Below are positions 1-64,000 of a DNA stretch of 64,000 nt, piece by piece (position 1 is the first letter of the stretch; each line of letters begins with the position of its first letter). This stretch comes from Pseudomonadota bacterium (GTDB lineage Bacteria; Pseudomonadota; Gammaproteobacteria; Burkholderiales; Burkholderiaceae_C), in the NCBI GenBank assembly GCA_020161145.1, contig JAIUPQ010000004.1, positions 237,384 through 301,383 on the forward strand, in the 5' to 3' direction. A program made the position numbers and the translations under genes. The notes under the pieces were generated by a model. That model was not told the DNA's origin. It was given only the letters and a program-made list of their open reading frames with translations, and made no database searches.

Positions 1-603
1 GCCCAGCGTCAGCTGGCCATCGAGCTTGAGCAGCCGGGTCTGCAAGGCCGCCTGCAGCCGGTGCCGGGCGCCACCGTCGGCCCCCAGATCGAGGTTGAGC
101 TGCACCTCGGTCAGGGGCTCCACCGTGTTGACCAGCAGCCGCTGGACAGTGACGGCCGGGATGCGCAGCGCCAGGGGCAGGCGCAACTGCGTCGGCGGGC
201 CGCTGGATGGCGTGGCTTCGTGGGGCTTGGACTGCCAGCGCAGCAGATCGGCGTGCAGGCTGCCGGCCTGCACGCGCAGCCACAGGCCGGGCTCGGGCCG
301 CCAGGCCAGGGCCAGGCCATCGAGGCGCAGGCCTTGCAACGTCAGCGTGCCGGCGCCCAGATCCAGCTGCAGCCGCGCCGCGCCCAGCGTGCCCTGGCCG
401 GGCGCCCCTTGCCAGTCTTCGATCGTCAGCCCGGGCACGTGCGCCAGCGCCCAGCGGCTGCCGGCCTCGCTGTGCCAGACCCAGGCCGCCAGGCCGGCGC
501 CCAGGGCCAGCACCAGCGCCAGCAGCGCGGCCAGTGCCAGCGCCACCCGGTGGCCGGTGCGGCGGGGTGGGGCGGGCGAGGGCGGTGGGGTGTCGGTGGT
601 CAC
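1..603 (-). CDS. tamB: TamB, translocation and assembly module inner-membrane subunit (N-terminal part)
   Basis: The reading frame starts at GTG 603 and runs off the left edge, so only about 201 residues are present. Residues about 14-40 form a single hydrophobic segment with an alanine/leucine-rich core followed by WVWHSEAGSRWAL, the usual N-terminal anchor of the TamB/AsmA-like beta-taco family. The first beta repeats follow (GTLGAARLQLDLG). TamB bridges the periplasm and works with TamA in outer-membrane protein insertion and lipid transport. The start lies 4 bases after the tamA stop, the standard tamA-tamB order. Identification rests on context plus the N-terminal pattern; the diagnostic C-terminal DUF490 region is outside the window. 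Confidence 0.85.
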   Translation of the reverse strand, partial: MTTDTPPPSPAPPRRTGHRVALALAALLALVLALGAGLAAWVWHSEAGSRWALAHVPGLTIEDWQGAPGQGTLGAARLQLDLGAGTLTLQGLRLDGLALAWRPEPGLWLRVQAGSLHADLLRWQSKPHEATPSSGPPTQLRLPLALRIPAVTVQRLLVNTVEPLTEVQLNLDLGADGGARHRLQAALQTRLLKLDGQLTLG

Positions 604-607
604 AGGC

Positions 608-2482
608 TTAGAACGTCAGACCCACGCTCAGGTGCAGACGCCATCGGTGCACGCGCTCGCCGTAGGCCAGATCGACCTTCAGCGGGCCGATGGGGCTGCG
701 CACGCGCAGGCCGCCGCCGATGCCGACGGCGGGCTTGAGCTCGCTCAAGCTGTCGCCCGCGTTGCCGGCATCGACGAAGGCGGCCCAGAGGATGGCGGGC
801 GTGTCTTCGAACAGGGGGCGGGCGATCTCGGCGCTGGCGGTCAGCAGGTAGAGGCCCCCCGTTTGCACGCCGCCGTCGGCACTGGGCGAGAGCGAGCGCC
901 AGCCGTAGCCGCGCACGGACTCGTCGCCGCCGGCGCGGAACAGCTGCGAGTCGGGCGGCACCACGCCGTCTTTGGCGATGATGGCGCCGGCCTCCAGCCG
1001 GCCCTGGGCGTACCACTTGCCGTTGGCGGTGGCCAGTGGCCAGAACCCGGTGACGCGGCCATAGACGCGGCCGAACAGCCCCCGCTTGGAGACGTTGCCG
1101 TCGGCCAGGCCAGCGCCCACCTGGGTGTTCAGCGCCCAGCCGTCGGTGGGCTGGGTCTGGCTGTCCAGCCGCCGCCAGATGTGCTGCACATGGGCGGAGA
1201 CGGCCCGCGAGCGCTCGCAGCCATAGCCGTCGGTGCACAGGCGCGAGTCCTCGACCTCGGCGTAGACCAGGCGGTCGTGCTCGGGCAGCTCGCGCGAGCG
1301 GCCCAGCCGCAGCCGCGCCGACTGGGTCACCTCGCCATCCACGTCCAGCCGCTCCAGCGTGCCGCCCAGCACCCAGCGGCTGAAGCTGGCGTCGGTGTGG
1401 GTGGCCAGTTCGCCCTCCCACGATTGCTGGGTCTGGCCCAGCAGCAACTTCTGGCGCGACGTCAGCGGCTGGCCAAACACCCGCCTGTGGCTGTATTCCA
1501 GCGTGCCGTTCAAGCCCAGGTTGGCGGCGTAGCCCACGCCGGTGGTGGCCGATTGCAGCGGCGCCTCGCGCACGTTGACCTGCACCGGCACGGCGTCGGC
1601 CAGCGTCACGTCGGGCTCCATCAGCACGCTGATCTGGTCGTAGAGGCCCGTCTTGAGCAGCCGCGCCTGGTAGTCGAGCAGCCGCGTCTCGGTCAGCGCG
1701 TCGCCGCGCTTGAAGCCGGCCAGCGCCTGCACGGCGGCGGCATCGTGGTGGTTGGTGCCGGTGACGGTGATCTCGCCGGCCTGGAACAGCGGTCCGCTGT
1801 CGGCCACCAGGTAGATGCGCACCCGGTGGGTGGTGGCGTCCACCTGGGCGCCGGTGCCGGACCAGGTGGCGGCGGCATAGCCCTGGGCGCGCAGCTTGGT
1901 CAGGATGGCGGCCTTGGCGTCGCCCCAGACGGCATTGCGGAACAAGGCGTTCTCGGGCAGCAGCCAGTCGGCAAAGAGGCCGTCGCGCAGCGCCCGGGCG
2001 GCGGGATCGCCCGCGTTGGCGGCCTCGGCCAGTGCGCCATGCACCTCAAACGTGAGGCGGCCCACGCGGGCGCGGTCGCCCGGGGTGACGGTCACCACCA
2101 CGCGCGGCGGGCCTTCGCCATCGAGGTTGTCCCAGGTGGCGGTGGCCAGCGCGTCGAACCAGCCCTCGGTCTGGGCCAGCGCCCGCGCCTCGGCCGGGGC
2201 GGCACTGGCCAGCCGGGCCCATTCGGCGTTGGACAGCAGCCGCGCCTCGGGCGAGCGGATGGCGCGGGCCAGCTCCAGGTACTGCTCCAGCAGGCCTTTG
2301 AGCGGCTCGGGCGCCCGCACGTCCAGCACCGGCGGCGTGCCGGCATCGGGGGCGCTGGTGGCCAGGCCCAGCTCGGTGTCGGTGATGACGGGCTGGGGCG
2401 GTGCCAGGCTCTCCTTGAGGCTGGTCAGCGCCGCGCAGCCGCTCAGCGCCAGCGCCATCAACAGCGTCAGCAGCAGCCTCAT
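608..2482 (-). CDS. tamA: TamA, outer-membrane BamA-family assembly factor
   Basis: This 624-residue protein has a lipobox-like signal (LMALALSGC, Cys about 16), POTRA-type repeats over roughly residues 160-320, and a C-terminal 16-strand barrel (surface antigen D15/Bac_surface_Ag) ending in ...HLSVGLTF with the terminal Phe of outer-membrane proteins. Conserved barrel motifs are visible, such as LFRAGGDESVRGYGWRSL (the VRGY/F loop). TamA pairs with TamB to insert autotransporters and other OMPs. The start at 2482 overlaps the preceding VWA gene by ATGA. A longer in-frame extension upstream (to 2824) lacks signal-peptide logic and is not used. The lipoprotein-like signal is usual for beta-proteobacterial TamA. 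Confidence 0.93.
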   Translation of the reverse strand: MRLLLTLLMALALSGCAALTSLKESLAPPQPVITDTELGLATSAPDAGTPPVLDVRAPEPLKGLLEQYLELARAIRSPEARLLSNAEWARLASAAPAEARALAQTEGWFDALATATWDNLDGEGPPRVVVTVTPGDRARVGRLTFEVHGALAEAANAGDPAARALRDGLFADWLLPENALFRNAVWGDAKAAILTKLRAQGYAAATWSGTGAQVDATTHRVRIYLVADSGPLFQAGEITVTGTNHHDAAAVQALAGFKRGDALTETRLLDYQARLLKTGLYDQISVLMEPDVTLADAVPVQVNVREAPLQSATTGVGYAANLGLNGTLEYSHRRVFGQPLTSRQKLLLGQTQQSWEGELATHTDASFSRWVLGGTLERLDVDGEVTQSARLRLGRSRELPEHDRLVYAEVEDSRLCTDGYGCERSRAVSAHVQHIWRRLDSQTQPTDGWALNTQVGAGLADGNVSKRGLFGRVYGRVTGFWPLATANGKWYAQGRLEAGAIIAKDGVVPPDSQLFRAGGDESVRGYGWRSLSPSADGGVQTGGLYLLTASAEIARPLFEDTPAILWAAFVDAGNAGDSLSELKPAVGIGGGLRVRSPIGPLKVDLAYGERVHRWRLHLSVGLTF

Positions 2483-3648
2483 TTGGACAGCGTGCGCATG
2501 GCGTCGGCCATGCCGCTCAGGGTCAGCGGGTACATGCGCCCGTGCACCAGGTCGCGGATCAGGGTGATGCTCTGGCGGTAGTCCCAGACGGCGGCCGGCT
2601 CGGGGTTGATCCAGGCATGGCGGGGAAAGGCCTGGGTCAGGCGCTGCAGCCACACGGCGCCAGGCTCGGGGTTGTGGTACTCGACGCTGCCGCCCGGGTG
2701 CAGGATTTCGTAGGGGCTCATGGTGGCGTCGCCGACGAGGATCAGCCGCCAGTCGCGGTTGTAGGTGTGCAGCAGGTCCAGCGTGGGCGTGCGCTGGCTG
2801 TGGCGGCGGGCGTTGTGGCGCCACAGGTGGTCGTAGACGCAGTTGTGGAAGTAGAAGAACTCCAGGTGGCGGAACTCGCTGCGCGCGGCCGAGAACAGCT
2901 CCTCGGCGCGGTGCACGTGCTCGTCCATGGTGCCGCCCACGTCCATCAGCAGCAGCACCTTGACGCGGTTGCGCCGCTCGGGGCGCAGCCGGATGTCCAG
3001 CATGCCGGCGTTGGCGGCGGTGGCGGTGATGGTGTCGTCCAGCGCCAGCTCTTCGGCCGCGCCTTCGCGGGCAAAACGGCGCAACCGCCGCAGCGCCACC
3101 TTGAGGTTGCGCGTGCCCAGTTCGCGTTCACCGTCGTAGTCGCGGTACTGGCGTTGCTCCCAGACCTTGACGGCGCTTTTTTGCCCACCCGGCCCGCCGA
3201 TGCGGATGCCGCGCGGGTTGAAGCCGCCATGGCCGAAGGGGCTGGTGCCGCCGGTGCCTATCCACTTGCTGCCACCGTCGTGGCGCTCGGTCTGCTCGGC
3301 CAGCCGGCGGGCCAGCTCCTGCATCAACTCGTCCCAGCCCAGCGCTTCGAGCCTGGCCTTTTCTTCGGGCGTGAAGTGGCGCTCGAGCGCGTCCTGGAGC
3401 CAGTCGGCGGGCACCATCTTGAGCGCGTCCAGCGGCGCGGGCAGGCCGGCGGTGAAGGTGGCGAAGGCGCGGTCGAACTTGTCATAGAGCGCCTCGTCCT
3501 TGACCAGCGTCAGCCGGGCCAGGTGGTAGAAGTCGGTCAGCGAGCCGCCGCCCAGGCCGGCCTTCAGCGCTTCGAGCAGCGTCAGGTGCTCGCGCACCGA
3601 AACCGGCACGCTGGCCGATCTCAGGTGCGCAAAGAAGCGGATCAACAC
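2479..3648 (-). CDS. VWA (CoxE-like) domain protein, MoxR partner
   Basis: A protein of about 389 residues from GTG 3648 (TTG 3645 is an alternative). The N-terminal half is helical (FFAHLRSASVPVSVREHL). The C-terminal half is a von Willebrand A fold containing VLLLMDVGGTMDEHV, in the MIDAS position where the canonical motif is DxSxS. Conserved features of this family include EFFYFHNCVYDHLW and the late segment LILVGDATMSPYE. Such proteins are genetically paired with MoxR AAA+ ATPases; the moxR gene lies at the head of the same operon. The stop overlaps the tamA start (ATGA). The exact client is unknown. The serine-poor MIDAS suggests altered metal coordination. Confidence 0.85.
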   Translation of the reverse strand: MLIRFFAHLRSASVPVSVREHLTLLEALKAGLGGGSLTDFYHLARLTLVKDEALYDKFDRAFATFTAGLPAPLDALKMVPADWLQDALERHFTPEEKARLEALGWDELMQELARRLAEQTERHDGGSKWIGTGGTSPFGHGGFNPRGIRIGGPGGQKSAVKVWEQRQYRDYDGERELGTRNLKVALRRLRRFAREGAAEELALDDTITATAANAGMLDIRLRPERRNRVKVLLLMDVGGTMDEHVHRAEELFSAARSEFRHLEFFYFHNCVYDHLWRHNARRHSQRTPTLDLLHTYNRDWRLILVGDATMSPYEILHPGGSVEYHNPEPGAVWLQRLTQAFPRHAWINPEPAAVWDYRQSITLIRDLVHGRMYPLTLSGMADAMRTLSK

Positions 3649-3656
3649 GGCGCGGC

Positions 3657-5669
3657 CTACTTGTCGGGTTTGACGTCGTGTCGCGCCAGCCAGTCGAAGA
3701 ACTCGCGGTACCAGCGCTTGTTGTTGGCCGGCTTCAGGATCCAGTGGTTCTCGTCGGGGTACCACAGCAGGCGCGCCGGGATGCCTTGGGCCTTCAAGGT
3801 GTTGTAGTAGGCCAGCCCTTGCGCATCGGGCACGCGGTAGTCCTTGGCGCCGTGGATGACCAGCGTGGGGGTGGTCAGGCCCGCCGCAAAAGCCTGCGGG
3901 TTCTGGCTCTGCACGCGGGCCATGTCGTCCCAGTACCAGGCGCCCAGTTCCTTGACGTGCCACATCCAGGCGTCGTCGGCGAACATGGCCACCCAGTCCC
4001 AGCAGCCGGCGTGGCAGACGTAGGCGGCGTAGCGGCTCTTGGGCAGGTGGCCGTTCATCCAGGCCACCATGTAGCCGCCGTAGCTGCCGCCGCTGGCGAA
4101 GAGGCGGCGCGGGTCGGCCCAGGGTTGGGCGGCCAGCCAGTCGGTGGTGGCCTCCACGTCCTGCAACTCCAGCTCGCCCAGCCGGCCCACGATGCTGGCC
4201 TTGAAGGCGTGGCCAAAGCTGCTGGAGCCGTGGTAGTTGACGTTGGCCACCACATAGCCCTGGGCGGCAAAGACGGCGTAGTTCCAGCGCCAGTGCCAGG
4301 TGTCGCCGGGGGCGGTGTGCGGGCCGCCGTGGATGGTGTGCAGGACGGGGTGGCGGCGGCGGGCGTTGAAGCCCGGCGGGTAATGCAGCCACACCTGCAC
4401 CGGCTCGCCCTGGGCGCCGGTGAGGGCGATGGCCTCGGAGCGGCCCAGCTTGAGCCGCGCCAGGCGGCGCGCGTTGTGGGCATCGAGCCGCGCGCGGCGT
4501 GGCCAGTCGCCGGCCTCGGCCTGGGCCGTGTGGGCGAAGAGCTGCGGCGGGTGCGCCGCCGCATCGATCAGCGTGACGACTTGATCGCCCACGGCGTCGA
4601 AGGCGGCCACGGTGCCGCCCTCGACGCGGCGGGTGATGGTGGCCTGTTTGCGCCCGTGCAGCGTGGCCTGCCACAGGTGGCGGCGGCCTTCGTCCTCGGC
4701 GGCAAAGAGGATGTGGCTGCCGTCATCGGCCCACACCAGTGGCGCGGCGACCTCGCGGTCCCATTGGTCGCTGACCAACTGCCAGCCGCGGGCGTCGGCG
4801 ATGACCAGATGCTCGGGTGCGGTGTAGGCCTGGCCCAGCTGGCTGGCCAGCATGGCCACGCGCTTGCCGTCGGGGCTGTAGCGCGGCGCGGCAAAGTGCC
4901 AGTCGGCATGCTGGGCCAGGGTGCGGGCCTTGCCGCTGGCCAGTTCGATCTCGACGACGACGTCGCGGTGCAGCAGCCCCTGCTCGGCGCCGGGGTCGAA
5001 GCCGAAGGCGATGCGGCTGCCGTCGGGCGCGATGTCGAAGCAGTTGGCATCGGGGTCGCGCGCCGTGAGCTGGTAAGGCGTGCCGTGAAACAGGCTGTGC
5101 GCCTTGCCGCTGGCCACGTCCATCACCCACAGGTGCACCTGCCGGCCCTGCGGCAGGTTGTCGTCCCAGTGGCGGTACAGCGCGGCCTCGGTGGCGTAGG
5201 CGCTGAGGCCGTTGGCCTTGTCCCTGGCCTCGTGCTTGAGGCGGCGGCTCAAGGCCTTGGTGCGCTTGGCCTCGGGCCAGACCCAGCTGGCCAGGGCGAT
5301 GCGCTGGCCGTCGGCAAACCACTTGAAGGCGATGACGCCCGTGGGCATCTGGCCCACGCGGCGGGCCTCGCCGCCGTCGGGCGCGATGGTGTAGAGCTGC
5401 GGCGTCTCGTCGCCCTCGCGCCTGGCCACGAAGGCGATGGCGTCGCCGCGCGGCGACCAGCGCGGCTGGCCGTCCTTGGGGCCATGGGTCAGCCGGCGCG
5501 GGCGCCCGCCCAGCAGCGAGTACAGCCACAGCTCGCTGTGCGGCGTGCCCTTGGGGTTGCGGTAGTGGGTGACCGCCGCCACGGCCTGGGCGCCGTCGGG
5601 CGCCAGGCTGGGCGCACCCACGCGCTTCATGGCCCAGAGGTCGTCGACGGTGATGGGGCGCTGCGTCAT
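3657..5669 (-). CDS. S9 family prolyl oligopeptidase-type serine peptidase
   Basis: This 670-residue protein has an N-terminal beta-propeller of WD/PD40-like repeats (DGAQAVAAVTHY, PDGKRVAMLAS, WADDGSHILFA) and a C-terminal alpha/beta-hydrolase. The catalytic triad is visible: Ser about 529 in ASGGSYGGYM, Asp about 610 in HGAKDYRVP, and His about 642 in DENHWIL. It resembles acylaminoacyl/dipeptidyl peptidases of family S9C. No signal peptide is seen, so a cytoplasmic location is likely. The start at 5669 is 5 bases after the M13 peptidase stop; a 14-residue upstream extension would overlap that gene and is not preferred. Confidence 0.93.
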   Translation of the reverse strand: MTQRPITVDDLWAMKRVGAPSLAPDGAQAVAAVTHYRNPKGTPHSELWLYSLLGGRPRRLTHGPKDGQPRWSPRGDAIAFVARREGDETPQLYTIAPDGGEARRVGQMPTGVIAFKWFADGQRIALASWVWPEAKRTKALSRRLKHEARDKANGLSAYATEAALYRHWDDNLPQGRQVHLWVMDVASGKAHSLFHGTPYQLTARDPDANCFDIAPDGSRIAFGFDPGAEQGLLHRDVVVEIELASGKARTLAQHADWHFAAPRYSPDGKRVAMLASQLGQAYTAPEHLVIADARGWQLVSDQWDREVAAPLVWADDGSHILFAAEDEGRRHLWQATLHGRKQATITRRVEGGTVAAFDAVGDQVVTLIDAAAHPPQLFAHTAQAEAGDWPRRARLDAHNARRLARLKLGRSEAIALTGAQGEPVQVWLHYPPGFNARRRHPVLHTIHGGPHTAPGDTWHWRWNYAVFAAQGYVVANVNYHGSSSFGHAFKASIVGRLGELELQDVEATTDWLAAQPWADPRRLFASGGSYGGYMVAWMNGHLPKSRYAAYVCHAGCWDWVAMFADDAWMWHVKELGAWYWDDMARVQSQNPQAFAAGLTTPTLVIHGAKDYRVPDAQGLAYYNTLKAQGIPARLLWYPDENHWILKPANNKRWYREFFDWLARHDVKPDK

Positions 5670-5674
5670 GGGGC

Positions 5675-7720
5675 TCACCAGATGGTCAGGCGGTCGGCCG
5701 GCGCGCGCCACATGGTGTCACCCTCCTTGGTGCCCCAGGTCTGGTGGAAGCTGTCCATGTTCAGGTGCGGGGCCACTGCGCGGAACTGGCCCGGCGCGTG
5801 CGAGTCGGTGCGCAGCTTGTTGGCCAGCGCCTGCGGCCGCATCTGGTTGCGCCAGCCGCGCGTCCAGGCCATGTAAAAGCGCTGGTCCTGGCTCAGGCCG
5901 TCGATCAGCGCGGGCTGGGGGTGTTTGGCCAGGTACAGCGCCAGGGCGTCGCGGGCAATGGCCACGCCGCCCAGGTCGGCCAGGTTCTCGCCCAGCGTCA
6001 GCTTGCCGTTGATGTGCTCGCCGGGGGCCACCTCGGCGGCGCCGGCCTGGGCCACCAGCTTGGCGGTCAGGGCGTCGAAGCGCTGGCGGTCTTCGGCCGT
6101 CCACCAGTTGTTGAGATTGCCCTCGCCGTCGAACTGCGAGCCCATGTCGTCGAAGCCGTGGGTGATCTCATGGCCGATGACGCCGCCGATGGCGCCAAAG
6201 TTGCTGGCCGCATCGGCCGTCCAGTCGAAGAAGGGCGCCTGCAGGATGCCGGCCGGGAAGACGATCTCGTTGCCCATGGGGTTGTAGTAGGCGTTGACGA
6301 TCTGCGGCGGCATATGCCATTCGCTGCGGTCCACCGGCTGGCCGATCTTGGCCACGTTGCGCTGGTGGTTCCAGGCGGCATGGCGCTGCAGGTTGGCGTA
6401 CAGCGTGCCGCCCTGGGCCGGCGCCTGCAGCGCCAGCGCGCTGTAGTCGCGCCACTTGGCGGGGTAGCCGATCTTGACGTCGAAGGTGGCCAGCTTGGCG
6501 CGGGCCTGCACCTTGGTGGCCGGGCTCATCCAGGCGAGCTGGTCGATGCGCTGGCCGTAGGCGGTCAGCAGCAGTTGCACCAGCTCGTCCATCTCGGTCT
6601 TGGCCTTGGGCGGGAAATAAGCCTGCACCCAGTAGCGGCCAAAGGCCTCGCCCAGCGTTTGGTTGATGGTCTCCAGCGCCCGCTTGGGCAGCGCGCGCTG
6701 CACCTTCTGGCCTTTGAGCGTCTGGCCGTAGAAGGCGAAGTGGGTGGCCTCCAGCTCCGTGGACAGCACAGGCATGGCGCCGGCCAGCAGGCGGTAGCGC
6801 AGATAGGTCTTGATCAGCGGCAGGCGCTCGGCCGAGACCAGCTGGTCGATGGCTTTGGCCCAGCGCAGATCGGCCACGATGACCTGTTGGGCTTTCACGC
6901 CGGTGGCCTGCAGGTAGTCGGCCAGCGCCAGGTTGCGGCTGAGGCCGCCCAACTCGGCGATGGTGCGGGGGTTGTAGTAGTTCTGCGGGTCGCGCTCCTC
7001 GACCACGGTCAGCATCTGCTTGGCGATCTCGGTCTCGTAGGCCACGATTCGGGCGGCGGCGGTGGCCGCATCGGGCGTGCCCATGGCGGTCAACACCCGT
7101 GCGACAAAGGCCTGGTAGTCGGCCAGCACCTTGCGGTTGGCCTCGGAGTCGGTCTGGTAGTAGTCCTTGCCCAGGCCCAGCTCGCCGGGGCCGACGTAGG
7201 CCGCGTTGACCTTGGAGTTCTTCATGTCCGGGTAGGCCTGCCAGCCGAACAGCGGGTTGTCGCCGGTGGGCGTGGCGGCCACCAGGTAGCGCTGCAGATC
7301 GGCCAGGCTGGCGATGGCGTCGATCTGCGCCAGTTGCGGCGCCAGCGGCGCGATGCCGGCCTTGTCGCGGGCGGCCGTGTCCATGTAGCTGGCGTACAGC
7401 GCGGTGACGAGCCGGGCCTCGTGCGGCGCGGCCTGGGTGTCGACCTTGCCGCTGCGCATCTGCTCCAGCAGGGCCAGCGAGCGGGTTTCGTTGCCCTCGC
7501 CGATTTCGTCGAACACGCCCCAGCTGGTCTTGTCGTCCGGGATCTGGGTGCGGGCCATCCAGCCACCGTTGACGTAGCCGTAGAAATCGGCCCGCGGTGA
7601 GGTCTGGGCGTTCATGCCGGCCACCAGTGAGTCTTTGGTGGCGGTGTTCTTGGCCGGGCCAGCGGCACAGGCGGCCAACAGGGCGGCCAGGGCCAGCGGC
7701 AACAGGCGAAATGCGGTCAT
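5675..7720 (-). CDS. M13 (neprilysin/PepO) zinc metallopeptidase lipoprotein
   Basis: This 681-residue protein begins with a lipoprotein signal (LAALLAACAAG, Cys about 19). Family M13 motifs are clear: VNAYYNPMGNEIVFPAGILQ, the zinc site GHEITHGFDD near residue 516, the downstream ENLADLGG with the third ligand Glu, and the C-terminal MWRAP...IW end. M13 enzymes cleave oligopeptides; a lipid-anchored periplasmic location is inferred from the lipobox. A good Shine-Dalgarno (AAGGAGA) lies upstream. The ATG overlaps the stop of the acetyltransferase gene by one base (TGATG), so translation is probably coupled. Confidence 0.95.
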   Translation of the reverse strand: MTAFRLLPLALAALLAACAAGPAKNTATKDSLVAGMNAQTSPRADFYGYVNGGWMARTQIPDDKTSWGVFDEIGEGNETRSLALLEQMRSGKVDTQAAPHEARLVTALYASYMDTAARDKAGIAPLAPQLAQIDAIASLADLQRYLVAATPTGDNPLFGWQAYPDMKNSKVNAAYVGPGELGLGKDYYQTDSEANRKVLADYQAFVARVLTAMGTPDAATAAARIVAYETEIAKQMLTVVEERDPQNYYNPRTIAELGGLSRNLALADYLQATGVKAQQVIVADLRWAKAIDQLVSAERLPLIKTYLRYRLLAGAMPVLSTELEATHFAFYGQTLKGQKVQRALPKRALETINQTLGEAFGRYWVQAYFPPKAKTEMDELVQLLLTAYGQRIDQLAWMSPATKVQARAKLATFDVKIGYPAKWRDYSALALQAPAQGGTLYANLQRHAAWNHQRNVAKIGQPVDRSEWHMPPQIVNAYYNPMGNEIVFPAGILQAPFFDWTADAASNFGAIGGVIGHEITHGFDDMGSQFDGEGNLNNWWTAEDRQRFDALTAKLVAQAGAAEVAPGEHINGKLTLGENLADLGGVAIARDALALYLAKHPQPALIDGLSQDQRFYMAWTRGWRNQMRPQALANKLRTDSHAPGQFRAVAPHLNMDSFHQTWGTKEGDTMWRAPADRLTIW

Positions 7721-8394
7721 CAGGATGTCTCCTTGTGGTTCGGTAGTGAGGCCCCCAGGGCTGGGCTAGACCCAGCCCGCCCCCCGTGGGGGGCAAGAGA
7801 ACTTGGGGCGGCCCGGCGTTCTCTTGAGAGGAATTCTAGAAGTCGGTCGCGGGCTGCCGGCCACTCGGCGGCGGTGAGGCTGTACATCACCGTGTCGCGC
7901 ACGCTGCCGTCGCGGCGCAGCGCGTGGTGGCGCAGCACGCCGTCCTTGTGGGCACCCAGGCGCTCGATGGCGCGCTGGCTGGCCAGGTTCAGCACGTCGG
8001 TGCGCCAGCCCACGAGCTGGGCGCCCAGGGTGTCAAACGCATGCTGCATCAGCAGCAGCTTGCAGGTGGTGTTGACGGCGCTGCGCTGCACGCGCCGGGC
8101 ATACCAGGTCCAGCCGATCTCCAGCCGGGCGATGGCGGGCACGATGTCGTGGTAGCTGGTGCTGCCCAGCACCGCGCCGCTGGTGGCGTCCAGCACCGCA
8201 AAGGCCAGCCGGTTGGGTGTGGCCAGGGCTTGCGCGATGTAGGCGGCCTCGTCGCCCGGCGCGGGCACGCTGGTCACGTGCAGGCGCCACAGCGCGCCGT
8301 CGGCGGCGGCCGCCGCAAGGCCTGCCGCGTGGTCAGGCGCCAGCGGCACGAGGCGCACGGGGCCCCGCGCCAGGGTGGTGGGCACCACGTTCAT
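7720..8394 (-). CDS. GNAT family N-acetyltransferase (RimJ/RimL-like)
   Basis: A 224-residue protein whose first 185 residues match the RimJ/RimL-type acetyltransferase fold: RLVPLAPDHAAGL at the N terminus, EIGWTWYARRVQRSAVNTTCKLLLMQHAF around the acetyl-CoA loop, and the conserved NLASQRAIERLGAHKDG segment. It could modify N-terminal amines or small molecules; the substrate is unknown. The last 35 residues (from about SRERRAAPSS) are a translation of a palindromic intergenic repeat rather than conserved protein. The start overlaps the moxR stop (ATGA) and the stop touches the M13 peptidase start, placing it inside the long minus-strand operon. Confidence 0.85.
   Translation of the reverse strand: MNVVPTTLARGPVRLVPLAPDHAAGLAAAAADGALWRLHVTSVPAPGDEAAYIAQALATPNRLAFAVLDATSGAVLGSTSYHDIVPAIARLEIGWTWYARRVQRSAVNTTCKLLLMQHAFDTLGAQLVGWRTDVLNLASQRAIERLGAHKDGVLRHHALRRDGSVRDTVMYSLTAAEWPAARDRLLEFLSRERRAAPSSLAPHGGRAGSSPALGASLPNHKETS
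7758..7794. repeat. Palindromic repeat inside the GNAT gene 3' end
   Basis: Two adjacent perfect palindromes are visible: GGGCTGGG-CTAGA-CCCAGCCC at 7758-7778 and GCCCCCC-GT-GGGGGGC at 7779-7794. They resemble the CCCCC...GGGGG intergenic hairpins elsewhere in this window (38.97, 53.7 and 60.5 kb). Here they lie within the acetyltransferase reading frame and encode its non-conserved tail. Confidence 0.7.
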
Positions 8395-9233
8395 CGGTGG
8401 TTGCGCTGCATCATCAGCAGGCGCTCGAACAGGTGCACGTCCTGCTCGTTCTTCAGCAGCGCGCCCACCAGCGGCGGCACCTCGCGCAGCGGCTGGCCGG
8501 CACCCAGGTGTTCGGGGCCGATGCGCTCGGCCAGCAGCAGCCGGATCCAGTCGATCAGCTCGGAGGTGGAGGGTTTTTTCTTCAGCCCGGGCAGGGCGCG
8601 CACATCGAAAAAGCGCTGCAGGGCGGCGCCCAGCAGGTCGCTGGCCAGGCCCGGAAAGTGCACGTCCACGATGCGCTGCATGGTGTCGGCGTCCGGGAAG
8701 GCGATGTAGTGGAAAAAGCAGCGACGCAAAAAGGCGTCGGGCAGGTCTTTCTCGTTGTTGGAGGTGATGAACACCAGCGGCCGGTGGCGGGCGCGGATGG
8801 TCTGGCGCGTCTCGTAGCAGTGGAACTCCATGCGGTCGAGTTCGCGCAGCAAGTCGTTGGGGAATTCGATGTCGGCCTTGTCGATCTCGTCGATCAGCAA
8901 GGCCACCGGCTGCTCGGCCTCGAAGGCCTGCCAGAGCACGCCTTTGACGATGTAGTTGGCGATGTCGTGCACGCGCGCATCGCCCAGCTGGCTGTCGCGC
9001 AGGCGGCTGACGGCGTCGTATTCATACAGGCCTTGCTGGGCCTTGGTGGTGCTCTTGATGTGCCACTCCAGCAGTGGCAGGCCCATGGCGCGAGCCGCTT
9101 GTTCGGCCAGCATGGTCTTGCCGGTGCCGGGCTCGCCCTTGACCAGCAGCGGGCGCTGCAGGGTGGCGGCGGCGTTGACGGCCAGCATCAACTCGGGGGT
9201 GGCGACATAGCCGTCGCTGCCGGTGAATTTCAT
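8391..9233 (-). CDS. MoxR family AAA+ ATPase
   Basis: A 280-residue MoxR-type ATPase with Walker A GEPGTGKT at residues 33-40, Walker B LLIDEIDKAD near residue 110, sensor-1 region FITSNNEKDLPDAFLRRCFFHYI, and a C-terminal lid domain. MoxR proteins act as chaperone-like ATPases together with VWA proteins; the cognate VWA gene is five genes downstream in the same operon. It is the first gene of the minus-strand chain, divergent from the cytochrome c4 gene. Its stop overlaps the next gene by ATGA. The length is typical for the short MoxR subgroup. Confidence 0.93.
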   Translation of the reverse strand: MKFTGSDGYVATPELMLAVNAAATLQRPLLVKGEPGTGKTMLAEQAARAMGLPLLEWHIKSTTKAQQGLYEYDAVSRLRDSQLGDARVHDIANYIVKGVLWQAFEAEQPVALLIDEIDKADIEFPNDLLRELDRMEFHCYETRQTIRARHRPLVFITSNNEKDLPDAFLRRCFFHYIAFPDADTMQRIVDVHFPGLASDLLGAALQRFFDVRALPGLKKKPSTSELIDWIRLLLAERIGPEHLGAGQPLREVPPLVGALLKNEQDVHLFERLLMMQRNHR

Positions 9234-9256
9234 GACGAATGGGCTTGAAGAGAAGT

Positions 9257-9285
9257 CGTTTTCAGTATAGGCGCCACCCTATAAT
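9257..9285 (+). promoter_or_regulatory. Candidate sigma70 promoter of the cytochrome c4 gene
   Basis: A perfect TATAAT sits at 9280-9285, 27 bases upstream of the c4 start codon, in the gap between divergent moxR and c4. The -35 is weak (TTTTCA at 9259-9264 with 15-base spacing, or a less conserved hexamer at 17). An AAAGGAGA ribosome binding site follows at about 9296-9303. Confidence 0.5.
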
Positions 9286-9311
9286 CGCGCCCCGCAAAGG
9301 AGACAAACCCG

Positions 9312-9962
9312 ATGAAGAAGACGAGCTGGATCGTGGGCTTGGCATTGGCCGGCACTCTGGGCGCAGCCACCGCAGCCGACATCAAGGGCGATGCCCAGGC
9401 TGGCGCACAGAAAAACGCCATGTGCATCGGCTGCCACGGCATCCCGGGCTATCACGCCAGCTTTCCGCGGGTCTACAAGGTGCCGATGATTTCGGGCCAG
9501 AAGGCCGACTACATCGCCGCCGCGCTCACCGCCTACCGCAAGGGCGACCGCCGCCATCCCAGCATGCGGGGCATTGCCGGCTCGCTGAGCGACCAGGACA
9601 TCGCCGATCTGGCCGCCTACTACAGCCAGCATGGCCACAGCGACACCGCCGCCGCGCCGCCTGATGCCGCGCTGCCCTCCGCGCTGCAGGACAAGCTCGC
9701 CATCTGCGTGACCTGCCACGGCGCCAACTTCTCCACCCCCACCACGCCGGGGGCGCCGCGGCTGGCCGGCCAGCACGCCGACTACCTGGCCGTGGCCATG
9801 CGCAACTACCAGGCCCCTGGGGCCATGGTGGGCAACAACAATGCCATCATGGCGCCCATGGTCAAAGATCTGCAACCGGCCGACATCCGGGCCATTGCCG
9901 ACTACCTGGGCGGTCTGCCTGGGGAGTTGCACACCATTCCGGAGTCGCGCTTGCGTCGCTGA
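9312..9962 (+). CDS. Diheme cytochrome c4-like protein
   Basis: A 216-residue secreted protein with a Sec signal (IVGLALAGTLGAATAA) and two c-type heme sites, CIGCH at 38-42 and CVTCH at 132-136. They lie in two homologous halves with similar spacing, the layout of cytochrome c4. Methionines that could be axial ligands follow each half (HPSMRGIA, NAIMAPMVK). It would carry electrons in the periplasm to terminal oxidases or denitrification enzymes. Strong Shine-Dalgarno AAAGGAGA. It is transcribed alone, divergent from moxR. Confidence 0.93.
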   Translation: MKKTSWIVGLALAGTLGAATAADIKGDAQAGAQKNAMCIGCHGIPGYHASFPRVYKVPMISGQKADYIAAALTAYRKGDRRHPSMRGIAGSLSDQDIADLAAYYSQHGHSDTAAAPPDAALPSALQDKLAICVTCHGANFSTPTTPGAPRLAGQHADYLAVAMRNYQAPGAMVGNNNAIMAPMVKDLQPADIRAIADYLGGLPGELHTIPESRLRR

Positions 9963-10038
9963 CCCGTCCGGGGGCTAAAGCTGAAGGCCCCAATGGCCGA
10001 AGGCAGTGTGTCGCTCTGGCCTTGGTGCCGACCCTGCC

Positions 10039-11676
10039 ATGCCCTTTTTTCCTTCGTCCAGTCTGCAAACCCGTTTGCTGACCGCCATGGCTGCGGTGGT
10101 GGGCGTGTTTGCGCTGGTGGCGGGCACGCTGCTGTTCATGGCGACCTACCAGCAGGCGCTGGACGAGAGCCACGACGTGCTCGTCGGACTGGGCGCCTCG
10201 GTGGAGCGCACGGCCGCCATAGGCGCCTACGCCGGTGACACCTTGCTGGTGCAGGAGGTGGCGGACGGCCTGGTGCGCAATCCGCTGGTGGCCCAGGTCA
10301 GGGCCGACGCCGGCAAGCTCAAGGTGCGGGCCGGCACCGCGCTCGCCGACGAAGGGCGGGCCATCGTCGTGCCGCTCGATAACCCCTTCGATGCCAGCGA
10401 ACGCCTGGGCCAGCTCGTGCTGCTGCCCGACGCGGTGGCGCTGCGCTCCGCCGCCATGCGGCGCGCCGCGACCCTCAGTGCGCTGCTGGTGGCTCAAGGG
10501 CTGGTCATGGGCTTGTTGCTGCACGTGCTGGTGCGGCGCATGGTCACCGGGCCACTGAGCCGGCTGGCCCAGTGCATGCGCGCCATCAGCCCGGGCACGT
10601 CGGCGCGCATCGAGGTCTTTCACCACCATCAGGACGATGAGATTGGCGTGCTGCGAACCTGCGGCAACCAATTGCTCGACGACGCGCAGGCGGCGCTGGT
10701 CGGCGAGCGCGAGTTGCGGGCCGAGGTCGAACAGATGGGGGCGCAGTACCGCCGCATCTTCGACGCCAGCAGCGCCGGCATCTTCGTGCTGGACGGGCAG
10801 GGCCGGCTCATCGACTGCAATCCCACCGTGGGTCGGCTGCTGAGCCGCTCCGGGATCAAGCCCGACAAGGGCGTCGATTTCTTCTCGCTGTGCTTCAAAG
10901 ACGTGGCGGCGGCGCAGCAGCTGACGCGGCACTCGCGCGAGCGCCGGCGCGCCATGGCCGGCGATCTGGCGCTGCGCGGCGACGACGGCAACCCGACCTG
11001 GGTGCATTGCCTGCTGACCACCACCGAGCGGCTGTACGAGGACGGCGTGCGCAGCCAGACGTTGATCGAGGGGGTGATGTACGACGTCACCGCGCGGCTC
11101 CACGCCGAGGCCGCCGTGCGCCACCGCGCCGACCACGACGCCCTGACCGGCCTGCTCAACCGCGCTGCGCTGGCGCACCGGGTCGAGGGCACCTGCCTGG
11201 CCCATCTGGCCGTGCTCTACCTGGACCTGGACGGCTTCAAGCAGGTCAACGACACCTGGGGCCATACCGCAGGCGACGAGACGCTGCGCATCTGTGCCCA
11301 GCGCATCCAGCAGGTGGTGCGGCGCGACACCGACTGGATCGCCCGCATCGGCGGCGACGAGTTCCTGGTCGTCATGCCGGGCGTGCAGCCCGCCAGCCCC
11401 GTGTTGGCCGCCACCGCGCGCGCGCTGGTGCAGGCGCTGGCCGAGCCGCTGACCCTGCCCGACCTGACCGACACGCCCAGCGTGGCCGTCAGCATCGGCG
11501 TGGCCTGCATGCCCATGCACGGCCACACGTGGGACGAGGTTGTCGAGGCGGCCGACCAGGCCATGTATGCCGTCAAGCAACACGGCAAGAACGGGGTCTG
11601 CATGGCCTGGCCTGGCATCGATCTGGCGCAGCAGCCGACACTCGCCCCCCTCACTGTTTTGACTGCATTGATCTGA
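10039..11676 (+). CDS. Membrane-anchored PAS-GGDEF diguanylate cyclase
   Basis: A 545-residue protein made of a TM helix near residues 10-35, a periplasmic sensor of about 115 residues (CHASE8-like), a second TM near 150-175, a HAMP-like linker, a PAS domain (FDASSAGIFVLDGQGRLIDCNPTVGRLL) and a C-terminal GGDEF domain with intact GGDEF at about 438-442. An inhibitory I-site RxxD (RDTD) sits five residues before GGDEF, so product feedback is expected. It makes cyclic di-GMP. Start chosen at MPFFPSSS rather than 11 codons upstream because of the position of the first TM. An HD-GYP phosphodiesterase follows after 5 bases. Confidence 0.92.
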   Translation: MPFFPSSSLQTRLLTAMAAVVGVFALVAGTLLFMATYQQALDESHDVLVGLGASVERTAAIGAYAGDTLLVQEVADGLVRNPLVAQVRADAGKLKVRAGTALADEGRAIVVPLDNPFDASERLGQLVLLPDAVALRSAAMRRAATLSALLVAQGLVMGLLLHVLVRRMVTGPLSRLAQCMRAISPGTSARIEVFHHHQDDEIGVLRTCGNQLLDDAQAALVGERELRAEVEQMGAQYRRIFDASSAGIFVLDGQGRLIDCNPTVGRLLSRSGIKPDKGVDFFSLCFKDVAAAQQLTRHSRERRRAMAGDLALRGDDGNPTWVHCLLTTTERLYEDGVRSQTLIEGVMYDVTARLHAEAAVRHRADHDALTGLLNRAALAHRVEGTCLAHLAVLYLDLDGFKQVNDTWGHTAGDETLRICAQRIQQVVRRDTDWIARIGGDEFLVVMPGVQPASPVLAATARALVQALAEPLTLPDLTDTPSVAVSIGVACMPMHGHTWDEVVEAADQAMYAVKQHGKNGVCMAWPGIDLAQQPTLAPLTVLTALI

Positions 11677-11681
11677 GCGCC

Positions 11682-12902
11682 ATGTTGAAGCGAATTCCTC
11701 TGCAAGACGTGCGCCTGGGCATGTACCTTCACTCGTTGGAGGGCGCATGGCTCAACCACCCGTTCTGGCGCACCCGGTTCCTGATCGACGACCCCGAGGT
11801 GCTGACCAAGCTGCATGCCGCCAACGTGGAGGGCGTGTGGATCGACGTGAGCAAGGGCAAGGACGTGGCCGACCCGGCCGGTGGCCTGCCCAAGGCCGCG
11901 CCGCCGACGGTGCCTGCCGGGCCGCAGGCGGCGCCGGTGCAGGCGCCGGCTGCGCCCGCCGACACCTGCACGCTGCAAGATGAGCTGGCGCGCGCCAAGG
12001 TGCTGTTCGAGCACAGCCGGGGCCAGATGGAGTCGATGTTCAACGAGGCGCGCCTGGGCCGCGTCGTCTCCAACGAAGCCTGTCAGCAACTGGTGGGCGA
12101 CATCACCGACTCGGTGTTCCGCCAATCGCAGGCGCTGCTCAGCCTGGCGCGCATCAAGACCGCCGACGACTACACCTACATGCACTCGGTGGCGGTGTGC
12201 GCGCTGATGGTGGCGCTGGGGCGCGAGCTGGGGCTGGACAGGGCCGACTGCGAGGCCGCCGGCAACGCCGGCCTGTTCCACGACCTGGGCAAGGCGCAGA
12301 TGCCGCTGGCGGTCCTGAACAAGCCCGGCAAGCTCACCGACGCCGAGTTCGCCATCATCAAGACCCACCCCCAGGCCGGCTACGACCTGATGGTGCAAAC
12401 GGAGGGCGCACCGCCGCGCACGCTGGACGTGGTGCTGCACCACCACGAGAAGTTCGACGGCTCGGGCTACCCGCACGGCCTGGCCGGCGAGGCCATCAGC
12501 CCGTTTGCGCGCATGGGCGCGATCTGCGACGTCTATGACGCCATCACCTCCAACCGCTGCTACAAGCCGGGCTGGGACCCGGCCGAATCCATCGCCCGCA
12601 TGGCCAGTTGGCAAGGCCATTTCGATCCGGTGATCTTCAAGGCCTTCGTCAAAAGCCTGGGCATCTATCCGGTGGGCTCGCTGGTGCGGCTCAGGTCGGG
12701 CCGGCTGGCGGTGGTGGCGCAGGTCTTCCCCGAGGCGCTGACCAAGCCGCTGGTCAAGGCGTTCTACTCCACCTCGGGCAACATGCCCATCGCCGTGCGG
12801 GAGATGGACTTGCGCCGCAGCAACGACCACATCGTCGGGCGCGAGCAGCCCGAGGCCTGGGGCTTCAAGAACCTGGACGCGATCTGGCAGGGGACGGTGT
12901 AG
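11682..12902 (+). CDS. HD-GYP domain cyclic di-GMP phosphodiesterase
   Basis: A 406-residue cytoplasmic protein. The N-terminal DUF3391-like segment (MLKRIPLQDVRLGMYLHSLEG) is followed by a Pro/Ala-rich linker and a full HD-GYP domain: HDLGK near residue 200 and HHHEKFDGSGYPHGL near 251-265, both catalytic signatures intact, then YDAITSNRCYK. It would hydrolyse cyclic di-GMP, opposing the cyclase encoded 5 bases upstream. Its 3' end overlaps the convergent gntR-type gene by 38 bases. Confidence 0.93.
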   Translation: MLKRIPLQDVRLGMYLHSLEGAWLNHPFWRTRFLIDDPEVLTKLHAANVEGVWIDVSKGKDVADPAGGLPKAAPPTVPAGPQAAPVQAPAAPADTCTLQDELARAKVLFEHSRGQMESMFNEARLGRVVSNEACQQLVGDITDSVFRQSQALLSLARIKTADDYTYMHSVAVCALMVALGRELGLDRADCEAAGNAGLFHDLGKAQMPLAVLNKPGKLTDAEFAIIKTHPQAGYDLMVQTEGAPPRTLDVVLHHHEKFDGSGYPHGLAGEAISPFARMGAICDVYDAITSNRCYKPGWDPAESIARMASWQGHFDPVIFKAFVKSLGIYPVGSLVRLRSGRLAVVAQVFPEALTKPLVKAFYSTSGNMPIAVREMDLRRSNDHIVGREQPEAWGFKNLDAIWQGTV

Positions 12903-13599
12903 GCGCGTCCTTGCTGCGCAAGGCCTGGAGCACCAGGTCGGCGGTGGCGCGGATGTGCCATTCCAGGGCCAGCGCGGCCCGCAGCTCGTTGCCGGTCATG
13001 GCGCCGTCGTAGATTTCGCGGTGCTCGGCGTGCACGTCACGCTGGGTGCCGGGCAGGTTGATGGCGTAGCGGCGGTAACGCTCACCCTGGCGCGCCAGCG
13101 TGCTCAGCAGCCGCACCGTCCAGGGCGACGCGTGGCCGGCCAGCAAGGCCACGTGAAAGCGGGTGTTCTGCCGCTCCCAGGCCGCGGCCTGGGCCGGCTG
13201 CAGCGGCTGCTCCAGCAGCGACAGCTCGTGCCAGGCCTGCTGCAGCTGCTCGCGCCAGCCGCTGCCACCCGCGCGGATGGACAGGCGCAGCGCGTCGATC
13301 TCGATGTGGATGCGCAGCCGGGTCAGATCGGCCAGATCGGCCGCCGCGATGGGCGCCACGCTAAAACCGCGCTGGCCCTGGACGTCCACCAGCGCGTCGC
13401 TGACCAGGCGGGTGAGGGCCTCGCGCAGCGTGCCGGCGCTCACACCGTAGCGGGTCTTCAAGTGCTCGACGCGCAGCTTCTCGCCCGGGGCGAGCTGGCC
13501 GCTGATGATGTCGTCACGCAGCTGCGTGTAGGCGCGCTCAATCAGGGTGAGGCAGGGCGGACTCGGGTCGCTGGGGCTGTGGACGGGGCGCTTGGCCAT
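12865..13599 (-). CDS. GntR/FadR-family transcriptional regulator, AphS/PhcS-like candidate repressor of phenol genes
   Basis: A 244-residue regulator with an N-terminal winged helix (LRDDIISGQLAPGEKLRVEHL, TLREALTRLVSDALV) and a C-terminal FCD domain with metal/ligand-type histidines (ENTRFH-like NTRFHVALL, AEHREIYDGA, WHIRATADL). In Comamonas testosteroni a GntR-family protein (AphS/PhcS) represses phenol hydroxylase genes, and this gene sits next to the DmpR-type activator, so the same role is inferred. A different aromatic-acid ligand cannot be excluded. It is convergent with the HD-GYP gene and overlaps its last 38 bases. Confidence 0.8.
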   Translation of the reverse strand: MAKRPVHSPSDPSPPCLTLIERAYTQLRDDIISGQLAPGEKLRVEHLKTRYGVSAGTLREALTRLVSDALVDVQGQRGFSVAPIAAADLADLTRLRIHIEIDALRLSIRAGGSGWREQLQQAWHELSLLEQPLQPAQAAAWERQNTRFHVALLAGHASPWTVRLLSTLARQGERYRRYAINLPGTQRDVHAEHREIYDGAMTGNELRAALALEWHIRATADLVLQALRSKDAPTPSPARSRPGS

Positions 13600-13684
13600 G
13601 GGTTCTCAAGAAAATGAAGGGCCGCTCCCGGGTTTTCTTGACCCCCTTCGGGGGCCTGACGCGCAGCGGCAGGTTGGGGGGTGC

Positions 13685-15385
13685 TCAGGACTGGGGATTG
13701 CGCAGCTTGTTCAGACGGTAACTCAACTGCGGCCGCGTCAGGCCCAGCAGGCGGGCGGCGGCAGCCAGATTGCCCTGGCTGCGGGCCACGGCCTCCTCGA
13801 TCAAGGTGGCTTCCAGCGCGTGCAGATCGAGGGGGTCTGCCAGCAGCGCCTGCACCAGCCTGGGGTCGCAGGCCGGGGCCTGGGCGGCGTACAGGCGGCC
13901 CGAGGGCGCCAGCGTATGGCCGGCCACCTCCAGCGCGTCCAGCGCATCCTGCGCCAACAGGTGGGCGGCATCGATGGGCTCGCCTGCCGTGGCCAGGATG
14001 ACGGCGCGCTCGATCAGGTTCTCCATCTCGCGCACATTGCCCGGCCAGTCGTGCCGGCGCAGCGCATGCAGGGCGCGATCGGTGAAGCCGGCCAGATGCT
14101 TGTCATGCCGGGCGATGTAGCGCGCCAGCAGGTGCAGCGCCAGCGGCTCGATGTCGTCCGGGCGCTCGCGCAGCGGCGGCACGCGGATGGGGTAGACGTT
14201 GAGGCGGTAGTACAGGTCTTGCCGGAAGCGGCCGGCCTGCACGGCTGCGGCCAGATCGACGTGGGTGGCGGTGATCACGCGCACGTCCACCTGGCGCGGC
14301 CTTGCGCTGCCCAGGCGCTCGATCTGGCCGTCCTGCAGCACGCGCAGCAGCTTGGCCTGAGCCGCCAGCGGCAGCTCGCCCAGCTCGTCGAGGAACAGCG
14401 TGCCGCCATCGGCGCGCTCGAAGCGGCCTGCGCGTGCCGCGTCGGCGCCCGTGTAGGCGCCGCGCTCGGCGCCGAACAGCTCCGACTCGATCAGATCGCC
14501 CGGCAGCGCCGCGCAGTTGACGGCCACAAACGGCTGGGCCGAACGCGCCGAGAGCGCATGCAGCGCACGCGCGAAGCGCTCCTTGCCCACGCCGGTCTCG
14601 CCCGTCAACAGCACCGACACCTGGGTCGCGGCCGCCTTGCGCAGCAGCAACGCCGCCGCCTTGAAGGCCTGCGACTGCCCGATCAGCGGCCCCAGCGCAT
14701 CGGCCGGTGGCTCGGCCGAAGCCGCGTGATCGGCCTCGGGCGGCAATGGCGGGCCACCGGCCGGGGGCAGGGCTTCGGGTGCGTAGTCGCTGGCCATCAG
14801 GTCGCCGTCCTCCCAGTCGGCTTGTGGGCGACCCTCGATCAGGCAGTGGTCGCTGCCGCAGGCGGCGCATTGCATTTCCTTGTACAGCACGGGCCGGCCC
14901 ATGAAGGCGCTGGTGTAGCCCGAGGCATAGCCCATCAACGACCAGCACACCGGCTCGATCTGCGGGCCTTGGGCGCGCACATGGGTTTCCACCTCCCAGG
15001 AGTGGTCCCAGCGAAAGCGGCCGAGGTAGTGGCCGCTGGCCAGATCCAGCTCCAGATGCTCGTAGGTGACCTTGGCCGCCCCTTCCAGCATGTGCAGCTG
15101 CGGCCCCACGGCAAACATGGCAAAGCTGCTGGCGTCGGCGCGCACCTGGCGCGCCAGCGCCGCATCGCGCGCACCGGCGGCATAGCCGGTGCGCAGCAGC
15201 AGCCGGCGCGTGGCCGCCGGCCCCACGGCGCGCATCAGTTCGCTGCGCAGCGTGCCCAGCGCCGCCGCATGCACCAGCAGCATGCGCTGACCGGCCAGCC
15301 AGATGCGGCCATCGTTTGCCGCGAACTGCACCATGCGGCGCAGGTCGGCGTCGGAGGGCATGGGCGTGTACTTGGGTTGGGCCAT
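13685..15385 (-). CDS. dmpR: DmpR/XylR-family sigma54-dependent activator of phenol degradation
   Basis: A 566-residue enhancer-binding protein. Residues 1-about 215 contain the XylR_N sensory domain and V4R region with the Cys-rich [16 protein letters not shown] zinc segment. The AAA+ domain has Walker A GETGVGKE, the sigma54-contact loop GAYTGA (variant of GAFTGA) and Walker [13 protein letters not shown]. The C terminus is a Fis-type HTH ([20 protein letters not shown]). Phenols bind the sensor and switch on sigma54 transcription of the divergent dmp operon. Start at [12 protein letters not shown] is preferred over an 11-codon extension by similarity to family N termini. A palindrome lies about 20 bases upstream of the start. 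Confidence 0.93.
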
Positions 15386-15403
15386 GGTCAGAGGTCTTGG
15401 GCA

Positions 15404-15415
15404 AATTATCGATAA
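15404..15415. promoter_or_regulatory. Candidate operator 1 (TTATCGATAA palindrome) near the dmpR start
   Basis: The sequence AATTATCGATAA contains the perfect 10-bp palindrome TTATCGATAA at 15406-15415. The 11-mer AATTATCGATA recurs at 15611-15621. This copy lies about 20 bases upstream of the activator's start codon, where a repressor would block activator expression. Binding by the nearby GntR protein is inference. Confidence 0.45.
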
Positions 15416-15579
15416 CAAGGCGGCGTGGTGGGTGAAGGTGCGGGTTTCCGATGGGGACGTCGAACTTCATCAAATCATCACATTCAGCCCGTTGGCTCGC
15501 CTATTTCGTCATATTTTGAAGGTGTAGCGCTCGAATTGGCCTAGGGTTGACCCCGAGACGATGGTTGTGACGTGTTGGT

Positions 15580-15595
15580 GGGCCTTGGCTTTGCA
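15580..15595 (+). promoter_or_regulatory. Candidate sigma54 (-24/-12) promoter of the phenol operon
   Basis: GGGCCTTGGCTTTGCA has GG at 15581-15582 and GC at 15593-15594 with the required 10-base spacing, and the -12 element TTTGCA matches TTGCW. Transcription would start near 15606, leaving room for the ribosome site at 15651-15655. The next candidate, at 15631-15645, has 9-base spacing and would start downstream of that ribosome site. Upstream activator sites for DmpR are not obvious by eye. Confidence 0.55.
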
Positions 15596-15610
15596 CAGGG
15601 AATACCCTTT

Positions 15611-15621
15611 AATTATCGATA
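15611..15621. promoter_or_regulatory. Candidate operator 2 (AATTATCGATA) just after the predicted dmp transcription start
   Basis: A second copy of the 11-mer seen at 15404-15414, placed about 5 bases downstream of the inferred sigma54 start site. This is a classical roadblock position for a repressor. The copy is slightly less symmetric at its right flank (ATATT instead of ATAAC). Confidence 0.4.
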
Positions 15622-15660
15622 TTTTAGCCCTGGCTGCCCCTTGCTGGCACGGAGGCTGCA

Positions 15661-15675
15661 ATGACTGGGGCATGA
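15661..15675 (+). CDS. Possible 4-codon leader minicistron (MTGA) coupled to dmpK
   Basis: A GGAGG ribosome site at 15651-15655 is ideally spaced (5 bases) from ATG 15661, which opens a four-codon frame ATG ACT GGG GCA TGA. Its TGA overlaps the dmpK start as ATGA. dmpK itself has GGAGG 16 bases away, which is too far. This suggests dmpK is translated by re-initiation after the minicistron. It is a sequence observation only; no conservation data. Confidence 0.35.
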   Translation: MTGA

Positions 15676-15968
15676 ACGCTGCACCCCCCTTGGTCGACCT
15701 GCCCCCGGACTGGGACGTCCGGCGCCGCTACGTGCGCCTCACGCAGACCCACCCCAACGGCATGGTGACGTTCGAGTTCGCCGTGGGCGAGCCTGGCCTG
15801 TTCGTCGAGATGGTGATGCCGCGCGCGGCGTTCGACTGTTTCTGTGCCGACCAGGGCGTCGTGCCCACCCACGGTGGCCTGCCCGCGCCGACCGCCGATC
15901 GCGCGGACCTGGCCTGGGGCTGGCACCTGCGCGACGTGCGTGCGCGCTCGGGCAACCACCCCACCTGA
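15672..15968 (+). CDS. dmpK: Phenol hydroxylase assembly/regulatory subunit
   Basis: A 98-residue protein of the DmpK/PhyA family: RRRYVRLTQTHPNGMVTFEFAVGEPGLFVEMVMPRAAFDCFCA matches the family core, with the characteristic late tryptophan-rich LAWGWHLRDV. DmpK aids assembly of active oxygenase, possibly iron insertion, and is not needed for catalysis itself. It is the first structural gene of the operon, with a coupled minicistron in front (see 15661). Confidence 0.88.
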   Translation: MNAAPPLVDLPPDWDVRRRYVRLTQTHPNGMVTFEFAVGEPGLFVEMVMPRAAFDCFCADQGVVPTHGGLPAPTADRADLAWGWHLRDVRARSGNHPT

Positions 15969-15998
15969 CCCCACCCCACCCCGAGGAGACCACCCGCC

Positions 15999-16994
15999 AT
16001 GCAGATCGACCTTCGCACCGTCAGCATCACGCCGCTGAGGCAGACCTTCAGCCACGTGGCCGACCGCCTGGGGGCCGACAAGGCCGCCTCGCGCTACATC
16101 GAGGCCACGATGGACGTGCAGCCGACCGTCAACTACCACTACCGCCCCACCTGGGATCCGGCGCACGAGCTGTTCGACGCGGCGCGCACCCAGATCGTGA
16201 TGCGCGACTGGTATGCCCTCAAAGACCCGCGCCAGTACTACTACGGCGCCTACACCCAGGCCCGGGCGCGGATGCAGGAGACGGCCGAGGCCGACTTCAC
16301 CTTCGTCGAGGAGCGGGGCCTGGCGGACCGCTACGACGACGCCGCCCGCCGCACGGCGCTGGACTTCTACGTGCCGCTGCGCCACGTGGCCTGGGGCGCC
16401 AACATGAATGGCGCCGCCATGTGCGCCTACGGCTATGGCACGGCCATCACCCAGCCTTGCCTGTACGCGGCCATGGACCAGCTCGGCATGGCGCAATACC
16501 TGACGCGGCTGGGACTGCTGCTGGGCAGCCAGGGCGAGCTGGAGGCGGGCAAGCAGGCCTGGCTGGCGGCGCCGGCCTGGCAGCCGCTGCGCCGCTACGT
16601 GGAAGACACGCTGGTGCTCAAGGACTGGTTCGAGCTGTTTGTGGCGCAAAGCGTGGTGCTGGACGGGCTGCTGTTTGGTCTGGCCTACAAGGAAGTGGAC
16701 ACCGAGCTGTCCCACCAGGCCGGGCCGGTGGTGTCCATGCTGACGCGCTTTCAGGCCGAGTGGTTCCAGGAGCACACCAAATGGGTGGACACCGTGGTCA
16801 AGGCGGTGGCCGCAGAGAGCGAGGCCAACCGCGCGCTGCTGGCCGGCTGGGTGGTGCACTGGCGTGCGCGCGCTCGCGAGGCGCTCGAGCCGATGGCGCA
16901 ACTGGCGCTGGAGACCGGGGCCGCCCAGGCCGCGCTCGATCGCGTCGCCGCCGTCCTGGATGCCCGTCTGGCCAAGGCCGGACTCGCCGTTTGA
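15999..16994 (+). CDS. dmpL: Phenol hydroxylase oxygenase beta subunit
   Basis: A 331-residue beta subunit of the soluble diiron monooxygenase family (DmpL/TouE/TbuA2-like). It has the expected ferritin-like helical fold without the ligand set: DPRQYYYGAYTQARARMQE, LRHVAWGANMNGAAMCAYGYGT, DWFELFVAQSVVLDGLLFG. It forms the (alpha-beta-gamma)2 hydroxylase with DmpN and DmpO. A GGAGA ribosome site precedes the ATG. The dmpM gene follows after 17 bases. Confidence 0.95.
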   Translation: MQIDLRTVSITPLRQTFSHVADRLGADKAASRYIEATMDVQPTVNYHYRPTWDPAHELFDAARTQIVMRDWYALKDPRQYYYGAYTQARARMQETAEADFTFVEERGLADRYDDAARRTALDFYVPLRHVAWGANMNGAAMCAYGYGTAITQPCLYAAMDQLGMAQYLTRLGLLLGSQGELEAGKQAWLAAPAWQPLRRYVEDTLVLKDWFELFVAQSVVLDGLLFGLAYKEVDTELSHQAGPVVSMLTRFQAEWFQEHTKWVDTVVKAVAAESEANRALLAGWVVHWRARAREALEPMAQLALETGAAQAALDRVAAVLDARLAKAGLAV

Positions 16995-17011
16995 TGACCA
17001 GGGAGAGCGCC

Positions 17012-17281
17012 ATGCCCAACGTATTCATCGCCTTTCAGCGCAACGAAGAGACCCGTCCCATCGTCGAGGCCATCGTGGCCGACAACCCCGCCGCCGTCGT
17101 CAATGAGCAGCCCGCGATGGTCAAGATCGATGCCCCCGGCCGGCTGGTCATCCGGCGCACCACGATCGAGGACGAAATCGGTCGCGACTTCGATCTGCAG
17201 GAGCTGCAGATCAACCTCATCACCCTGACCGGCCACATCGACGAAACCGAAGACGAGTTCGTCCTCAGCTGGAACCCATAA
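17012..17281 (+). CDS. dmpM: Phenol hydroxylase effector (regulatory) protein
   Basis: An 89-residue member of the MmoB/DmpM family: VFIAFQRNEETRPIVEAIVADNPAAVV, then EDEIGRDFDLQELQINLITLTGHIDETEDEF. DmpM-type cofactor-free proteins bind the hydroxylase and couple NADH use to substrate oxidation. An in-frame start six codons earlier overlaps the dmpL stop (TGATG), but the internal ATG with GGGAGA in front matches family N termini. Confidence 0.93.
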   Translation: MPNVFIAFQRNEETRPIVEAIVADNPAAVVNEQPAMVKIDAPGRLVIRRTTIEDEIGRDFDLQELQINLITLTGHIDETEDEFVLSWNP

Positions 17282-17294
17282 GGAGCCCCATCAC

Positions 17295-18842
17295 ATGGAC
17301 ATGAAAGCCAGCAAAAAGCTCAGCCTCAAGGACCGCTACAACCTGATGACGCGCGACCTGGCCTGGACGCCCACCTACCAGGCGGTGCAGGACGTGTTTC
17401 CGTACACGCAATACGAGGGCATCAAGATCCACGACTGGGACCAGTTCGAAGACCCCTTTCGCATGACGATGGATGCGTACTGGAAATACCAGGCCGAGAA
17501 GGAGCGCAAGCTCTACGCCATCATCGACGCGTTCACGCAGAACAACGGCCACCTGGGGGTGACCGACGCGCGCTACATCAACGCGCTCAAGCTCTTCCTC
17601 ACCGGCGTCACCCCGCTGGAGTACATGGCCCACCGCGGCTTTGCCCACGTCGGCCGCCAGTTCCCCGGTGCCGGCCCGCGCGTGGCCTGCCTGATGCAGA
17701 GCGTGGACGAGATCCGCCATGCGCAGACCCAGATCCACAGCCTGAGCAACTACAACAAGCACTACAACGGCTTTCAGAACTGGCGCCATCAGCACGACCG
17801 CGTCTGGTACCTGTCGGTGCCCAAGAGCTTCTTCGACGACGCCGTCACCGCCGGCCCGTTCGAGTTCATGGTGGCCATCGGCTTCGCGTTCGAGTACGTG
17901 CTGACCAACCTGCTGTTCGTGCCCTTCATCTCGGGCGCGGCCTACAACGGCGACATGGGCGCCATGGCCTTCGGCTTCTCGGCCCAGAGCGACGAATCGC
18001 GCCACATGACGCTGGGCCTGGAGATCATCAAGTTCATCCTCGAACAAGACCCGGACAACCTGCCCATCGTCCAGGCCTGGCTCGACAAATGGTTCTGGCG
18101 CGGCTACCGCGTGCTGACCCTGGTGGCCATGATGATGGACTACATGCTGCCCAAGCGCGTGATGAGCTGGAAGGAGGCCTGGGAGGTCTACGCCGAGCAG
18201 AACGGCGGGGCCTTGTTCAACGACCTGGCCCGCTACGGCGTCAAGGTGCCCAAAGGCTGGGAGCAGGCCTGCAAGGACAAAGACCACCTCAGCCACCAGG
18301 CCTGGAACACCTTCTACAACTACGGCGCTGCCGCCGCGTTCCACACCTGGGTGCCCAGCGAGGCCGACATGAAGTGGCTGAGCGAGAAATACCCCGACAC
18401 CTTCGACCAGCACTACCGCCCGCTGTGGGAGCACTACGCCCGCGAACAGGCCGAAGGCCGCCGCTTTTACAACGGCACGCTGCCCATGCTGTGCCAGGTC
18501 TGCCAGGTGCCCATGATGTTCACCGAACCGGACGACCCGACGAAGATTGCCTACCGCGAGAGCGACTGGCGCGGCAACACCTACCACTTCTGCTCCGACG
18601 GCTGCAAAAGCATCTTCGACCATGAGCCCGAGAAGTACGTGCAGAGCTGGTTGCCCGTGCACCAGATCTACCAGGGCAATTGCTTCACCGCCGACGCCGA
18701 CCCCAGCCAGCCCGACTTCGACCCCCTGGCCGACGTGCTGCGTTGGTACAAGCTGGCGTTCGGCCAAGACAACCTCGACTACGCCGACTCGCAAGACAAG
18801 CGGAACTTCGAGGCCTGGCGTTCGCAAGCCACCAGCAACTGA
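17295..18842 (+). CDS. dmpN: Phenol hydroxylase oxygenase alpha (diiron) subunit
   Basis: A 515-residue catalytic subunit. The two diiron motifs are present: Glu about 109 (PLEYMAHRG), the ExxH pair in SVDEIRHAQ near 139-142, and the second ExxH in QSDESRHMTLG near 233. The C-terminal part carries the four-cysteine zinc/YHS-type site (LCQVCQVPM and FCSDGCKSIFDHEPEKYV) found in phenol hydroxylases. The enzyme oxidises phenol to catechol with O2 and NADH-derived electrons from DmpP. Length is typical of the family. Confidence 0.97.
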   Translation: MDMKASKKLSLKDRYNLMTRDLAWTPTYQAVQDVFPYTQYEGIKIHDWDQFEDPFRMTMDAYWKYQAEKERKLYAIIDAFTQNNGHLGVTDARYINALKLFLTGVTPLEYMAHRGFAHVGRQFPGAGPRVACLMQSVDEIRHAQTQIHSLSNYNKHYNGFQNWRHQHDRVWYLSVPKSFFDDAVTAGPFEFMVAIGFAFEYVLTNLLFVPFISGAAYNGDMGAMAFGFSAQSDESRHMTLGLEIIKFILEQDPDNLPIVQAWLDKWFWRGYRVLTLVAMMMDYMLPKRVMSWKEAWEVYAEQNGGALFNDLARYGVKVPKGWEQACKDKDHLSHQAWNTFYNYGAAAAFHTWVPSEADMKWLSEKYPDTFDQHYRPLWEHYAREQAEGRRFYNGTLPMLCQVCQVPMMFTEPDDPTKIAYRESDWRGNTYHFCSDGCKSIFDHEPEKYVQSWLPVHQIYQGNCFTADADPSQPDFDPLADVLRWYKLAFGQDNLDYADSQDKRNFEAWRSQATSN

Positions 18843-18859
18843 GTACAGGAGCCGCCGCC

Positions 18860-19216
18860 ATGACCGTCAAATCCGTCGCCCCCTACGACTTCCCGCCCCA
18901 GGACACGGTGGACCAGTTCCCCGCGCCGCTGCTGTACATCGGCTGGGAAGACCACAAGATGTTCTGCGCGCCTTTTTGCGTACCCATGCCGCCCACCACG
19001 CTGTTTGGCGACCTGGTCAAGGGGGCGCTGCCCGGCTTCTTTGGCGCCCACCCGGACTTCGCCCGCATCGACTGGGACCAGGTGCAATGGATCAGATCGG
19101 GCCAGCCCTGGCAGCCGGATGCGGCCAAGTCCCTGGCCGACAACGGCCTGGGCCACAAAAGCCTGATCCGCTTTCGCACCCCCGGCCTCAAAGGCCTGGG
19201 CGGCAGCTCGCACTGA
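18860..19216 (+). CDS. dmpO: Phenol hydroxylase oxygenase gamma subunit
   Basis: A 118-residue DmpO-type subunit: PYDFPPQDTVDQFPAPLLYIGWEDHKMFCAPFCVPMPP is the family hallmark, and the C-terminal half contains DWDQVQWIRSGQPW. It completes the oxygenase with DmpL and DmpN. Its ribosome site CAGGAG is followed by ATG 18860. Confidence 0.94.
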   Translation: MTVKSVAPYDFPPQDTVDQFPAPLLYIGWEDHKMFCAPFCVPMPPTTLFGDLVKGALPGFFGAHPDFARIDWDQVQWIRSGQPWQPDAAKSLADNGLGHKSLIRFRTPGLKGLGGSSH

Positions 19217-19233
19217 GGCCGCGAGGTGACGCG

Positions 19234-20301
19234 ATGAGCTACCAACTCACCATCGAACCGCTGGGCCAGGTGCTGGAGGTGGAGGAGGGCCAGACCATCC
19301 TCGACGCCGCCCTGCGCGCCGGCATCTACCTGCCCCATGCCTGCTGCCACGGCCTGTGCGCCACCTGCAAGGTGCAGGTGGTGGACGGCGAGATCGAGCA
19401 CGGCGAGGCCAGCAACTTTGCGCTGATGGACTATGAGCGCGACGAAGGCAAATGCCTGGCCTGCTGCGCCACGCTGGCCTCCGACGTGGTGGTCGAGGCC
19501 GAGATCGAAGAAGAGCCCGACGCGCGCAACCTGCCCGTGCAGGACTACGCCGGCGTGGTCGCCCGCATCGAGAGCCTCACCCCCACCATCAAAGGCGTGT
19601 GGATCACGCTGGACGCGCCCATCACCTTCCAGGCCGGGCAGTACATCAACCTGCACATCCCGGGCGAGGCCGCGCCGCGCGCCTTCTCCATCGCCAGCGC
19701 GCCGGGCCAGGCCCGTCAGATCGAGCTCAACGTGCGCCAGGTGCCTGGTGGCAAAGGCACCGGCTGGGTGCACCAGCAGCTGCGGGCCGGCGATGCGGTG
19801 CGCCTGTCGGGCCCTTATGGCCGCTTCTTCGTGCGCGCCACCGAGCACGACAAAGACGCGCTGGGCTATCTGTTTCTGGCCGGCGGCTCGGGCCTGTCCA
19901 GCCCGCGCTCCATGGTGCTGGATCTGCTGGCAGGTGGCTGCGACAAGCCCATCACCCTGGTCAACGGCGCGCGCTCGCAGGACGAGCTCTACCACCATGG
20001 CGAGTTCGAGCAGCTGGCCAGCGCCCACCCCAATTTCAACTACGTGGCCGCGCTCTCGGGCGAGCCCGAGGGCAGCGACTGGGCGGGCGCGCGCGGCTTT
20101 GTGCACGAGGCGGCCAAAGCGCATTTCGGCAACGACTTCAGGGGCCACAAAGCCTATCTGTGCGGCCCGCCCGTGATGATCGACGCCTGCATCACCACGC
20201 TGATGCAGGGCCGGCTGTTCGAGCGCGACATCTACACCGAGAAGTTCATCTCGGCGGCCGACGCGCAGCAGGTCCGCAGCCCGCTGTTCAAGAAGATTTG
20301 A
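19234..20301 (+). CDS. dmpP: Phenol hydroxylase reductase (2Fe-2S, FAD)
   Basis: A 355-residue reductase with an N-terminal plant-type 2Fe-2S domain (ACCHGLCATCKVQVVDG, then CLACCAT as the fourth Cys), an FAD domain with RAFSIASAP, and an NAD domain with LAGGSGLSSPRSMV and YLCGPPVM. It passes electrons from NADH to the DmpLNO oxygenase. The start ATG follows GAGGTGACGCG. The length matches DmpP of Pseudomonas CF600. Confidence 0.96.
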   Translation: MSYQLTIEPLGQVLEVEEGQTILDAALRAGIYLPHACCHGLCATCKVQVVDGEIEHGEASNFALMDYERDEGKCLACCATLASDVVVEAEIEEEPDARNLPVQDYAGVVARIESLTPTIKGVWITLDAPITFQAGQYINLHIPGEAAPRAFSIASAPGQARQIELNVRQVPGGKGTGWVHQQLRAGDAVRLSGPYGRFFVRATEHDKDALGYLFLAGGSGLSSPRSMVLDLLAGGCDKPITLVNGARSQDELYHHGEFEQLASAHPNFNYVAALSGEPEGSDWAGARGFVHEAAKAHFGNDFRGHKAYLCGPPVMIDACITTLMQGRLFERDIYTEKFISAADAQQVRSPLFKKI

Positions 20302-20307
20302 ACCGCC

Positions 20308-20661
20308 GTGGCCGCCTACACCATCACCATCGAGAACACCGGCGAGAGCTACCGCTGCGCCGACCACCGCAGCGTGCTCGAAGGCATGGAGGCGCTGGGC
20401 CGCAAAGGCATCCCCGTGGGCTGCCGTGGCGGTGGCTGCGGCGTGTGCAAGGTGCAGATCACGCAAGGCAGCTACGCCAGGCGGGTGATGAGCCGGGCGC
20501 ACGTCAGCGCCGCCGAGGAGGCCAGCGGCTGCGTGCTGTCCTGCCGCGTCAAGCCCACCAGCGACCTGCGCCTGCGCGTCGTCGGCCCGCTGACCAAAAC
20601 CGTCTGCGGCCCCCGCGCCGACGCGCCAACCCCAACCCGCAACCCCCAACCCACCCCTTGA
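20308..20661 (+). CDS. dmpQ: Plant-type ferredoxin (C23O reactivation)
   Basis: A 117-residue ferredoxin from GTG 20308. The 2Fe-2S ligands are visible: PVGCRGGGCGVCKVQ and GCVLSCRVKP. DmpQ/XylT ferredoxins reactivate oxidised catechol 2,3-dioxygenase, and the dioxygenase gene follows directly after 10 bases. The last 15 or so residues (Pro/Thr-rich PTPTRNPQPTP) are low complexity and unlikely to be structured. Confidence 0.92.
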   Translation: MAAYTITIENTGESYRCADHRSVLEGMEALGRKGIPVGCRGGGCGVCKVQITQGSYARRVMSRAHVSAAEEASGCVLSCRVKPTSDLRLRVVGPLTKTVCGPRADAPTPTRNPQPTP

Positions 20662-20671
20662 GGAGACCGAC

Positions 20672-21598
20672 ATGGCCATGACTGGCGTACTGCGTCCCGG
20701 GCACGCCCAGATCCGCGTGCTGGACATCGACGAATCCATCGCCTGGTACACCGACGTGATGGGCCTGGTGCCCATGGGCCGCGATGCCCAGGGCCGGGCC
20801 TATTTCAAGACGCGCCAGGAGCGCGACCACCACAGCATCGTGCTGCGCCAGGCCGACCGCGCCGGGCTGGACTTCTTCGGCTTCAAGGTGCGCGATGCGC
20901 AAACCCTGCAGGCGCTGGAGGCCAAGCTCATCGCCTACGGCGTCAAGACCGAGCGCATCGCCGCCGGCGACATGCCGGGCACCGGCGAGCGGGTGCGCTT
21001 TCGGATTCCCACCGGCCACCACATCGAGCTCTACGCCGACAAGCAACACGTGGGCAATGCCACCGGCTGCGTCAACCCCGAGGTCGACGTGATCGACGGC
21101 CCCGGCATCTGCCCCATCCGCATGGACCACTGCCTGATCTACGGCGGCGACATCGACGGCAGCCGCGCCATCTTCGAAGACGTGCTGGGCTTCAACCTCG
21201 TCGAGCGCGTCAAGCTCGAAGACGGCGTCACCGACCTGGCCACCTGGCTGACCTGCAGCGCCAAGGCGCACGACATCGCCATGGTGCGCCACGGCGAAGA
21301 CGACAAGCTGCACCACGTCTCCTTCCAGCTCGCCAGTTGGGAGCAGGTGCTGCGGGCGGCCGACATCATGAGCCGCAACCGCGTCTCCATCGACATCGGC
21401 CCCACCCGTCACGGCATCACCACCGGCACCACCATCTACTTCTTCGACCCGTCGGGCAACCGGCTCGAGACCTTCTGCGGCGGCTACGACCACTACCCCG
21501 ACATGGAGCCCATCACCTGGACCTTCGACGAAGTGGGTGCCGGCATCTTCTATCACGACCGCAAGCTCAACCCGGCCTTCCTGGAGGTGGTCACGTGA
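20672..21598 (+). CDS. dmpB: Catechol 2,3-dioxygenase (extradiol)
   Basis: A 308-residue two-domain vicinal-oxygen-chelate enzyme. The iron ligands are in place: His 153 (RMDHCLIYG), His 214 (KLHHVSFQL) and Glu about 266 (NRLETFCGGYDHYPD), plus the active-site HGITTGTTIYFFDPSGNR segment. It opens catechol to 2-hydroxymuconic semialdehyde. Typical I.2.A-subfamily length. Ribosome site GAGGAGA. The dmpD start is 35 bases downstream. Confidence 0.97.
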   Translation: MAMTGVLRPGHAQIRVLDIDESIAWYTDVMGLVPMGRDAQGRAYFKTRQERDHHSIVLRQADRAGLDFFGFKVRDAQTLQALEAKLIAYGVKTERIAAGDMPGTGERVRFRIPTGHHIELYADKQHVGNATGCVNPEVDVIDGPGICPIRMDHCLIYGGDIDGSRAIFEDVLGFNLVERVKLEDGVTDLATWLTCSAKAHDIAMVRHGEDDKLHHVSFQLASWEQVLRAADIMSRNRVSIDIGPTRHGITTGTTIYFFDPSGNRLETFCGGYDHYPDMEPITWTFDEVGAGIFYHDRKLNPAFLEVVT

Positions 21599-21632
21599 GC
21601 CCCCGACCCCGGCCCCTCACCGCCTGGCACCC

Positions 21633-22511
21633 ATGAACGCCCCGTCGCACCCCACCCATTCCGAGCAGGGCCGCTTCATCATGGCCAACGGCATCCGCAC
21701 CCACGTCCACGACGTGGGCGAGGGCGCCCCCGTACTGCTGATCCACGGCTCGGGGCCGGGCGTCTCGGCCTGGGCCAACTGGCGGCTGGTGGTGCCGGCG
21801 CTGGCGCAGCAGGCGCGGGTCATTGCCCCCGACATGGTGGGCTTTGGCCAGACCGAGCGGCTGGACCTGAGCCGGCCCGGCGTGCGCTACGACATGGCCA
21901 CCTGGGTGGCCCAGGCCCTGGGCGTGCTCGACACCCTGGGCCTGGCGCAGGCCGACGTGGTCGGCAACTCGTTTGGTGGCGCACTGGCGCTGGCCCTGGC
22001 CACCCGCCACCCCGAGCGCGTGCGCCGCCTCGTGTTGATGGGCAGCGTCGGGGTGCCGTTCACGCTCACACCGGGGCTGGACCAGGTCTGGGGCTACCAG
22101 CCCTCGCTGACCCGGATGCGGGCCTTGCTGGACGTCTTCGCCTACGACCGCGGGCTGGTCAACGACGAGCTGGCCCGGCTGCGCTACGAGGCCAGCATCC
22201 AGCCCGGCTACCAGGAATCGTTTGCGGCCATGTTCCCGGCGCCGCGCCAGCGCTGGGTGGACGCCATGTGCAGCCCCGAGGCGGCCATCCGCAGCCTGCC
22301 GCATCAGACATTGATCGTCCATGGCCGCGAGGACGCGGTCATCCCGCTGGCCAACGCCTGCACGCTGGTGCAGTGGATCGCGCGGGCTCAGCTGCACGTC
22401 TTTGGCCAGTGCGGGCACTGGACGCAGATCGAGCACGCCGCGCGCTTTGCGCAGCTGGTGGGCCAGTTTCTGGCCGAGGCCGATGCGCGCGAGCCGCTGC
22501 CGCTCGGTTGA
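21633..22511 (+). CDS. dmpD: 2-hydroxymuconic semialdehyde hydrolase
   Basis: A 292-residue alpha/beta hydrolase with the C-C hydrolase signatures GSGPGVSAWANWRL and nucleophile Ser about 113 in VVGNSFGGALA. The Asp is in HGREDAVIP and the His in GQCGHWTQIE. It cleaves 2-hydroxymuconic semialdehyde to 2-hydroxypenta-2,4-dienoate and formate. The start at MNAPSHP is the first good ATG after the dmpB stop, although its ribosome site is weak. The hydratase needed for its product is not in this cluster. Confidence 0.93.
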   Translation: MNAPSHPTHSEQGRFIMANGIRTHVHDVGEGAPVLLIHGSGPGVSAWANWRLVVPALAQQARVIAPDMVGFGQTERLDLSRPGVRYDMATWVAQALGVLDTLGLAQADVVGNSFGGALALALATRHPERVRRLVLMGSVGVPFTLTPGLDQVWGYQPSLTRMRALLDVFAYDRGLVNDELARLRYEASIQPGYQESFAAMFPAPRQRWVDAMCSPEAAIRSLPHQTLIVHGREDAVIPLANACTLVQWIARAQLHVFGQCGHWTQIEHAARFAQLVGQFLAEADAREPLPLG

Positions 22512-22553
22512 CCGGCTGGCGCCCCCTTTTTTTGATTCAAGGAAAACCCCGGC

Positions 22554-23465
22554 ATGAGCCCTCCCAAAGTCAAATGTGCGTTGATCGGCCCCGGCAACAT
22601 CGGCACCGACCTGCTGGCCAAGCTCCAGCGCAGCCCCGTGCTGGAGCCGGTGTGGATGGTGGGCATAGACCCCGACTCCGACGGCCTGCGGCGCGCCCGC
22701 GAGATGGGCATCAAGACCACCGCCGACGGCGTCGATGGCCTGGTGCCCCACATGAAGGCCGACGGCGTGCAAATCGTCTTCGACGCCACCAGCGCCTATG
22801 CGCATGCCGAGAACTCGCGCAAGGTCAACGCCCAGGGGGCGCTGATGATCGACCTCACGCCCGCCGCCATCGGCCCCTATTGCGTGCCGCCGGTCAACCT
22901 GAAGGCTCATGTCGGCAAGGCGCAGATGAACGTCAACATGGTCACCTGCGGCGGCCAGGCCACCATTCCCATGGTGGCGGCGGTCAGCCGCGTGCAGCCG
23001 GTGGCCTACGGTGAAATAGTGGCCACCGTGTCCAGCAAGTCGGCCGGGCCCGGCACGCGCAAGAACATCGACGAGTTCACCCGCACCACCGCCGGCGCCA
23101 TCGAGCGCGTGGGCGGTGCCCGCCAAGGCAAGGCCATCATCATCATCAACCCCGCCGAGCCGCCGCTCATCATGCGCGACACCGTGCACTGCCTGACCGA
23201 CGACAAGCCCGACGAGGCGGCCATCCGCCAGAGCATCGCGGACATGATCCGCGAGGTGCAGCATTACGTGCCGGGCTACCGGCTGGTCAACGGCCCGGTG
23301 TTCGATGGCAGGCGCGTCAGCATCTACCTCGAAGTCGAAGGCCTGGGCGACTACCTGCCCAAATACGCCGGCAACCTCGACATCATGACGGCCGCCGCCG
23401 CGCGCACCGCCGAGATGTTTGCCCAGGCCTGGCTGGCCGACGGCCGCGCGCCGCAAACCCTGTGA
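22554..23465 (+). CDS. dmpF: Acetaldehyde dehydrogenase (acylating)
   Basis: A 303-residue enzyme with N-terminal NAD-binding GPGNIGTDL, catalytic Cys 132 in [12 protein letters not shown], and DmpF/MhpF family segments ([18 protein letters not shown]). It converts acetaldehyde channelled from the DmpG aldolase to acetyl-CoA. It is followed after 11 bases by its complex partner dmpG. Confidence 0.96.
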
Positions 23466-23476
23466 AGGAGCCCACC

Positions 23477-24499
23477 ATGACCATCCCAGACCAGGCCATC
23501 GTCCTTCACGACATGACGCTGCGCGACGGCATGCACCCCAAGCGCCACCTGATGACGCTGGAGCAGATGAAGGCCGTGGCCCAGGGGCTGGACGCCGCCG
23601 GCATCCCGCTGATCGAGGTCACCCACGGCGACGGCCTGGGCGGGGCCTCGGTCAACTACGGCTTTCCGGCCCACTCGGACGAGGCCTACCTGGGCGCCGT
23701 CATCCCGCTGATGCAGCGGGCCAAGGTCTCGGCGCTGCTGATCCCCGGTATCGGCACCGTCGATCACCTGAAGATGGCGCACGAGCTGGGCGTGACCACC
23801 ATCCGCGTGGCCACCCACTGCACCGAGGCCGACGTCAGCGAACAGCACATCACCCTGGCGCGCAAGATGGGCCTGGACACCGTGGGCTTTCTGATGATGA
23901 GCCACATGAACAGCGCCGAGGGCCTGGTGAGCCAGGCCCGGCTGATGGAGGGCTACGGCGCCAACTGCATCTACATCACCGACTCGGCGGGCCACATGCT
24001 GCCCAGCGACGTGACGGCCAAGCTGGGTGCGGTGCGCGCCGCGCTCAAGCCCGAGACCGAGCTGGGCTTTCACGGCCACCACAACCTGGCCATGGGCGTG
24101 GCCAACAGCCTGGCAGCCATCGAGGCGGGCGCCACGCGCATCGACGCCGCCGCCGCCGGCCTGGGTGCGGGCGCGGGCAACACGCCCATGGAGGTGCTGG
24201 TGGCGGTGTGTGACCGCATGGGCATCCGGACCGGCGTGGACGTGTTCAAGATCCAGGACGTGGCCGAAGACCTGGTGGTGCCGCTGATGGACTTTCCCAT
24301 CCGCATCGACCGCGACGCGCTCACCCTGGGCTATGCCGGCGTCTACGGCTCCTTCCTGCTGTTTGCCAAGCGCGCCGAGAAGAAGTACGGCGTGCCCGCC
24401 CGCGAAATCCTCGTCGAGATGGGCCGCCGGGGCATGGTCGGCGGCCAGGAGGACATGATCGAGGACACCGCGCTGACGCTGTCGCGCCAGCGTGCCTGA
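23477..24499 (+). CDS. dmpG: 4-hydroxy-2-oxovalerate aldolase
   Basis: A 340-residue HMGL-like TIM-barrel aldolase: [13 protein letters not shown] at the N terminus carries the metal-binding Asp, and [14 protein letters not shown] carries the two metal His. DmpG communication-domain features lie in the C terminus ([23 protein letters not shown]). It splits 4-hydroxy-2-oxovalerate to pyruvate and acetaldehyde. Start at MTIPDQ with AAGGAG in front. Confidence 0.96.
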
Positions 24500-24524
24500 C
24501 GCCCAGCCCAACCCGGAGACCACC

Positions 24525-24716
24525 ATGCCGTTTGCACAGATCTACATGATTGAAGGCCGCACCGAGGCGCAAAAGCGCGCGGTGATCGAGAAGGTCACCC
24601 AGGCGCTGCAGGAGGCCGTGGGTGCGCCCAAAGAGACCGTGCGCGTCTGGATCCACGACGTGCCCAAGGCCAACTGGGGCATTGCCGGCGTAACGGCCAA
24701 AGACCTGGGGCGCTAG
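24525..24716 (+). CDS. dmpI: 4-oxalocrotonate tautomerase
   Basis: A 63-residue 4-OT monomer. After Met removal the catalytic Pro1 is exposed (PFAQIYMIEGR), Arg11 and Arg39 are conserved, and Trp replaces the usual Phe50. It isomerises 2-hydroxymuconate, which requires a semialdehyde dehydrogenase that is not encoded nearby. It is the last gene of the operon; its TAG stop is the first three bases of the inverted repeat that follows. Confidence 0.93.
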   Translation: MPFAQIYMIEGRTEAQKRAVIEKVTQALQEAVGAPKETVRVWIHDVPKANWGIAGVTAKDLGR

Positions 24717-24986
24717 GAGCGTGGGCGGCAGAGGGCATGCCTCGCGTTGGTCTTGCAAGGGGCTGATGGGTAGGCGCGGCGCGCCGCCCGCACTGCCCGT
24801 GCGGGCAAGCGTCGCAACACCCCCAGCGGCCCCTTGCAAGACCAACCCGAAGGGCCGGGGTGATTCGGGGCGCCATGCGGCGTTGTGCGCTCGTTGCGTA
24901 CACCCGGTACGCGGCCTCGCGCACGCCTTGCCTGCCTCCCCGAATCACCCCGGCGCGAGGCATGCCCTCTGCCGCCCACGCTCCTA
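24714..24986. repeat. 273-bp branched inverted repeat between convergent dmpI and DUF1841 genes
   Basis: The element is bounded by a perfect 33-bp inverted repeat (24714-24746 and 24954-24986) that begins with the TAG stop codons of both flanking genes and contains GCGTGGGCGGCAG and GCATGCCTCGCG. Inside are two further perfect hairpin arms: TTGGTCTTGCAAGGGGC with its complement at about 24830-24846, and GGGGTGATTCGGGG with its complement at about 24938-24951. Each arm ends in a smaller hairpin (CCCGCA...TGCGGG; GCGTAC-ACCCG-GTACGC). It could act as a bidirectional terminator or be a miniature mobile element. A diverged single arm recurs at 58703-58735. Confidence 0.8.
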
Positions 24987-25418
24987 ATCCCGCGTCGCGC
25001 GGGCCCGCACGGCGGCCAGGTAGGCCTGGCCGTCGGGCGGCAACCCGCTGCGCTGCGACGCCCAGATCATCTCGCCCAGACATTCCATGACCTCGTGATG
25101 GGCTTCATGCAGCGAGCCGCGCCGCGCGGCCAGCAACTCCACCGCCTGGCGGATGCCGTGGGGCTGGTCGATGCCCATCTGCTCGGTGATGGACAGGTGC
25201 ATGGACAGGTGCAGGAATGGGTTGGTGCGGCCGTCCTCCACCGCATAGTCGCGCGCCAGCGCGGCGGCCTCGTCGGCCAGCTCCGCGTGGTACTCGGGGT
25301 GGGCATCGACCCAGGTGGCGGCCTGGGCCTCGATGGGCGTCAGCACCGCTCCCGTGCGCTGCTTGGCCAGCACGCCGCAGAAGAAACGGCGCACATCATG
25401 TTGGCTGGGCTGGTACAT
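24984..25418 (-). CDS. DUF1841 family protein
   Basis: A 144-residue protein: QPSQHDVRRFFCGVLAKQ at the N terminus, then NPFLHLSMHLSITEQMGIDQP and a late HEAHHEVMECLGEMIW, all characteristic of DUF1841, a small beta/gamma-proteobacterial family of unknown function. The His/Glu-rich core could bind metal. Start chosen at MYQPSQ; the longer open frame upstream reads through the divergent promoter region. Its stop lies inside the arm of the branched repeat. Confidence 0.88.
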   Translation of the reverse strand: MYQPSQHDVRRFFCGVLAKQRTGAVLTPIEAQAATWVDAHPEYHAELADEAAALARDYAVEDGRTNPFLHLSMHLSITEQMGIDQPHGIRQAVELLAARRGSLHEAHHEVMECLGEMIWASQRSGLPPDGQAYLAAVRARATRD

Positions 25419-25466
25419 CTGCCGATTGTCCCTTGTTACCATCCCTATCAATAACGAAAGGGGGCC

Positions 25467-25610
25467 ATGCCAGTCGTCGTCATCGCCAACCCCAAAAAGG
25501 GTGTCGGCAAGCGCACACTGGCCACGCAAGTGGCCGGCCGGTTCGCGCACGATCTGGTGCAGTGGGCGCCGCGGGCGCAGCGGCTTGACGTGGACGGAGG
25601 GCCGGCATGA
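25467..25610 (+). pseudogene. ParA-like N-terminal remnant (47 codons)
   Basis: The frame starts MPVVVIANPKKGVGKRTLATQVAGRF and ends after 47 codons. The first 27 residues match the N terminus of ParA/MinD-type ATPases (VIANPKGGVGKST), but the Walker motif is altered (KKGVGKRT, with Lys for Gly and Arg for Ser) and the rest of the fold is missing. It has a ribosome site (AAAGGGG) and overlaps the next gene's start by ATGA, so it may still be translated as a leader or small protein. Most likely the remnant of a deleted parA. Confidence 0.55.
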
Positions 25611-36366: not shown

Positions 36367-36503
36367 GCTCTTCCCCTTCTCTATTGCTATTGAACCACGT
36401 TGGTCTGGCTGACGATAGCGCCCCGGGCCATCCAGCGATGGCGTTGCTCGCGGTCTGATTCACCCCTGGGTTCGAAGGAACTCGGCATGGCGCGACCGGC
36501 TTC

Positions 36504-36716
36504 GTGCACAGCGTCGTTGTACATCCGGATGGCGACGGCGAGGACAGCTGGGGCAAGGCTCCCCTGACTGAGATCGCCGCCCGGTTTGGCGTGGCCGCGT
36601 TCACCCTGAGCTCAGCCGAGCACCAAGCCGTCGCCGCAAAGCTGCGGAAAAACTCGCCCGACCTATTTCAGACTACTCTTGACGACGCAAGGCAGATCAT
36701 CGCGTCTAGCCGATAG
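36504..36716 (+). CDS. Short unknown ORF, probably the 3' remnant of a displaced gene
   Basis: An open frame of 70 codons (GTG 36504), extendable upstream without an ATG to a stop about 51 bases earlier. The residues look protein-like (PLTEIAARFGVAAFTLSSAEHQAVAAKLRKNSPDLFQ) but match no family I know, and there is no good ribosome site. It ends 17 bases before the thiolase gene. I read it as the surviving tail of a gene truncated when the deaminase island inserted. The rest of 36367-36733 is non-coding and could hold the deaminase promoter or an AvcI-like RNA. Confidence 0.35.
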   Translation: MHSVVVHPDGDGEDSWGKAPLTEIAARFGVAAFTLSSAEHQAVAAKLRKNSPDLFQTTLDDARQIIASSR

Positions 36717-36733
36717 CCCACCAGACCGCATCC

Positions 36734-38032
36734 ATGAACACCATCCCCAACCACCCCCCCGAAGTCTGGCTCGCCGCCGGTATCCGCACCCCCTTCGCCA
36801 AGGTCGATGGCGCGCTGGCCGGGCACGATGCGCTGAGTCTCTCCGTGCCGGTGGCGCAAGCCATGCTCGCTCAATTGCAAGGCGGCCAGCCCGACTTCGC
36901 CGTGTGGGGCTGCGTGGCGCCCAACCTCACCTGGAGCAACCTCGCCCGCGAGGTGCTGATGGAAGCCGGCGCGCCGGCCACGATTCCGGCGTACGCCACG
37001 GTGATGGCCTGCTCGACCAGCATGATGGGCGCCTTCGAGGCGGCCGGCATGATCGACGACGCGCGCGGCCGATCGCTCGCCCTGGTGGGCGGCGCGGAAA
37101 GCATGAGCCGCGTACAGCTCGGCCTCGGGCAGAACCTCTCGGACTGGATGCGTGGCTTCCAGAAGGCGCGTTCGCTGGGCCAGAAGCTCTCGCATGCGAC
37201 GGAGCTCCACTGGCGCGACGTGCAGCTCTACCTGCCCTCGGTCACCAACCGCACGACCGGCCTGAGCATGGGCGAACACACCGAGATCACGGCCAGGCAG
37301 TGGGGCATCGCCCGCGAGGACCAGGATCGCCTCGCGCTGGACAGCCACCAGCGCGCCGTGGCCGGCTGGGAGCGCGGCTTCTTCGACGACCTGGTGATTC
37401 CGCTCGACGGCGTGGCGCGTGACGGCATCCCGCGCAAGAGCACCTTGCTGGACAAGCTCGCGCGCCTGCCGCCGGCCTTTGACCGCACGAGCGGGCAGGG
37501 CACGCTCAGCGCGGGCAATTCCTCGCCGCTGACCGATGGCGCCGCAGCGCTGTGGGTGGGCTCGCAAAGCGGCATGGACAAGCTGCCCGCCACCGCGCAC
37601 CGCGTGAAGCTGGTGGACTGGGAGATTGCCGCCGTGGACTTTCGCGTCGAAGGCCTGCTGATGGCGCCGGCCTTCGCCATCCCGCGCCTGCTGGCGCGCC
37701 ACGGCCTGCGCTACGCGGACATCGCCCTCTGGGAGATCCACGAGGCCTTCACGGCGCAGGTGCTCTTTCACCTCAAGGCGCTGGAGGACGAAGCCTTCCT
37801 GCGCGAGAAGGTGGGCATCACAGACCCGGCCCGCTTCGGCCCCTTCCCGCGCGAGCGCATGAACCCCCATGGCGGCAGCGTGGCGCTGGGCCATCCCTTC
37901 GGTGCCACGGGGGCACGCATCCTCAGCCAGGCGATCAAGGAGACGGCGGCGCTGCCGTCGGGCAGTTTCACGATCGTCAGCATCTGTGCCGATGGCGGCC
38001 AGGGCAGCGTGGCCTTGCTGCAGGCGGTTTGA
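36734..38032 (+). CDS. Acetyl-CoA C-acyltransferase (thiolase, FadI-like)
   Basis: A 432-residue thiolase with catalytic Cys 93 in VMACSTSMMG, the His of WEIHEAFTAQ, the C-terminal nucleophile Cys in SICADGGQGSVALL, and NPHGGSVALGHPFGATGARI. It is slightly long, with an extended middle as in FadI-type trifunctional partners, and would split 3-ketoacyl-CoA in beta-oxidation. No FadJ-type partner is adjacent. 38033-38207 downstream holds nothing I can identify. Confidence 0.92.
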   Translation: MNTIPNHPPEVWLAAGIRTPFAKVDGALAGHDALSLSVPVAQAMLAQLQGGQPDFAVWGCVAPNLTWSNLAREVLMEAGAPATIPAYATVMACSTSMMGAFEAAGMIDDARGRSLALVGGAESMSRVQLGLGQNLSDWMRGFQKARSLGQKLSHATELHWRDVQLYLPSVTNRTTGLSMGEHTEITARQWGIAREDQDRLALDSHQRAVAGWERGFFDDLVIPLDGVARDGIPRKSTLLDKLARLPPAFDRTSGQGTLSAGNSSPLTDGAAALWVGSQSGMDKLPATAHRVKLVDWEIAAVDFRVEGLLMAPAFAIPRLLARHGLRYADIALWEIHEAFTAQVLFHLKALEDEAFLREKVGITDPARFGPFPRERMNPHGGSVALGHPFGATGARILSQAIKETAALPSGSFTIVSICADGGQGSVALLQAV

Positions 38033-38207
38033 GGGGCTGGTGCTTAGATTCCGTTAAAGCGCCCGACTGGTTTTGGCTTCGCCGCTTGCCGCGCCTTTCG
38101 AATCCTTGTCCCTGCATCCGTGTGGCATGGATTGCGACGGCAGCCGCAGTCGCAGTTGAACCGCTCGGCATGGCCCATGCGGCGAATCGTCCAAGGGCCG
38201 TGACAGT

Positions 38208-38537
38208 TCATTCAAACAACTCAGCATGCGTGCCCGCCCGCACAAAGACGATCTGCTCGCTGGCGCCGCTGCCATCCAGGCGGTAAATCAGCAGAAAGTC
38301 GCCGCCCACATGGCATTCACGATGATCGGCCCAGCCGCCTGCAAGCGCATGGTCCAGCCACTCGGGGCCGAGCGGTGCATCGTTGGCAATCAGCAGCAGC
38401 ATGGCCTGCTTGAGCTGCTTCATGTCGTAGCGGCCTGAGTGCGAAAGTCGCGTCCAGTCCTTGACGAATGCCTTGGTTCGGTCCGATGCCCTGGGCAGGC
38501 CCGCGCGCTTATCGCTTGGCGCCTTCTTCAAGGTCAT
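38208..38537 (-). CDS. YafQ family type II toxin (mRNA interferase)
   Basis: About 109 residues from ATG 38537. The RelE/YafQ core runs RTKAFVKDWTRLSHSGRYDMKQLKQAMLLL, DHALAGGWADHRECHVGGDFLLIYRL, to AGTHAELFE; His/Asp/Phe positions used by YafQ for ribosome-dependent cleavage are present. The start overlaps the antitoxin gene by 29 bases, typical of coupled TA genes. The first 18 residues are not conserved, so a later start is possible. Confidence 0.88.
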   Translation of the reverse strand: MTLKKAPSDKRAGLPRASDRTKAFVKDWTRLSHSGRYDMKQLKQAMLLLIANDAPLGPEWLDHALAGGWADHRECHVGGDFLLIYRLDGSGASEQIVFVRAGTHAELFE

Positions 38538-38778
38538 CAACCAGTTCGTCAGCCGTTGCAAACCTCGCCTTACCCATGGCGCGCGCCTCTTCCATTGCGG
38601 CGCGAGTGCCGGCATTCGGCACCTTGAGTGCAAACGGCAGTTGCTGCTCTGCCGCGACGCGGGTCAGGAACACGCGAATCGCATCGGACACCGTCAGGCC
38701 CATGGCCGCCAGCGTCTCGGCTGCCTCTGTCTTGATGCGTTCGTCCACCCGCACGTGGACCATCGTGGTCGTTGCCAT
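38509..38778 (-). CDS. DinJ/RelB family antitoxin
   Basis: An 89-residue ribbon-helix-helix antitoxin: MVHVRVDERIKTEAAETLAAMGLTVSDAIRVFLTRVAAEQQLPF is the DinJ signature, with a C-terminal acidic toxin-binding tail (TADELVDDLEEG). It precedes and overlaps the YafQ gene and should autorepress from the palindrome 22 bases upstream. Confidence 0.92.
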   Translation of the reverse strand: MATTTMVHVRVDERIKTEAAETLAAMGLTVSDAIRVFLTRVAAEQQLPFALKVPNAGTRAAMEEARAMGKARFATADELVDDLEEGAKR

Positions 38779-38800
38779 CTCGCATGCCTTGATTGCATAG

Positions 38801-38810
38801 ATGTATACAT
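38801..38810. promoter_or_regulatory. Candidate operator of the dinJ-yafQ pair
   Basis: The perfect palindrome ATGTATACAT lies 22 bases upstream of dinJ in a locally AT-rich stretch (GCATAGATGTATACATTGTA) that should also contain the -10. DinJ-type RHH antitoxins repress from short TA-rich palindromes like this. Confidence 0.55.
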
Positions 38811-38966
38811 TGTATCTCAGCGGGGTCGATTTCGATCGGGGCTACTGAGCACCCGCTGCACGCATGACTCCACCCCATCCCCAAAGCGCTCACGTCCCCC
38901 AAACCTGCTTCACCCCTACTCGCGTACCCCTGGCCCAATCCCCCCAACCGCTCTACTATGGCTTCG

Positions 38967-39014
38967 TGAGCCAACGCCGGGCCGCTCCCAAGTTGGCTCA
39001 ACCCCCTCGGGGGG
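38967..39014. repeat. Intergenic palindromic repeat
   Basis: TGAGCCAAC...GTTGGCTCA (9-bp arms, 38967-39000) followed by CCCCCTCGGGGGG at 39002-39014. It belongs to the same kind of GC-rich intergenic hairpins seen at 7758, 53671 and 60439. The rest of the 358-base gap 38779-39136 holds the TA operator and, close to 39123, a GAGGGAGG ribosome site for the patatin gene; no ORF. Confidence 0.6.
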
Positions 39015-39136
39015 CGGCGGTGGGCGTTTGACACCGCCTGGGGGCACTCTCACCCAGCCGCAGTCCCCAACCAGCGGTCTGACGGCTGCATCCCCACCGG
39101 CAACGGTGCACCCACGCGGACACGAGGGAGGTCGTC

Positions 39137-40240
39137 ATGGCCATCGAAGGCAAGACCATTGGGCTGGCGCTGTCGGGCGGCGGCTACCGCGCCACGCTGT
39201 TCGGGCTGGGCTCGCTCTGGCGGCTGAATGACGCCGGGCTGCTGGGCCGGCTGGACCGCATCACCAGCGTCTCGGGGGGCTCCATCCTGATGGGCGTGCT
39301 GGCCCACCGCTGGCGGCAGTTGCAGTTCATCGACGGGCGCGCCGACAACTTTGCCCAGGTGGTGGCCGAGCCCGTGCGGGCCTTCTGCGCCAAGACCATC
39401 GACGTGGGCGCGGGGCTGGCGGGGCTGCTGGTGCCATTCAAGACGGCGGGCGATTTTCTGGCCCACCGCTACGAGAAAGACCTGTTCGGCGAGGCGACCA
39501 TCAAAGGCCTGCCGCCGGCGGCGGCGGACACGCCCAAGTTCATCTTCTACGCCACCAATTTGCAAACCGGCCGCAGTTTCCGCTTCCGGCAAGACATGGT
39601 GGCCGACTACCTGCTGGGCGTCTCGTACACCACCGATGTGCCGCTGGCTGTGGCGGTGGCGGCGTCCAGTGCCTTCCCGCCCATCTTCTCGCCCGTGGTG
39701 CTCAAGACCGACCCGGCGGCCTGGAGCGAGGGCGGCAAGCTGCCCAACCTGACCGCGCTGCGCAAGCGCATCGTGTTGGCCGACGGCGGTGTCTACGACA
39801 ACATGGGGCTGGAGTCGCTGGTGGACAACGTGGACGTGGTGCTGGTCAGCGACGCCGGCGCGCCGTTCGAGGTGGAAGAAAAACCCCACGAAGACCACGT
39901 GCTGCAACTGGGCCGGGTGCGCGACATCCTCATCGACCAGACCCGCGCGCTGCGCAAACGCTGGCTGATTGCCGAGCTGGCGGCCGAGCGCAAGCGCGGC
40001 GCCTACTGGGGCATTGGCACGCAGTTGGCGGCCTACGGCAGCGCGCCGCGCATGACGGCCGATTCACCCATCAGCGACGCGCTGGAACACGTGCCCACCC
40101 GGCTGGCCGCGTTCGACGCCGAGCGGCAAGGGCATTTGATCAACTGGGGTTATGCGCTGTGCGACGTGTCGCTGCGGGCGCGGGTGGGCCTGCCCACGCC
40201 CATGGCGGCGGCCTGGCCGGTGCCTGAGTGGCCGCTGTGA
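39137..40240 (+). CDS. Patatin-like phospholipase
   Basis: A 367-residue patatin: oxyanion-hole GGGYR (14-18), nucleophile Ser about 46 in SVSGGS, and the catalytic Asp of the DGG motif (VLADGGVYDNMGLES) near residue 215. No signal peptide. Such enzymes hydrolyse membrane phospholipids and are frequent effectors in bacterial immunity. It is the first gene of a three-gene operon; its TGA overlaps the next ATG (TGATG). The strong GAGGGAGG ribosome site supports the start. A housekeeping lipase role remains possible. Confidence 0.92.
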   Translation: MAIEGKTIGLALSGGGYRATLFGLGSLWRLNDAGLLGRLDRITSVSGGSILMGVLAHRWRQLQFIDGRADNFAQVVAEPVRAFCAKTIDVGAGLAGLLVPFKTAGDFLAHRYEKDLFGEATIKGLPPAAADTPKFIFYATNLQTGRSFRFRQDMVADYLLGVSYTTDVPLAVAVAASSAFPPIFSPVVLKTDPAAWSEGGKLPNLTALRKRIVLADGGVYDNMGLESLVDNVDVVLVSDAGAPFEVEEKPHEDHVLQLGRVRDILIDQTRALRKRWLIAELAAERKRGAYWGIGTQLAAYGSAPRMTADSPISDALEHVPTRLAAFDAERQGHLINWGYALCDVSLRARVGLPTPMAAAWPVPEWPL

Positions 40241-43161
40241 TGGACCGGGGCGCCCTGGCCGCATGGAGCCTGAACGTCGCCGACGACGGGTTCCCGCCCG
40301 CACTGGCGGCGCTGGGTGCGCTGGCCGCGCTGGCGCCGGCCACGCTGGGGCTGGCCCATGAGCCGCCCACGGGCTGGAATGCCCGCCGGCTGGCGGGCCT
40401 GCTGCGGGAGGCCGAAGACGCCGCAACCCGGGTGTGGCCCTGGCAGTTGCCGGATCTGGCGCCCGGCAGCGCCGGCCCGCAGTGGCGCGTGCGGGTGGCC
40501 GGGCAACGGGGCCTGTTCAGGGTGGCCGTGCCACCAGCCCACGTGCTGGCCGAGGTCTGGCAGGCGTTCATCGCGCATGGCGCCCCGCGCCTCGCCGTGC
40601 AGACCACGCCGGCCACGGCCGCCCAGGCCCTGGGGCTGGCCGGCCTGCTGACGCACGCCTCGGTGCAGGCGGCCGGCGTCTTCGTGGCCGCCACGCTGCG
40701 GCCCGAGGGGCGGCCCGATTGGCGCTGGCCCATGACGTTCGCCACGCTGCCCGGCGACCCATTGGCCGAGCCGCTGGCGGCCTACCAACAGCATGGGCAG
40801 CCGAACTGGCCCTTCCGCTTCAAGGCGGCCTCGCGCGAACTGGCTCGCTTTGAGGTGCTGGTCATTGGCGCCGGCGTCAGCGACGCGCTGATGCGGCTGC
40901 TGGCCAGCAAGCTGGCGCTGCGGTGCAGCCTGGTCATCGTGGCCGGCCTGGGCACCGACTCGCCCGCCGAGGCCGAGCCGCTGCTGCAGGCGCTGGTGGC
41001 CCGCCTCAGCGCCGAAGGCGCGGCCGTGGTGGATGCGGGCCACTCCGCCCACGCGTTTGCCGGGGTGTTGAACCAGTTCGCCTACGGGCTCACCCACAAC
41101 AAGACCATCGACGTGGCGCTGCTGCAGGCCTTCGGGCCGGGCGTGTGGCTGCGGGCCGACCCGCGTCTGTTCAAGCGCGCGCAGCTGGACGCCGACATCG
41201 CCCGCGCGCAGCGGCGGCTGCGCCGGCTGGCGCCGGACACCGAGCTGGCGCTATCAGACCGCAGCTTCGAGCGTCTGGGCGTGCCTGCCGGCGCGGTGCA
41301 CAGCGTCGGGCCTGCCCCAGTGGGTGCCGCGCCACCCGGGCCCGCCAGCGCTGCCGGGCCGGCGCAGATTGCCGAGGCCATCGAGGCGGCCAAGGGCCGC
41401 TACCAGTTCCATCGCGAAAGCGATGAGGCTTCGGCCGTGGCCGAACTCAACCGCAGCCTGGGCCGGCAAGAACGCGCTGCCGCCCGGCGCCAAGGTGCCA
41501 CGCCGCGCCACGTGCAGCAGCGCAGCTTTTGCAAGGTGGACGGCCAGTTTGTAGAGACGCGCACCGGCTATGCGGTGGGCCAGCCGGTGATGGTGCACGT
41601 CCACATCGGCCCCCGGCGCGAGGGCGTGGTGGCGGCGCCCACGGCATTCCCGGAAGACAAGCTGCCGCCGCAGCGCGAGGCGCACCGGCTGCAAGTGGTC
41701 TTCTACGAACACCGCCAGTTCGACCAGCCGCTGCTGCGCGAGATCAGCCTGCCGCGCCAGGGCGACAGCAGCACGGCCTCGTTCGTGTTCACGCCGCGCG
41801 CGCACGGCGCTTTTGAAGGCCGGTTGTCGGTGCTGCACCGGGGGCGGGTGTTGCAAACGGTGCTGCTCAAGACCACCGTGGCCGCCACCGCGCAGGCGCG
41901 GGGCCAGGCGGCCATCACGCTGGAAGACGAAGCCCAGGTGCGCCATGACTGGTCCGACCTGGGCCGGCGCCGCCAGTTCGACCTGGCCCTGGTGGTCAAC
42001 CACACGCCGGCCGGCGTGCCCACCGCCACCGGCGTGGCGGGCCAGCGGGCCTGGGCCACCAGCCTGGAAGGCCTGGACCAGCCCGTGCGCAAGCTCAACG
42101 ATCTGATTTCCACGGTGGCCCACAGCACCGCCGACTACGGCGACGGGCTGGATCAGGGCGAGAACCCCGTGCTGCTGAACAAGCTGGCCCGCGTGGGCGC
42201 CAACCTGTATTCGCTGCTCTACCGCGACCAGCTCAAGCAACTGGCCACCGACGGCTTCGACGTGGGCGCCGAGGCGGTCAGCCACATCCAGGTCATCAGC
42301 GCCCGGCCCGACGCCGTGGTGCCGCTGGAGTTCATGTACGACTACAACGCGCCCGACCGCGATGCCCCCGTCTGCCCCCAGCACCGCCAGGCGCTGGAGG
42401 CGGGGCGCTGCCCGGCCACCTGTGAGCGGGCGGCCAAGCCCAGGGGCTACGTCTGCCCCATGGGGTTCTGGGGGCTCAAGAAAGTCATCGAGCGCCACCT
42501 GTTCGACCCCAAGGCCGCCACCCCGGCGGGCGCTCAGGTGGTGGTGCAGGTGGAGGCCCTGGACGGGCGCGACCGGCTGGTGCTGACCCAGGGTGCGCTG
42601 GTGGGCTACAGCCAGGAGGTGCAGGCGGCCGACGTGCAGGGGCTGATCGGCAAGCTCGCGGCCGCCTTCGGCGACGCCGCCGCGCCGGTCAAGGACTGGG
42701 ACGAATGGGCGGCGGCCGTCAAGGCCCGCCAGCCGGCGCTGCTGGTGGCCTTCCCCCACAACGAGGGCAAAGAGGAAGACGTGCTGCTGGAGATCGGCGG
42801 CAACAAGCTCTACACCCTGGACTTGCCGGCCGACTACGTGCGGCCCAAGGGCGACGGGCCACCGCCGCTGGTGTTCCTGCTGGGCTGCGACGTGGCCGGC
42901 ACGGCGCAAGACTTCTCCAGCCACATCCGCTACTTCCGCCAGGCCGGTGCGGCGGTGGTGGTCTCCACCATTGCCACCGTGTTCGGCGCGCATGCGGCGC
43001 GCGTGGGCGAGGCCATCGTCACCGGGCTGCTGCAGCCGCCGGCAGGCGAGTCGGCCCGGCTGGGTGAGGTCATCCGCGACGCCAAGCGCGCCGCGCTGCT
43101 GGCCAGCGTGCCCATGGCCTTGTGCGTGGTGGCCTTTGGCGACGCCGACTGGCGGCTGTGA
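40240..43161 (+). CDS. CHAT-domain (caspase-like) protease, large multidomain
   Basis: A 973-residue protein. Residues about 1-400 form alpha/beta regions (VLVIGAGVSDALMRLLASKL; LNQFAYGLTHNKTIDVALLQ). Residues about 430-560 are a beta-sandwich (YAVGQPVMVHVHIGPRR; FTPRAHGAFEGRLSVLHRGR). The C-terminal CHAT domain (about 650-973) has catalytic His 840 (VAFPHNEGKEED) and Cys 883 (VFLLGCDVAGTA) and a Cys cluster (PVCPQHRQ, GRCPATC, YVCPMGFWG) that could bind zinc. CHAT proteases are caspase/separase relatives in conflict systems. Start ATG 40240 overlaps the patatin stop; a GTG four codons earlier is less likely. Confidence 0.85.
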   Translation: MDRGALAAWSLNVADDGFPPALAALGALAALAPATLGLAHEPPTGWNARRLAGLLREAEDAATRVWPWQLPDLAPGSAGPQWRVRVAGQRGLFRVAVPPAHVLAEVWQAFIAHGAPRLAVQTTPATAAQALGLAGLLTHASVQAAGVFVAATLRPEGRPDWRWPMTFATLPGDPLAEPLAAYQQHGQPNWPFRFKAASRELARFEVLVIGAGVSDALMRLLASKLALRCSLVIVAGLGTDSPAEAEPLLQALVARLSAEGAAVVDAGHSAHAFAGVLNQFAYGLTHNKTIDVALLQAFGPGVWLRADPRLFKRAQLDADIARAQRRLRRLAPDTELALSDRSFERLGVPAGAVHSVGPAPVGAAPPGPASAAGPAQIAEAIEAAKGRYQFHRESDEASAVAELNRSLGRQERAAARRQGATPRHVQQRSFCKVDGQFVETRTGYAVGQPVMVHVHIGPRREGVVAAPTAFPEDKLPPQREAHRLQVVFYEHRQFDQPLLREISLPRQGDSSTASFVFTPRAHGAFEGRLSVLHRGRVLQTVLLKTTVAATAQARGQAAITLEDEAQVRHDWSDLGRRRQFDLALVVNHTPAGVPTATGVAGQRAWATSLEGLDQPVRKLNDLISTVAHSTADYGDGLDQGENPVLLNKLARVGANLYSLLYRDQLKQLATDGFDVGAEAVSHIQVISARPDAVVPLEFMYDYNAPDRDAPVCPQHRQALEAGRCPATCERAAKPRGYVCPMGFWGLKKVIERHLFDPKAATPAGAQVVVQVEALDGRDRLVLTQGALVGYSQEVQAADVQGLIGKLAAAFGDAAAPVKDWDEWAAAVKARQPALLVAFPHNEGKEEDVLLEIGGNKLYTLDLPADYVRPKGDGPPPLVFLLGCDVAGTAQDFSSHIRYFRQAGAAVVVSTIATVFGAHAARVGEAIVTGLLQPPAGESARLGEVIRDAKRAALLASVPMALCVVAFGDADWRL

Positions 43162-43179
43162 ACCACAACGGGAGGCCCC

Positions 43180-44289
43180 ATGTCCGACCCCTTCATGCGC
43201 ATCGACATGCTGCCCGCGCTGCACGGCGACTGCCTGCTGCTGAGCTGGGGCGACGCGCGGCGCACCCGCCGCCTGCTGATCGACGGCGGCCCCATCGGCG
43301 CCTACGACGCGCTCGAGCAGCGGCTGGCCGCCTTGCCGGCGGGCGACCGGCGCTTCGAGCTGATGGTGCTCAGCCACGTGGACACCGACCACGTCGATGG
43401 CCTGGTGCGCCTGCTGGCCAACCCCCGGCCGTGGCCGTTCACCGTCAAAGACGTGTGGTTCAACGGCTGGCGCCATCTGGAGCCGGCGCATGGCCTGCTG
43501 GGCGGCAAGCAGGGCGAGTACTTCAGCGCCCTGCTGGCGCGCCGGCTGGACGACGGCGCCTGGAACGGCGCCTTCGACGGCGCGGCCGTGGTCGTGCCCG
43601 ATGACGGGCCGCTGCCCCAGCGCCGCCTGGCGGGTGACCTGACGCTGACGCTGCTGTCGCCCACGCCGGCCAAGCTGGCCAGGATGCGCAGCGCCTGGCG
43701 CAAAGACGTGGGCGACGCCATGGAGCCCGGCGACCTGGACGCCGCCTGGGCGCTGCTGGCCACGCAAAAGCGCTACCTGCCCGGCCAGGGGCTGCTGGGC
43801 GGAGCCGAGCAACTCGACCACCTGCTGGCCAGGCAGTCCAAGCCCGACAAGGCCGCGGCCAACGGCGCCAGCATCGCCTTTCTGGCCGAGTTTGGCGGCA
43901 AAAGCGCGCTGCTGCTGGCCGACGCCCACCCGGATGCCGTCTGCGCCTCGCTCCAACGCCTGCTGGCGGCGCGCGGGCAGCAGCGGCTGGCGGTGGATGC
44001 GGTCAAGGTGGCCCATCACGGCAGCAAAGGCAACACCACCGACGCGTTGATGGCCTTGATCGACAGCCCGCGTTTTTTGTTCAGCAGCAACGGCGCCCAG
44101 TTCGGCCACCCCGACCAGGAGGCCGTGCGCCGCGTCATTGGCCGCAGCGTGCACGCGCGTCCCACGCTGTACTTCAACTACACCAGCGACCACAACCGCG
44201 AGTGGGCATCGCCCGCGCTGCAGCGGGAGCTGGCCTACACCACGGTCTACGGCCCCGGCGAGGCAGGGCCGCTGGTGGTCGATCTGTAG
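43180..44289 (+). CDS. Metallo-beta-lactamase-fold hydrolase (ComEC/Rec2-like)
   Basis: A 369-residue MBL-fold protein: HVDTDHVDG (H66, D68, D70, H71), a later Asp in LLLADAHPDAV, and VAHHGSKGN with the final His, as in ComEC-type MBL domains. It has no membrane segments, so it is a soluble hydrolase, possibly acting on nucleic acid or a nucleotide/phosphoester. Strong ribosome site GGGAGG; 18 bases after the CHAT gene on the same strand. With patatin and CHAT it forms an apparent operon. Confidence 0.88.
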   Translation: MSDPFMRIDMLPALHGDCLLLSWGDARRTRRLLIDGGPIGAYDALEQRLAALPAGDRRFELMVLSHVDTDHVDGLVRLLANPRPWPFTVKDVWFNGWRHLEPAHGLLGGKQGEYFSALLARRLDDGAWNGAFDGAAVVVPDDGPLPQRRLAGDLTLTLLSPTPAKLARMRSAWRKDVGDAMEPGDLDAAWALLATQKRYLPGQGLLGGAEQLDHLLARQSKPDKAAANGASIAFLAEFGGKSALLLADAHPDAVCASLQRLLAARGQQRLAVDAVKVAHHGSKGNTTDALMALIDSPRFLFSSNGAQFGHPDQEAVRRVIGRSVHARPTLYFNYTSDHNREWASPALQRELAYTTVYGPGEAGPLVVDL

Positions 44290-44324
44290 CGCCGCGCCCG
44301 CGCGCCTGCGGCCATCTGATCTGG

Positions 44325-44338
44325 TTGAAATGCATAAA
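44325..44338 (+). promoter_or_regulatory. Weak FNR/Anr-like box before ccoG
   Basis: TTGAA-ATGC-ATAAA matches TTGAT-N4-ATCAA at 8 of 10 positions, 45 bases before the ccoG start. CcoG genes are often under oxygen control. The match is modest. Confidence 0.3.
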
Positions 44339-44382
44339 AACTGCCTATTGGCAATCAGAAGGCCCGTCCCGATCATCGGGGC

Positions 44383-45813
44383 ATGGACCACACCCGCAAA
44401 GTCATCCCCTTGATCCCCGTGGCCGCCCTGCCGGGCGTGCAGGCTGCATCGCGTGTGCAGGCGCGCTCGGTGCGCGGCCGCTTCACGCAGTGGCGCTGGG
44501 CGTTCGTGTGGCTCACCCAACTGGTCTTCTACGGCCTGCCCTGGTTGAACTGGAACGGCCGGCAGGCGGTGCTGTTCGACCTGGCGTCGCAGCGCTTTGA
44601 CCTGTTCGGCCAGGTGCTGTTTCCGCAAGACCTGATTTACCTGACGGGCCTGCTGGTGTTCAGCGCGCTGCTGCTGTTCTTTGCCACCACCGTGGCCGGC
44701 CGCGTCTGGTGCGGGTTTGCCTGCCCGCAGACGGTCTATACCCAGCTGTTCATGTGGATCGAGCACCGCTTCGAGGGCGACCGCATGGCCCGCCAGCGGC
44801 TCGATGCCGCGCCCTGGGGCCTTGAGAAGCTGCGCCGCCGGGGTGGCAAGAACCTGGCCTGGCTGGCGCTGTGCCTGGTCACGGGCTTCAGCCTGGTGGG
44901 CTGGTTCACGCCCGTGCGCGAGCTGGCGGCCTCGGCGCTGGCCTTGCGCCTGGGGCCGTGGGAGTTGTTCTGGGTGCTGTTCTACGGCGGCCTGACCTAC
45001 CTGATGGCCGGCGTGCTGCGCGAGCGCATGTGCCAGCACGCCTGCCCCTACGGTCGCTTCCAGGGCTCGATGCTGGATGCCGCCACGCTGATCGTGGCCT
45101 ATGACGTGCCGCGTGGCGAGCCGCGCGGGGCCCGCGCCCGGGGCAGCGATGCGCGCGCCCAGGGCCAGGGCGATTGCGTGGACTGCACGCTGTGCGTGCA
45201 GGTCTGCCCCGTGGGCATCGACATTCGCCAGGGCCTGCAGGCCGCCTGCATCAGTTGCGGCCTGTGCATCGACGCCTGCAACGGCGTGATGGACAAGCTG
45301 CGCGCCCCGCGCGGGCTGATCCGCTTTGCGCCCCTGCAGGCGGCGGGCGCGGCCACCTGGCGCCGCGCACTGCTGCGGCCCCGCGTGCTGGCCTATGGCG
45401 CGGCGCTGGCGGTGCTGGCCGTGGCCATGGGCTGGGCCTGGGCCGAGCGGCCCGAGCTGCGCGTCAATGCGCTGCGCGACCGCGCGGTGCTCTCGCGGCT
45501 GGCCGAGGACGGCAGCGTGGAAAACGTCTACCGCCTGCAGCTGATGAACGCCAGCCTGCAGCCGCGCCAGCTCACCGTGGCGGCCCAGGGTGTGGGTGAG
45601 TTGGCCGGTGTGCCGCTGCGGGTGGCCCCCGGCGCCGCCCTTGCCGTGGCGGCGGCCGAAGACCGCACCGCCGTGGTCACCGTGCGCATGCCGGCCGATG
45701 ACGCGCTGCGCCTGGCCGAGCGCCGCACGCTGCCCATCCGCTTTCTGGTGCGCGATGGCAGCGGCCCAGGCGCGGCGGTGGCGCAGACGGACTCGACGTT
45801 TCTGCTGCGCTGA
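44383..45813 (+). CDS. ccoG: CcoG, cbb3 oxidase accessory ferredoxin-like protein
   Basis: A 476-residue membrane protein of the CcoG/FixG/RdxA family: five TM segments, the CGFACPQTVYTQLFMWIE motif, QHACPYGRFQ, two 4Fe-4S clusters (CVDCTLCVQVCPVGIDI and CISCGLCIDACNGVMDK), and a C-terminal periplasmic Ig-like domain. It is needed for copper handling in cbb3 oxidase assembly. The cco structural genes are not in the window. Confidence 0.95.
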   Translation: MDHTRKVIPLIPVAALPGVQAASRVQARSVRGRFTQWRWAFVWLTQLVFYGLPWLNWNGRQAVLFDLASQRFDLFGQVLFPQDLIYLTGLLVFSALLLFFATTVAGRVWCGFACPQTVYTQLFMWIEHRFEGDRMARQRLDAAPWGLEKLRRRGGKNLAWLALCLVTGFSLVGWFTPVRELAASALALRLGPWELFWVLFYGGLTYLMAGVLRERMCQHACPYGRFQGSMLDAATLIVAYDVPRGEPRGARARGSDARAQGQGDCVDCTLCVQVCPVGIDIRQGLQAACISCGLCIDACNGVMDKLRAPRGLIRFAPLQAAGAATWRRALLRPRVLAYGAALAVLAVAMGWAWAERPELRVNALRDRAVLSRLAEDGSVENVYRLQLMNASLQPRQLTVAAQGVGELAGVPLRVAPGAALAVAAAEDRTAVVTVRMPADDALRLAERRTLPIRFLVRDGSGPGAAVAQTDSTFLLR

Positions 45814-45827
45814 AAGGCTGAGCGGTG

Positions 45828-47249
45828 TCAGCCCGCCGCCCACTCGCCCAGCAGGCGCAGTGCGGCGTCCACCCGGGTGTCGCCGGGGTGGCCCACGTTC
45901 AGCCGCAGGTGGTGGGTGAAGCGCCGGTCGGCCGAGAAGAGCACGCCCGGCGCGGTGCTGATGCCTTGTGCCATGGCGCGGTGGTGCAGCGCCAGCGCAT
46001 CCACGTGCGGCGGCAGCTCCAGCCACAAAAAGTAGCCGCCGGCCGGCTGCGTCACCCGCGTGCCGGACGGAAAGTGGCGCTCGATCACCCGCCGCGCGCG
46101 CTGCTGCTCGGTGGCCAACGCGGCGCGCAACTGGCGCAGGTGGCGGTCGTAGCCGCCCTGGGCCAGGTAGTCGGCAATCGCCAGCTGCGGTGGCAGCGAG
46201 GTGGCCAGCGTGCTCATCATCTTGAGCCGCTGCACGGCCGGTGCCCAGCGGCCGGCAGCCGCCCAGCCCACGCGGTAGCCCGGCGCCAGGCATTTGGAGA
46301 ACGAGGCGCAGTGCAGCACCAGGCCCTGGGTGTCGAAGGCGCGCGCCGGGGGCGGGCGGCGCAGGTCGGCGTACAGCTCGCCATAGACGTCGTCTTCGAT
46401 CAGCGGCACGCCGTGGCGCGCCAGCAGCGCCACCAGTGCCTGTTTGCGGGCGGGCGGCATCAGGGCGCCCAGCGGGTTGTGCAGCGTGGGCATGAACCAG
46501 CAGGCCGCCACGCGCTGGCGGGCCAGCAAGGCGGCCAGGGCGTCAACGTCCACACCCAGTTGGGGGTCGGTGGCCACCTCCACCGCGCGCAGGCCCAGGC
46601 GCTCCAGCGTCTGCAGGGCCGAGTAAAACGTGGGCGACTCCACCGCCACCACGTCGCCCGGTTGCGTCACCGCCTGCAGGCACAGGTTCAGCGCCTCCAG
46701 TGCGCCATGGGTGATGACCAGCTCGTCCTCGCCCAGCGCCACACCTTGCAGCGCATAGCGGCGGCGCAGCGCCTCGCGCAGCCCGGCGTCGCCCACCGTC
46801 AGCGCGCTGGTGATCTGGGTCGGCTTGAGGCGGCGCATGGCGCGGGCCCCGCTGCGCGCCAGCGCATCGAGCGGAAACAGGTGCGGGGCCGGAAACGCCG
46901 AGCCCAGCGGCACCACGTCCGGCTGGCGGGTGGACTCCAGCAGCTCGAAGGCCAGTGCGCTGACGGCCACGGCGGTGGCCTCGGCGCGCGGCACGGCGGC
47001 CCTGGGTACGCGCCGGGCCGGCGGCCGCTGCGGCCGCACGTAGTAGCCCGAGCGCGGCCGCGCTTCAATCAGGCCGCGCGCCTCCAGCACGCCGTAGGCC
47101 TGGAACACGGTAGAGGGGCTGATGCCGCGCTGCTGGCAGGTCTGGCGCACCGAGGGCAGGGCGTCGCCCGGCTTGAGCAGGCCGGCGGCGATGGCGTCGG
47201 CCATGTCGTCGGCCAGGTGCTCGTAGCGGGTGGGGCGGTTGCGGCCCAT
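45828..47249 (-). CDS. MocR-type (GntR/aminotransferase) transcriptional regulator
   Basis: A protein of about 473 residues: N-terminal GntR wHTH (HLADDMADAIAAGLLKPGDALPSVRQTCQQRGISPSTVFQAYGVLEARGL) linked to an aminotransferase-I fold with the PLP Lys 319 in SFSKCLAPGYRVGW and the DDVYGEL segment. MocR proteins sense PLP or amino compounds. The start at MGRNRP overlaps the preceding regulator's stop (TGATG); five extra codons upstream are possible. It is convergent with ccoG, leaving a 14-base gap. Confidence 0.92.
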   Translation of the reverse strand: MGRNRPTRYEHLADDMADAIAAGLLKPGDALPSVRQTCQQRGISPSTVFQAYGVLEARGLIEARPRSGYYVRPQRPPARRVPRAAVPRAEATAVAVSALAFELLESTRQPDVVPLGSAFPAPHLFPLDALARSGARAMRRLKPTQITSALTVGDAGLREALRRRYALQGVALGEDELVITHGALEALNLCLQAVTQPGDVVAVESPTFYSALQTLERLGLRAVEVATDPQLGVDVDALAALLARQRVAACWFMPTLHNPLGALMPPARKQALVALLARHGVPLIEDDVYGELYADLRRPPPARAFDTQGLVLHCASFSKCLAPGYRVGWAAAGRWAPAVQRLKMMSTLATSLPPQLAIADYLAQGGYDRHLRQLRAALATEQQRARRVIERHFPSGTRVTQPAGGYFLWLELPPHVDALALHHRAMAQGISTAPGVLFSADRRFTHHLRLNVGHPGDTRVDAALRLLGEWAAG

Positions 47250-49780
47250 CAGTGCGGTGTGCACACCAGCGCGGTGGCCTCGTCCTGGCTCAGCGCACGC
47301 CCTTGCACGATCAGCGCCTGTGCGGCCGCTTCGCCCAGTGCGACGACGACTTGCTGGCGCACGGCGTCCAATGCCTCCCGGTCGTTGCGCACCAGCACGC
47401 CGCTGGTCACCTCGACATGGCCAACCAGCCGCGCCGCGCTGGCGGGGTCACCCCGCGCCAGCGCGAACTTGGGCAGGTCGTTGTGCGAGACCCGCACGCC
47501 AAAGCGCCGGTCGGCGGCCAGGGCGCGCGGCAGCAGGGCCAGCGCGTCGTCCAGCCGCGCCGTGGCGAGCAGGGCCAGGATCAGGCCTTCCAGCACCCAC
47601 GGCATGTTGCCGTTGCGTTGGCCCTCGCCAGCGGCATCCAGCTCGGCCAGCAGCGCCTGCCCGCAGGCCGCTGCCTCGGCCGGCCGGCCACCCAGCACCA
47701 GCGCGTAGACGATGTTGCTCCGGGCGGTCACGGCGGCGCTGTGGTCGCCCAACCCGGCCGCGAGCCGCGCCTCTTCGAGCCGGCATTGCAGCAGCGCGTC
47801 GTGGTCTTTGCGCAGCAAGGCGGCCATGCCCAGCGCGCCCGCCACGCGCAAGCGCACCAGGGATGTGAGGTTCCAGCCTTCGCCGGTCAGGCTGCGCAGC
47901 AACGCACAGGCCTCGTCCAGTCGCGGCCCCGGCTCGGCCTGGCTGCGCATCCAGCCCATGGCGGTGCTGCGCAGCAGGTCGGGATCATCCAGCTCGCGCG
48001 CCAGCTCGACGGTATGGTGTGCGGTGGCCTCGGCTCGGGCATCGGCCGTGATGATGTAGATGCGCGTCAGGTTGTGCCACCACAGGGTGCGCAGCCGCGC
48101 CGGCAGCGCGGCCCCGGCGGCGGCGTGCATCTGCGGCGCCAGGCCCGCCAGCCATTGGCCGGCCTCGGTGCGCCAGACGCCGAAGGCGGCGAGGTCGAAC
48201 GCCGCCAGCGCGATGCGCACGGCGGTTTCCAACTCGCAGGTGCTGGCCCAGGCGATGGCTTCACGTGCGTTGGCCATGTCGTCGTCGCGGGCCGGTATGG
48301 CGGGGTGCTGATCACGGGCCTGCTCCAGCCACGGCGCCAACGCCTGCGCGTGACGCCGCCGCACGGCCTCGTCCTCGCCGGCCGCCTCCAGCCGCTCCAG
48401 CGCATAGGCGCGCACCGTTTCCAGCAGCCGGTAATGCGGCGGCTCGCCGGCGCTGACGGCCAGCAGCGAGCGGTCGGCCAGTGCATCCAGCCCGTCGATC
48501 AAGGCCCAGCGCGTGGTGGGCTGCCCGGCCGCCAGCAGCGCCACCGCCAGCTCCAGCGTGAACTCGCCCGCCAGCACGCCCAGGGCGCGCAGCAGGCGCT
48601 GCTCGTCGGCGCTCAGCAGGCCGTAGCTCCAGTCCAGCGCCTGGTGCAGGCTGCGGTGGCGCGGCGTCGCGTCGCGCCGGCCGTGGGTGAGCAGCGCAAA
48701 GCGCTCGGCCAGCGCATCGTGCACGCCTTGCAGGCCCAGCGTCGGCACGCGCGCGGCGGCCATCACCAGCGCCAGCGGCAGGCCGTCAAGCTGGCGCGCA
48801 ATGACCTGCAGCAGGGGCAAGGTTTCGGGGGTGACCCGGAAGCGGTGGTCGGCCGCAGCGATGCGTGCGGCCAGCAGCGCGGCCGCACCGTCGCCCAGAT
48901 CGGCCTGCGTCACCGGGGCCAGCGTCAGGGGATCCAGCCGCTGCACCTGCTCGCCGCTGACGGCCAGCGGCAACTGGCTGGTCACCAGCAGGCGCAGGGC
49001 GGGCAGCATCTGCAGTGCGCCGACCAGCGCGGCGCAGGCCTCGATCAGGTGTTCGGCGTTGTCCAGCACCAGCAGCCGCTCGGCCGATGGGGGCAGCAGG
49101 TTGGCCAGCGCCTCCTGCAGATGGGTGGGCGTGTCGCCCTCAGGCAAGGGCACACCGAAGGCGCGGGCCACGGCGCCCGTGACCTGGGCGCCGTCGGTCA
49201 GTGGCGCCAGGTCCACCCACAGCGCCTGACCCTGCCAGCCGGCTGCGGCCAATCGCGCGAGGCTGGTCTTGCCCACGCCGGGGCCGCCGACCAGCGTCAG
49301 GCAGGACGAGGTCGCCAGCAACTCGATCAGAGCGGCGAGGTCGGCATCGCGGCCGATCAGGCGTGGCGTGGCGGCGGGCGGCGCAGCCGGCCTGGCCGCA
49401 ACGGGCGCGGGCGCCTCGCCCGGTGCGGTGGCGGCCGCATGGACGCGGGCCGCGAAGCGGTAGCCGCGTCCGGGCACGGTGTCAATGGTCTCGCTGCCCA
49501 GCAGCTTGCGCAACTGACTGACCTGCACGTGCAGATTGGCTTCCTCCACCACCAGGCCGGGCCAGACGATGTCGAGCAACTGACTCTTGGTGTACAGATG
49601 GCCGGGCTGCGAGGCCAGGGCGGCCAGCAGGTCGAACGCCCGACCGACCAGTGGCAGGGGCTGGCCGTCGGCCAGCAGCCGCCGCTCGGCCGCCTCCAGC
49701 GTGTAGCGGCCATCGCCGCCAAAGCGCAGGCTGGGCGGCAATGGTGGCGGAGACGCCGGGGCTGGGGCAGCGTTGGGCAC
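47249..49780 (-). CDS. Winged-helix / STAND NTPase transcriptional regulator
   Basis: An 843-residue regulator. Residues about 20-115 are an OmpR-type wHTH (RAFDLLAALASQPGHLYTKSQLLDIVWPG, VSQLRKLLG, TVPGRGYRF). A STAND-like ATPase follows with Walker A GGPGVGKTSLA near 165-175 and LLVLDNAEHLIEA. The C-terminal 400 residues are TPR-like helices with Ala/Leu repeats. Such AfsR/MalT-like regulators respond to unknown ligands. It is translationally coupled to the MocR gene and lies upstream of two small peptide genes read in the same direction. Confidence 0.88.
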   Translation of the reverse strand: MPNAAPAPASPPPLPPSLRFGGDGRYTLEAAERRLLADGQPLPLVGRAFDLLAALASQPGHLYTKSQLLDIVWPGLVVEEANLHVQVSQLRKLLGSETIDTVPGRGYRFAARVHAAATAPGEAPAPVAARPAAPPAATPRLIGRDADLAALIELLATSSCLTLVGGPGVGKTSLARLAAAGWQGQALWVDLAPLTDGAQVTGAVARAFGVPLPEGDTPTHLQEALANLLPPSAERLLVLDNAEHLIEACAALVGALQMLPALRLLVTSQLPLAVSGEQVQRLDPLTLAPVTQADLGDGAAALLAARIAAADHRFRVTPETLPLLQVIARQLDGLPLALVMAAARVPTLGLQGVHDALAERFALLTHGRRDATPRHRSLHQALDWSYGLLSADEQRLLRALGVLAGEFTLELAVALLAAGQPTTRWALIDGLDALADRSLLAVSAGEPPHYRLLETVRAYALERLEAAGEDEAVRRRHAQALAPWLEQARDQHPAIPARDDDMANAREAIAWASTCELETAVRIALAAFDLAAFGVWRTEAGQWLAGLAPQMHAAAGAALPARLRTLWWHNLTRIYIITADARAEATAHHTVELARELDDPDLLRSTAMGWMRSQAEPGPRLDEACALLRSLTGEGWNLTSLVRLRVAGALGMAALLRKDHDALLQCRLEEARLAAGLGDHSAAVTARSNIVYALVLGGRPAEAAACGQALLAELDAAGEGQRNGNMPWVLEGLILALLATARLDDALALLPRALAADRRFGVRVSHNDLPKFALARGDPASAARLVGHVEVTSGVLVRNDREALDAVRQQVVVALGEAAAQALIVQGRALSQDEATALVCTPH

Positions 49781-49904
49781 GGCGCGCGGCTTTCGTCTGC
49801 TCGTGGCGGGCCTCGATGGGCCGCCGCAGGGCCGACAAGCTTACCGCAACCGGCGCTGCCGCAGGGGCGTTTTGACCGGGCATGGGCCCACACCGCGCAA
49901 GCGG

Positions 49905-50078
49905 TCAGCCGCGGGCCGGCGTCTGGGTCTGGGCCATTTGCGCGGTGGCGGGCTGGGCGCTGTAGGTGGTCAGCGAGTCGATGCCGGCCAGGGTCAGCGT
50001 GACGGCCGCCAGGGCCAGGCCGAGCAGCGCACTGCGGGTGGTGGTGGAGGAGATGAAAGCGGGGCGTTGGGTGTTCAT
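49905..50078 (-). CDS. Small peptide 2 of a tandem paralogous pair
   Basis: 57 codons from ATG 50078 with ribosome site AAGGAC. The peptide starts MNTQRPAFISSTTTRSALLG, followed by a hydrophobic stretch (LALAAVTLTLAGI) and a Gln/Ala-rich tail (YSAQPATAQMAQTQ). It resembles a signal/anchor peptide with a short exported tail. It is clearly homologous to the ORF at 50121, so both are probably real. Function unknown. Confidence 0.6.
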   Translation of the reverse strand: MNTQRPAFISSTTTRSALLGLALAAVTLTLAGIDSLTTYSAQPATAQMAQTQTPARG

Positions 50079-50120
50079 GGCGATGTCCTTGGAGAAGGTG
50101 TGAGGGGGCGGGGTGGGGGT

Positions 50121-50297
50121 TCAGCTGTGGGCGGGGACGGCGGTCTGGGCGATTTGCGCCGGGTGGACGGGCTGGGTGCTGTAGGCCGGCGCGATGTTGA
50201 TGGCGGCCAAGGTCAACTTGAAAGCGACCAGGGTCAGGCAGAACAGGGCGTTGCGGGCGGTGGTGGAGGACACGAAATTGGGGTGCTGGTTTTTCAT
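50121..50297 (-). CDS. Small peptide 1 of a tandem paralogous pair
   Basis: 58 codons from ATG 50297 with the ribosome site AAGGAGA. It starts MKNQHPNFVSSTTARNALFC, has the hydrophobic LTLVAFKLTLAAINI and ends with a YSTQPVHPAQIAQ tail, matching the neighbour position by position. The conserved (F)(I/V)SSTT(T/A)R motif before the hydrophobic stretch is notable. Small exported peptides of this type are common beside regulators in beta-proteobacteria. No function is known to me. Confidence 0.6.
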   Translation of the reverse strand: MKNQHPNFVSSTTARNALFCLTLVAFKLTLAAINIAPAYSTQPVHPAQIAQTAVPAHS

Positions 50298-50479
50298 GAC
50301 GATCTCCTTGTTGCGGGGTGGCCTGATGTTGTTGTGGCCTGGGTGCAACTGTGCGCGCCGGGGGTGGCCGGCGTCCTTAAGCGCGCCTAAAACTTGTGAG
50401 ACGTGGTCTGAGACGATCTAAAAGCGGCGGCTGGCGCGTCGGCCATGGGACCGCCTCCCCCCGGTCGCACAATGGCGGC

Positions 50480-50887
50480 ATGAGACTGCTGCACACCATG
50501 CTTCGCGTGGGCGATCTGGATCGCTCGATTGCCTTCTATACCCAGGTGCTGGGCATGAGCCTGCTGCGCCGCTCGGAGAATCCCGAGTACCGCTATTCGC
50601 TGGCCTTTCTGGGCTTTGACGGTGGCAACCCCGGCCAGGCCGAGATCGAGCTGACCTACAACTGGGGCACCACGCAGTACGAGCTGGGCACGGCGTTTGG
50701 CCACATTGCGCTGGGCGTGCCCGATGCCTATGCGGCCTGCGAGCGCATCAGGGCGGCCGGTGGCCAGGTCACCCGCGAGGCCGGCCCGGTCAAAGGCGGC
50801 AGCACGGTGATTGCCTTCGTCACCGACCCTGATGGCTACAAGATCGAACTGATCCAGCGCGCCGAGGGCGGCGTGGGGTTGGGCTGA
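50480..50887 (+). CDS. gloA: Lactoylglutathione lyase (glyoxalase I)
   Basis: A 135-residue VOC-fold enzyme: [25 protein letters not shown] with metal His, [15 protein letters not shown] with the second His, and the C-terminal [15 protein letters not shown] with Glu. It detoxifies methylglyoxal with glutathione. Start at MRLLHTM is the family start; a 28-codon upstream extension is excluded. Confidence 0.95.
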
Positions 50888-50893
50888 GCGCCG

Positions 50894-51778
50894 CTACGGA
50901 TAGGCGGCCAGCGTGGCGTCGATGAAGGCGCCGAAGGCGCGGCCCATCTTGACGTAGCCGCGGGTGTTGAGGTGGATCTCGTTGACCCAGTCGCCCGAGT
51001 CGCCGCGCGTGCCCGGCTGGGCGGGCACGATGGTGGTCATGGCGGCGGAGTCGAACACGTGGACGTCGGCCAGCGCATGGGGGCTGCCGCTGGCGGCGTC
51101 GGCCGCCAGCAGCAGTGCACGCAGGCGGCCGAACAGCTCGGCGGTGAGGGCGGGCCAGTCGGTCTCGGGAATGCCCATGCCCACCAACGCGGGGTAGAGC
51201 CAGCCCAGCGGCGCGCCCGGTGCGCCGGCCGGCCGCGCGGTGGGCACGGCGTAGGTGTGCAGGAACAGCGGCCGCCCGGCGCTGGGGCCCTGGTCGCGGC
51301 GCTGCACGATCAGGCTCAGGTTGGCGCGCAGGTAGTCGGCCAGCAGCGTCCAGCCGGGCTCGCTCAGGTAGCGTGCCGGCGGGCCGGGTGGGGCTTCGTC
51401 GGGCGTGAGCAGCAGCCGGCGCGCGGGCGGGATGGGCTGGCCGGTGGCGTCGCGCGCCGGCACCTGGCAGGCGTCGATCAAGTCGTTGCCGCCGGCTGAG
51501 AAAAGGATGGCGTCCCAGTAGCTGGCATAGCGCCGCACGCGCAGCAGGCGGTCGAACCAGACGTCGTGCACGCCGTCCACCATGCGCTGCAAGGTGTCGC
51601 CAGGGTAGGCGCAGCTGACGATGGCGGTGCTGGTGGGCAGGTCGATCTGGCCCAGCAGATTGGGGGCCCGCTCGAAGGTGAGCGAGCCGATGGTGAACCA
51701 TGAATCGCCTTCGGCCAGCAGCCGGCGGCCGTATTCGGAGAGGGCGCTGTAAGGCGCCTGGTAGAGGTCCGGAACCAT
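50894..51778 (-). CDS. SGNH/GDSL-type hydrolase
   Basis: A 294-residue hydrolase: block I AEGDSWFTIG with nucleophile Ser 26, block III SAGGNDLIDACQ, and a late Asp/His block (DWVNEIHLNTRGY). No signal peptide is visible, so it is likely cytosolic. Substrate unknown (ester, lipid or acyl peptide). It converges on gloA, with a 6-base gap, and diverges from nirS. Confidence 0.88.
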   Translation of the reverse strand: MVPDLYQAPYSALSEYGRRLLAEGDSWFTIGSLTFERAPNLLGQIDLPTSTAIVSCAYPGDTLQRMVDGVHDVWFDRLLRVRRYASYWDAILFSAGGNDLIDACQVPARDATGQPIPPARRLLLTPDEAPPGPPARYLSEPGWTLLADYLRANLSLIVQRRDQGPSAGRPLFLHTYAVPTARPAGAPGAPLGWLYPALVGMGIPETDWPALTAELFGRLRALLLAADAASGSPHALADVHVFDSAAMTTIVPAQPGTRGDSGDWVNEIHLNTRGYVKMGRAFGAFIDATLAAYP

Positions 51779-51826
51779 GGCGGCGCTCCCGTCGAGATGG
51801 GCCCGTCAGTATGCGCGCGAGTACCC

Positions 51827-51840
51827 TTGAACCAGTTCAA
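51827..51840. promoter_or_regulatory. CRP/FNR-family (Dnr/Anr-type) box of the nirS promoter
   Basis: TTGAACCAGTTCAA, a perfect 6-2-6 palindrome, 69 bases upstream of the nirS start, in the divergent gap with the GDSL hydrolase gene. It matches the TTGA-N6-TCAA pattern of FNR/Dnr regulators that switch on nitrite reductase under low oxygen and NO. Which family member binds cannot be told. Confidence 0.75.
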
Positions 51841-51899
51841 GGACAAGGGATTGCCCTAGGTGGACGATGGATATGGACCCAATCACACCCACCACCTGA

Positions 51900-53666
<1,767 letters not shown>

Positions 53667-53670
53667 CTGA

Positions 53671-53744
53671 GGCCCCCAGGCTCCCTCTCGGTCGCCACCC
53701 CCCGAGGGGGCTCTTGCAGCGGACCGGCCAAGCCGGATCCGCGC
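53671..53744. repeat. Intergenic repeat between nirS and nirM
   Basis: Contains CTCCCTCTCGGTCG, a CCCCCCGAGGGGG hairpin and GGACCGGCCAAGCCGGATCC. The same three parts in the same order occur at 60471-60541. It interrupts the otherwise tight nir gene chain and may act as a mRNA stabiliser or attenuator after nirS. Confidence 0.7.
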
Positions 53745-53789
53745 AAGTTCCCAGGTTTGTTGGTGCCCTGCGGGGCGTAGGAGAGTAAT

Positions 53790-54098
53790 GTGAAAGTTGT
53801 TGTGGGTTTGTCGCTTCTGATTGCGGCGTTCGGGGTCTCGGCGGCGACGCCGGATGAGGCCATGAACAAGGCGGGCTGCATGGCCTGCCATGCCAAGGAC
53901 AAGAAGCTGGTCGGGCCGTCGTTCAAGGACATTGCGGCCAAGTACAAGGGCCAGGCGGATGCGCCGGCCAAGCTGTTCGACAAGGTGCGCAAGGGCGGCT
54001 CGGGGGTGTTCGGGCCCATTCCGATGTCGCCCAACGGGCCGGACAAGATTGGCGATGCCGATCTGAAGGCTGCCGTGGCGCAGATTCTGGCGGCGTGA
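53790..54098 (+). CDS. nirM: Cytochrome c-551 (NirM-like electron donor)
   Basis: A 102-residue class I cytochrome from GTG 53790 (the overlapping ATG 53788 is followed directly by a stop). Short signal (VVVGLSLLIAAFGVSA), heme site CMACH at 30-34, axial Met in GPIPMSPNG near residue 78. It donates electrons to NirS. Ribosome site AGGAGAG. Confidence 0.92.
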   Translation: MKVVVGLSLLIAAFGVSAATPDEAMNKAGCMACHAKDKKLVGPSFKDIAAKYKGQADAPAKLFDKVRKGGSGVFGPIPMSPNGPDKIGDADLKAAVAQILAA

Positions 54099-54421
54099 TG
54101 CACGCCTGGGCCGGCTGGGTGTTGATGGCGCTGGTCTCCAGCGCCTGGGCCCAGCCCGAGCCCGCGCGCCAGCACCAGCTGGTGCGCATGGTGCGCCAGG
54201 ACTGCGGCTCCTGCCACGGCATGAGGCTCACCGGTGGCCTGGGCCCCGCGCTGACGCGCGAGGCGCTGGCCGGCAAGCCCACCGAGGGCCTGGCCGCCAC
54301 CATTTTTTATGGCCGCCCCGGCACCCCCATGCCGCCGTGGCGCGCCTTGCTGACTGAGGACGAAGCCGCCTGGATCGCGCAGCGGCTCGCCCATGGCTTT
54401 CCCCAAGAGGAGACCCGATGA
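54098..54421 (+). CDS. nirC: NirC-like monoheme cytochrome c
   Basis: A 107-residue protein with a signal peptide (WVLMALVSSAWAQP) and heme site CGSCH at 36-40, with Met ligand in GTPMPPW. Cytochrome c55x/NirC lies in nir clusters and transfers electrons during heme d1 maturation or to NirS. Start overlaps the nirM stop (TGATG); its stop overlaps nirF (ATGA). Confidence 0.88.
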   Translation: MHAWAGWVLMALVSSAWAQPEPARQHQLVRMVRQDCGSCHGMRLTGGLGPALTREALAGKPTEGLAATIFYGRPGTPMPPWRALLTEDEAAWIAQRLAHGFPQEETR

Positions 54422-55593
54422 AACGACGCGATGCGCTGGGCGCCTTGACGGTCCTGGGTGCACTGCCCGCCCTGGCCGCGCTTGGCGGCTGTGCCAGCAC
54501 CCCGGCCGTGGGCACGGGCGATCTGGGGCTGGTCATTCAACGTGCGCGCGGCGCCGTCAGCATCGTGGACACCACGCAGCGACGGGCGCTGGGCGAGGTC
54601 GCCGGCCTGGGTGACCTCTCGCATGCGGCGGCCGTCTTTGGCCGCGACGGGCTGCATGCCTACGTGTTCGGCCGCGACGGCGGGCTGACCCAGGTCAACC
54701 TGGTTGAGCGGCGCATCGTCGCCCGCGTGATGCAGGCCGGCAACAGCATCGGCGGCGCCATCAGCGCCGACGGCACGCTGGTGGCGGCGCAGAACTACAC
54801 GCCCGGCGGCGTCAAGGTGTTCGACGCCCGCACGCTGGCGCTGGTGGCCGACCTGCCCGCCGCCTCGCGCGTGGTGGGCCTGGTGGACTTGCCTGGCCGG
54901 CGCTTTGCCTACAGCCTGTTCGACCGCGACGCCATCTGCATCGCCGACCTGTCCGATCCCGGCCGGCCGCAGGTCACCACGCTGGAAGGCATAGGCCGCC
55001 AGCCCTACGACGGCCTGGTCACGCCCGACGGCCGCCACTACATCGCCGGCCTGTTTGGCGAGGACGGCCTGGCGCTGGTCGACACCTGGGCCGAGCGGCC
55101 GCAGGCGCGGCGCATCCTGGCCGGTTACGGCCGGGGCGAGGCGCCGCTGCCGGTCTACAAGATGCCGCACCTGCGCGGCTGGGCCGTGGCCGGTCGCCAC
55201 GCCTATCTGCCGGCCATAGGCCGCCACGAGGTGCTGGTGGTGGACACCGCGAGCTGGGAGGAAGTGGGCCGCATTGCCGTGGCCGGCCAGCCGGTGTTCG
55301 TCATCGCGCGGCCGGACGGGCGCCAGGTCTGGGTCAACTTCGCCGTGCCCGACTACAACCGCGTGCAGGTCATCGACACCCCCAGCCGGCAGGTGGTGCA
55401 GACGCTTTCGCCCGGCAAGGCCGTGCTGCACATGGAGTTCACGCCGCGCGGCGAGGCGGTCTGGATCAGCGCCCGCGACGACAACCGCGTGCGGGTGGTG
55501 GACACCCAGCGCTTTGCCACGCTGGCCGATTTGCCGGTGGATGCACCCAGCGGCATTTTCTTTACCAGCCGCGCCCACAGGACGGGGTTCTGA
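54418..55593 (+). CDS. nirF: NirF, heme d1 biosynthesis protein
   Basis: A 391-residue lipoprotein (LPALAALGGCAS, Cys about 25) with a d1-type beta-propeller lacking the c-heme domain: GLVIQRARGAVSIVDT, GGAISADGTLVAAQNYTPGGVKVFD, MPHLRGWAVAGRHAYLPAIGRHEVLVVDT, TPRGEAVWISARDDN. NirF acts in the periplasm late in heme d1 synthesis. Start and stop overlap neighbours (ATGA; TGATG). Confidence 0.95.
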   Translation: MKRRDALGALTVLGALPALAALGGCASTPAVGTGDLGLVIQRARGAVSIVDTTQRRALGEVAGLGDLSHAAAVFGRDGLHAYVFGRDGGLTQVNLVERRIVARVMQAGNSIGGAISADGTLVAAQNYTPGGVKVFDARTLALVADLPAASRVVGLVDLPGRRFAYSLFDRDAICIADLSDPGRPQVTTLEGIGRQPYDGLVTPDGRHYIAGLFGEDGLALVDTWAERPQARRILAGYGRGEAPLPVYKMPHLRGWAVAGRHAYLPAIGRHEVLVVDTASWEEVGRIAVAGQPVFVIARPDGRQVWVNFAVPDYNRVQVIDTPSRQVVQTLSPGKAVLHMEFTPRGEAVWISARDDNRVRVVDTQRFATLADLPVDAPSGIFFTSRAHRTGF

Positions 55594-56567
55594 TGGATGC
55601 CTTGCTCAACAACTGGCAGCACGACTTCCCCCTGGTGGCGCGGCCGTTCGAGGCCATTGCCGCCGCCACGGGCCGCAGCGCCGACGCCGTGATGGCCACC
55701 TATGCCGAGCACTTTGGCGCCGGCCGCATCAGCCGCATCGGCGGGGTGTTTGCCGGGCGCGCCGGAGGCGACGCCATGCTGGCCGCCATGGCCGTGCCGC
55801 CGGCCGATCTGGCGCGCGTGGCGGCCATCGTTTCGGCCCACCCCGGCGTCAACCACAACTATGAGCGCGAGCACCGCCACAACCTGTGGTTCGTGCTCAC
55901 CGGCGCCAGCGCGGCGGCGGTGGATGCGGCACTGGCCGACCTGGAGGCACGCACCGGCCTGCCGGCACTGGCGCTGCGCATGGTGCGCCCCTATCACATC
56001 GACCTGGGGTTCGACCTGCACGGCCTGCATCGCACGGCGGCGCGCCAGCGCGCGCCTGGCGAGCCCGTGACCGAGGCCGACCGACCGCTGGCCGCCTGCG
56101 TCGAGGCCGGCCTGCCGCTGGTGCCTGAGCCTTACGCCGCCTGGGCCGCGCAGTGCGGGCGCAGCCCGGACCAGGTGCTGGCCTGCCTGGCGCGGTGGCT
56201 GCAGGCGGGCACGTTGCGGCGCTTTGGCGTCATCGTGCGCCACCACGAACTGGGCATTGCGGCCAACGCCATGAGCGTGTTCGATGTGGCCGACACCGAT
56301 GTAGACGGGCTGGGCGAGCGCCTGGCCGCCCAGCCCGGCATCACGCTGGCCTACCGCCGCCAGCGCGCGCCCGGCTGGCGCTACAACCTCTACGCCATGA
56401 GCCACGGCCGCGACCGCGCGGCGGTGGCGGCTGTGATGGATGCGGCCATTGCCGCCTGCGGCCTGGCCGCGCTGCCGCAGGCGCGGCTGTTCTCGCGCCA
56501 GCGGTTCAAGCAGACCGGCGCGCGGCGCTTTCGGCCGCTGGAGGAGAAGGCCCATGCCCAGCCTTGA
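55593..56567 (+). CDS. nirDL: NirDL fusion, siroheme decarboxylase subunits
   Basis: A 324-residue fusion of two AsnC/Lrp-like siroheme-decarboxylase units: residues 1-about 150 NirD-like (HPGVNHNYEREHRHNLWFVLTG) and about 165-310 NirL-like (TLRRFGVIVRHHELGIAANAMSVFDV, AYRRQRAPGWRYNLYAMSHG). Each half carries the His-rich HNY/RR motifs for substrate carboxylates. With NirG and NirH it converts siroheme to didecarboxysiroheme. It overlaps nirG by 14 bases. Confidence 0.93.
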   Translation: MDALLNNWQHDFPLVARPFEAIAAATGRSADAVMATYAEHFGAGRISRIGGVFAGRAGGDAMLAAMAVPPADLARVAAIVSAHPGVNHNYEREHRHNLWFVLTGASAAAVDAALADLEARTGLPALALRMVRPYHIDLGFDLHGLHRTAARQRAPGEPVTEADRPLAACVEAGLPLVPEPYAAWAAQCGRSPDQVLACLARWLQAGTLRRFGVIVRHHELGIAANAMSVFDVADTDVDGLGERLAAQPGITLAYRRQRAPGWRYNLYAMSHGRDRAAVAAVMDAAIAACGLAALPQARLFSRQRFKQTGARRFRPLEEKAHAQP

Positions 56568-57018
56568 AGACCGTCGCCTGATCGCGGCGTTGCACGGTGG
56601 CTTTCCACTCGGCGATCGGCCTTATGCCGAAGTGGCCGCCGCCCATGGCCTGACCGAGGAGCAGTTGCTGGAGAAGCTGCGGGCCTGGCTGGCCCAGGGC
56701 GTGCTGACGCGCTTTGGCCCGCTGTTCCAGATCGAGCGCGCCGGGGGGCGCTTCCTGCTGGCCGCCATGACCGTGCCCGAGGCGCGCTTCGACGCCGTGG
56801 CGGCCCAGGTGGGCGCCTGGCCCGAAGTGGCCCACAACTACCGCCGCGAGCATGCGCTCAACATGTGGTTTGTGCTGGCCGCCGAAACCCATGCCCAGGC
56901 CGACGCCGTGCTGGCGCGCATAGAAGCCGACACGGGCTTGACGGTTTATGCCTTTCCCAAGGAAAAAGAGTATTTTGTCGAACTGAAATTGCCGCTGGAG
57001 GCCATCCATGCTGACTGA
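56554..57018 (+). CDS. nirG: NirG, siroheme decarboxylase subunit
   Basis: A 154-residue Lrp-like protein: LTRFGPLFQIERAGGRFLLAAMTVP and VAHNYRREHALNMWFVLAAE, typical NirG motifs. Start at MPSLEDRR inside the nirDL 3' end; a longer extension upstream is the other frame. It overlaps nirH by 11 bases. Confidence 0.92.
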   Translation: MPSLEDRRLIAALHGGFPLGDRPYAEVAAAHGLTEEQLLEKLRAWLAQGVLTRFGPLFQIERAGGRFLLAAMTVPEARFDAVAAQVGAWPEVAHNYRREHALNMWFVLAAETHAQADAVLARIEADTGLTVYAFPKEKEYFVELKLPLEAIHAD

Positions 57019-57484
57019 GTTCGACCGCGCGCTGATTGCCGCCACCCAGGGCGGCCTGCCGCTGGTGCCACGCCCTTACGAGGCCGTGGGGGCTCAGCTG
57101 GGCGTCTCGGGCGAGGCCGTGCGCGAGCGGCTGGCGCAGATGCTGGACGAGGGCCTGGTGCGCCGCATCGGCGCCGTGCCCAACCACTACAAACTGGGCT
57201 TTGTGGCCAACGGCATGAGCGTCTGGGACGTGGACGATGCCCGCGTGGACGAGCTGGGCGCGCAGATCGGCCGCCTGCCCGGGGTCAGCCACTGCTACCG
57301 CCGGCCGCGGCGCCTGCCCGTCTGGCGCTACAACCTGTTTGCCATGCTGCACGGCACCAGCCGCGAACAGGTGCGCGAAGAGGCCAAAGCCATTGCCGCG
57401 CTGCTGGGCGATGCCTGCAGCGCCCACGACATCTTGTTCTCCACAGCCATCCTCAAGAAAACCGGGCTGCGCCTGGTGGACTAG
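57008..57484 (+). CDS. nirH: NirH, siroheme decarboxylase subunit
   Basis: A 158-residue NirH-like protein: GLVRRIGAVPNHYKLGFVANGMSVWDV and CYRRPRRLPVWRYNLFAMLHG. It completes the NirDLGH decarboxylase. The ATG lies 11 bases before the end of nirG; nirJ follows 12 bases downstream. Confidence 0.92.
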   Translation: MLTEFDRALIAATQGGLPLVPRPYEAVGAQLGVSGEAVRERLAQMLDEGLVRRIGAVPNHYKLGFVANGMSVWDVDDARVDELGAQIGRLPGVSHCYRRPRRLPVWRYNLFAMLHGTSREQVREEAKAIAALLGDACSAHDILFSTAILKKTGLRLVD

Positions 57485-57496
57485 ACAAGGGCAGCC

Positions 57497-58705
57497 ATGT
57501 TTCGCATCACCCATTACCTGCGCGGCCTGGCCCAGCGCCAGCCGCGCCCCAGCATGCCCCCGCCGGCGCGCCCCACCGGGCCCGTCGTCATCTGGAACCT
57601 GATCCGCCGCTGCAACCTCACCTGCAAGCACTGCTATGCGTTGTCGGCCGACCACAACTACCCCGGTGAACTGAGTACCGCAGAGATCTACGCCGTGATG
57701 GATGACCTCAAGGGGTTTGGCGTGCCGGTGCTCATCCTCTCGGGCGGCGAGCCCCTGCTGCACCCCGATTGGGAGGCCATCGCCCGGCGCAGCAAAGCCA
57801 TGGGCTTCTATACGGGCCTGTCCACCAACGGCACGCTGATCGACGCCGGCGTGGCCGCACGCATCGCCGACGTGGGTTTTGACTACGTGGGCATCAGCCT
57901 TGACGGCCTGCGTGAGACACACGACAAATTCCGCCGCCTCGATGGCGCCTTTGACGCCAGCCTGGCCGCCGTGCGCCACCTGCATGCGCAGAAGGTCAAG
58001 GTGGGCCTGCGCTACACCATGACGGCGCTCAATGCCCACGACCTCGGGCCGCTGCTGGACCTGATGCGCGCCGAAGGGGCGCAGAAGTTCTACTTCTCGC
58101 ACCTCAACTACGCCGGTCGCGGCAACATCCACCGCGCCAAAGACGCCCACCACCGGGCCACGCGCGAGGCCATGGACCAGCTCTTTGCCCGCGCCTGGGA
58201 GGCGGTGCAGCAAGGCTACGACGAGGAATACGTCAGCGGCAACAACGACGCCGACGGCCCCTACCTGCTGCAATGGGTGGCGCAGTACCTGCCCCACCTC
58301 GACACCACCGCGCTGCGGCGCCGGCTGGTGGCCTGGGGCGGCAACAGCAGCGGCATCAACGTGGCCAACATCGACAACGAAGGCCGTGTCCACCCCGACA
58401 CCATGTGGTGGCACCACAACCTGGGCAACGTGCGCGAGCGACCGTTCTCGGCCATCTGGCCCGACCTCACCGACCCGGTGATGGCCGGCCTCAAGCGCCA
58501 GCCGCGCCCGGTGGAAGGCCGCTGTGCCACCTGCGCCCATCTGATGATCTGCGGCGGCAACACCCGGGTGCGCGCCCAGCAGACCACCGGCAACCCGTGG
58601 GCGGAAGACCCGGGGTGTTATCTGACCGATGAAGAGATCCGTGCGCACCCGGCCGGGCTTGCCAGCCGGCTCCAGGGAGAGGGCGAGTCGGTGATGGCGG
58701 GCTAG
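57497..58705 (+). CDS. nirJ: NirJ, radical SAM heme d1 synthesis enzyme
   Basis: A 402-residue radical SAM enzyme with the cluster motif CNLTCKHC (C39, C43, C46), GGEP (LSGGEPLLHPDW), and a SPASM-like C terminus with cysteines (GRCATCAHLMICGGNTRVRAQ, DPGCYL). It replaces the propionate side chains of didecarboxysiroheme by oxo groups. The TAG stop is the first triplet of a repeat arm related to the one at 24714. Confidence 0.95.
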   Translation: MFRITHYLRGLAQRQPRPSMPPPARPTGPVVIWNLIRRCNLTCKHCYALSADHNYPGELSTAEIYAVMDDLKGFGVPVLILSGGEPLLHPDWEAIARRSKAMGFYTGLSTNGTLIDAGVAARIADVGFDYVGISLDGLRETHDKFRRLDGAFDASLAAVRHLHAQKVKVGLRYTMTALNAHDLGPLLDLMRAEGAQKFYFSHLNYAGRGNIHRAKDAHHRATREAMDQLFARAWEAVQQGYDEEYVSGNNDADGPYLLQWVAQYLPHLDTTALRRRLVAWGGNSSGINVANIDNEGRVHPDTMWWHHNLGNVRERPFSAIWPDLTDPVMAGLKRQPRPVEGRCATCAHLMICGGNTRVRAQQTTGNPWAEDPGCYLTDEEIRAHPAGLASRLQGEGESVMAG

Positions 58706-58735
58706 GCGCGTGGGCGGCCCTGGGCATGCCTCGCG
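58703..58735 (+). repeat. Single diverged arm of the dmpI/DUF1841 inverted repeat
   Basis: Beginning with the nirJ stop, TAGGCGCGTGGGCGGC... matches the 33-bp arm at 24714-24746 at 29 of 33 positions, including the shared GGGCATGCCTCGCG. As at dmpI and DUF1841, the arm starts exactly at a TAG stop codon. No complementary second arm is seen nearby. Confidence 0.7.
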
Positions 58736-58744
58736 CGCCCAGAC

Positions 58745-58758
58745 CTGAACGAAATCAA
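58745..58758 (+). promoter_or_regulatory. Candidate FNR/Dnr box before nirN
   Basis: CTGAA-CGAA-ATCAA matches TTGAT-N4-ATCAA at 8 of 10 positions, 78 bases upstream of nirN. A separate low-oxygen promoter for nirN would fit the break in gene coupling after nirJ. Confidence 0.45.
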
Positions 58759-58836
58759 GGCTGCGCTCAGGCCTTGCACCTAGAGTGGCGGCCATGAGAC
58801 GCACAAGAGCCGATAGGTGGCTGCAGGAGTGGGCCC

Positions 58837-60423
58837 ATGCGTGAGCGGTTTGCGATGCTGGCCAAGCTGGTGCTGGCGCTGGGTGTGATGGCCATGGGTG
58901 TGGACATCGCCAAGGCGCAGCCGGTGGACGCCGCCAAGCTCTACCAGCAGCACTGCGCCGCCTGCCACGGCGCCACCCGCACCGGTGGCATGGGCCCGGC
59001 GCTGTTGCCCGAGAGTCTGGAGCGGCTGCGCCCGGCCGAGGCGCTGGCTGTCATCAAGGACGGCCGCGCGGCCACGCAGATGCCGGGCTTTGGCCAGACC
59101 CTGAATGAGGCCGAGGTGGCCGCCGTGGCGGCCTGGCTGCGCACGCCGGTGCTGCCCGCGCCGCAATGGGGCGAGGCCGACATCCGCGCCTCGCGCGTGG
59201 CGCTGGCGGGGGCCGAGCGGCTCGCGCCCAAGCCGCAATGGTCGGCCGACCCGATGAACGTCTTCATCGTGGTGGAAGGCGGCGACCACCACGTCAGCGT
59301 GGTCGATGGCGACCGCTTCACGGTGATGCATCGCTTTGCCAGCCGCTACGCGCTGCACGGCGGCCCCAAGTTCAGCCCCGAGGGGCGCTACGTGTACTTC
59401 GGCTCGCGCGACGGCTGGGTCAGCAAGTTCGACCTCTGGCACCTGAAGACCGTGGCCGAGGTGCGCGCCGGGCTGAACATGCGCAACGTGGCCGTCAGCA
59501 GCGACGGCCAGTGGGTGATGGCGGCCAACTACCTGCCCGGTGACGTGGTGCTGTTCGATGCCGACCTCAACCTGACGCGCATCTACCCGGCCGCCACGCT
59601 GGACGGCAAGCAGACCTCGCGCGTGTCGGCCGTCTACGACGCCGCGCCGCGGCGCAGCTTCATCGTGGCGCTCAAAGACATTCCGGAGTTGTGGGAGATT
59701 GCGTACGATCCCAAGGCCGAGCCCATCTACGACGGTCTGGTGCACGACTACAAGATGGGCGAGGGCATCGCCAAGCCCGGCTACCTGGGTGTGCGCCGCA
59801 CGCCGCTGGATGCGCCGCTGGACGACTTTTTCTTTGACCAGCCCTACCGCCACGTGCTGGGCTCCACCCGCCCGCGGGCCGGGCAGGAGATCGCCAGTGC
59901 GCAAGTCATCAACCTGGACGCGCGTCGCAAGGTGGCCGACCTGCCACTGGCCGGCATGCCGCATCTGGGCTCGGGCATCACCTTCGACTGGCAGGGTCGC
60001 CGGGTGTTGGCCAGCCCCAACCTCAAGGGCAGCGGCATCGACGTCATCGACATGCAGGACTGGAAGCCCGTGGCCACCATCCCCACGCCGGGGCCGGGCT
60101 TTTTCATGCGCAGCCACGAGAAGAGCCGCTACGCCTGGACGGACTCCATGATGAGTCCCACCGCCAAGGACACGCTGACCATCATCGACAAGGCGACGCT
60201 CAAGCCCGTGGCCAGCGTGCGCGAGCCCGGCAAGACGCTGGCCCACATCGAGTTCACCCAGGATGGCAAGTACGCGCTGGCCAGCCTGTGGGAGCTGGAC
60301 GGCGCGCTCATCGTCTACGACGCCGCCACCTTCAAAGAGGTCAAGCGCCTGCCCATGAGCAAGCCGGTGGGCAAGTACAACGTCTGGAACAAGATCTCGC
60401 GCAGCGAGGGCACCTCACATTGA
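58837..60423 (+). CDS. nirN: NirN, dihydro-heme d1 dehydrogenase
   Basis: A 528-residue NirS paralogue: signal peptide (LAKLVLALGVMAMGVDIAKAQ), c-heme CAACH at 40-44, and a d1-binding propeller (WSADPMNVFIVVEGGDHHVSVVDG, HRFASRYALHGGPKFSPEGRYVYF, KPVGKYNVWNKI). NirN introduces the last double bond in heme d1 and hands it to NirS. ATG 58855 is an alternative start that gives a shorter signal. Differences from NirS, notably the KYNVWNKI end, favour NirN. Confidence 0.92.
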   Translation: MRERFAMLAKLVLALGVMAMGVDIAKAQPVDAAKLYQQHCAACHGATRTGGMGPALLPESLERLRPAEALAVIKDGRAATQMPGFGQTLNEAEVAAVAAWLRTPVLPAPQWGEADIRASRVALAGAERLAPKPQWSADPMNVFIVVEGGDHHVSVVDGDRFTVMHRFASRYALHGGPKFSPEGRYVYFGSRDGWVSKFDLWHLKTVAEVRAGLNMRNVAVSSDGQWVMAANYLPGDVVLFDADLNLTRIYPAATLDGKQTSRVSAVYDAAPRRSFIVALKDIPELWEIAYDPKAEPIYDGLVHDYKMGEGIAKPGYLGVRRTPLDAPLDDFFFDQPYRHVLGSTRPRAGQEIASAQVINLDARRKVADLPLAGMPHLGSGITFDWQGRRVLASPNLKGSGIDVIDMQDWKPVATIPTPGPGFFMRSHEKSRYAWTDSMMSPTAKDTLTIIDKATLKPVASVREPGKTLAHIEFTQDGKYALASLWELDGALIVYDAATFKEVKRLPMSKPVGKYNVWNKISRSEGTSH

Positions 60424-60438
60424 TGGTGATGTTGATAG

Positions 60439-60541
60439 TGCCCCCACGCTCCCTCCCGGTCGGTTGATGGTGCCCCCACGCTCCCTCCCGGTCGCTGCCC
60501 CCCAAGGGGGCTTCGGCAGTGGACCGGCGAAGCCGGATCCA
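60439..60541. repeat. Intergenic repeat after nirN with a tandem partial duplication
   Basis: TGCCCCCACGCTCCCTCCCG occurs twice (60439 and 60471) within a 32-base duplicated unit. It is followed by GCCCCCCAAGGGGGC and GGACCGGCGAAGCCGGATCC at 60521-60540, the same module as 53671-53744. It fills most of the gap 60424-60572. Confidence 0.7.
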
Positions 60542-60572
60542 CGCCGACAGCTTGGTTGGGTGGGTGGCGTTG

Positions 60573-61103
60573 GTGAGTGAGGAGCGGCTGTCGGGCGATT
60601 TGGCGTTGTGGCTGGTGGTGCTGCTGGAGCTGGCCACCTTCGGGCTGGGCTTCGTGGCGTTTGCGGCCATGCGGGGGGCGCAGCCGGTGCTGTTTGCGGC
60701 CGGGCAGGCGCGGCTGGACGCGGGTGCCGGGGCGGTCAACACGGCGCTGTTGATTGCGGGCAGTTGGGCCTGCGCGCGCGGGGTGGCCGCAGGGCCGCAG
60801 CAGGCACGGCGCTGGTTGATGGGCGCCGTCGCAGCGGGGCTGGGCTTCATGGCGCTCAAAGGCGGCGAGTACGCGCGGCAAGCGCCGCATCTGGACGTGG
60901 AGGCCAGTGCCTTCGACGCGCTCTATGTGGGGCTGACGGGGTTCCATTTCTTGCACGTGCTGGCAGCCACCGTGGTGCTGGGCATCCTCGCCGTGCTGGG
61001 GCGGCGGGTGAGCCTGCACGCACTGGAAACCGGCGCGCTGTTGTGGCATCTGGTGGATTTGCTGTGGCTGGTGCTGTTTGCCCTGGTCTACCTGTGGCGA
61101 TGA
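60573..61103 (+). CDS. norE: NorE-like cytochrome c oxidase subunit III family protein
   Basis: A protein of about 176 residues from GTG 60573 (earlier GTG 60564 possible) with five predicted TM helices and subunit-III motifs (FMALKGGEYARQAPHLDVEASAFDALYVGLTGFHFLHV, GALLWHLVDLLWLVLFALVYLWR). NorE-type proteins support nitric oxide reductase. No norCB genes are seen here, so the partner reductase must be elsewhere. It overlaps the next gene (ATGA). Confidence 0.82.
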   Translation: MSEERLSGDLALWLVVLLELATFGLGFVAFAAMRGAQPVLFAAGQARLDAGAGAVNTALLIAGSWACARGVAAGPQQARRWLMGAVAAGLGFMALKGGEYARQAPHLDVEASAFDALYVGLTGFHFLHVLAATVVLGILAVLGRRVSLHALETGALLWHLVDLLWLVLFALVYLWR

Positions 61104-61372
61104 GCCCGCGCCGCATCAATGCCGTGGCGCTGGCGCTGCTGGCCGCCACGGCACTGGGCGCACTGCTCGCAGGCGGCTTGCCGTCGCCCAAACCGGCTTG
61201 GGCGGCCTGGGTGGTGGCCGCACTCTCCATTGCCAAGGGTGCGCTGGTGGCGCTGGTCTTCATGGGCCTGGCCCAGGCGCCGCCGCTGTGGCGGCGGCTG
61301 GTGCTGGGCTGGCTGGTGGGGGTGTGGCTGGCCATGGGTGTGGCCGGCTGGCTGGGTGCGGCCACCGCTTAG
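61100..61372 (+). CDS. norF: NorF-like small membrane protein (oxidase subunit IV family)
   Basis: A 90-residue protein with three TM helices: VALALLAATALGALLAG, AAWVVAALSIAKGALVALVFMG, LVLGWLVGVWLAMGVAGWLG. The KG/ALVALVFMGL pattern fits COX4/NorF. It is coupled to the norE-like gene. The gap 61373-61485 holds an 8-bp stem (CCTTGTCC-TT-GGACAAGG) that may be a weak terminator. Confidence 0.75.
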   Translation: MSPRRINAVALALLAATALGALLAGGLPSPKPAWAAWVVAALSIAKGALVALVFMGLAQAPPLWRRLVLGWLVGVWLAMGVAGWLGAATA

Positions 61373-61485
61373 AGGCTGCATGTGGCCTTTGGCCCTGTAT
61401 GGGCCGGATCCTTGTCCTTGGACAAGGCCTCTACGGCGCGCGGCGGCTACGATGAACTTACGATCTAAAAAAGGGGGTATCCAGC

Positions 61486-61701
61486 ATGGAAATGACTGTC
61501 AATCTGACCGACTACCTGAACACCATGGTGACCAGCAAGGTGGCGTCCGGACTGTATGAATCACCCAGCGAGGTGGTGCGCGAGGCCTTGCGGCTGCTCG
61601 ATGAGCGGGATCGCCTGCGTGTGGCCAAACTGACTGCGGCCAGCACGGCCATAGGCCCTGACGGCGAGCCCCTCAACCGGCAGCCACGCAACACACGCTG
61701 A
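61486..61701 (+). CDS. ParD-type antitoxin without an adjacent toxin
   Basis: A 71-residue ribbon-helix-helix antitoxin: EMTVNLTDYLNTMVTSKVASGLYESPSEVVREALRLLDERD is the ParD/CC2985-like signature. A ParE toxin normally follows by overlap, but the next gene is on the opposite strand 4 bases away. Its toxin is either lost or encoded elsewhere. The ribosome site is poor (GGGGG). Confidence 0.85.
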   Translation: MEMTVNLTDYLNTMVTSKVASGLYESPSEVVREALRLLDERDRLRVAKLTAASTAIGPDGEPLNRQPRNTR

Positions 61702-61705
61702 CGGT

Positions 61706-61951
61706 TCAGGTGTCGTCGGTAGGCGGCGCAGGGGGTGCAGGCGGCGTGGGGGGTGATGTGGCGGGGTCTTGCGCGTCTTCAGCGCGTGCATCCAGCCCCC
61801 ACGTCAGCCAGTCCTCGCCAAACAGCTCGGCCGGATGCAGGGTGGCCACGGTGCCATTGCCGCACAGCAACGCGTCGGCGGGGCAATAGCGGTCGCAGCC
61901 CCAGCAGATGCGCTCGGGGTGGGCGGGGTTGATGGGGAATTTCTTGGCCAT
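61706..61951 (-). CDS. DUF3079 family protein
   Basis: An 81-residue protein: MAKKFPINPAHPERICWGCDRYCPADALLCGNG is the DUF3079 hallmark with four Cys that could bind a metal or Fe-S cluster, followed by HPAELFGEDWLTWG and a Pro-rich tail. It ends the nsrR - hemerythrin - DUF3079 chain, 4 bases after the hemerythrin gene. Function unknown; context suggests nitrosative stress or denitrification. Confidence 0.85.
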   Translation of the reverse strand: MAKKFPINPAHPERICWGCDRYCPADALLCGNGTVATLHPAELFGEDWLTWGLDARAEDAQDPATSPPTPPAPPAPPTDDT

Positions 61952-61955
61952 GTCG

Positions 61956-62507
61956 TCAGCGTGCGGTGTCGCGCCGCGCGCGCATGGCGCGCCCGATGCG
62001 ATCCAGTTCGGCGTCGCCGAGCAGCCGCTGCGCCATGGGCAGCAACTCGGCGTCTTCGCGGGCGATGTGGCGCTCGTGGCAGTCGATGAAATCGGCGGCG
62101 TCGCCCGTGTGCCAGGCCGATGCGTCACCGGCCGCCAGCGGTTGCAGGCCGCGGCGCAGCCGCTGCCAGGCCGCTTCAAGCGCCCGGTGGTCGGCGGCCA
62201 GCGCCGCCGTCAACTCGCGCAGGCAGACCGCGTCCGAGCCGGCCATGGATTCGATCAACGCCGGAAACAGGTCTTGCTCTTCGTCCGCATGGTGATGCGG
62301 GGCGGCGAGGTCGAAGTAGCGCATCACGGCGATGGCAGCCTCCTGGGCCGCGGGGTCGGCGCCATGCTGCGCCAGGTGGGCGTCCAGGCGGCGCAACGTG
62401 GCGAGCTGGGCAGTCATGCGGCCATGGCAGGCCGCCAGCATCTCCAGCGGCACCTCGAAGCCCACGGCCGGCGCCCGGTGGCCTGGCAGGCTGGTGGCGT
62501 CAGCCAC
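61956..62507 (-). CDS. Hemerythrin-like (HHE) protein
   Basis: About 183 residues from GTG 62507 (GTG 62519 also possible). It has the four-helix HHE pattern: HGRMTAQLATLRRLDAHLAQHG, YFDLAAPHHHADEEQDLFPAL, HRALEAAWQRL, and CHERHIAREDAELLPMAQRLL with His/Glu iron ligands. Such proteins bind O2 or NO or repair Fe-S clusters (YtfE/RIC relatives). The start overlaps the nsrR stop. Confidence 0.85.
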   Translation of the reverse strand: MADATSLPGHRAPAVGFEVPLEMLAACHGRMTAQLATLRRLDAHLAQHGADPAAQEAAIAVMRYFDLAAPHHHADEEQDLFPALIESMAGSDAVCLRELTAALAADHRALEAAWQRLRRGLQPLAAGDASAWHTGDAADFIDCHERHIAREDAELLPMAQRLLGDAELDRIGRAMRARRDTAR

Positions 62508-62952
62508 GGGCCACCCCACGTCGGCTGCGCGGCAACGCCACCGGCTGCGCGGCGGCGGGCACCAGATCGGCCAGCGTGCGGCCATCCAGTTCCTTGAAGT
62601 AGGCGCTCAGGGCGGAGTCGAGCACGCGCTTGAGGCGGCAGGAGGGGCTGAGCGTGCAGGCGTTGGTGGTGGGGTCGAAGCATTCCACCAGCCGGAAATC
62701 CGTTTCCGCCGCGCGCACCACGTCGCCGATGCGGATGCGCGCCGGATCCTGACGCAGCCGCAGCCCGCCGCCGCGCCCTCGCGTGGTGACCAGCACGCCC
62801 TGACCGGCCAGATCGGTGACGATCTTGGTCAGGTGGTTGCGCGACACCTGATGCTGCTCGGCCAGCTCGTTGATGGTCACTCGCCGCTCGCGGTGGGCCG
62901 CGCAATACATCAGCACGCGCAAGGTGTAGTCGGTGTAGTCGGCCAGCCGCAT
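62500..62952 (-). CDS. nsrR: NsrR-type Rrf2 nitric-oxide-sensing repressor
   Basis: A 150-residue Rrf2 protein: DYTDYTLRVLMYCAAH, HTH SRNHLTKIVTDLAGQG, basic TTRGRGGGLRLRQDP wing, and the cluster cysteines C91, C99 and C105 (ECFDPTTNACTLSPSC), plus Asp8, which can coordinate the cluster. NO destroys the cluster and lifts repression. First gene of the minus-strand operon; divergent from fdxA. Confidence 0.92.
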   Translation of the reverse strand: MRLADYTDYTLRVLMYCAAHRERRVTINELAEQHQVSRNHLTKIVTDLAGQGVLVTTRGRGGGLRLRQDPARIRIGDVVRAAETDFRLVECFDPTTNACTLSPSCRLKRVLDSALSAYFKELDGRTLADLVPAAAQPVALPRSRRGVARG

Positions 62953-63030
62953 GCATGCCCCTTAATGCGCATACATTTTACCTCTTTAAGGTCATGTCGA
63001 GATAACATGCATTCGGTTTGACTCTTCTGC
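62953..63030. promoter_or_regulatory. nsrR/fdxA divergent promoter with NsrR-like half sites
   Basis: An AT-richer segment with ATGCAT-type half sites (ATGCATG at 62951; AATGCGCATACATTTT near 62964-62979; ACATGCATT near 63006-63014). NsrR sites are built from such halves, so autoregulation and control of fdxA are plausible. The arrangement is not a clean dyad. Confidence 0.35.
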
Positions 63031-63049
63031 CGATCGCCCGGAGCGCCCC

Positions 63050-63376
63050 ATGACCTTTGTCGTCACTGAAGCCTGCATCCGCTGCAAGTACACCGACTGT
63101 GTGGACGTGTGCCCGGTGGACGCGTTCCGTGAGGGCGCCAACTTCCTGGCCATCGATCCCGACGAGTGCATCGACTGCGCCGTCTGCGTACCCGAGTGTC
63201 CGGTGTCGGCCATCTATGCCGAAGAAGACGTGCCGGGTGACCAGCAGGACTTCATCCCCTTGAATGCCGAACTGGCGGCGCGCTGGAAGCCCATCACCCG
63301 CACCAAGCTGGCCCTGCCCGATGCAGATGCCTGGAGCGAGGTCAAGGACAAGCGCAGCGAGCTGGATCGCTCTTGA
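63050..63376 (+). CDS. fdxA: 7Fe ferredoxin FdxA
   Basis: A 108-residue ferredoxin: [16 protein letters not shown] (3Fe-4S-type first motif) and [16 protein letters not shown] (4Fe-4S), followed by the C-terminal extension [16 protein letters not shown] typical of FdxA. A cytoplasmic electron carrier. Ribosome site GGAG. 63377-63404 downstream is too short to hold anything. Confidence 0.93.
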
Positions 63377-63404
63377 ATCAGCCCTGCGTCAGATCGGTCA
63401 AACC

Positions 63405-64000
63405 CTACCTCACCAACGCCAACATCGTCACCGCAATGGCCTGACGAGACGTGGCGAAGGTCTTCTCCACAGCGGTCAGCGCCGCATCAATGACGCGCTT
63501 GCGCAAGGCGGGAGCCAGGGCAGGCGAGCCGGCCTGACTGACCCGCACCAGCAGCCGATTGGCCACCAGCTCCGCCTCACAGGCCAGCGCCTGCCCCGCA
63601 TCCTGGGCCACCTCAAAGCGCACCCGGCGCGCCTGGCTGCGGGCAGCCGGCTGCGGCTCGGCCTCATCCACCACCATGGCCACAGGCGCACTGACCTCCT
63701 GATCGCGGCCAATCGAGCGGCCCCAGCGCAGCTGCAGCCGCCGATCACCCGCAGCCGAGCCCCCACTGGAGGCGCCCCCGCTGGCGCCCGCGCCCTCAGC
63801 CGCCAGCGCCCCCGTCGTCGCCAGCACCGCCTCGGCCCCCGGCGGCAGCGGCGGCAACTCGGGCGGTGGGGGCGGCGGCGGCGTCTGGCTTGGCGGCGCC
63901 TGCCCATTGAGCAGCCCCGACAGCGCCAAATGGCCCGGCGTCCACCCATTGCGCGCCGCCACCCAGGCATCGCGCCCCGTCAAATCCACCGCCCGCCTGA
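63405..64000 (-). CDS. Unknown protein, C-terminal part, open at the right edge
   Basis: About 195 residues are visible (internal GTG at 63989), and the frame stays open to the edge, so the true start is probably outside. It has a Pro-rich linker (PPSQTPPPPPPPELPPLPPG), an Ala/Gly-rich stretch, and a C-terminal region ending AALTAVEKTFATSRQAIAVTMLALVR. I do not recognise the family. Codon pattern is like its neighbours. Confidence 0.5.
   Translation of the reverse strand, partial: RRAVDLTGRDAWVAARNGWTPGHLALSGLLNGQAPPSQTPPPPPPPELPPLPPGAEAVLATTGALAAEGAGASGGASSGGSAAGDRRLQLRWGRSIGRDQEVSAPVAMVVDEAEPQPAARSQARRVRFEVAQDAGQALACEAELVANRLLVRVSQAGSPALAPALRKRVIDAALTAVEKTFATSRQAIAVTMLALVR

What the first reader, a model, noticed from the sequence alone, without database searches (positions are those of the whole stretch)
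39137..44289. Patatin / CHAT protease / MBL-fold hydrolase operon: candidate undescribed defence or cell-death system
Three genes on one strand are coupled (TGATG between genes 1 and 2; 18 bases between 2 and 3). They combine a membrane-attacking lipase fold, a 973-residue caspase-like CHAT protease with intact His 840/Cys 883, a beta-sandwich and a Cys cluster, and a soluble ComEC-type MBL hydrolase. Each fold is known as an effector or processing enzyme in bacterial conflict systems, but I know no named system with exactly this trio. No cyclic-nucleotide synthase or TIR partner is present, so it is not CBASS or Thoeris. A working idea is that CHAT activates the patatin by cleavage and the MBL degrades an infection signal.
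Basis: partly seen in the sequence, partly recalled or inferred. Interest (0 to 1): 0.85.

Follow-up and report, generated by a model that had tools for sequence, protein, structure and literature searches.

The report
Protease-gated DNase operon with a lipase
Three neighbouring bacterial genes look like a self-destruct switch in which a caspase-like protease would unlock a DNA-cutting enzyme, with a lipase as a likely second weapon; it resembles a recently described virus-defence design but uses a different protease and carries the lipase.

Summary
Window 39137-44289 carries a coupled patatin, a 973-residue protease and an MBL hydrolase, with the named residues intact. The protease model shows an unidentified N-terminal region, an Ig-like sandwich and a CHAT/separase caspase fold. 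The genes form a unit: in 36 fetched loci (three phyla) the MBL follows the protease in 34 of 34 assessable and a patatin precedes it in 24 of 33.

The key result is in the MBL. It has the ComEC nuclease fold plus two poorly predicted loops. Both carry an xLG motif, and the two motifs covary within proteins (44 proteins, z 6.7) but not with the patatin, the protease or the rest of the MBL. This is the mark expected of a protease-activated "gated" DNase, as published for Avs1, Hachiman and canu (PMC12799240).

Best reading: the CHAT protease cuts both gates and frees a DNase that kills or arrests the infected cell; the patatin is a second effector. "CHAT cuts patatin" and "MBL degrades a signal" lack support. 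Defence is inferred: a few relatives lie in a type I RM operon, beside NACHT/STAND-like genes, or carry TIR, but flanks show no general defence enrichment. New variant of a known kind.

The parts
39137..40240 (+). patatin-like phospholipase, 367 aa; GGGxR motif from residue 14, Ser46, Asp216 (DGG)
   Evidence: Pfam PF01734 58.8 bits; S46 and D216 kept in 25 of 25 aligned patatins
40240..43161 (+). CHAT/separase-type protease, 973 aa
   Evidence: AF2 model, fold searches; His840 in 29 of 29 and Cys883 in 28 of 29 rows of A5
40240..41499 (+). N-terminal alpha/beta region of the protease (residues 1-420), fold not identified
   Evidence: mostly well predicted; the listed solved-structure matches barely cover it
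41503..41895 (+). Ig-like beta-sandwich (residues 422-552)
41917..43158 (+). caspase-fold catalytic region (about residues 560-973) with His840 (42757-42759) and Cys883 (42886-42888)
42373..42456 (+). Cys cluster C712, C724, C728, C739 followed by PMGFWG
   Evidence: all four Cys in 29 of 29 rows of A5, though CPMGFWG was itself a search pattern; in A1, partly found by other routes, C712, C728 and C739 are in 7 of 7 and C724 is not
43180..44289 (+). ComEC-type MBL hydrolase, candidate gated pro-DNase, 369 aa; metal motif H66-x-D-x-D-H71, D248, H280
43480..43539 (+). candidate gating loop 1 (about residues 101-120) with candidate cut site GLLG|G, Gly108
   Evidence: pLDDT blocks 59 and 55; motif and covariation
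43720..43869 (+). candidate gating loop 2 (about residues 181-230) with candidate cut site GLLG|G, Gly207
   Evidence: pLDDT blocks 52-37, segment 200-229 under 50; motif and covariation
34771..36366 (-). AvcD-type anti-phage dCTP deaminase: neighbouring known defence gene, not part of the operon
   Evidence: NF041025 456.5 bits, cut-off 400; PADLOC dCTPase 543 bits

Best explanation
A protease-gated nuclease system with a lipase arm. In the resting cell the MBL protein is an inactive DNase precursor whose active site is covered by two flexible loops. On infection or another alarm, sensed by an unidentified route (perhaps the protease's N-terminal region), the CHAT/separase-type protease becomes active and cuts both loops at their matching xLG sites (GLLG|G, Gly108 and Gly207 in the window protein). 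The freed DNase destroys DNA, and the cell dies or stops growing before phage can spread. The patatin is a co-inherited second effector that attacks membrane lipids. Shown here: gene unit, predicted folds, two poorly predicted loops, matching covarying motifs, co-divergence. Inferred: the cut itself and its exact bond, the gating, DNase activity, the trigger, anti-phage function, the lipase's role.
For: (1) Protease and MBL stay together: MBL directly downstream in 34 of 34 assessable loci of 36; in all 5 genomes of the order that hold the protease (of 399; three of these contigs are also L018, L034, L035); and in 4 of 4 plasmid loci fetched of 5. (2) MBL = ComEC nuclease fold plus two low-confidence loops. 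(3) [LFYM]G at site 1 in 43 of 44 and somewhere in loop 2 in 43 of 44; own-protein match against permuted pairs z 6.74, p 5e-5 (n 44), z 6.28 for 13 representatives under 50% identity; for those 13, shuffled loop 2 reached the observed value 0 of 2000 times. No such signal against patatin, protease or the rest of the MBL. (4) Published precedent: partner proteases cut two gates of homologous MBL nucleases; in canu a caspase activates the nuclease, with conserved Gly in both loops (PMC12799240). (5) Distance matrices of 19 triads agree, r 0.835-0.965, 0 of 5000 permutations each. (6) Immune contexts: inside a type I RM locus (L041); with AAA+ and trypsin-NACHT/STAND-like genes (L044; NACHT and STAND matches below Pfam cut-off); TIR fused to the protease (L049); AvcD 2.8 kb from the window operon.
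Against: Flanks of 21 of 33 loci (114 proteins) gave few strong PADLOC matches beyond the RM genes of L041, hardly different from the control; no flank family recurs in more than 7 loci and those looked at are of ordinary kinds. No activity was shown. The protease profile has no detectable relation to canu-like CanA or CanB, though these profiles are shallow. The best-matching window in loop 2 is not always the xLG itself, and in the 24 patatin-bearing rows the loop signal is weaker (z 2.98). No patatin was detected in 9 of 33 assessable loci, two of them (L018, L019) close relatives of the window by MBL tree, so it is not essential to the core. L043 lacks the catalytic Cys.
Confidence: 0.62

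Rival explanations
1. The CHAT protease is the hub of a two-target cascade that cuts and activates both the patatin and the MBL.
For: A patatin is upstream in 24 of 33 assessable loci and its divergence tracks the protease, r 0.835 in 19 triads; a patatin lies divergently beside a canu-like locus in Sinorhizobium americanum.
Against: No covariation of the gate motif with the patatin: z -0.82, n 24; z -0.08 for 8 representatives. Few triads are divergent, so a weak signal, or a different cut motif, could be missed.
Confidence: 0.15
2. The patatin is upstream, not an effector: it makes or removes a lipid signal that controls the protease, and the MBL is the only executioner.
For: Protease-MBL pairs persist without a detected patatin (9 of 33 assessable loci), some with other upstream genes (trypsin, CarboxypepD-reg or SH3 proteins in Dokdonella and a Pseudomonadota MAG).
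Against: No sensor or lipid-binding evidence; patatins in bacterial defence are usually effectors (recalled, e.g. CapV).
Confidence: 0.15
3. Ordinary housekeeping: a lipid or envelope quality-control module with a processed hydrolase, unrelated to phage.
For: The flanks scanned show little defence enrichment; one scan of viral contigs for close relatives found none; some relatives are next to SH3 and CarboxypepD-reg proteins.
Against: Patchy distribution (1 of 16 genomes in the genus, 5 of 399 in the order), plasmid-borne relatives, RM, STAND-like and TIR contexts, and relation of the MBL to defence MBLs.
Confidence: 0.15

Closest known systems
canu caspase-nuclease system (KaeCanABC, PMC12799240)
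   Same: Caspase-fold protease encoded upstream of a ComEC-type MBL with two gating loops carrying conserved Gly; Ig-like domain in the protease; the MBLs of four canu-like plasmid loci lie in one unresolved neighbourhood with ours in the tree.
   Different: Protease is CHAT/separase-type, 973 aa, with no detectable profile match to the CanA- or CanB-position proteins of the four canu-like loci; Ig domain is N-terminal to the protease; no separate CanB gene; a patatin is coupled upstream. 32 CHAT-partnered MBLs, window included, form their own clade (99/99).
AVAST type 1 (Avs1a/b/c)
   Same: Related MBL (NCBIfam Avs1a 218.6 bits; PADLOC 5e-48); loops at the same places, with NPIS and KTIS in the Cupriavidus Avs1a row I aligned.
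   Different: Trypsin and STAND partners instead of a caspase-fold protease; MBL gene upstream; our MBL is below the Avs1a cut-off of 420 bits.
Hachiman HamMAB and MBL-type Lamassu/DRT
   Same: Gated MBL nuclease with a partner protease (published for Hachiman; by homology for Lamassu and DRT).
   Different: Protease is trypsin fused to HamA or LmuA; neither of our other two proteins matched such models.
TPR-CHAT Csx29 (Craspase) and SAVED-CHAT
   Different: RNA- or cyclic-nucleotide-controlled; their known targets are not an MBL nuclease (both recalled); no gRAMP or SAVED partner among the three genes.
Patatin effectors such as CapV of CBASS (recalled)
   Same: Patatin phospholipase as a presumed membrane-attacking effector.
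   Different: No cyclic-nucleotide synthase among the three genes.

Membership tests
canu (caspase-nuclease) | protease gene upstream of the MBL nuclease gene | tested here: met
   window; 34 of 34 assessable loci
canu (caspase-nuclease) | MBL with two gating insertions, each with a conserved Gly | tested here: met
   two loops with an xLG motif, poorly predicted; that they gate the active site is inferred
canu (caspase-nuclease) | CanA-type caspase domain (MALT1-like) | tested here: inconclusive
   caspase-clan fold, best matches separase and CHAT; profile comparison with four canu-like CanA-position proteins gave 0.15% probability with shallow profiles; KaeCanA itself not available
canu (caspase-nuclease) | Ig-like domain C-terminal to the caspase domain, as described for KaeCanA | tested here: not met
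   Ig-like sandwich is at 422-552, N-terminal to the catalytic region
canu (caspase-nuclease) | separate CanB gene, as in KaeCanABC (the paper calls canu loci variable) | tested here: not met
   18 bases between protease and MBL; no CanB-like match in the protease profile
canu (caspase-nuclease) | protease activates the nuclease and protects from phage | not testable with these tools
   needs the bench
AVAST type 1 | Avs1a equivalog score of at least 420 bits | tested here: not met
   218.6 bits
AVAST type 1 | trypsin-like and STAND partners | tested here: not met
   neither of the other two window proteins matches trypsin or STAND models; the relative L044 has a trypsin-NACHT/STAND-like gene
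CHAT protease | CHAT/separase fold with His-Cys dyad | tested here: met
CBASS with patatin effector | CD-NTase in the operon | tested here: not met
   no CD-NTase match among the three proteins
Lamassu | LmuB SMC-type ATPase | not tested
   the MBL matches PADLOC's LmuA model, but LmuB was not searched for

The most novel reading that the evidence does not exclude
A two-executioner death system built round a bacterial separase/CHAT protease: one arm is a pro-DNase unlocked by cutting two matching gates, the other a co-inherited phospholipase that ruptures membranes, so that infection triggers both DNA destruction and membrane attack. It would be a third protease branch (after trypsin and MALT1-like caspase) recruited to the same gated nuclease, with cut-site motifs evolving in step.
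Probability: 0.35. Interest if true: 0.75.

Novelty: new variant of a known kind. Interest (0 to 1): 0.6.

Why it matters
If true, the pairing of a gated DNase with a CHAT/separase protease shows that one nuclease chassis has recruited yet another protease branch. The covarying loop motifs would give a way to read each protease's cut preference from sequence alone. The recurrent patatin suggests a prokaryotic parallel to cell-death programmes that hit DNA and membranes together. Every step is testable with a three-gene operon in E. coli.

Tried and rejected
A scan of viral contigs with the protease (close relatives only) gave 4 pattern matches, none a relative. Pfam, PADLOC and NCBIfam have no model above cut-off for the protease. 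Relation of the protease to canu-like CanA or CanB by profile comparison: none detectable. The MALT1 fold did not appear among the rows shown for the protease model, which excludes nothing. CHAT cleavage of the patatin, or of itself, at a gate-like motif: no covariation. Defence-island enrichment: 114 flank proteins from 21 of 33 loci (111 of the 209 listed plus three genes inside operons; the Thauera and most Accumulibacter flanks were left out) against 62 of 76 control proteins listed, PADLOC at E 1e-20. Flank families shown were those of the L041 RM genes, RtcR-like CARF_AAA_HTH and PDC-M05 (one member each); the control gave RtcR-like and a weak pVip. Only 25 of 57 flank families were displayed, so a few may be missed. 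No clean empty site: four congeners lack the triad in the fetched stretch but also differ in the neighbourhood. Conserved neighbours beyond the triad: none in more than 7 of 33 loci. Patatin-less G270 has a patatin 45% identical to ours elsewhere in its genome; its context was not examined. Direct or inverted repeats framing the operon: none convincing. No paper describing CHAT, MBL and patatin as one system in the listings of seven searches of the held library; passages of PMC12419801 and PMC8195603 were not relevant. The supplement of PMC12799240, which may list other protease partners, could not be read.

Full report
What is there. The three genes are exactly as described: patatin 39137-40240, protease 40240-43161 with its ATG overlapping the patatin stop, MBL 43180-44289. 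The window lies in a 3.51 Mb, 13-contig genome. Only the patatin is recognised above cut-off by Pfam. The protease has no model above cut-off in Pfam, PADLOC or NCBIfam. The MBL matches PADLOC's LmuA (1e-65), Avs1a (5e-48) and RTasMBL (6e-36) models and NCBIfam's Avs1a at 218.6 bits, about half the cut-off of 420. It is therefore a distant member of the defence-linked ComEC-like MBL group.

Is it a unit? In 399 genomes of the order, 5 have the protease (own included). All five have the MBL beside it and four have the patatin. In one genome per species across GTDB (genome contigs), a scan for two exact protease motifs gave 36 loci from Beta-, Alpha- and Gammaproteobacteria, Bacteroidota and Acidobacteria; three of them (L018, L034, L035) are contigs already met in the order search. 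Two of the 36 contigs (L016, L045) end in or at the protease; in the other 34 of 34 the MBL follows. A patatin precedes the protease in 24 of the 33 loci with enough upstream sequence: adjacent, except that one small gene lies between in L036 and two genes in L044; in L021 and L049 only the end of the patatin gene matched. None was detected (tblastn with P0001, E 1e-4) in L018, L019, L038, L039, L040, L042, L045, L046 and L047; L017, L033 and L048 could not be judged. In the two Bacteroidota loci the patatin is a distant, 580-residue version. Pairwise distances of the three proteins in 19 triads correlate (patatin-protease 0.835, patatin-MBL 0.870, protease-MBL 0.965; 0 of 5000 permutations each). 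In its own genus the protease is in 1 of 16 genomes: patchy, as for a horizontally moving system. Relatives of the protease-MBL pair, without a patatin detectable by P0001 within the 8 kb flanks, occur on plasmids (5 records, 4 fetched).

The decisive observation here. In this family both loops carry an xLG motif: HGLLG and QGLLG in the window protein, DDILG and DDILG in L009, IESLG and VESLG in the canu-like L052, ADRLG and GDRLG in L012. From 53 MBLs collected (window plus 52 loci) I dropped three duplicates and one truncated row, and then five with other partners or contexts (L050 and L051 ABC-three-component, L056 Avs1, L057 S8 peptidase, L059 MoxR), leaving 44; L058, whose partner is unknown, stayed in. 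[LFYM]G is present at site 1 in 43 of 44 and somewhere in loop 2 in 43 of 44. The site-1 5-mer matches loop 2 of its own protein far better than loop 2 of other proteins: z 6.74 for 44, and 6.73, 6.78, 6.28 and 5.25 for 26, 19, 13 and 10 representatives under 70, 60, 50 and 45% identity; permutation p 5e-5 each, the lowest value possible with 20,000 permutations. For the 13, shuffling the residues of loop 2 never reached the observed value (0 of 2000). The best window in loop 2 is not always the xLG itself (for example in L041, L043 and L055). As controls, the same 5-mer shows no own-protein preference in the patatin (z -0.82, n 24), the protease (z -0.16, n 28) or the rest of the MBL (z -0.32, n 19); with the same 24 patatin-bearing rows the loop-2 signal is z 2.98. 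Two sites far apart in one chain that drift together are what one expects if a single, evolving protease pocket must accept both. That supports cleavage of the MBL and gives no support for cleavage of the patatin.

Relation to canu. Four plasmid loci with a 'caspase family protein', a second gene and an MBL (L052-L055) look like canu. One has a divergent patatin and one a DUF2235 gene beside it. Profile comparison finds no relation between the window protease family and their CanA- or CanB-position proteins (0.15 and 0.22% probability), with shallow profiles of 7 and 4 rows. In the MBL tree of 47 rows, 32 CHAT-partnered MBLs form a clade (99/99). The canu-like MBLs and five more CHAT-partnered ones lie in an unresolved neighbourhood, which also holds the ABC-three-component rows, and the Avs1a, S8 and MoxR rows lie outside (several long branches, midpoint root). 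So it works like canu by inference, but is not shown to be canu: no CanB gene, the Ig domain on the other side, and another branch of the caspase clan.

Is it defence? For: L041 (Lysobacterales) has the trio between hsdM-hsdS and Schlafen-type genes on one side and hsdR, whose open frame starts 3 bases after the MBL gene, on the other (2.5 kb without a called gene lie before the patatin). L044 (Paucibacter) has AAA+ and trypsin genes between patatin and protease; the trypsin gene also has NACHT and STAND matches below Pfam's cut-offs. L049's protease begins with a TIR domain (36.8 bits, cut-off 28). In the window an AvcD-type anti-phage deaminase is 2.8 kb away. Against: flanks of 21 loci show no general enrichment over a control, and the flank families shared by three or more loci that I looked at are of ordinary kinds. 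I rate defence as likely but inferred.

The patatin. Catalytic Ser46 and Asp216 are kept in 25 of 25. Its frequent, co-diverging but dispensable presence fits a second effector; a regulatory role is not excluded. Two loci close to the window in the MBL tree, L018 and L019, lack it.

Judgement. The feature is real and conserved. The mechanism proposed is a published one with a different protease and an added lipase: a new variant of a known kind. I found no description of this trio in the listings of seven searches of the held library, but the supplement of PMC12799240 may contain CHAT-type partners.

Noticed in passing
window 34771-36366 (-): AvcD-type anti-phage dCTP deaminase (NF041025 456.5 bits, cut-off 400) in a low-GC patch (0.55 at 34001-36000) between glmS and a thiolase.
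   Followed up: partly
window 38208-38778 (-): Two small overlapping genes that look like a DinJ/YafQ- or RelBE-type toxin-antitoxin pair (recalled resemblance, not searched).
   Followed up: no
L041 1716-17504: The patatin-CHAT-MBL trio sits inside a type I restriction locus (HsdM-S, Schlafen AlbA_2, trio, HsdR).
   Followed up: yes
L044 2816-12818: Paucibacter: patatin, AAA+ ATPase, trypsin with NACHT/STAND-like part, short CHAT protein and MBL on one strand, an Avs1-like mixture.
   Followed up: partly
L049 858-3098: CHAT protease with an N-terminal TIR domain (36.8 bits, cut-off 28) next to the gated-type MBL.
   Followed up: partly
L043 5306-8119: CHAT protein with the catalytic Cys replaced by Arg while His and the neighbouring patatin and MBL persist: possibly an inactive or regulatory version.
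   Followed up: no
L031 10001-13044: The CHAT gene of Ca. Accumulibacter phosphatis has a frame break near its 3' end (two overlapping tblastn pieces); left as found.
   Followed up: no
L052 2483-7062 and L053 2250-7092: Canu-like loci with a lipase-type gene beside them: divergent patatin in Sinorhizobium americanum, DUF2235 in Bradyrhizobium (that DUF2235 is lipase-like is recalled).
   Followed up: partly
L057 3917-7362: MBL directly downstream of an S8 (subtilisin-type) peptidase in Sinorhizobium meliloti: another possible protease partner for gated MBLs.
   Followed up: no
L050 and L051, MBL at about 6000-7080: Related MBL directly upstream of ABC-three-component genes (so annotated in L051; same layout in L050) on Enterobacterales plasmids, loops without the xLG motif.
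   Followed up: no
L042, L045, L047: Dokdonella and a Pseudomonadota MAG: upstream of the CHAT gene lie SH3, CarboxypepD-reg or trypsin-like genes (not all in each) instead of a patatin.
   Followed up: partly
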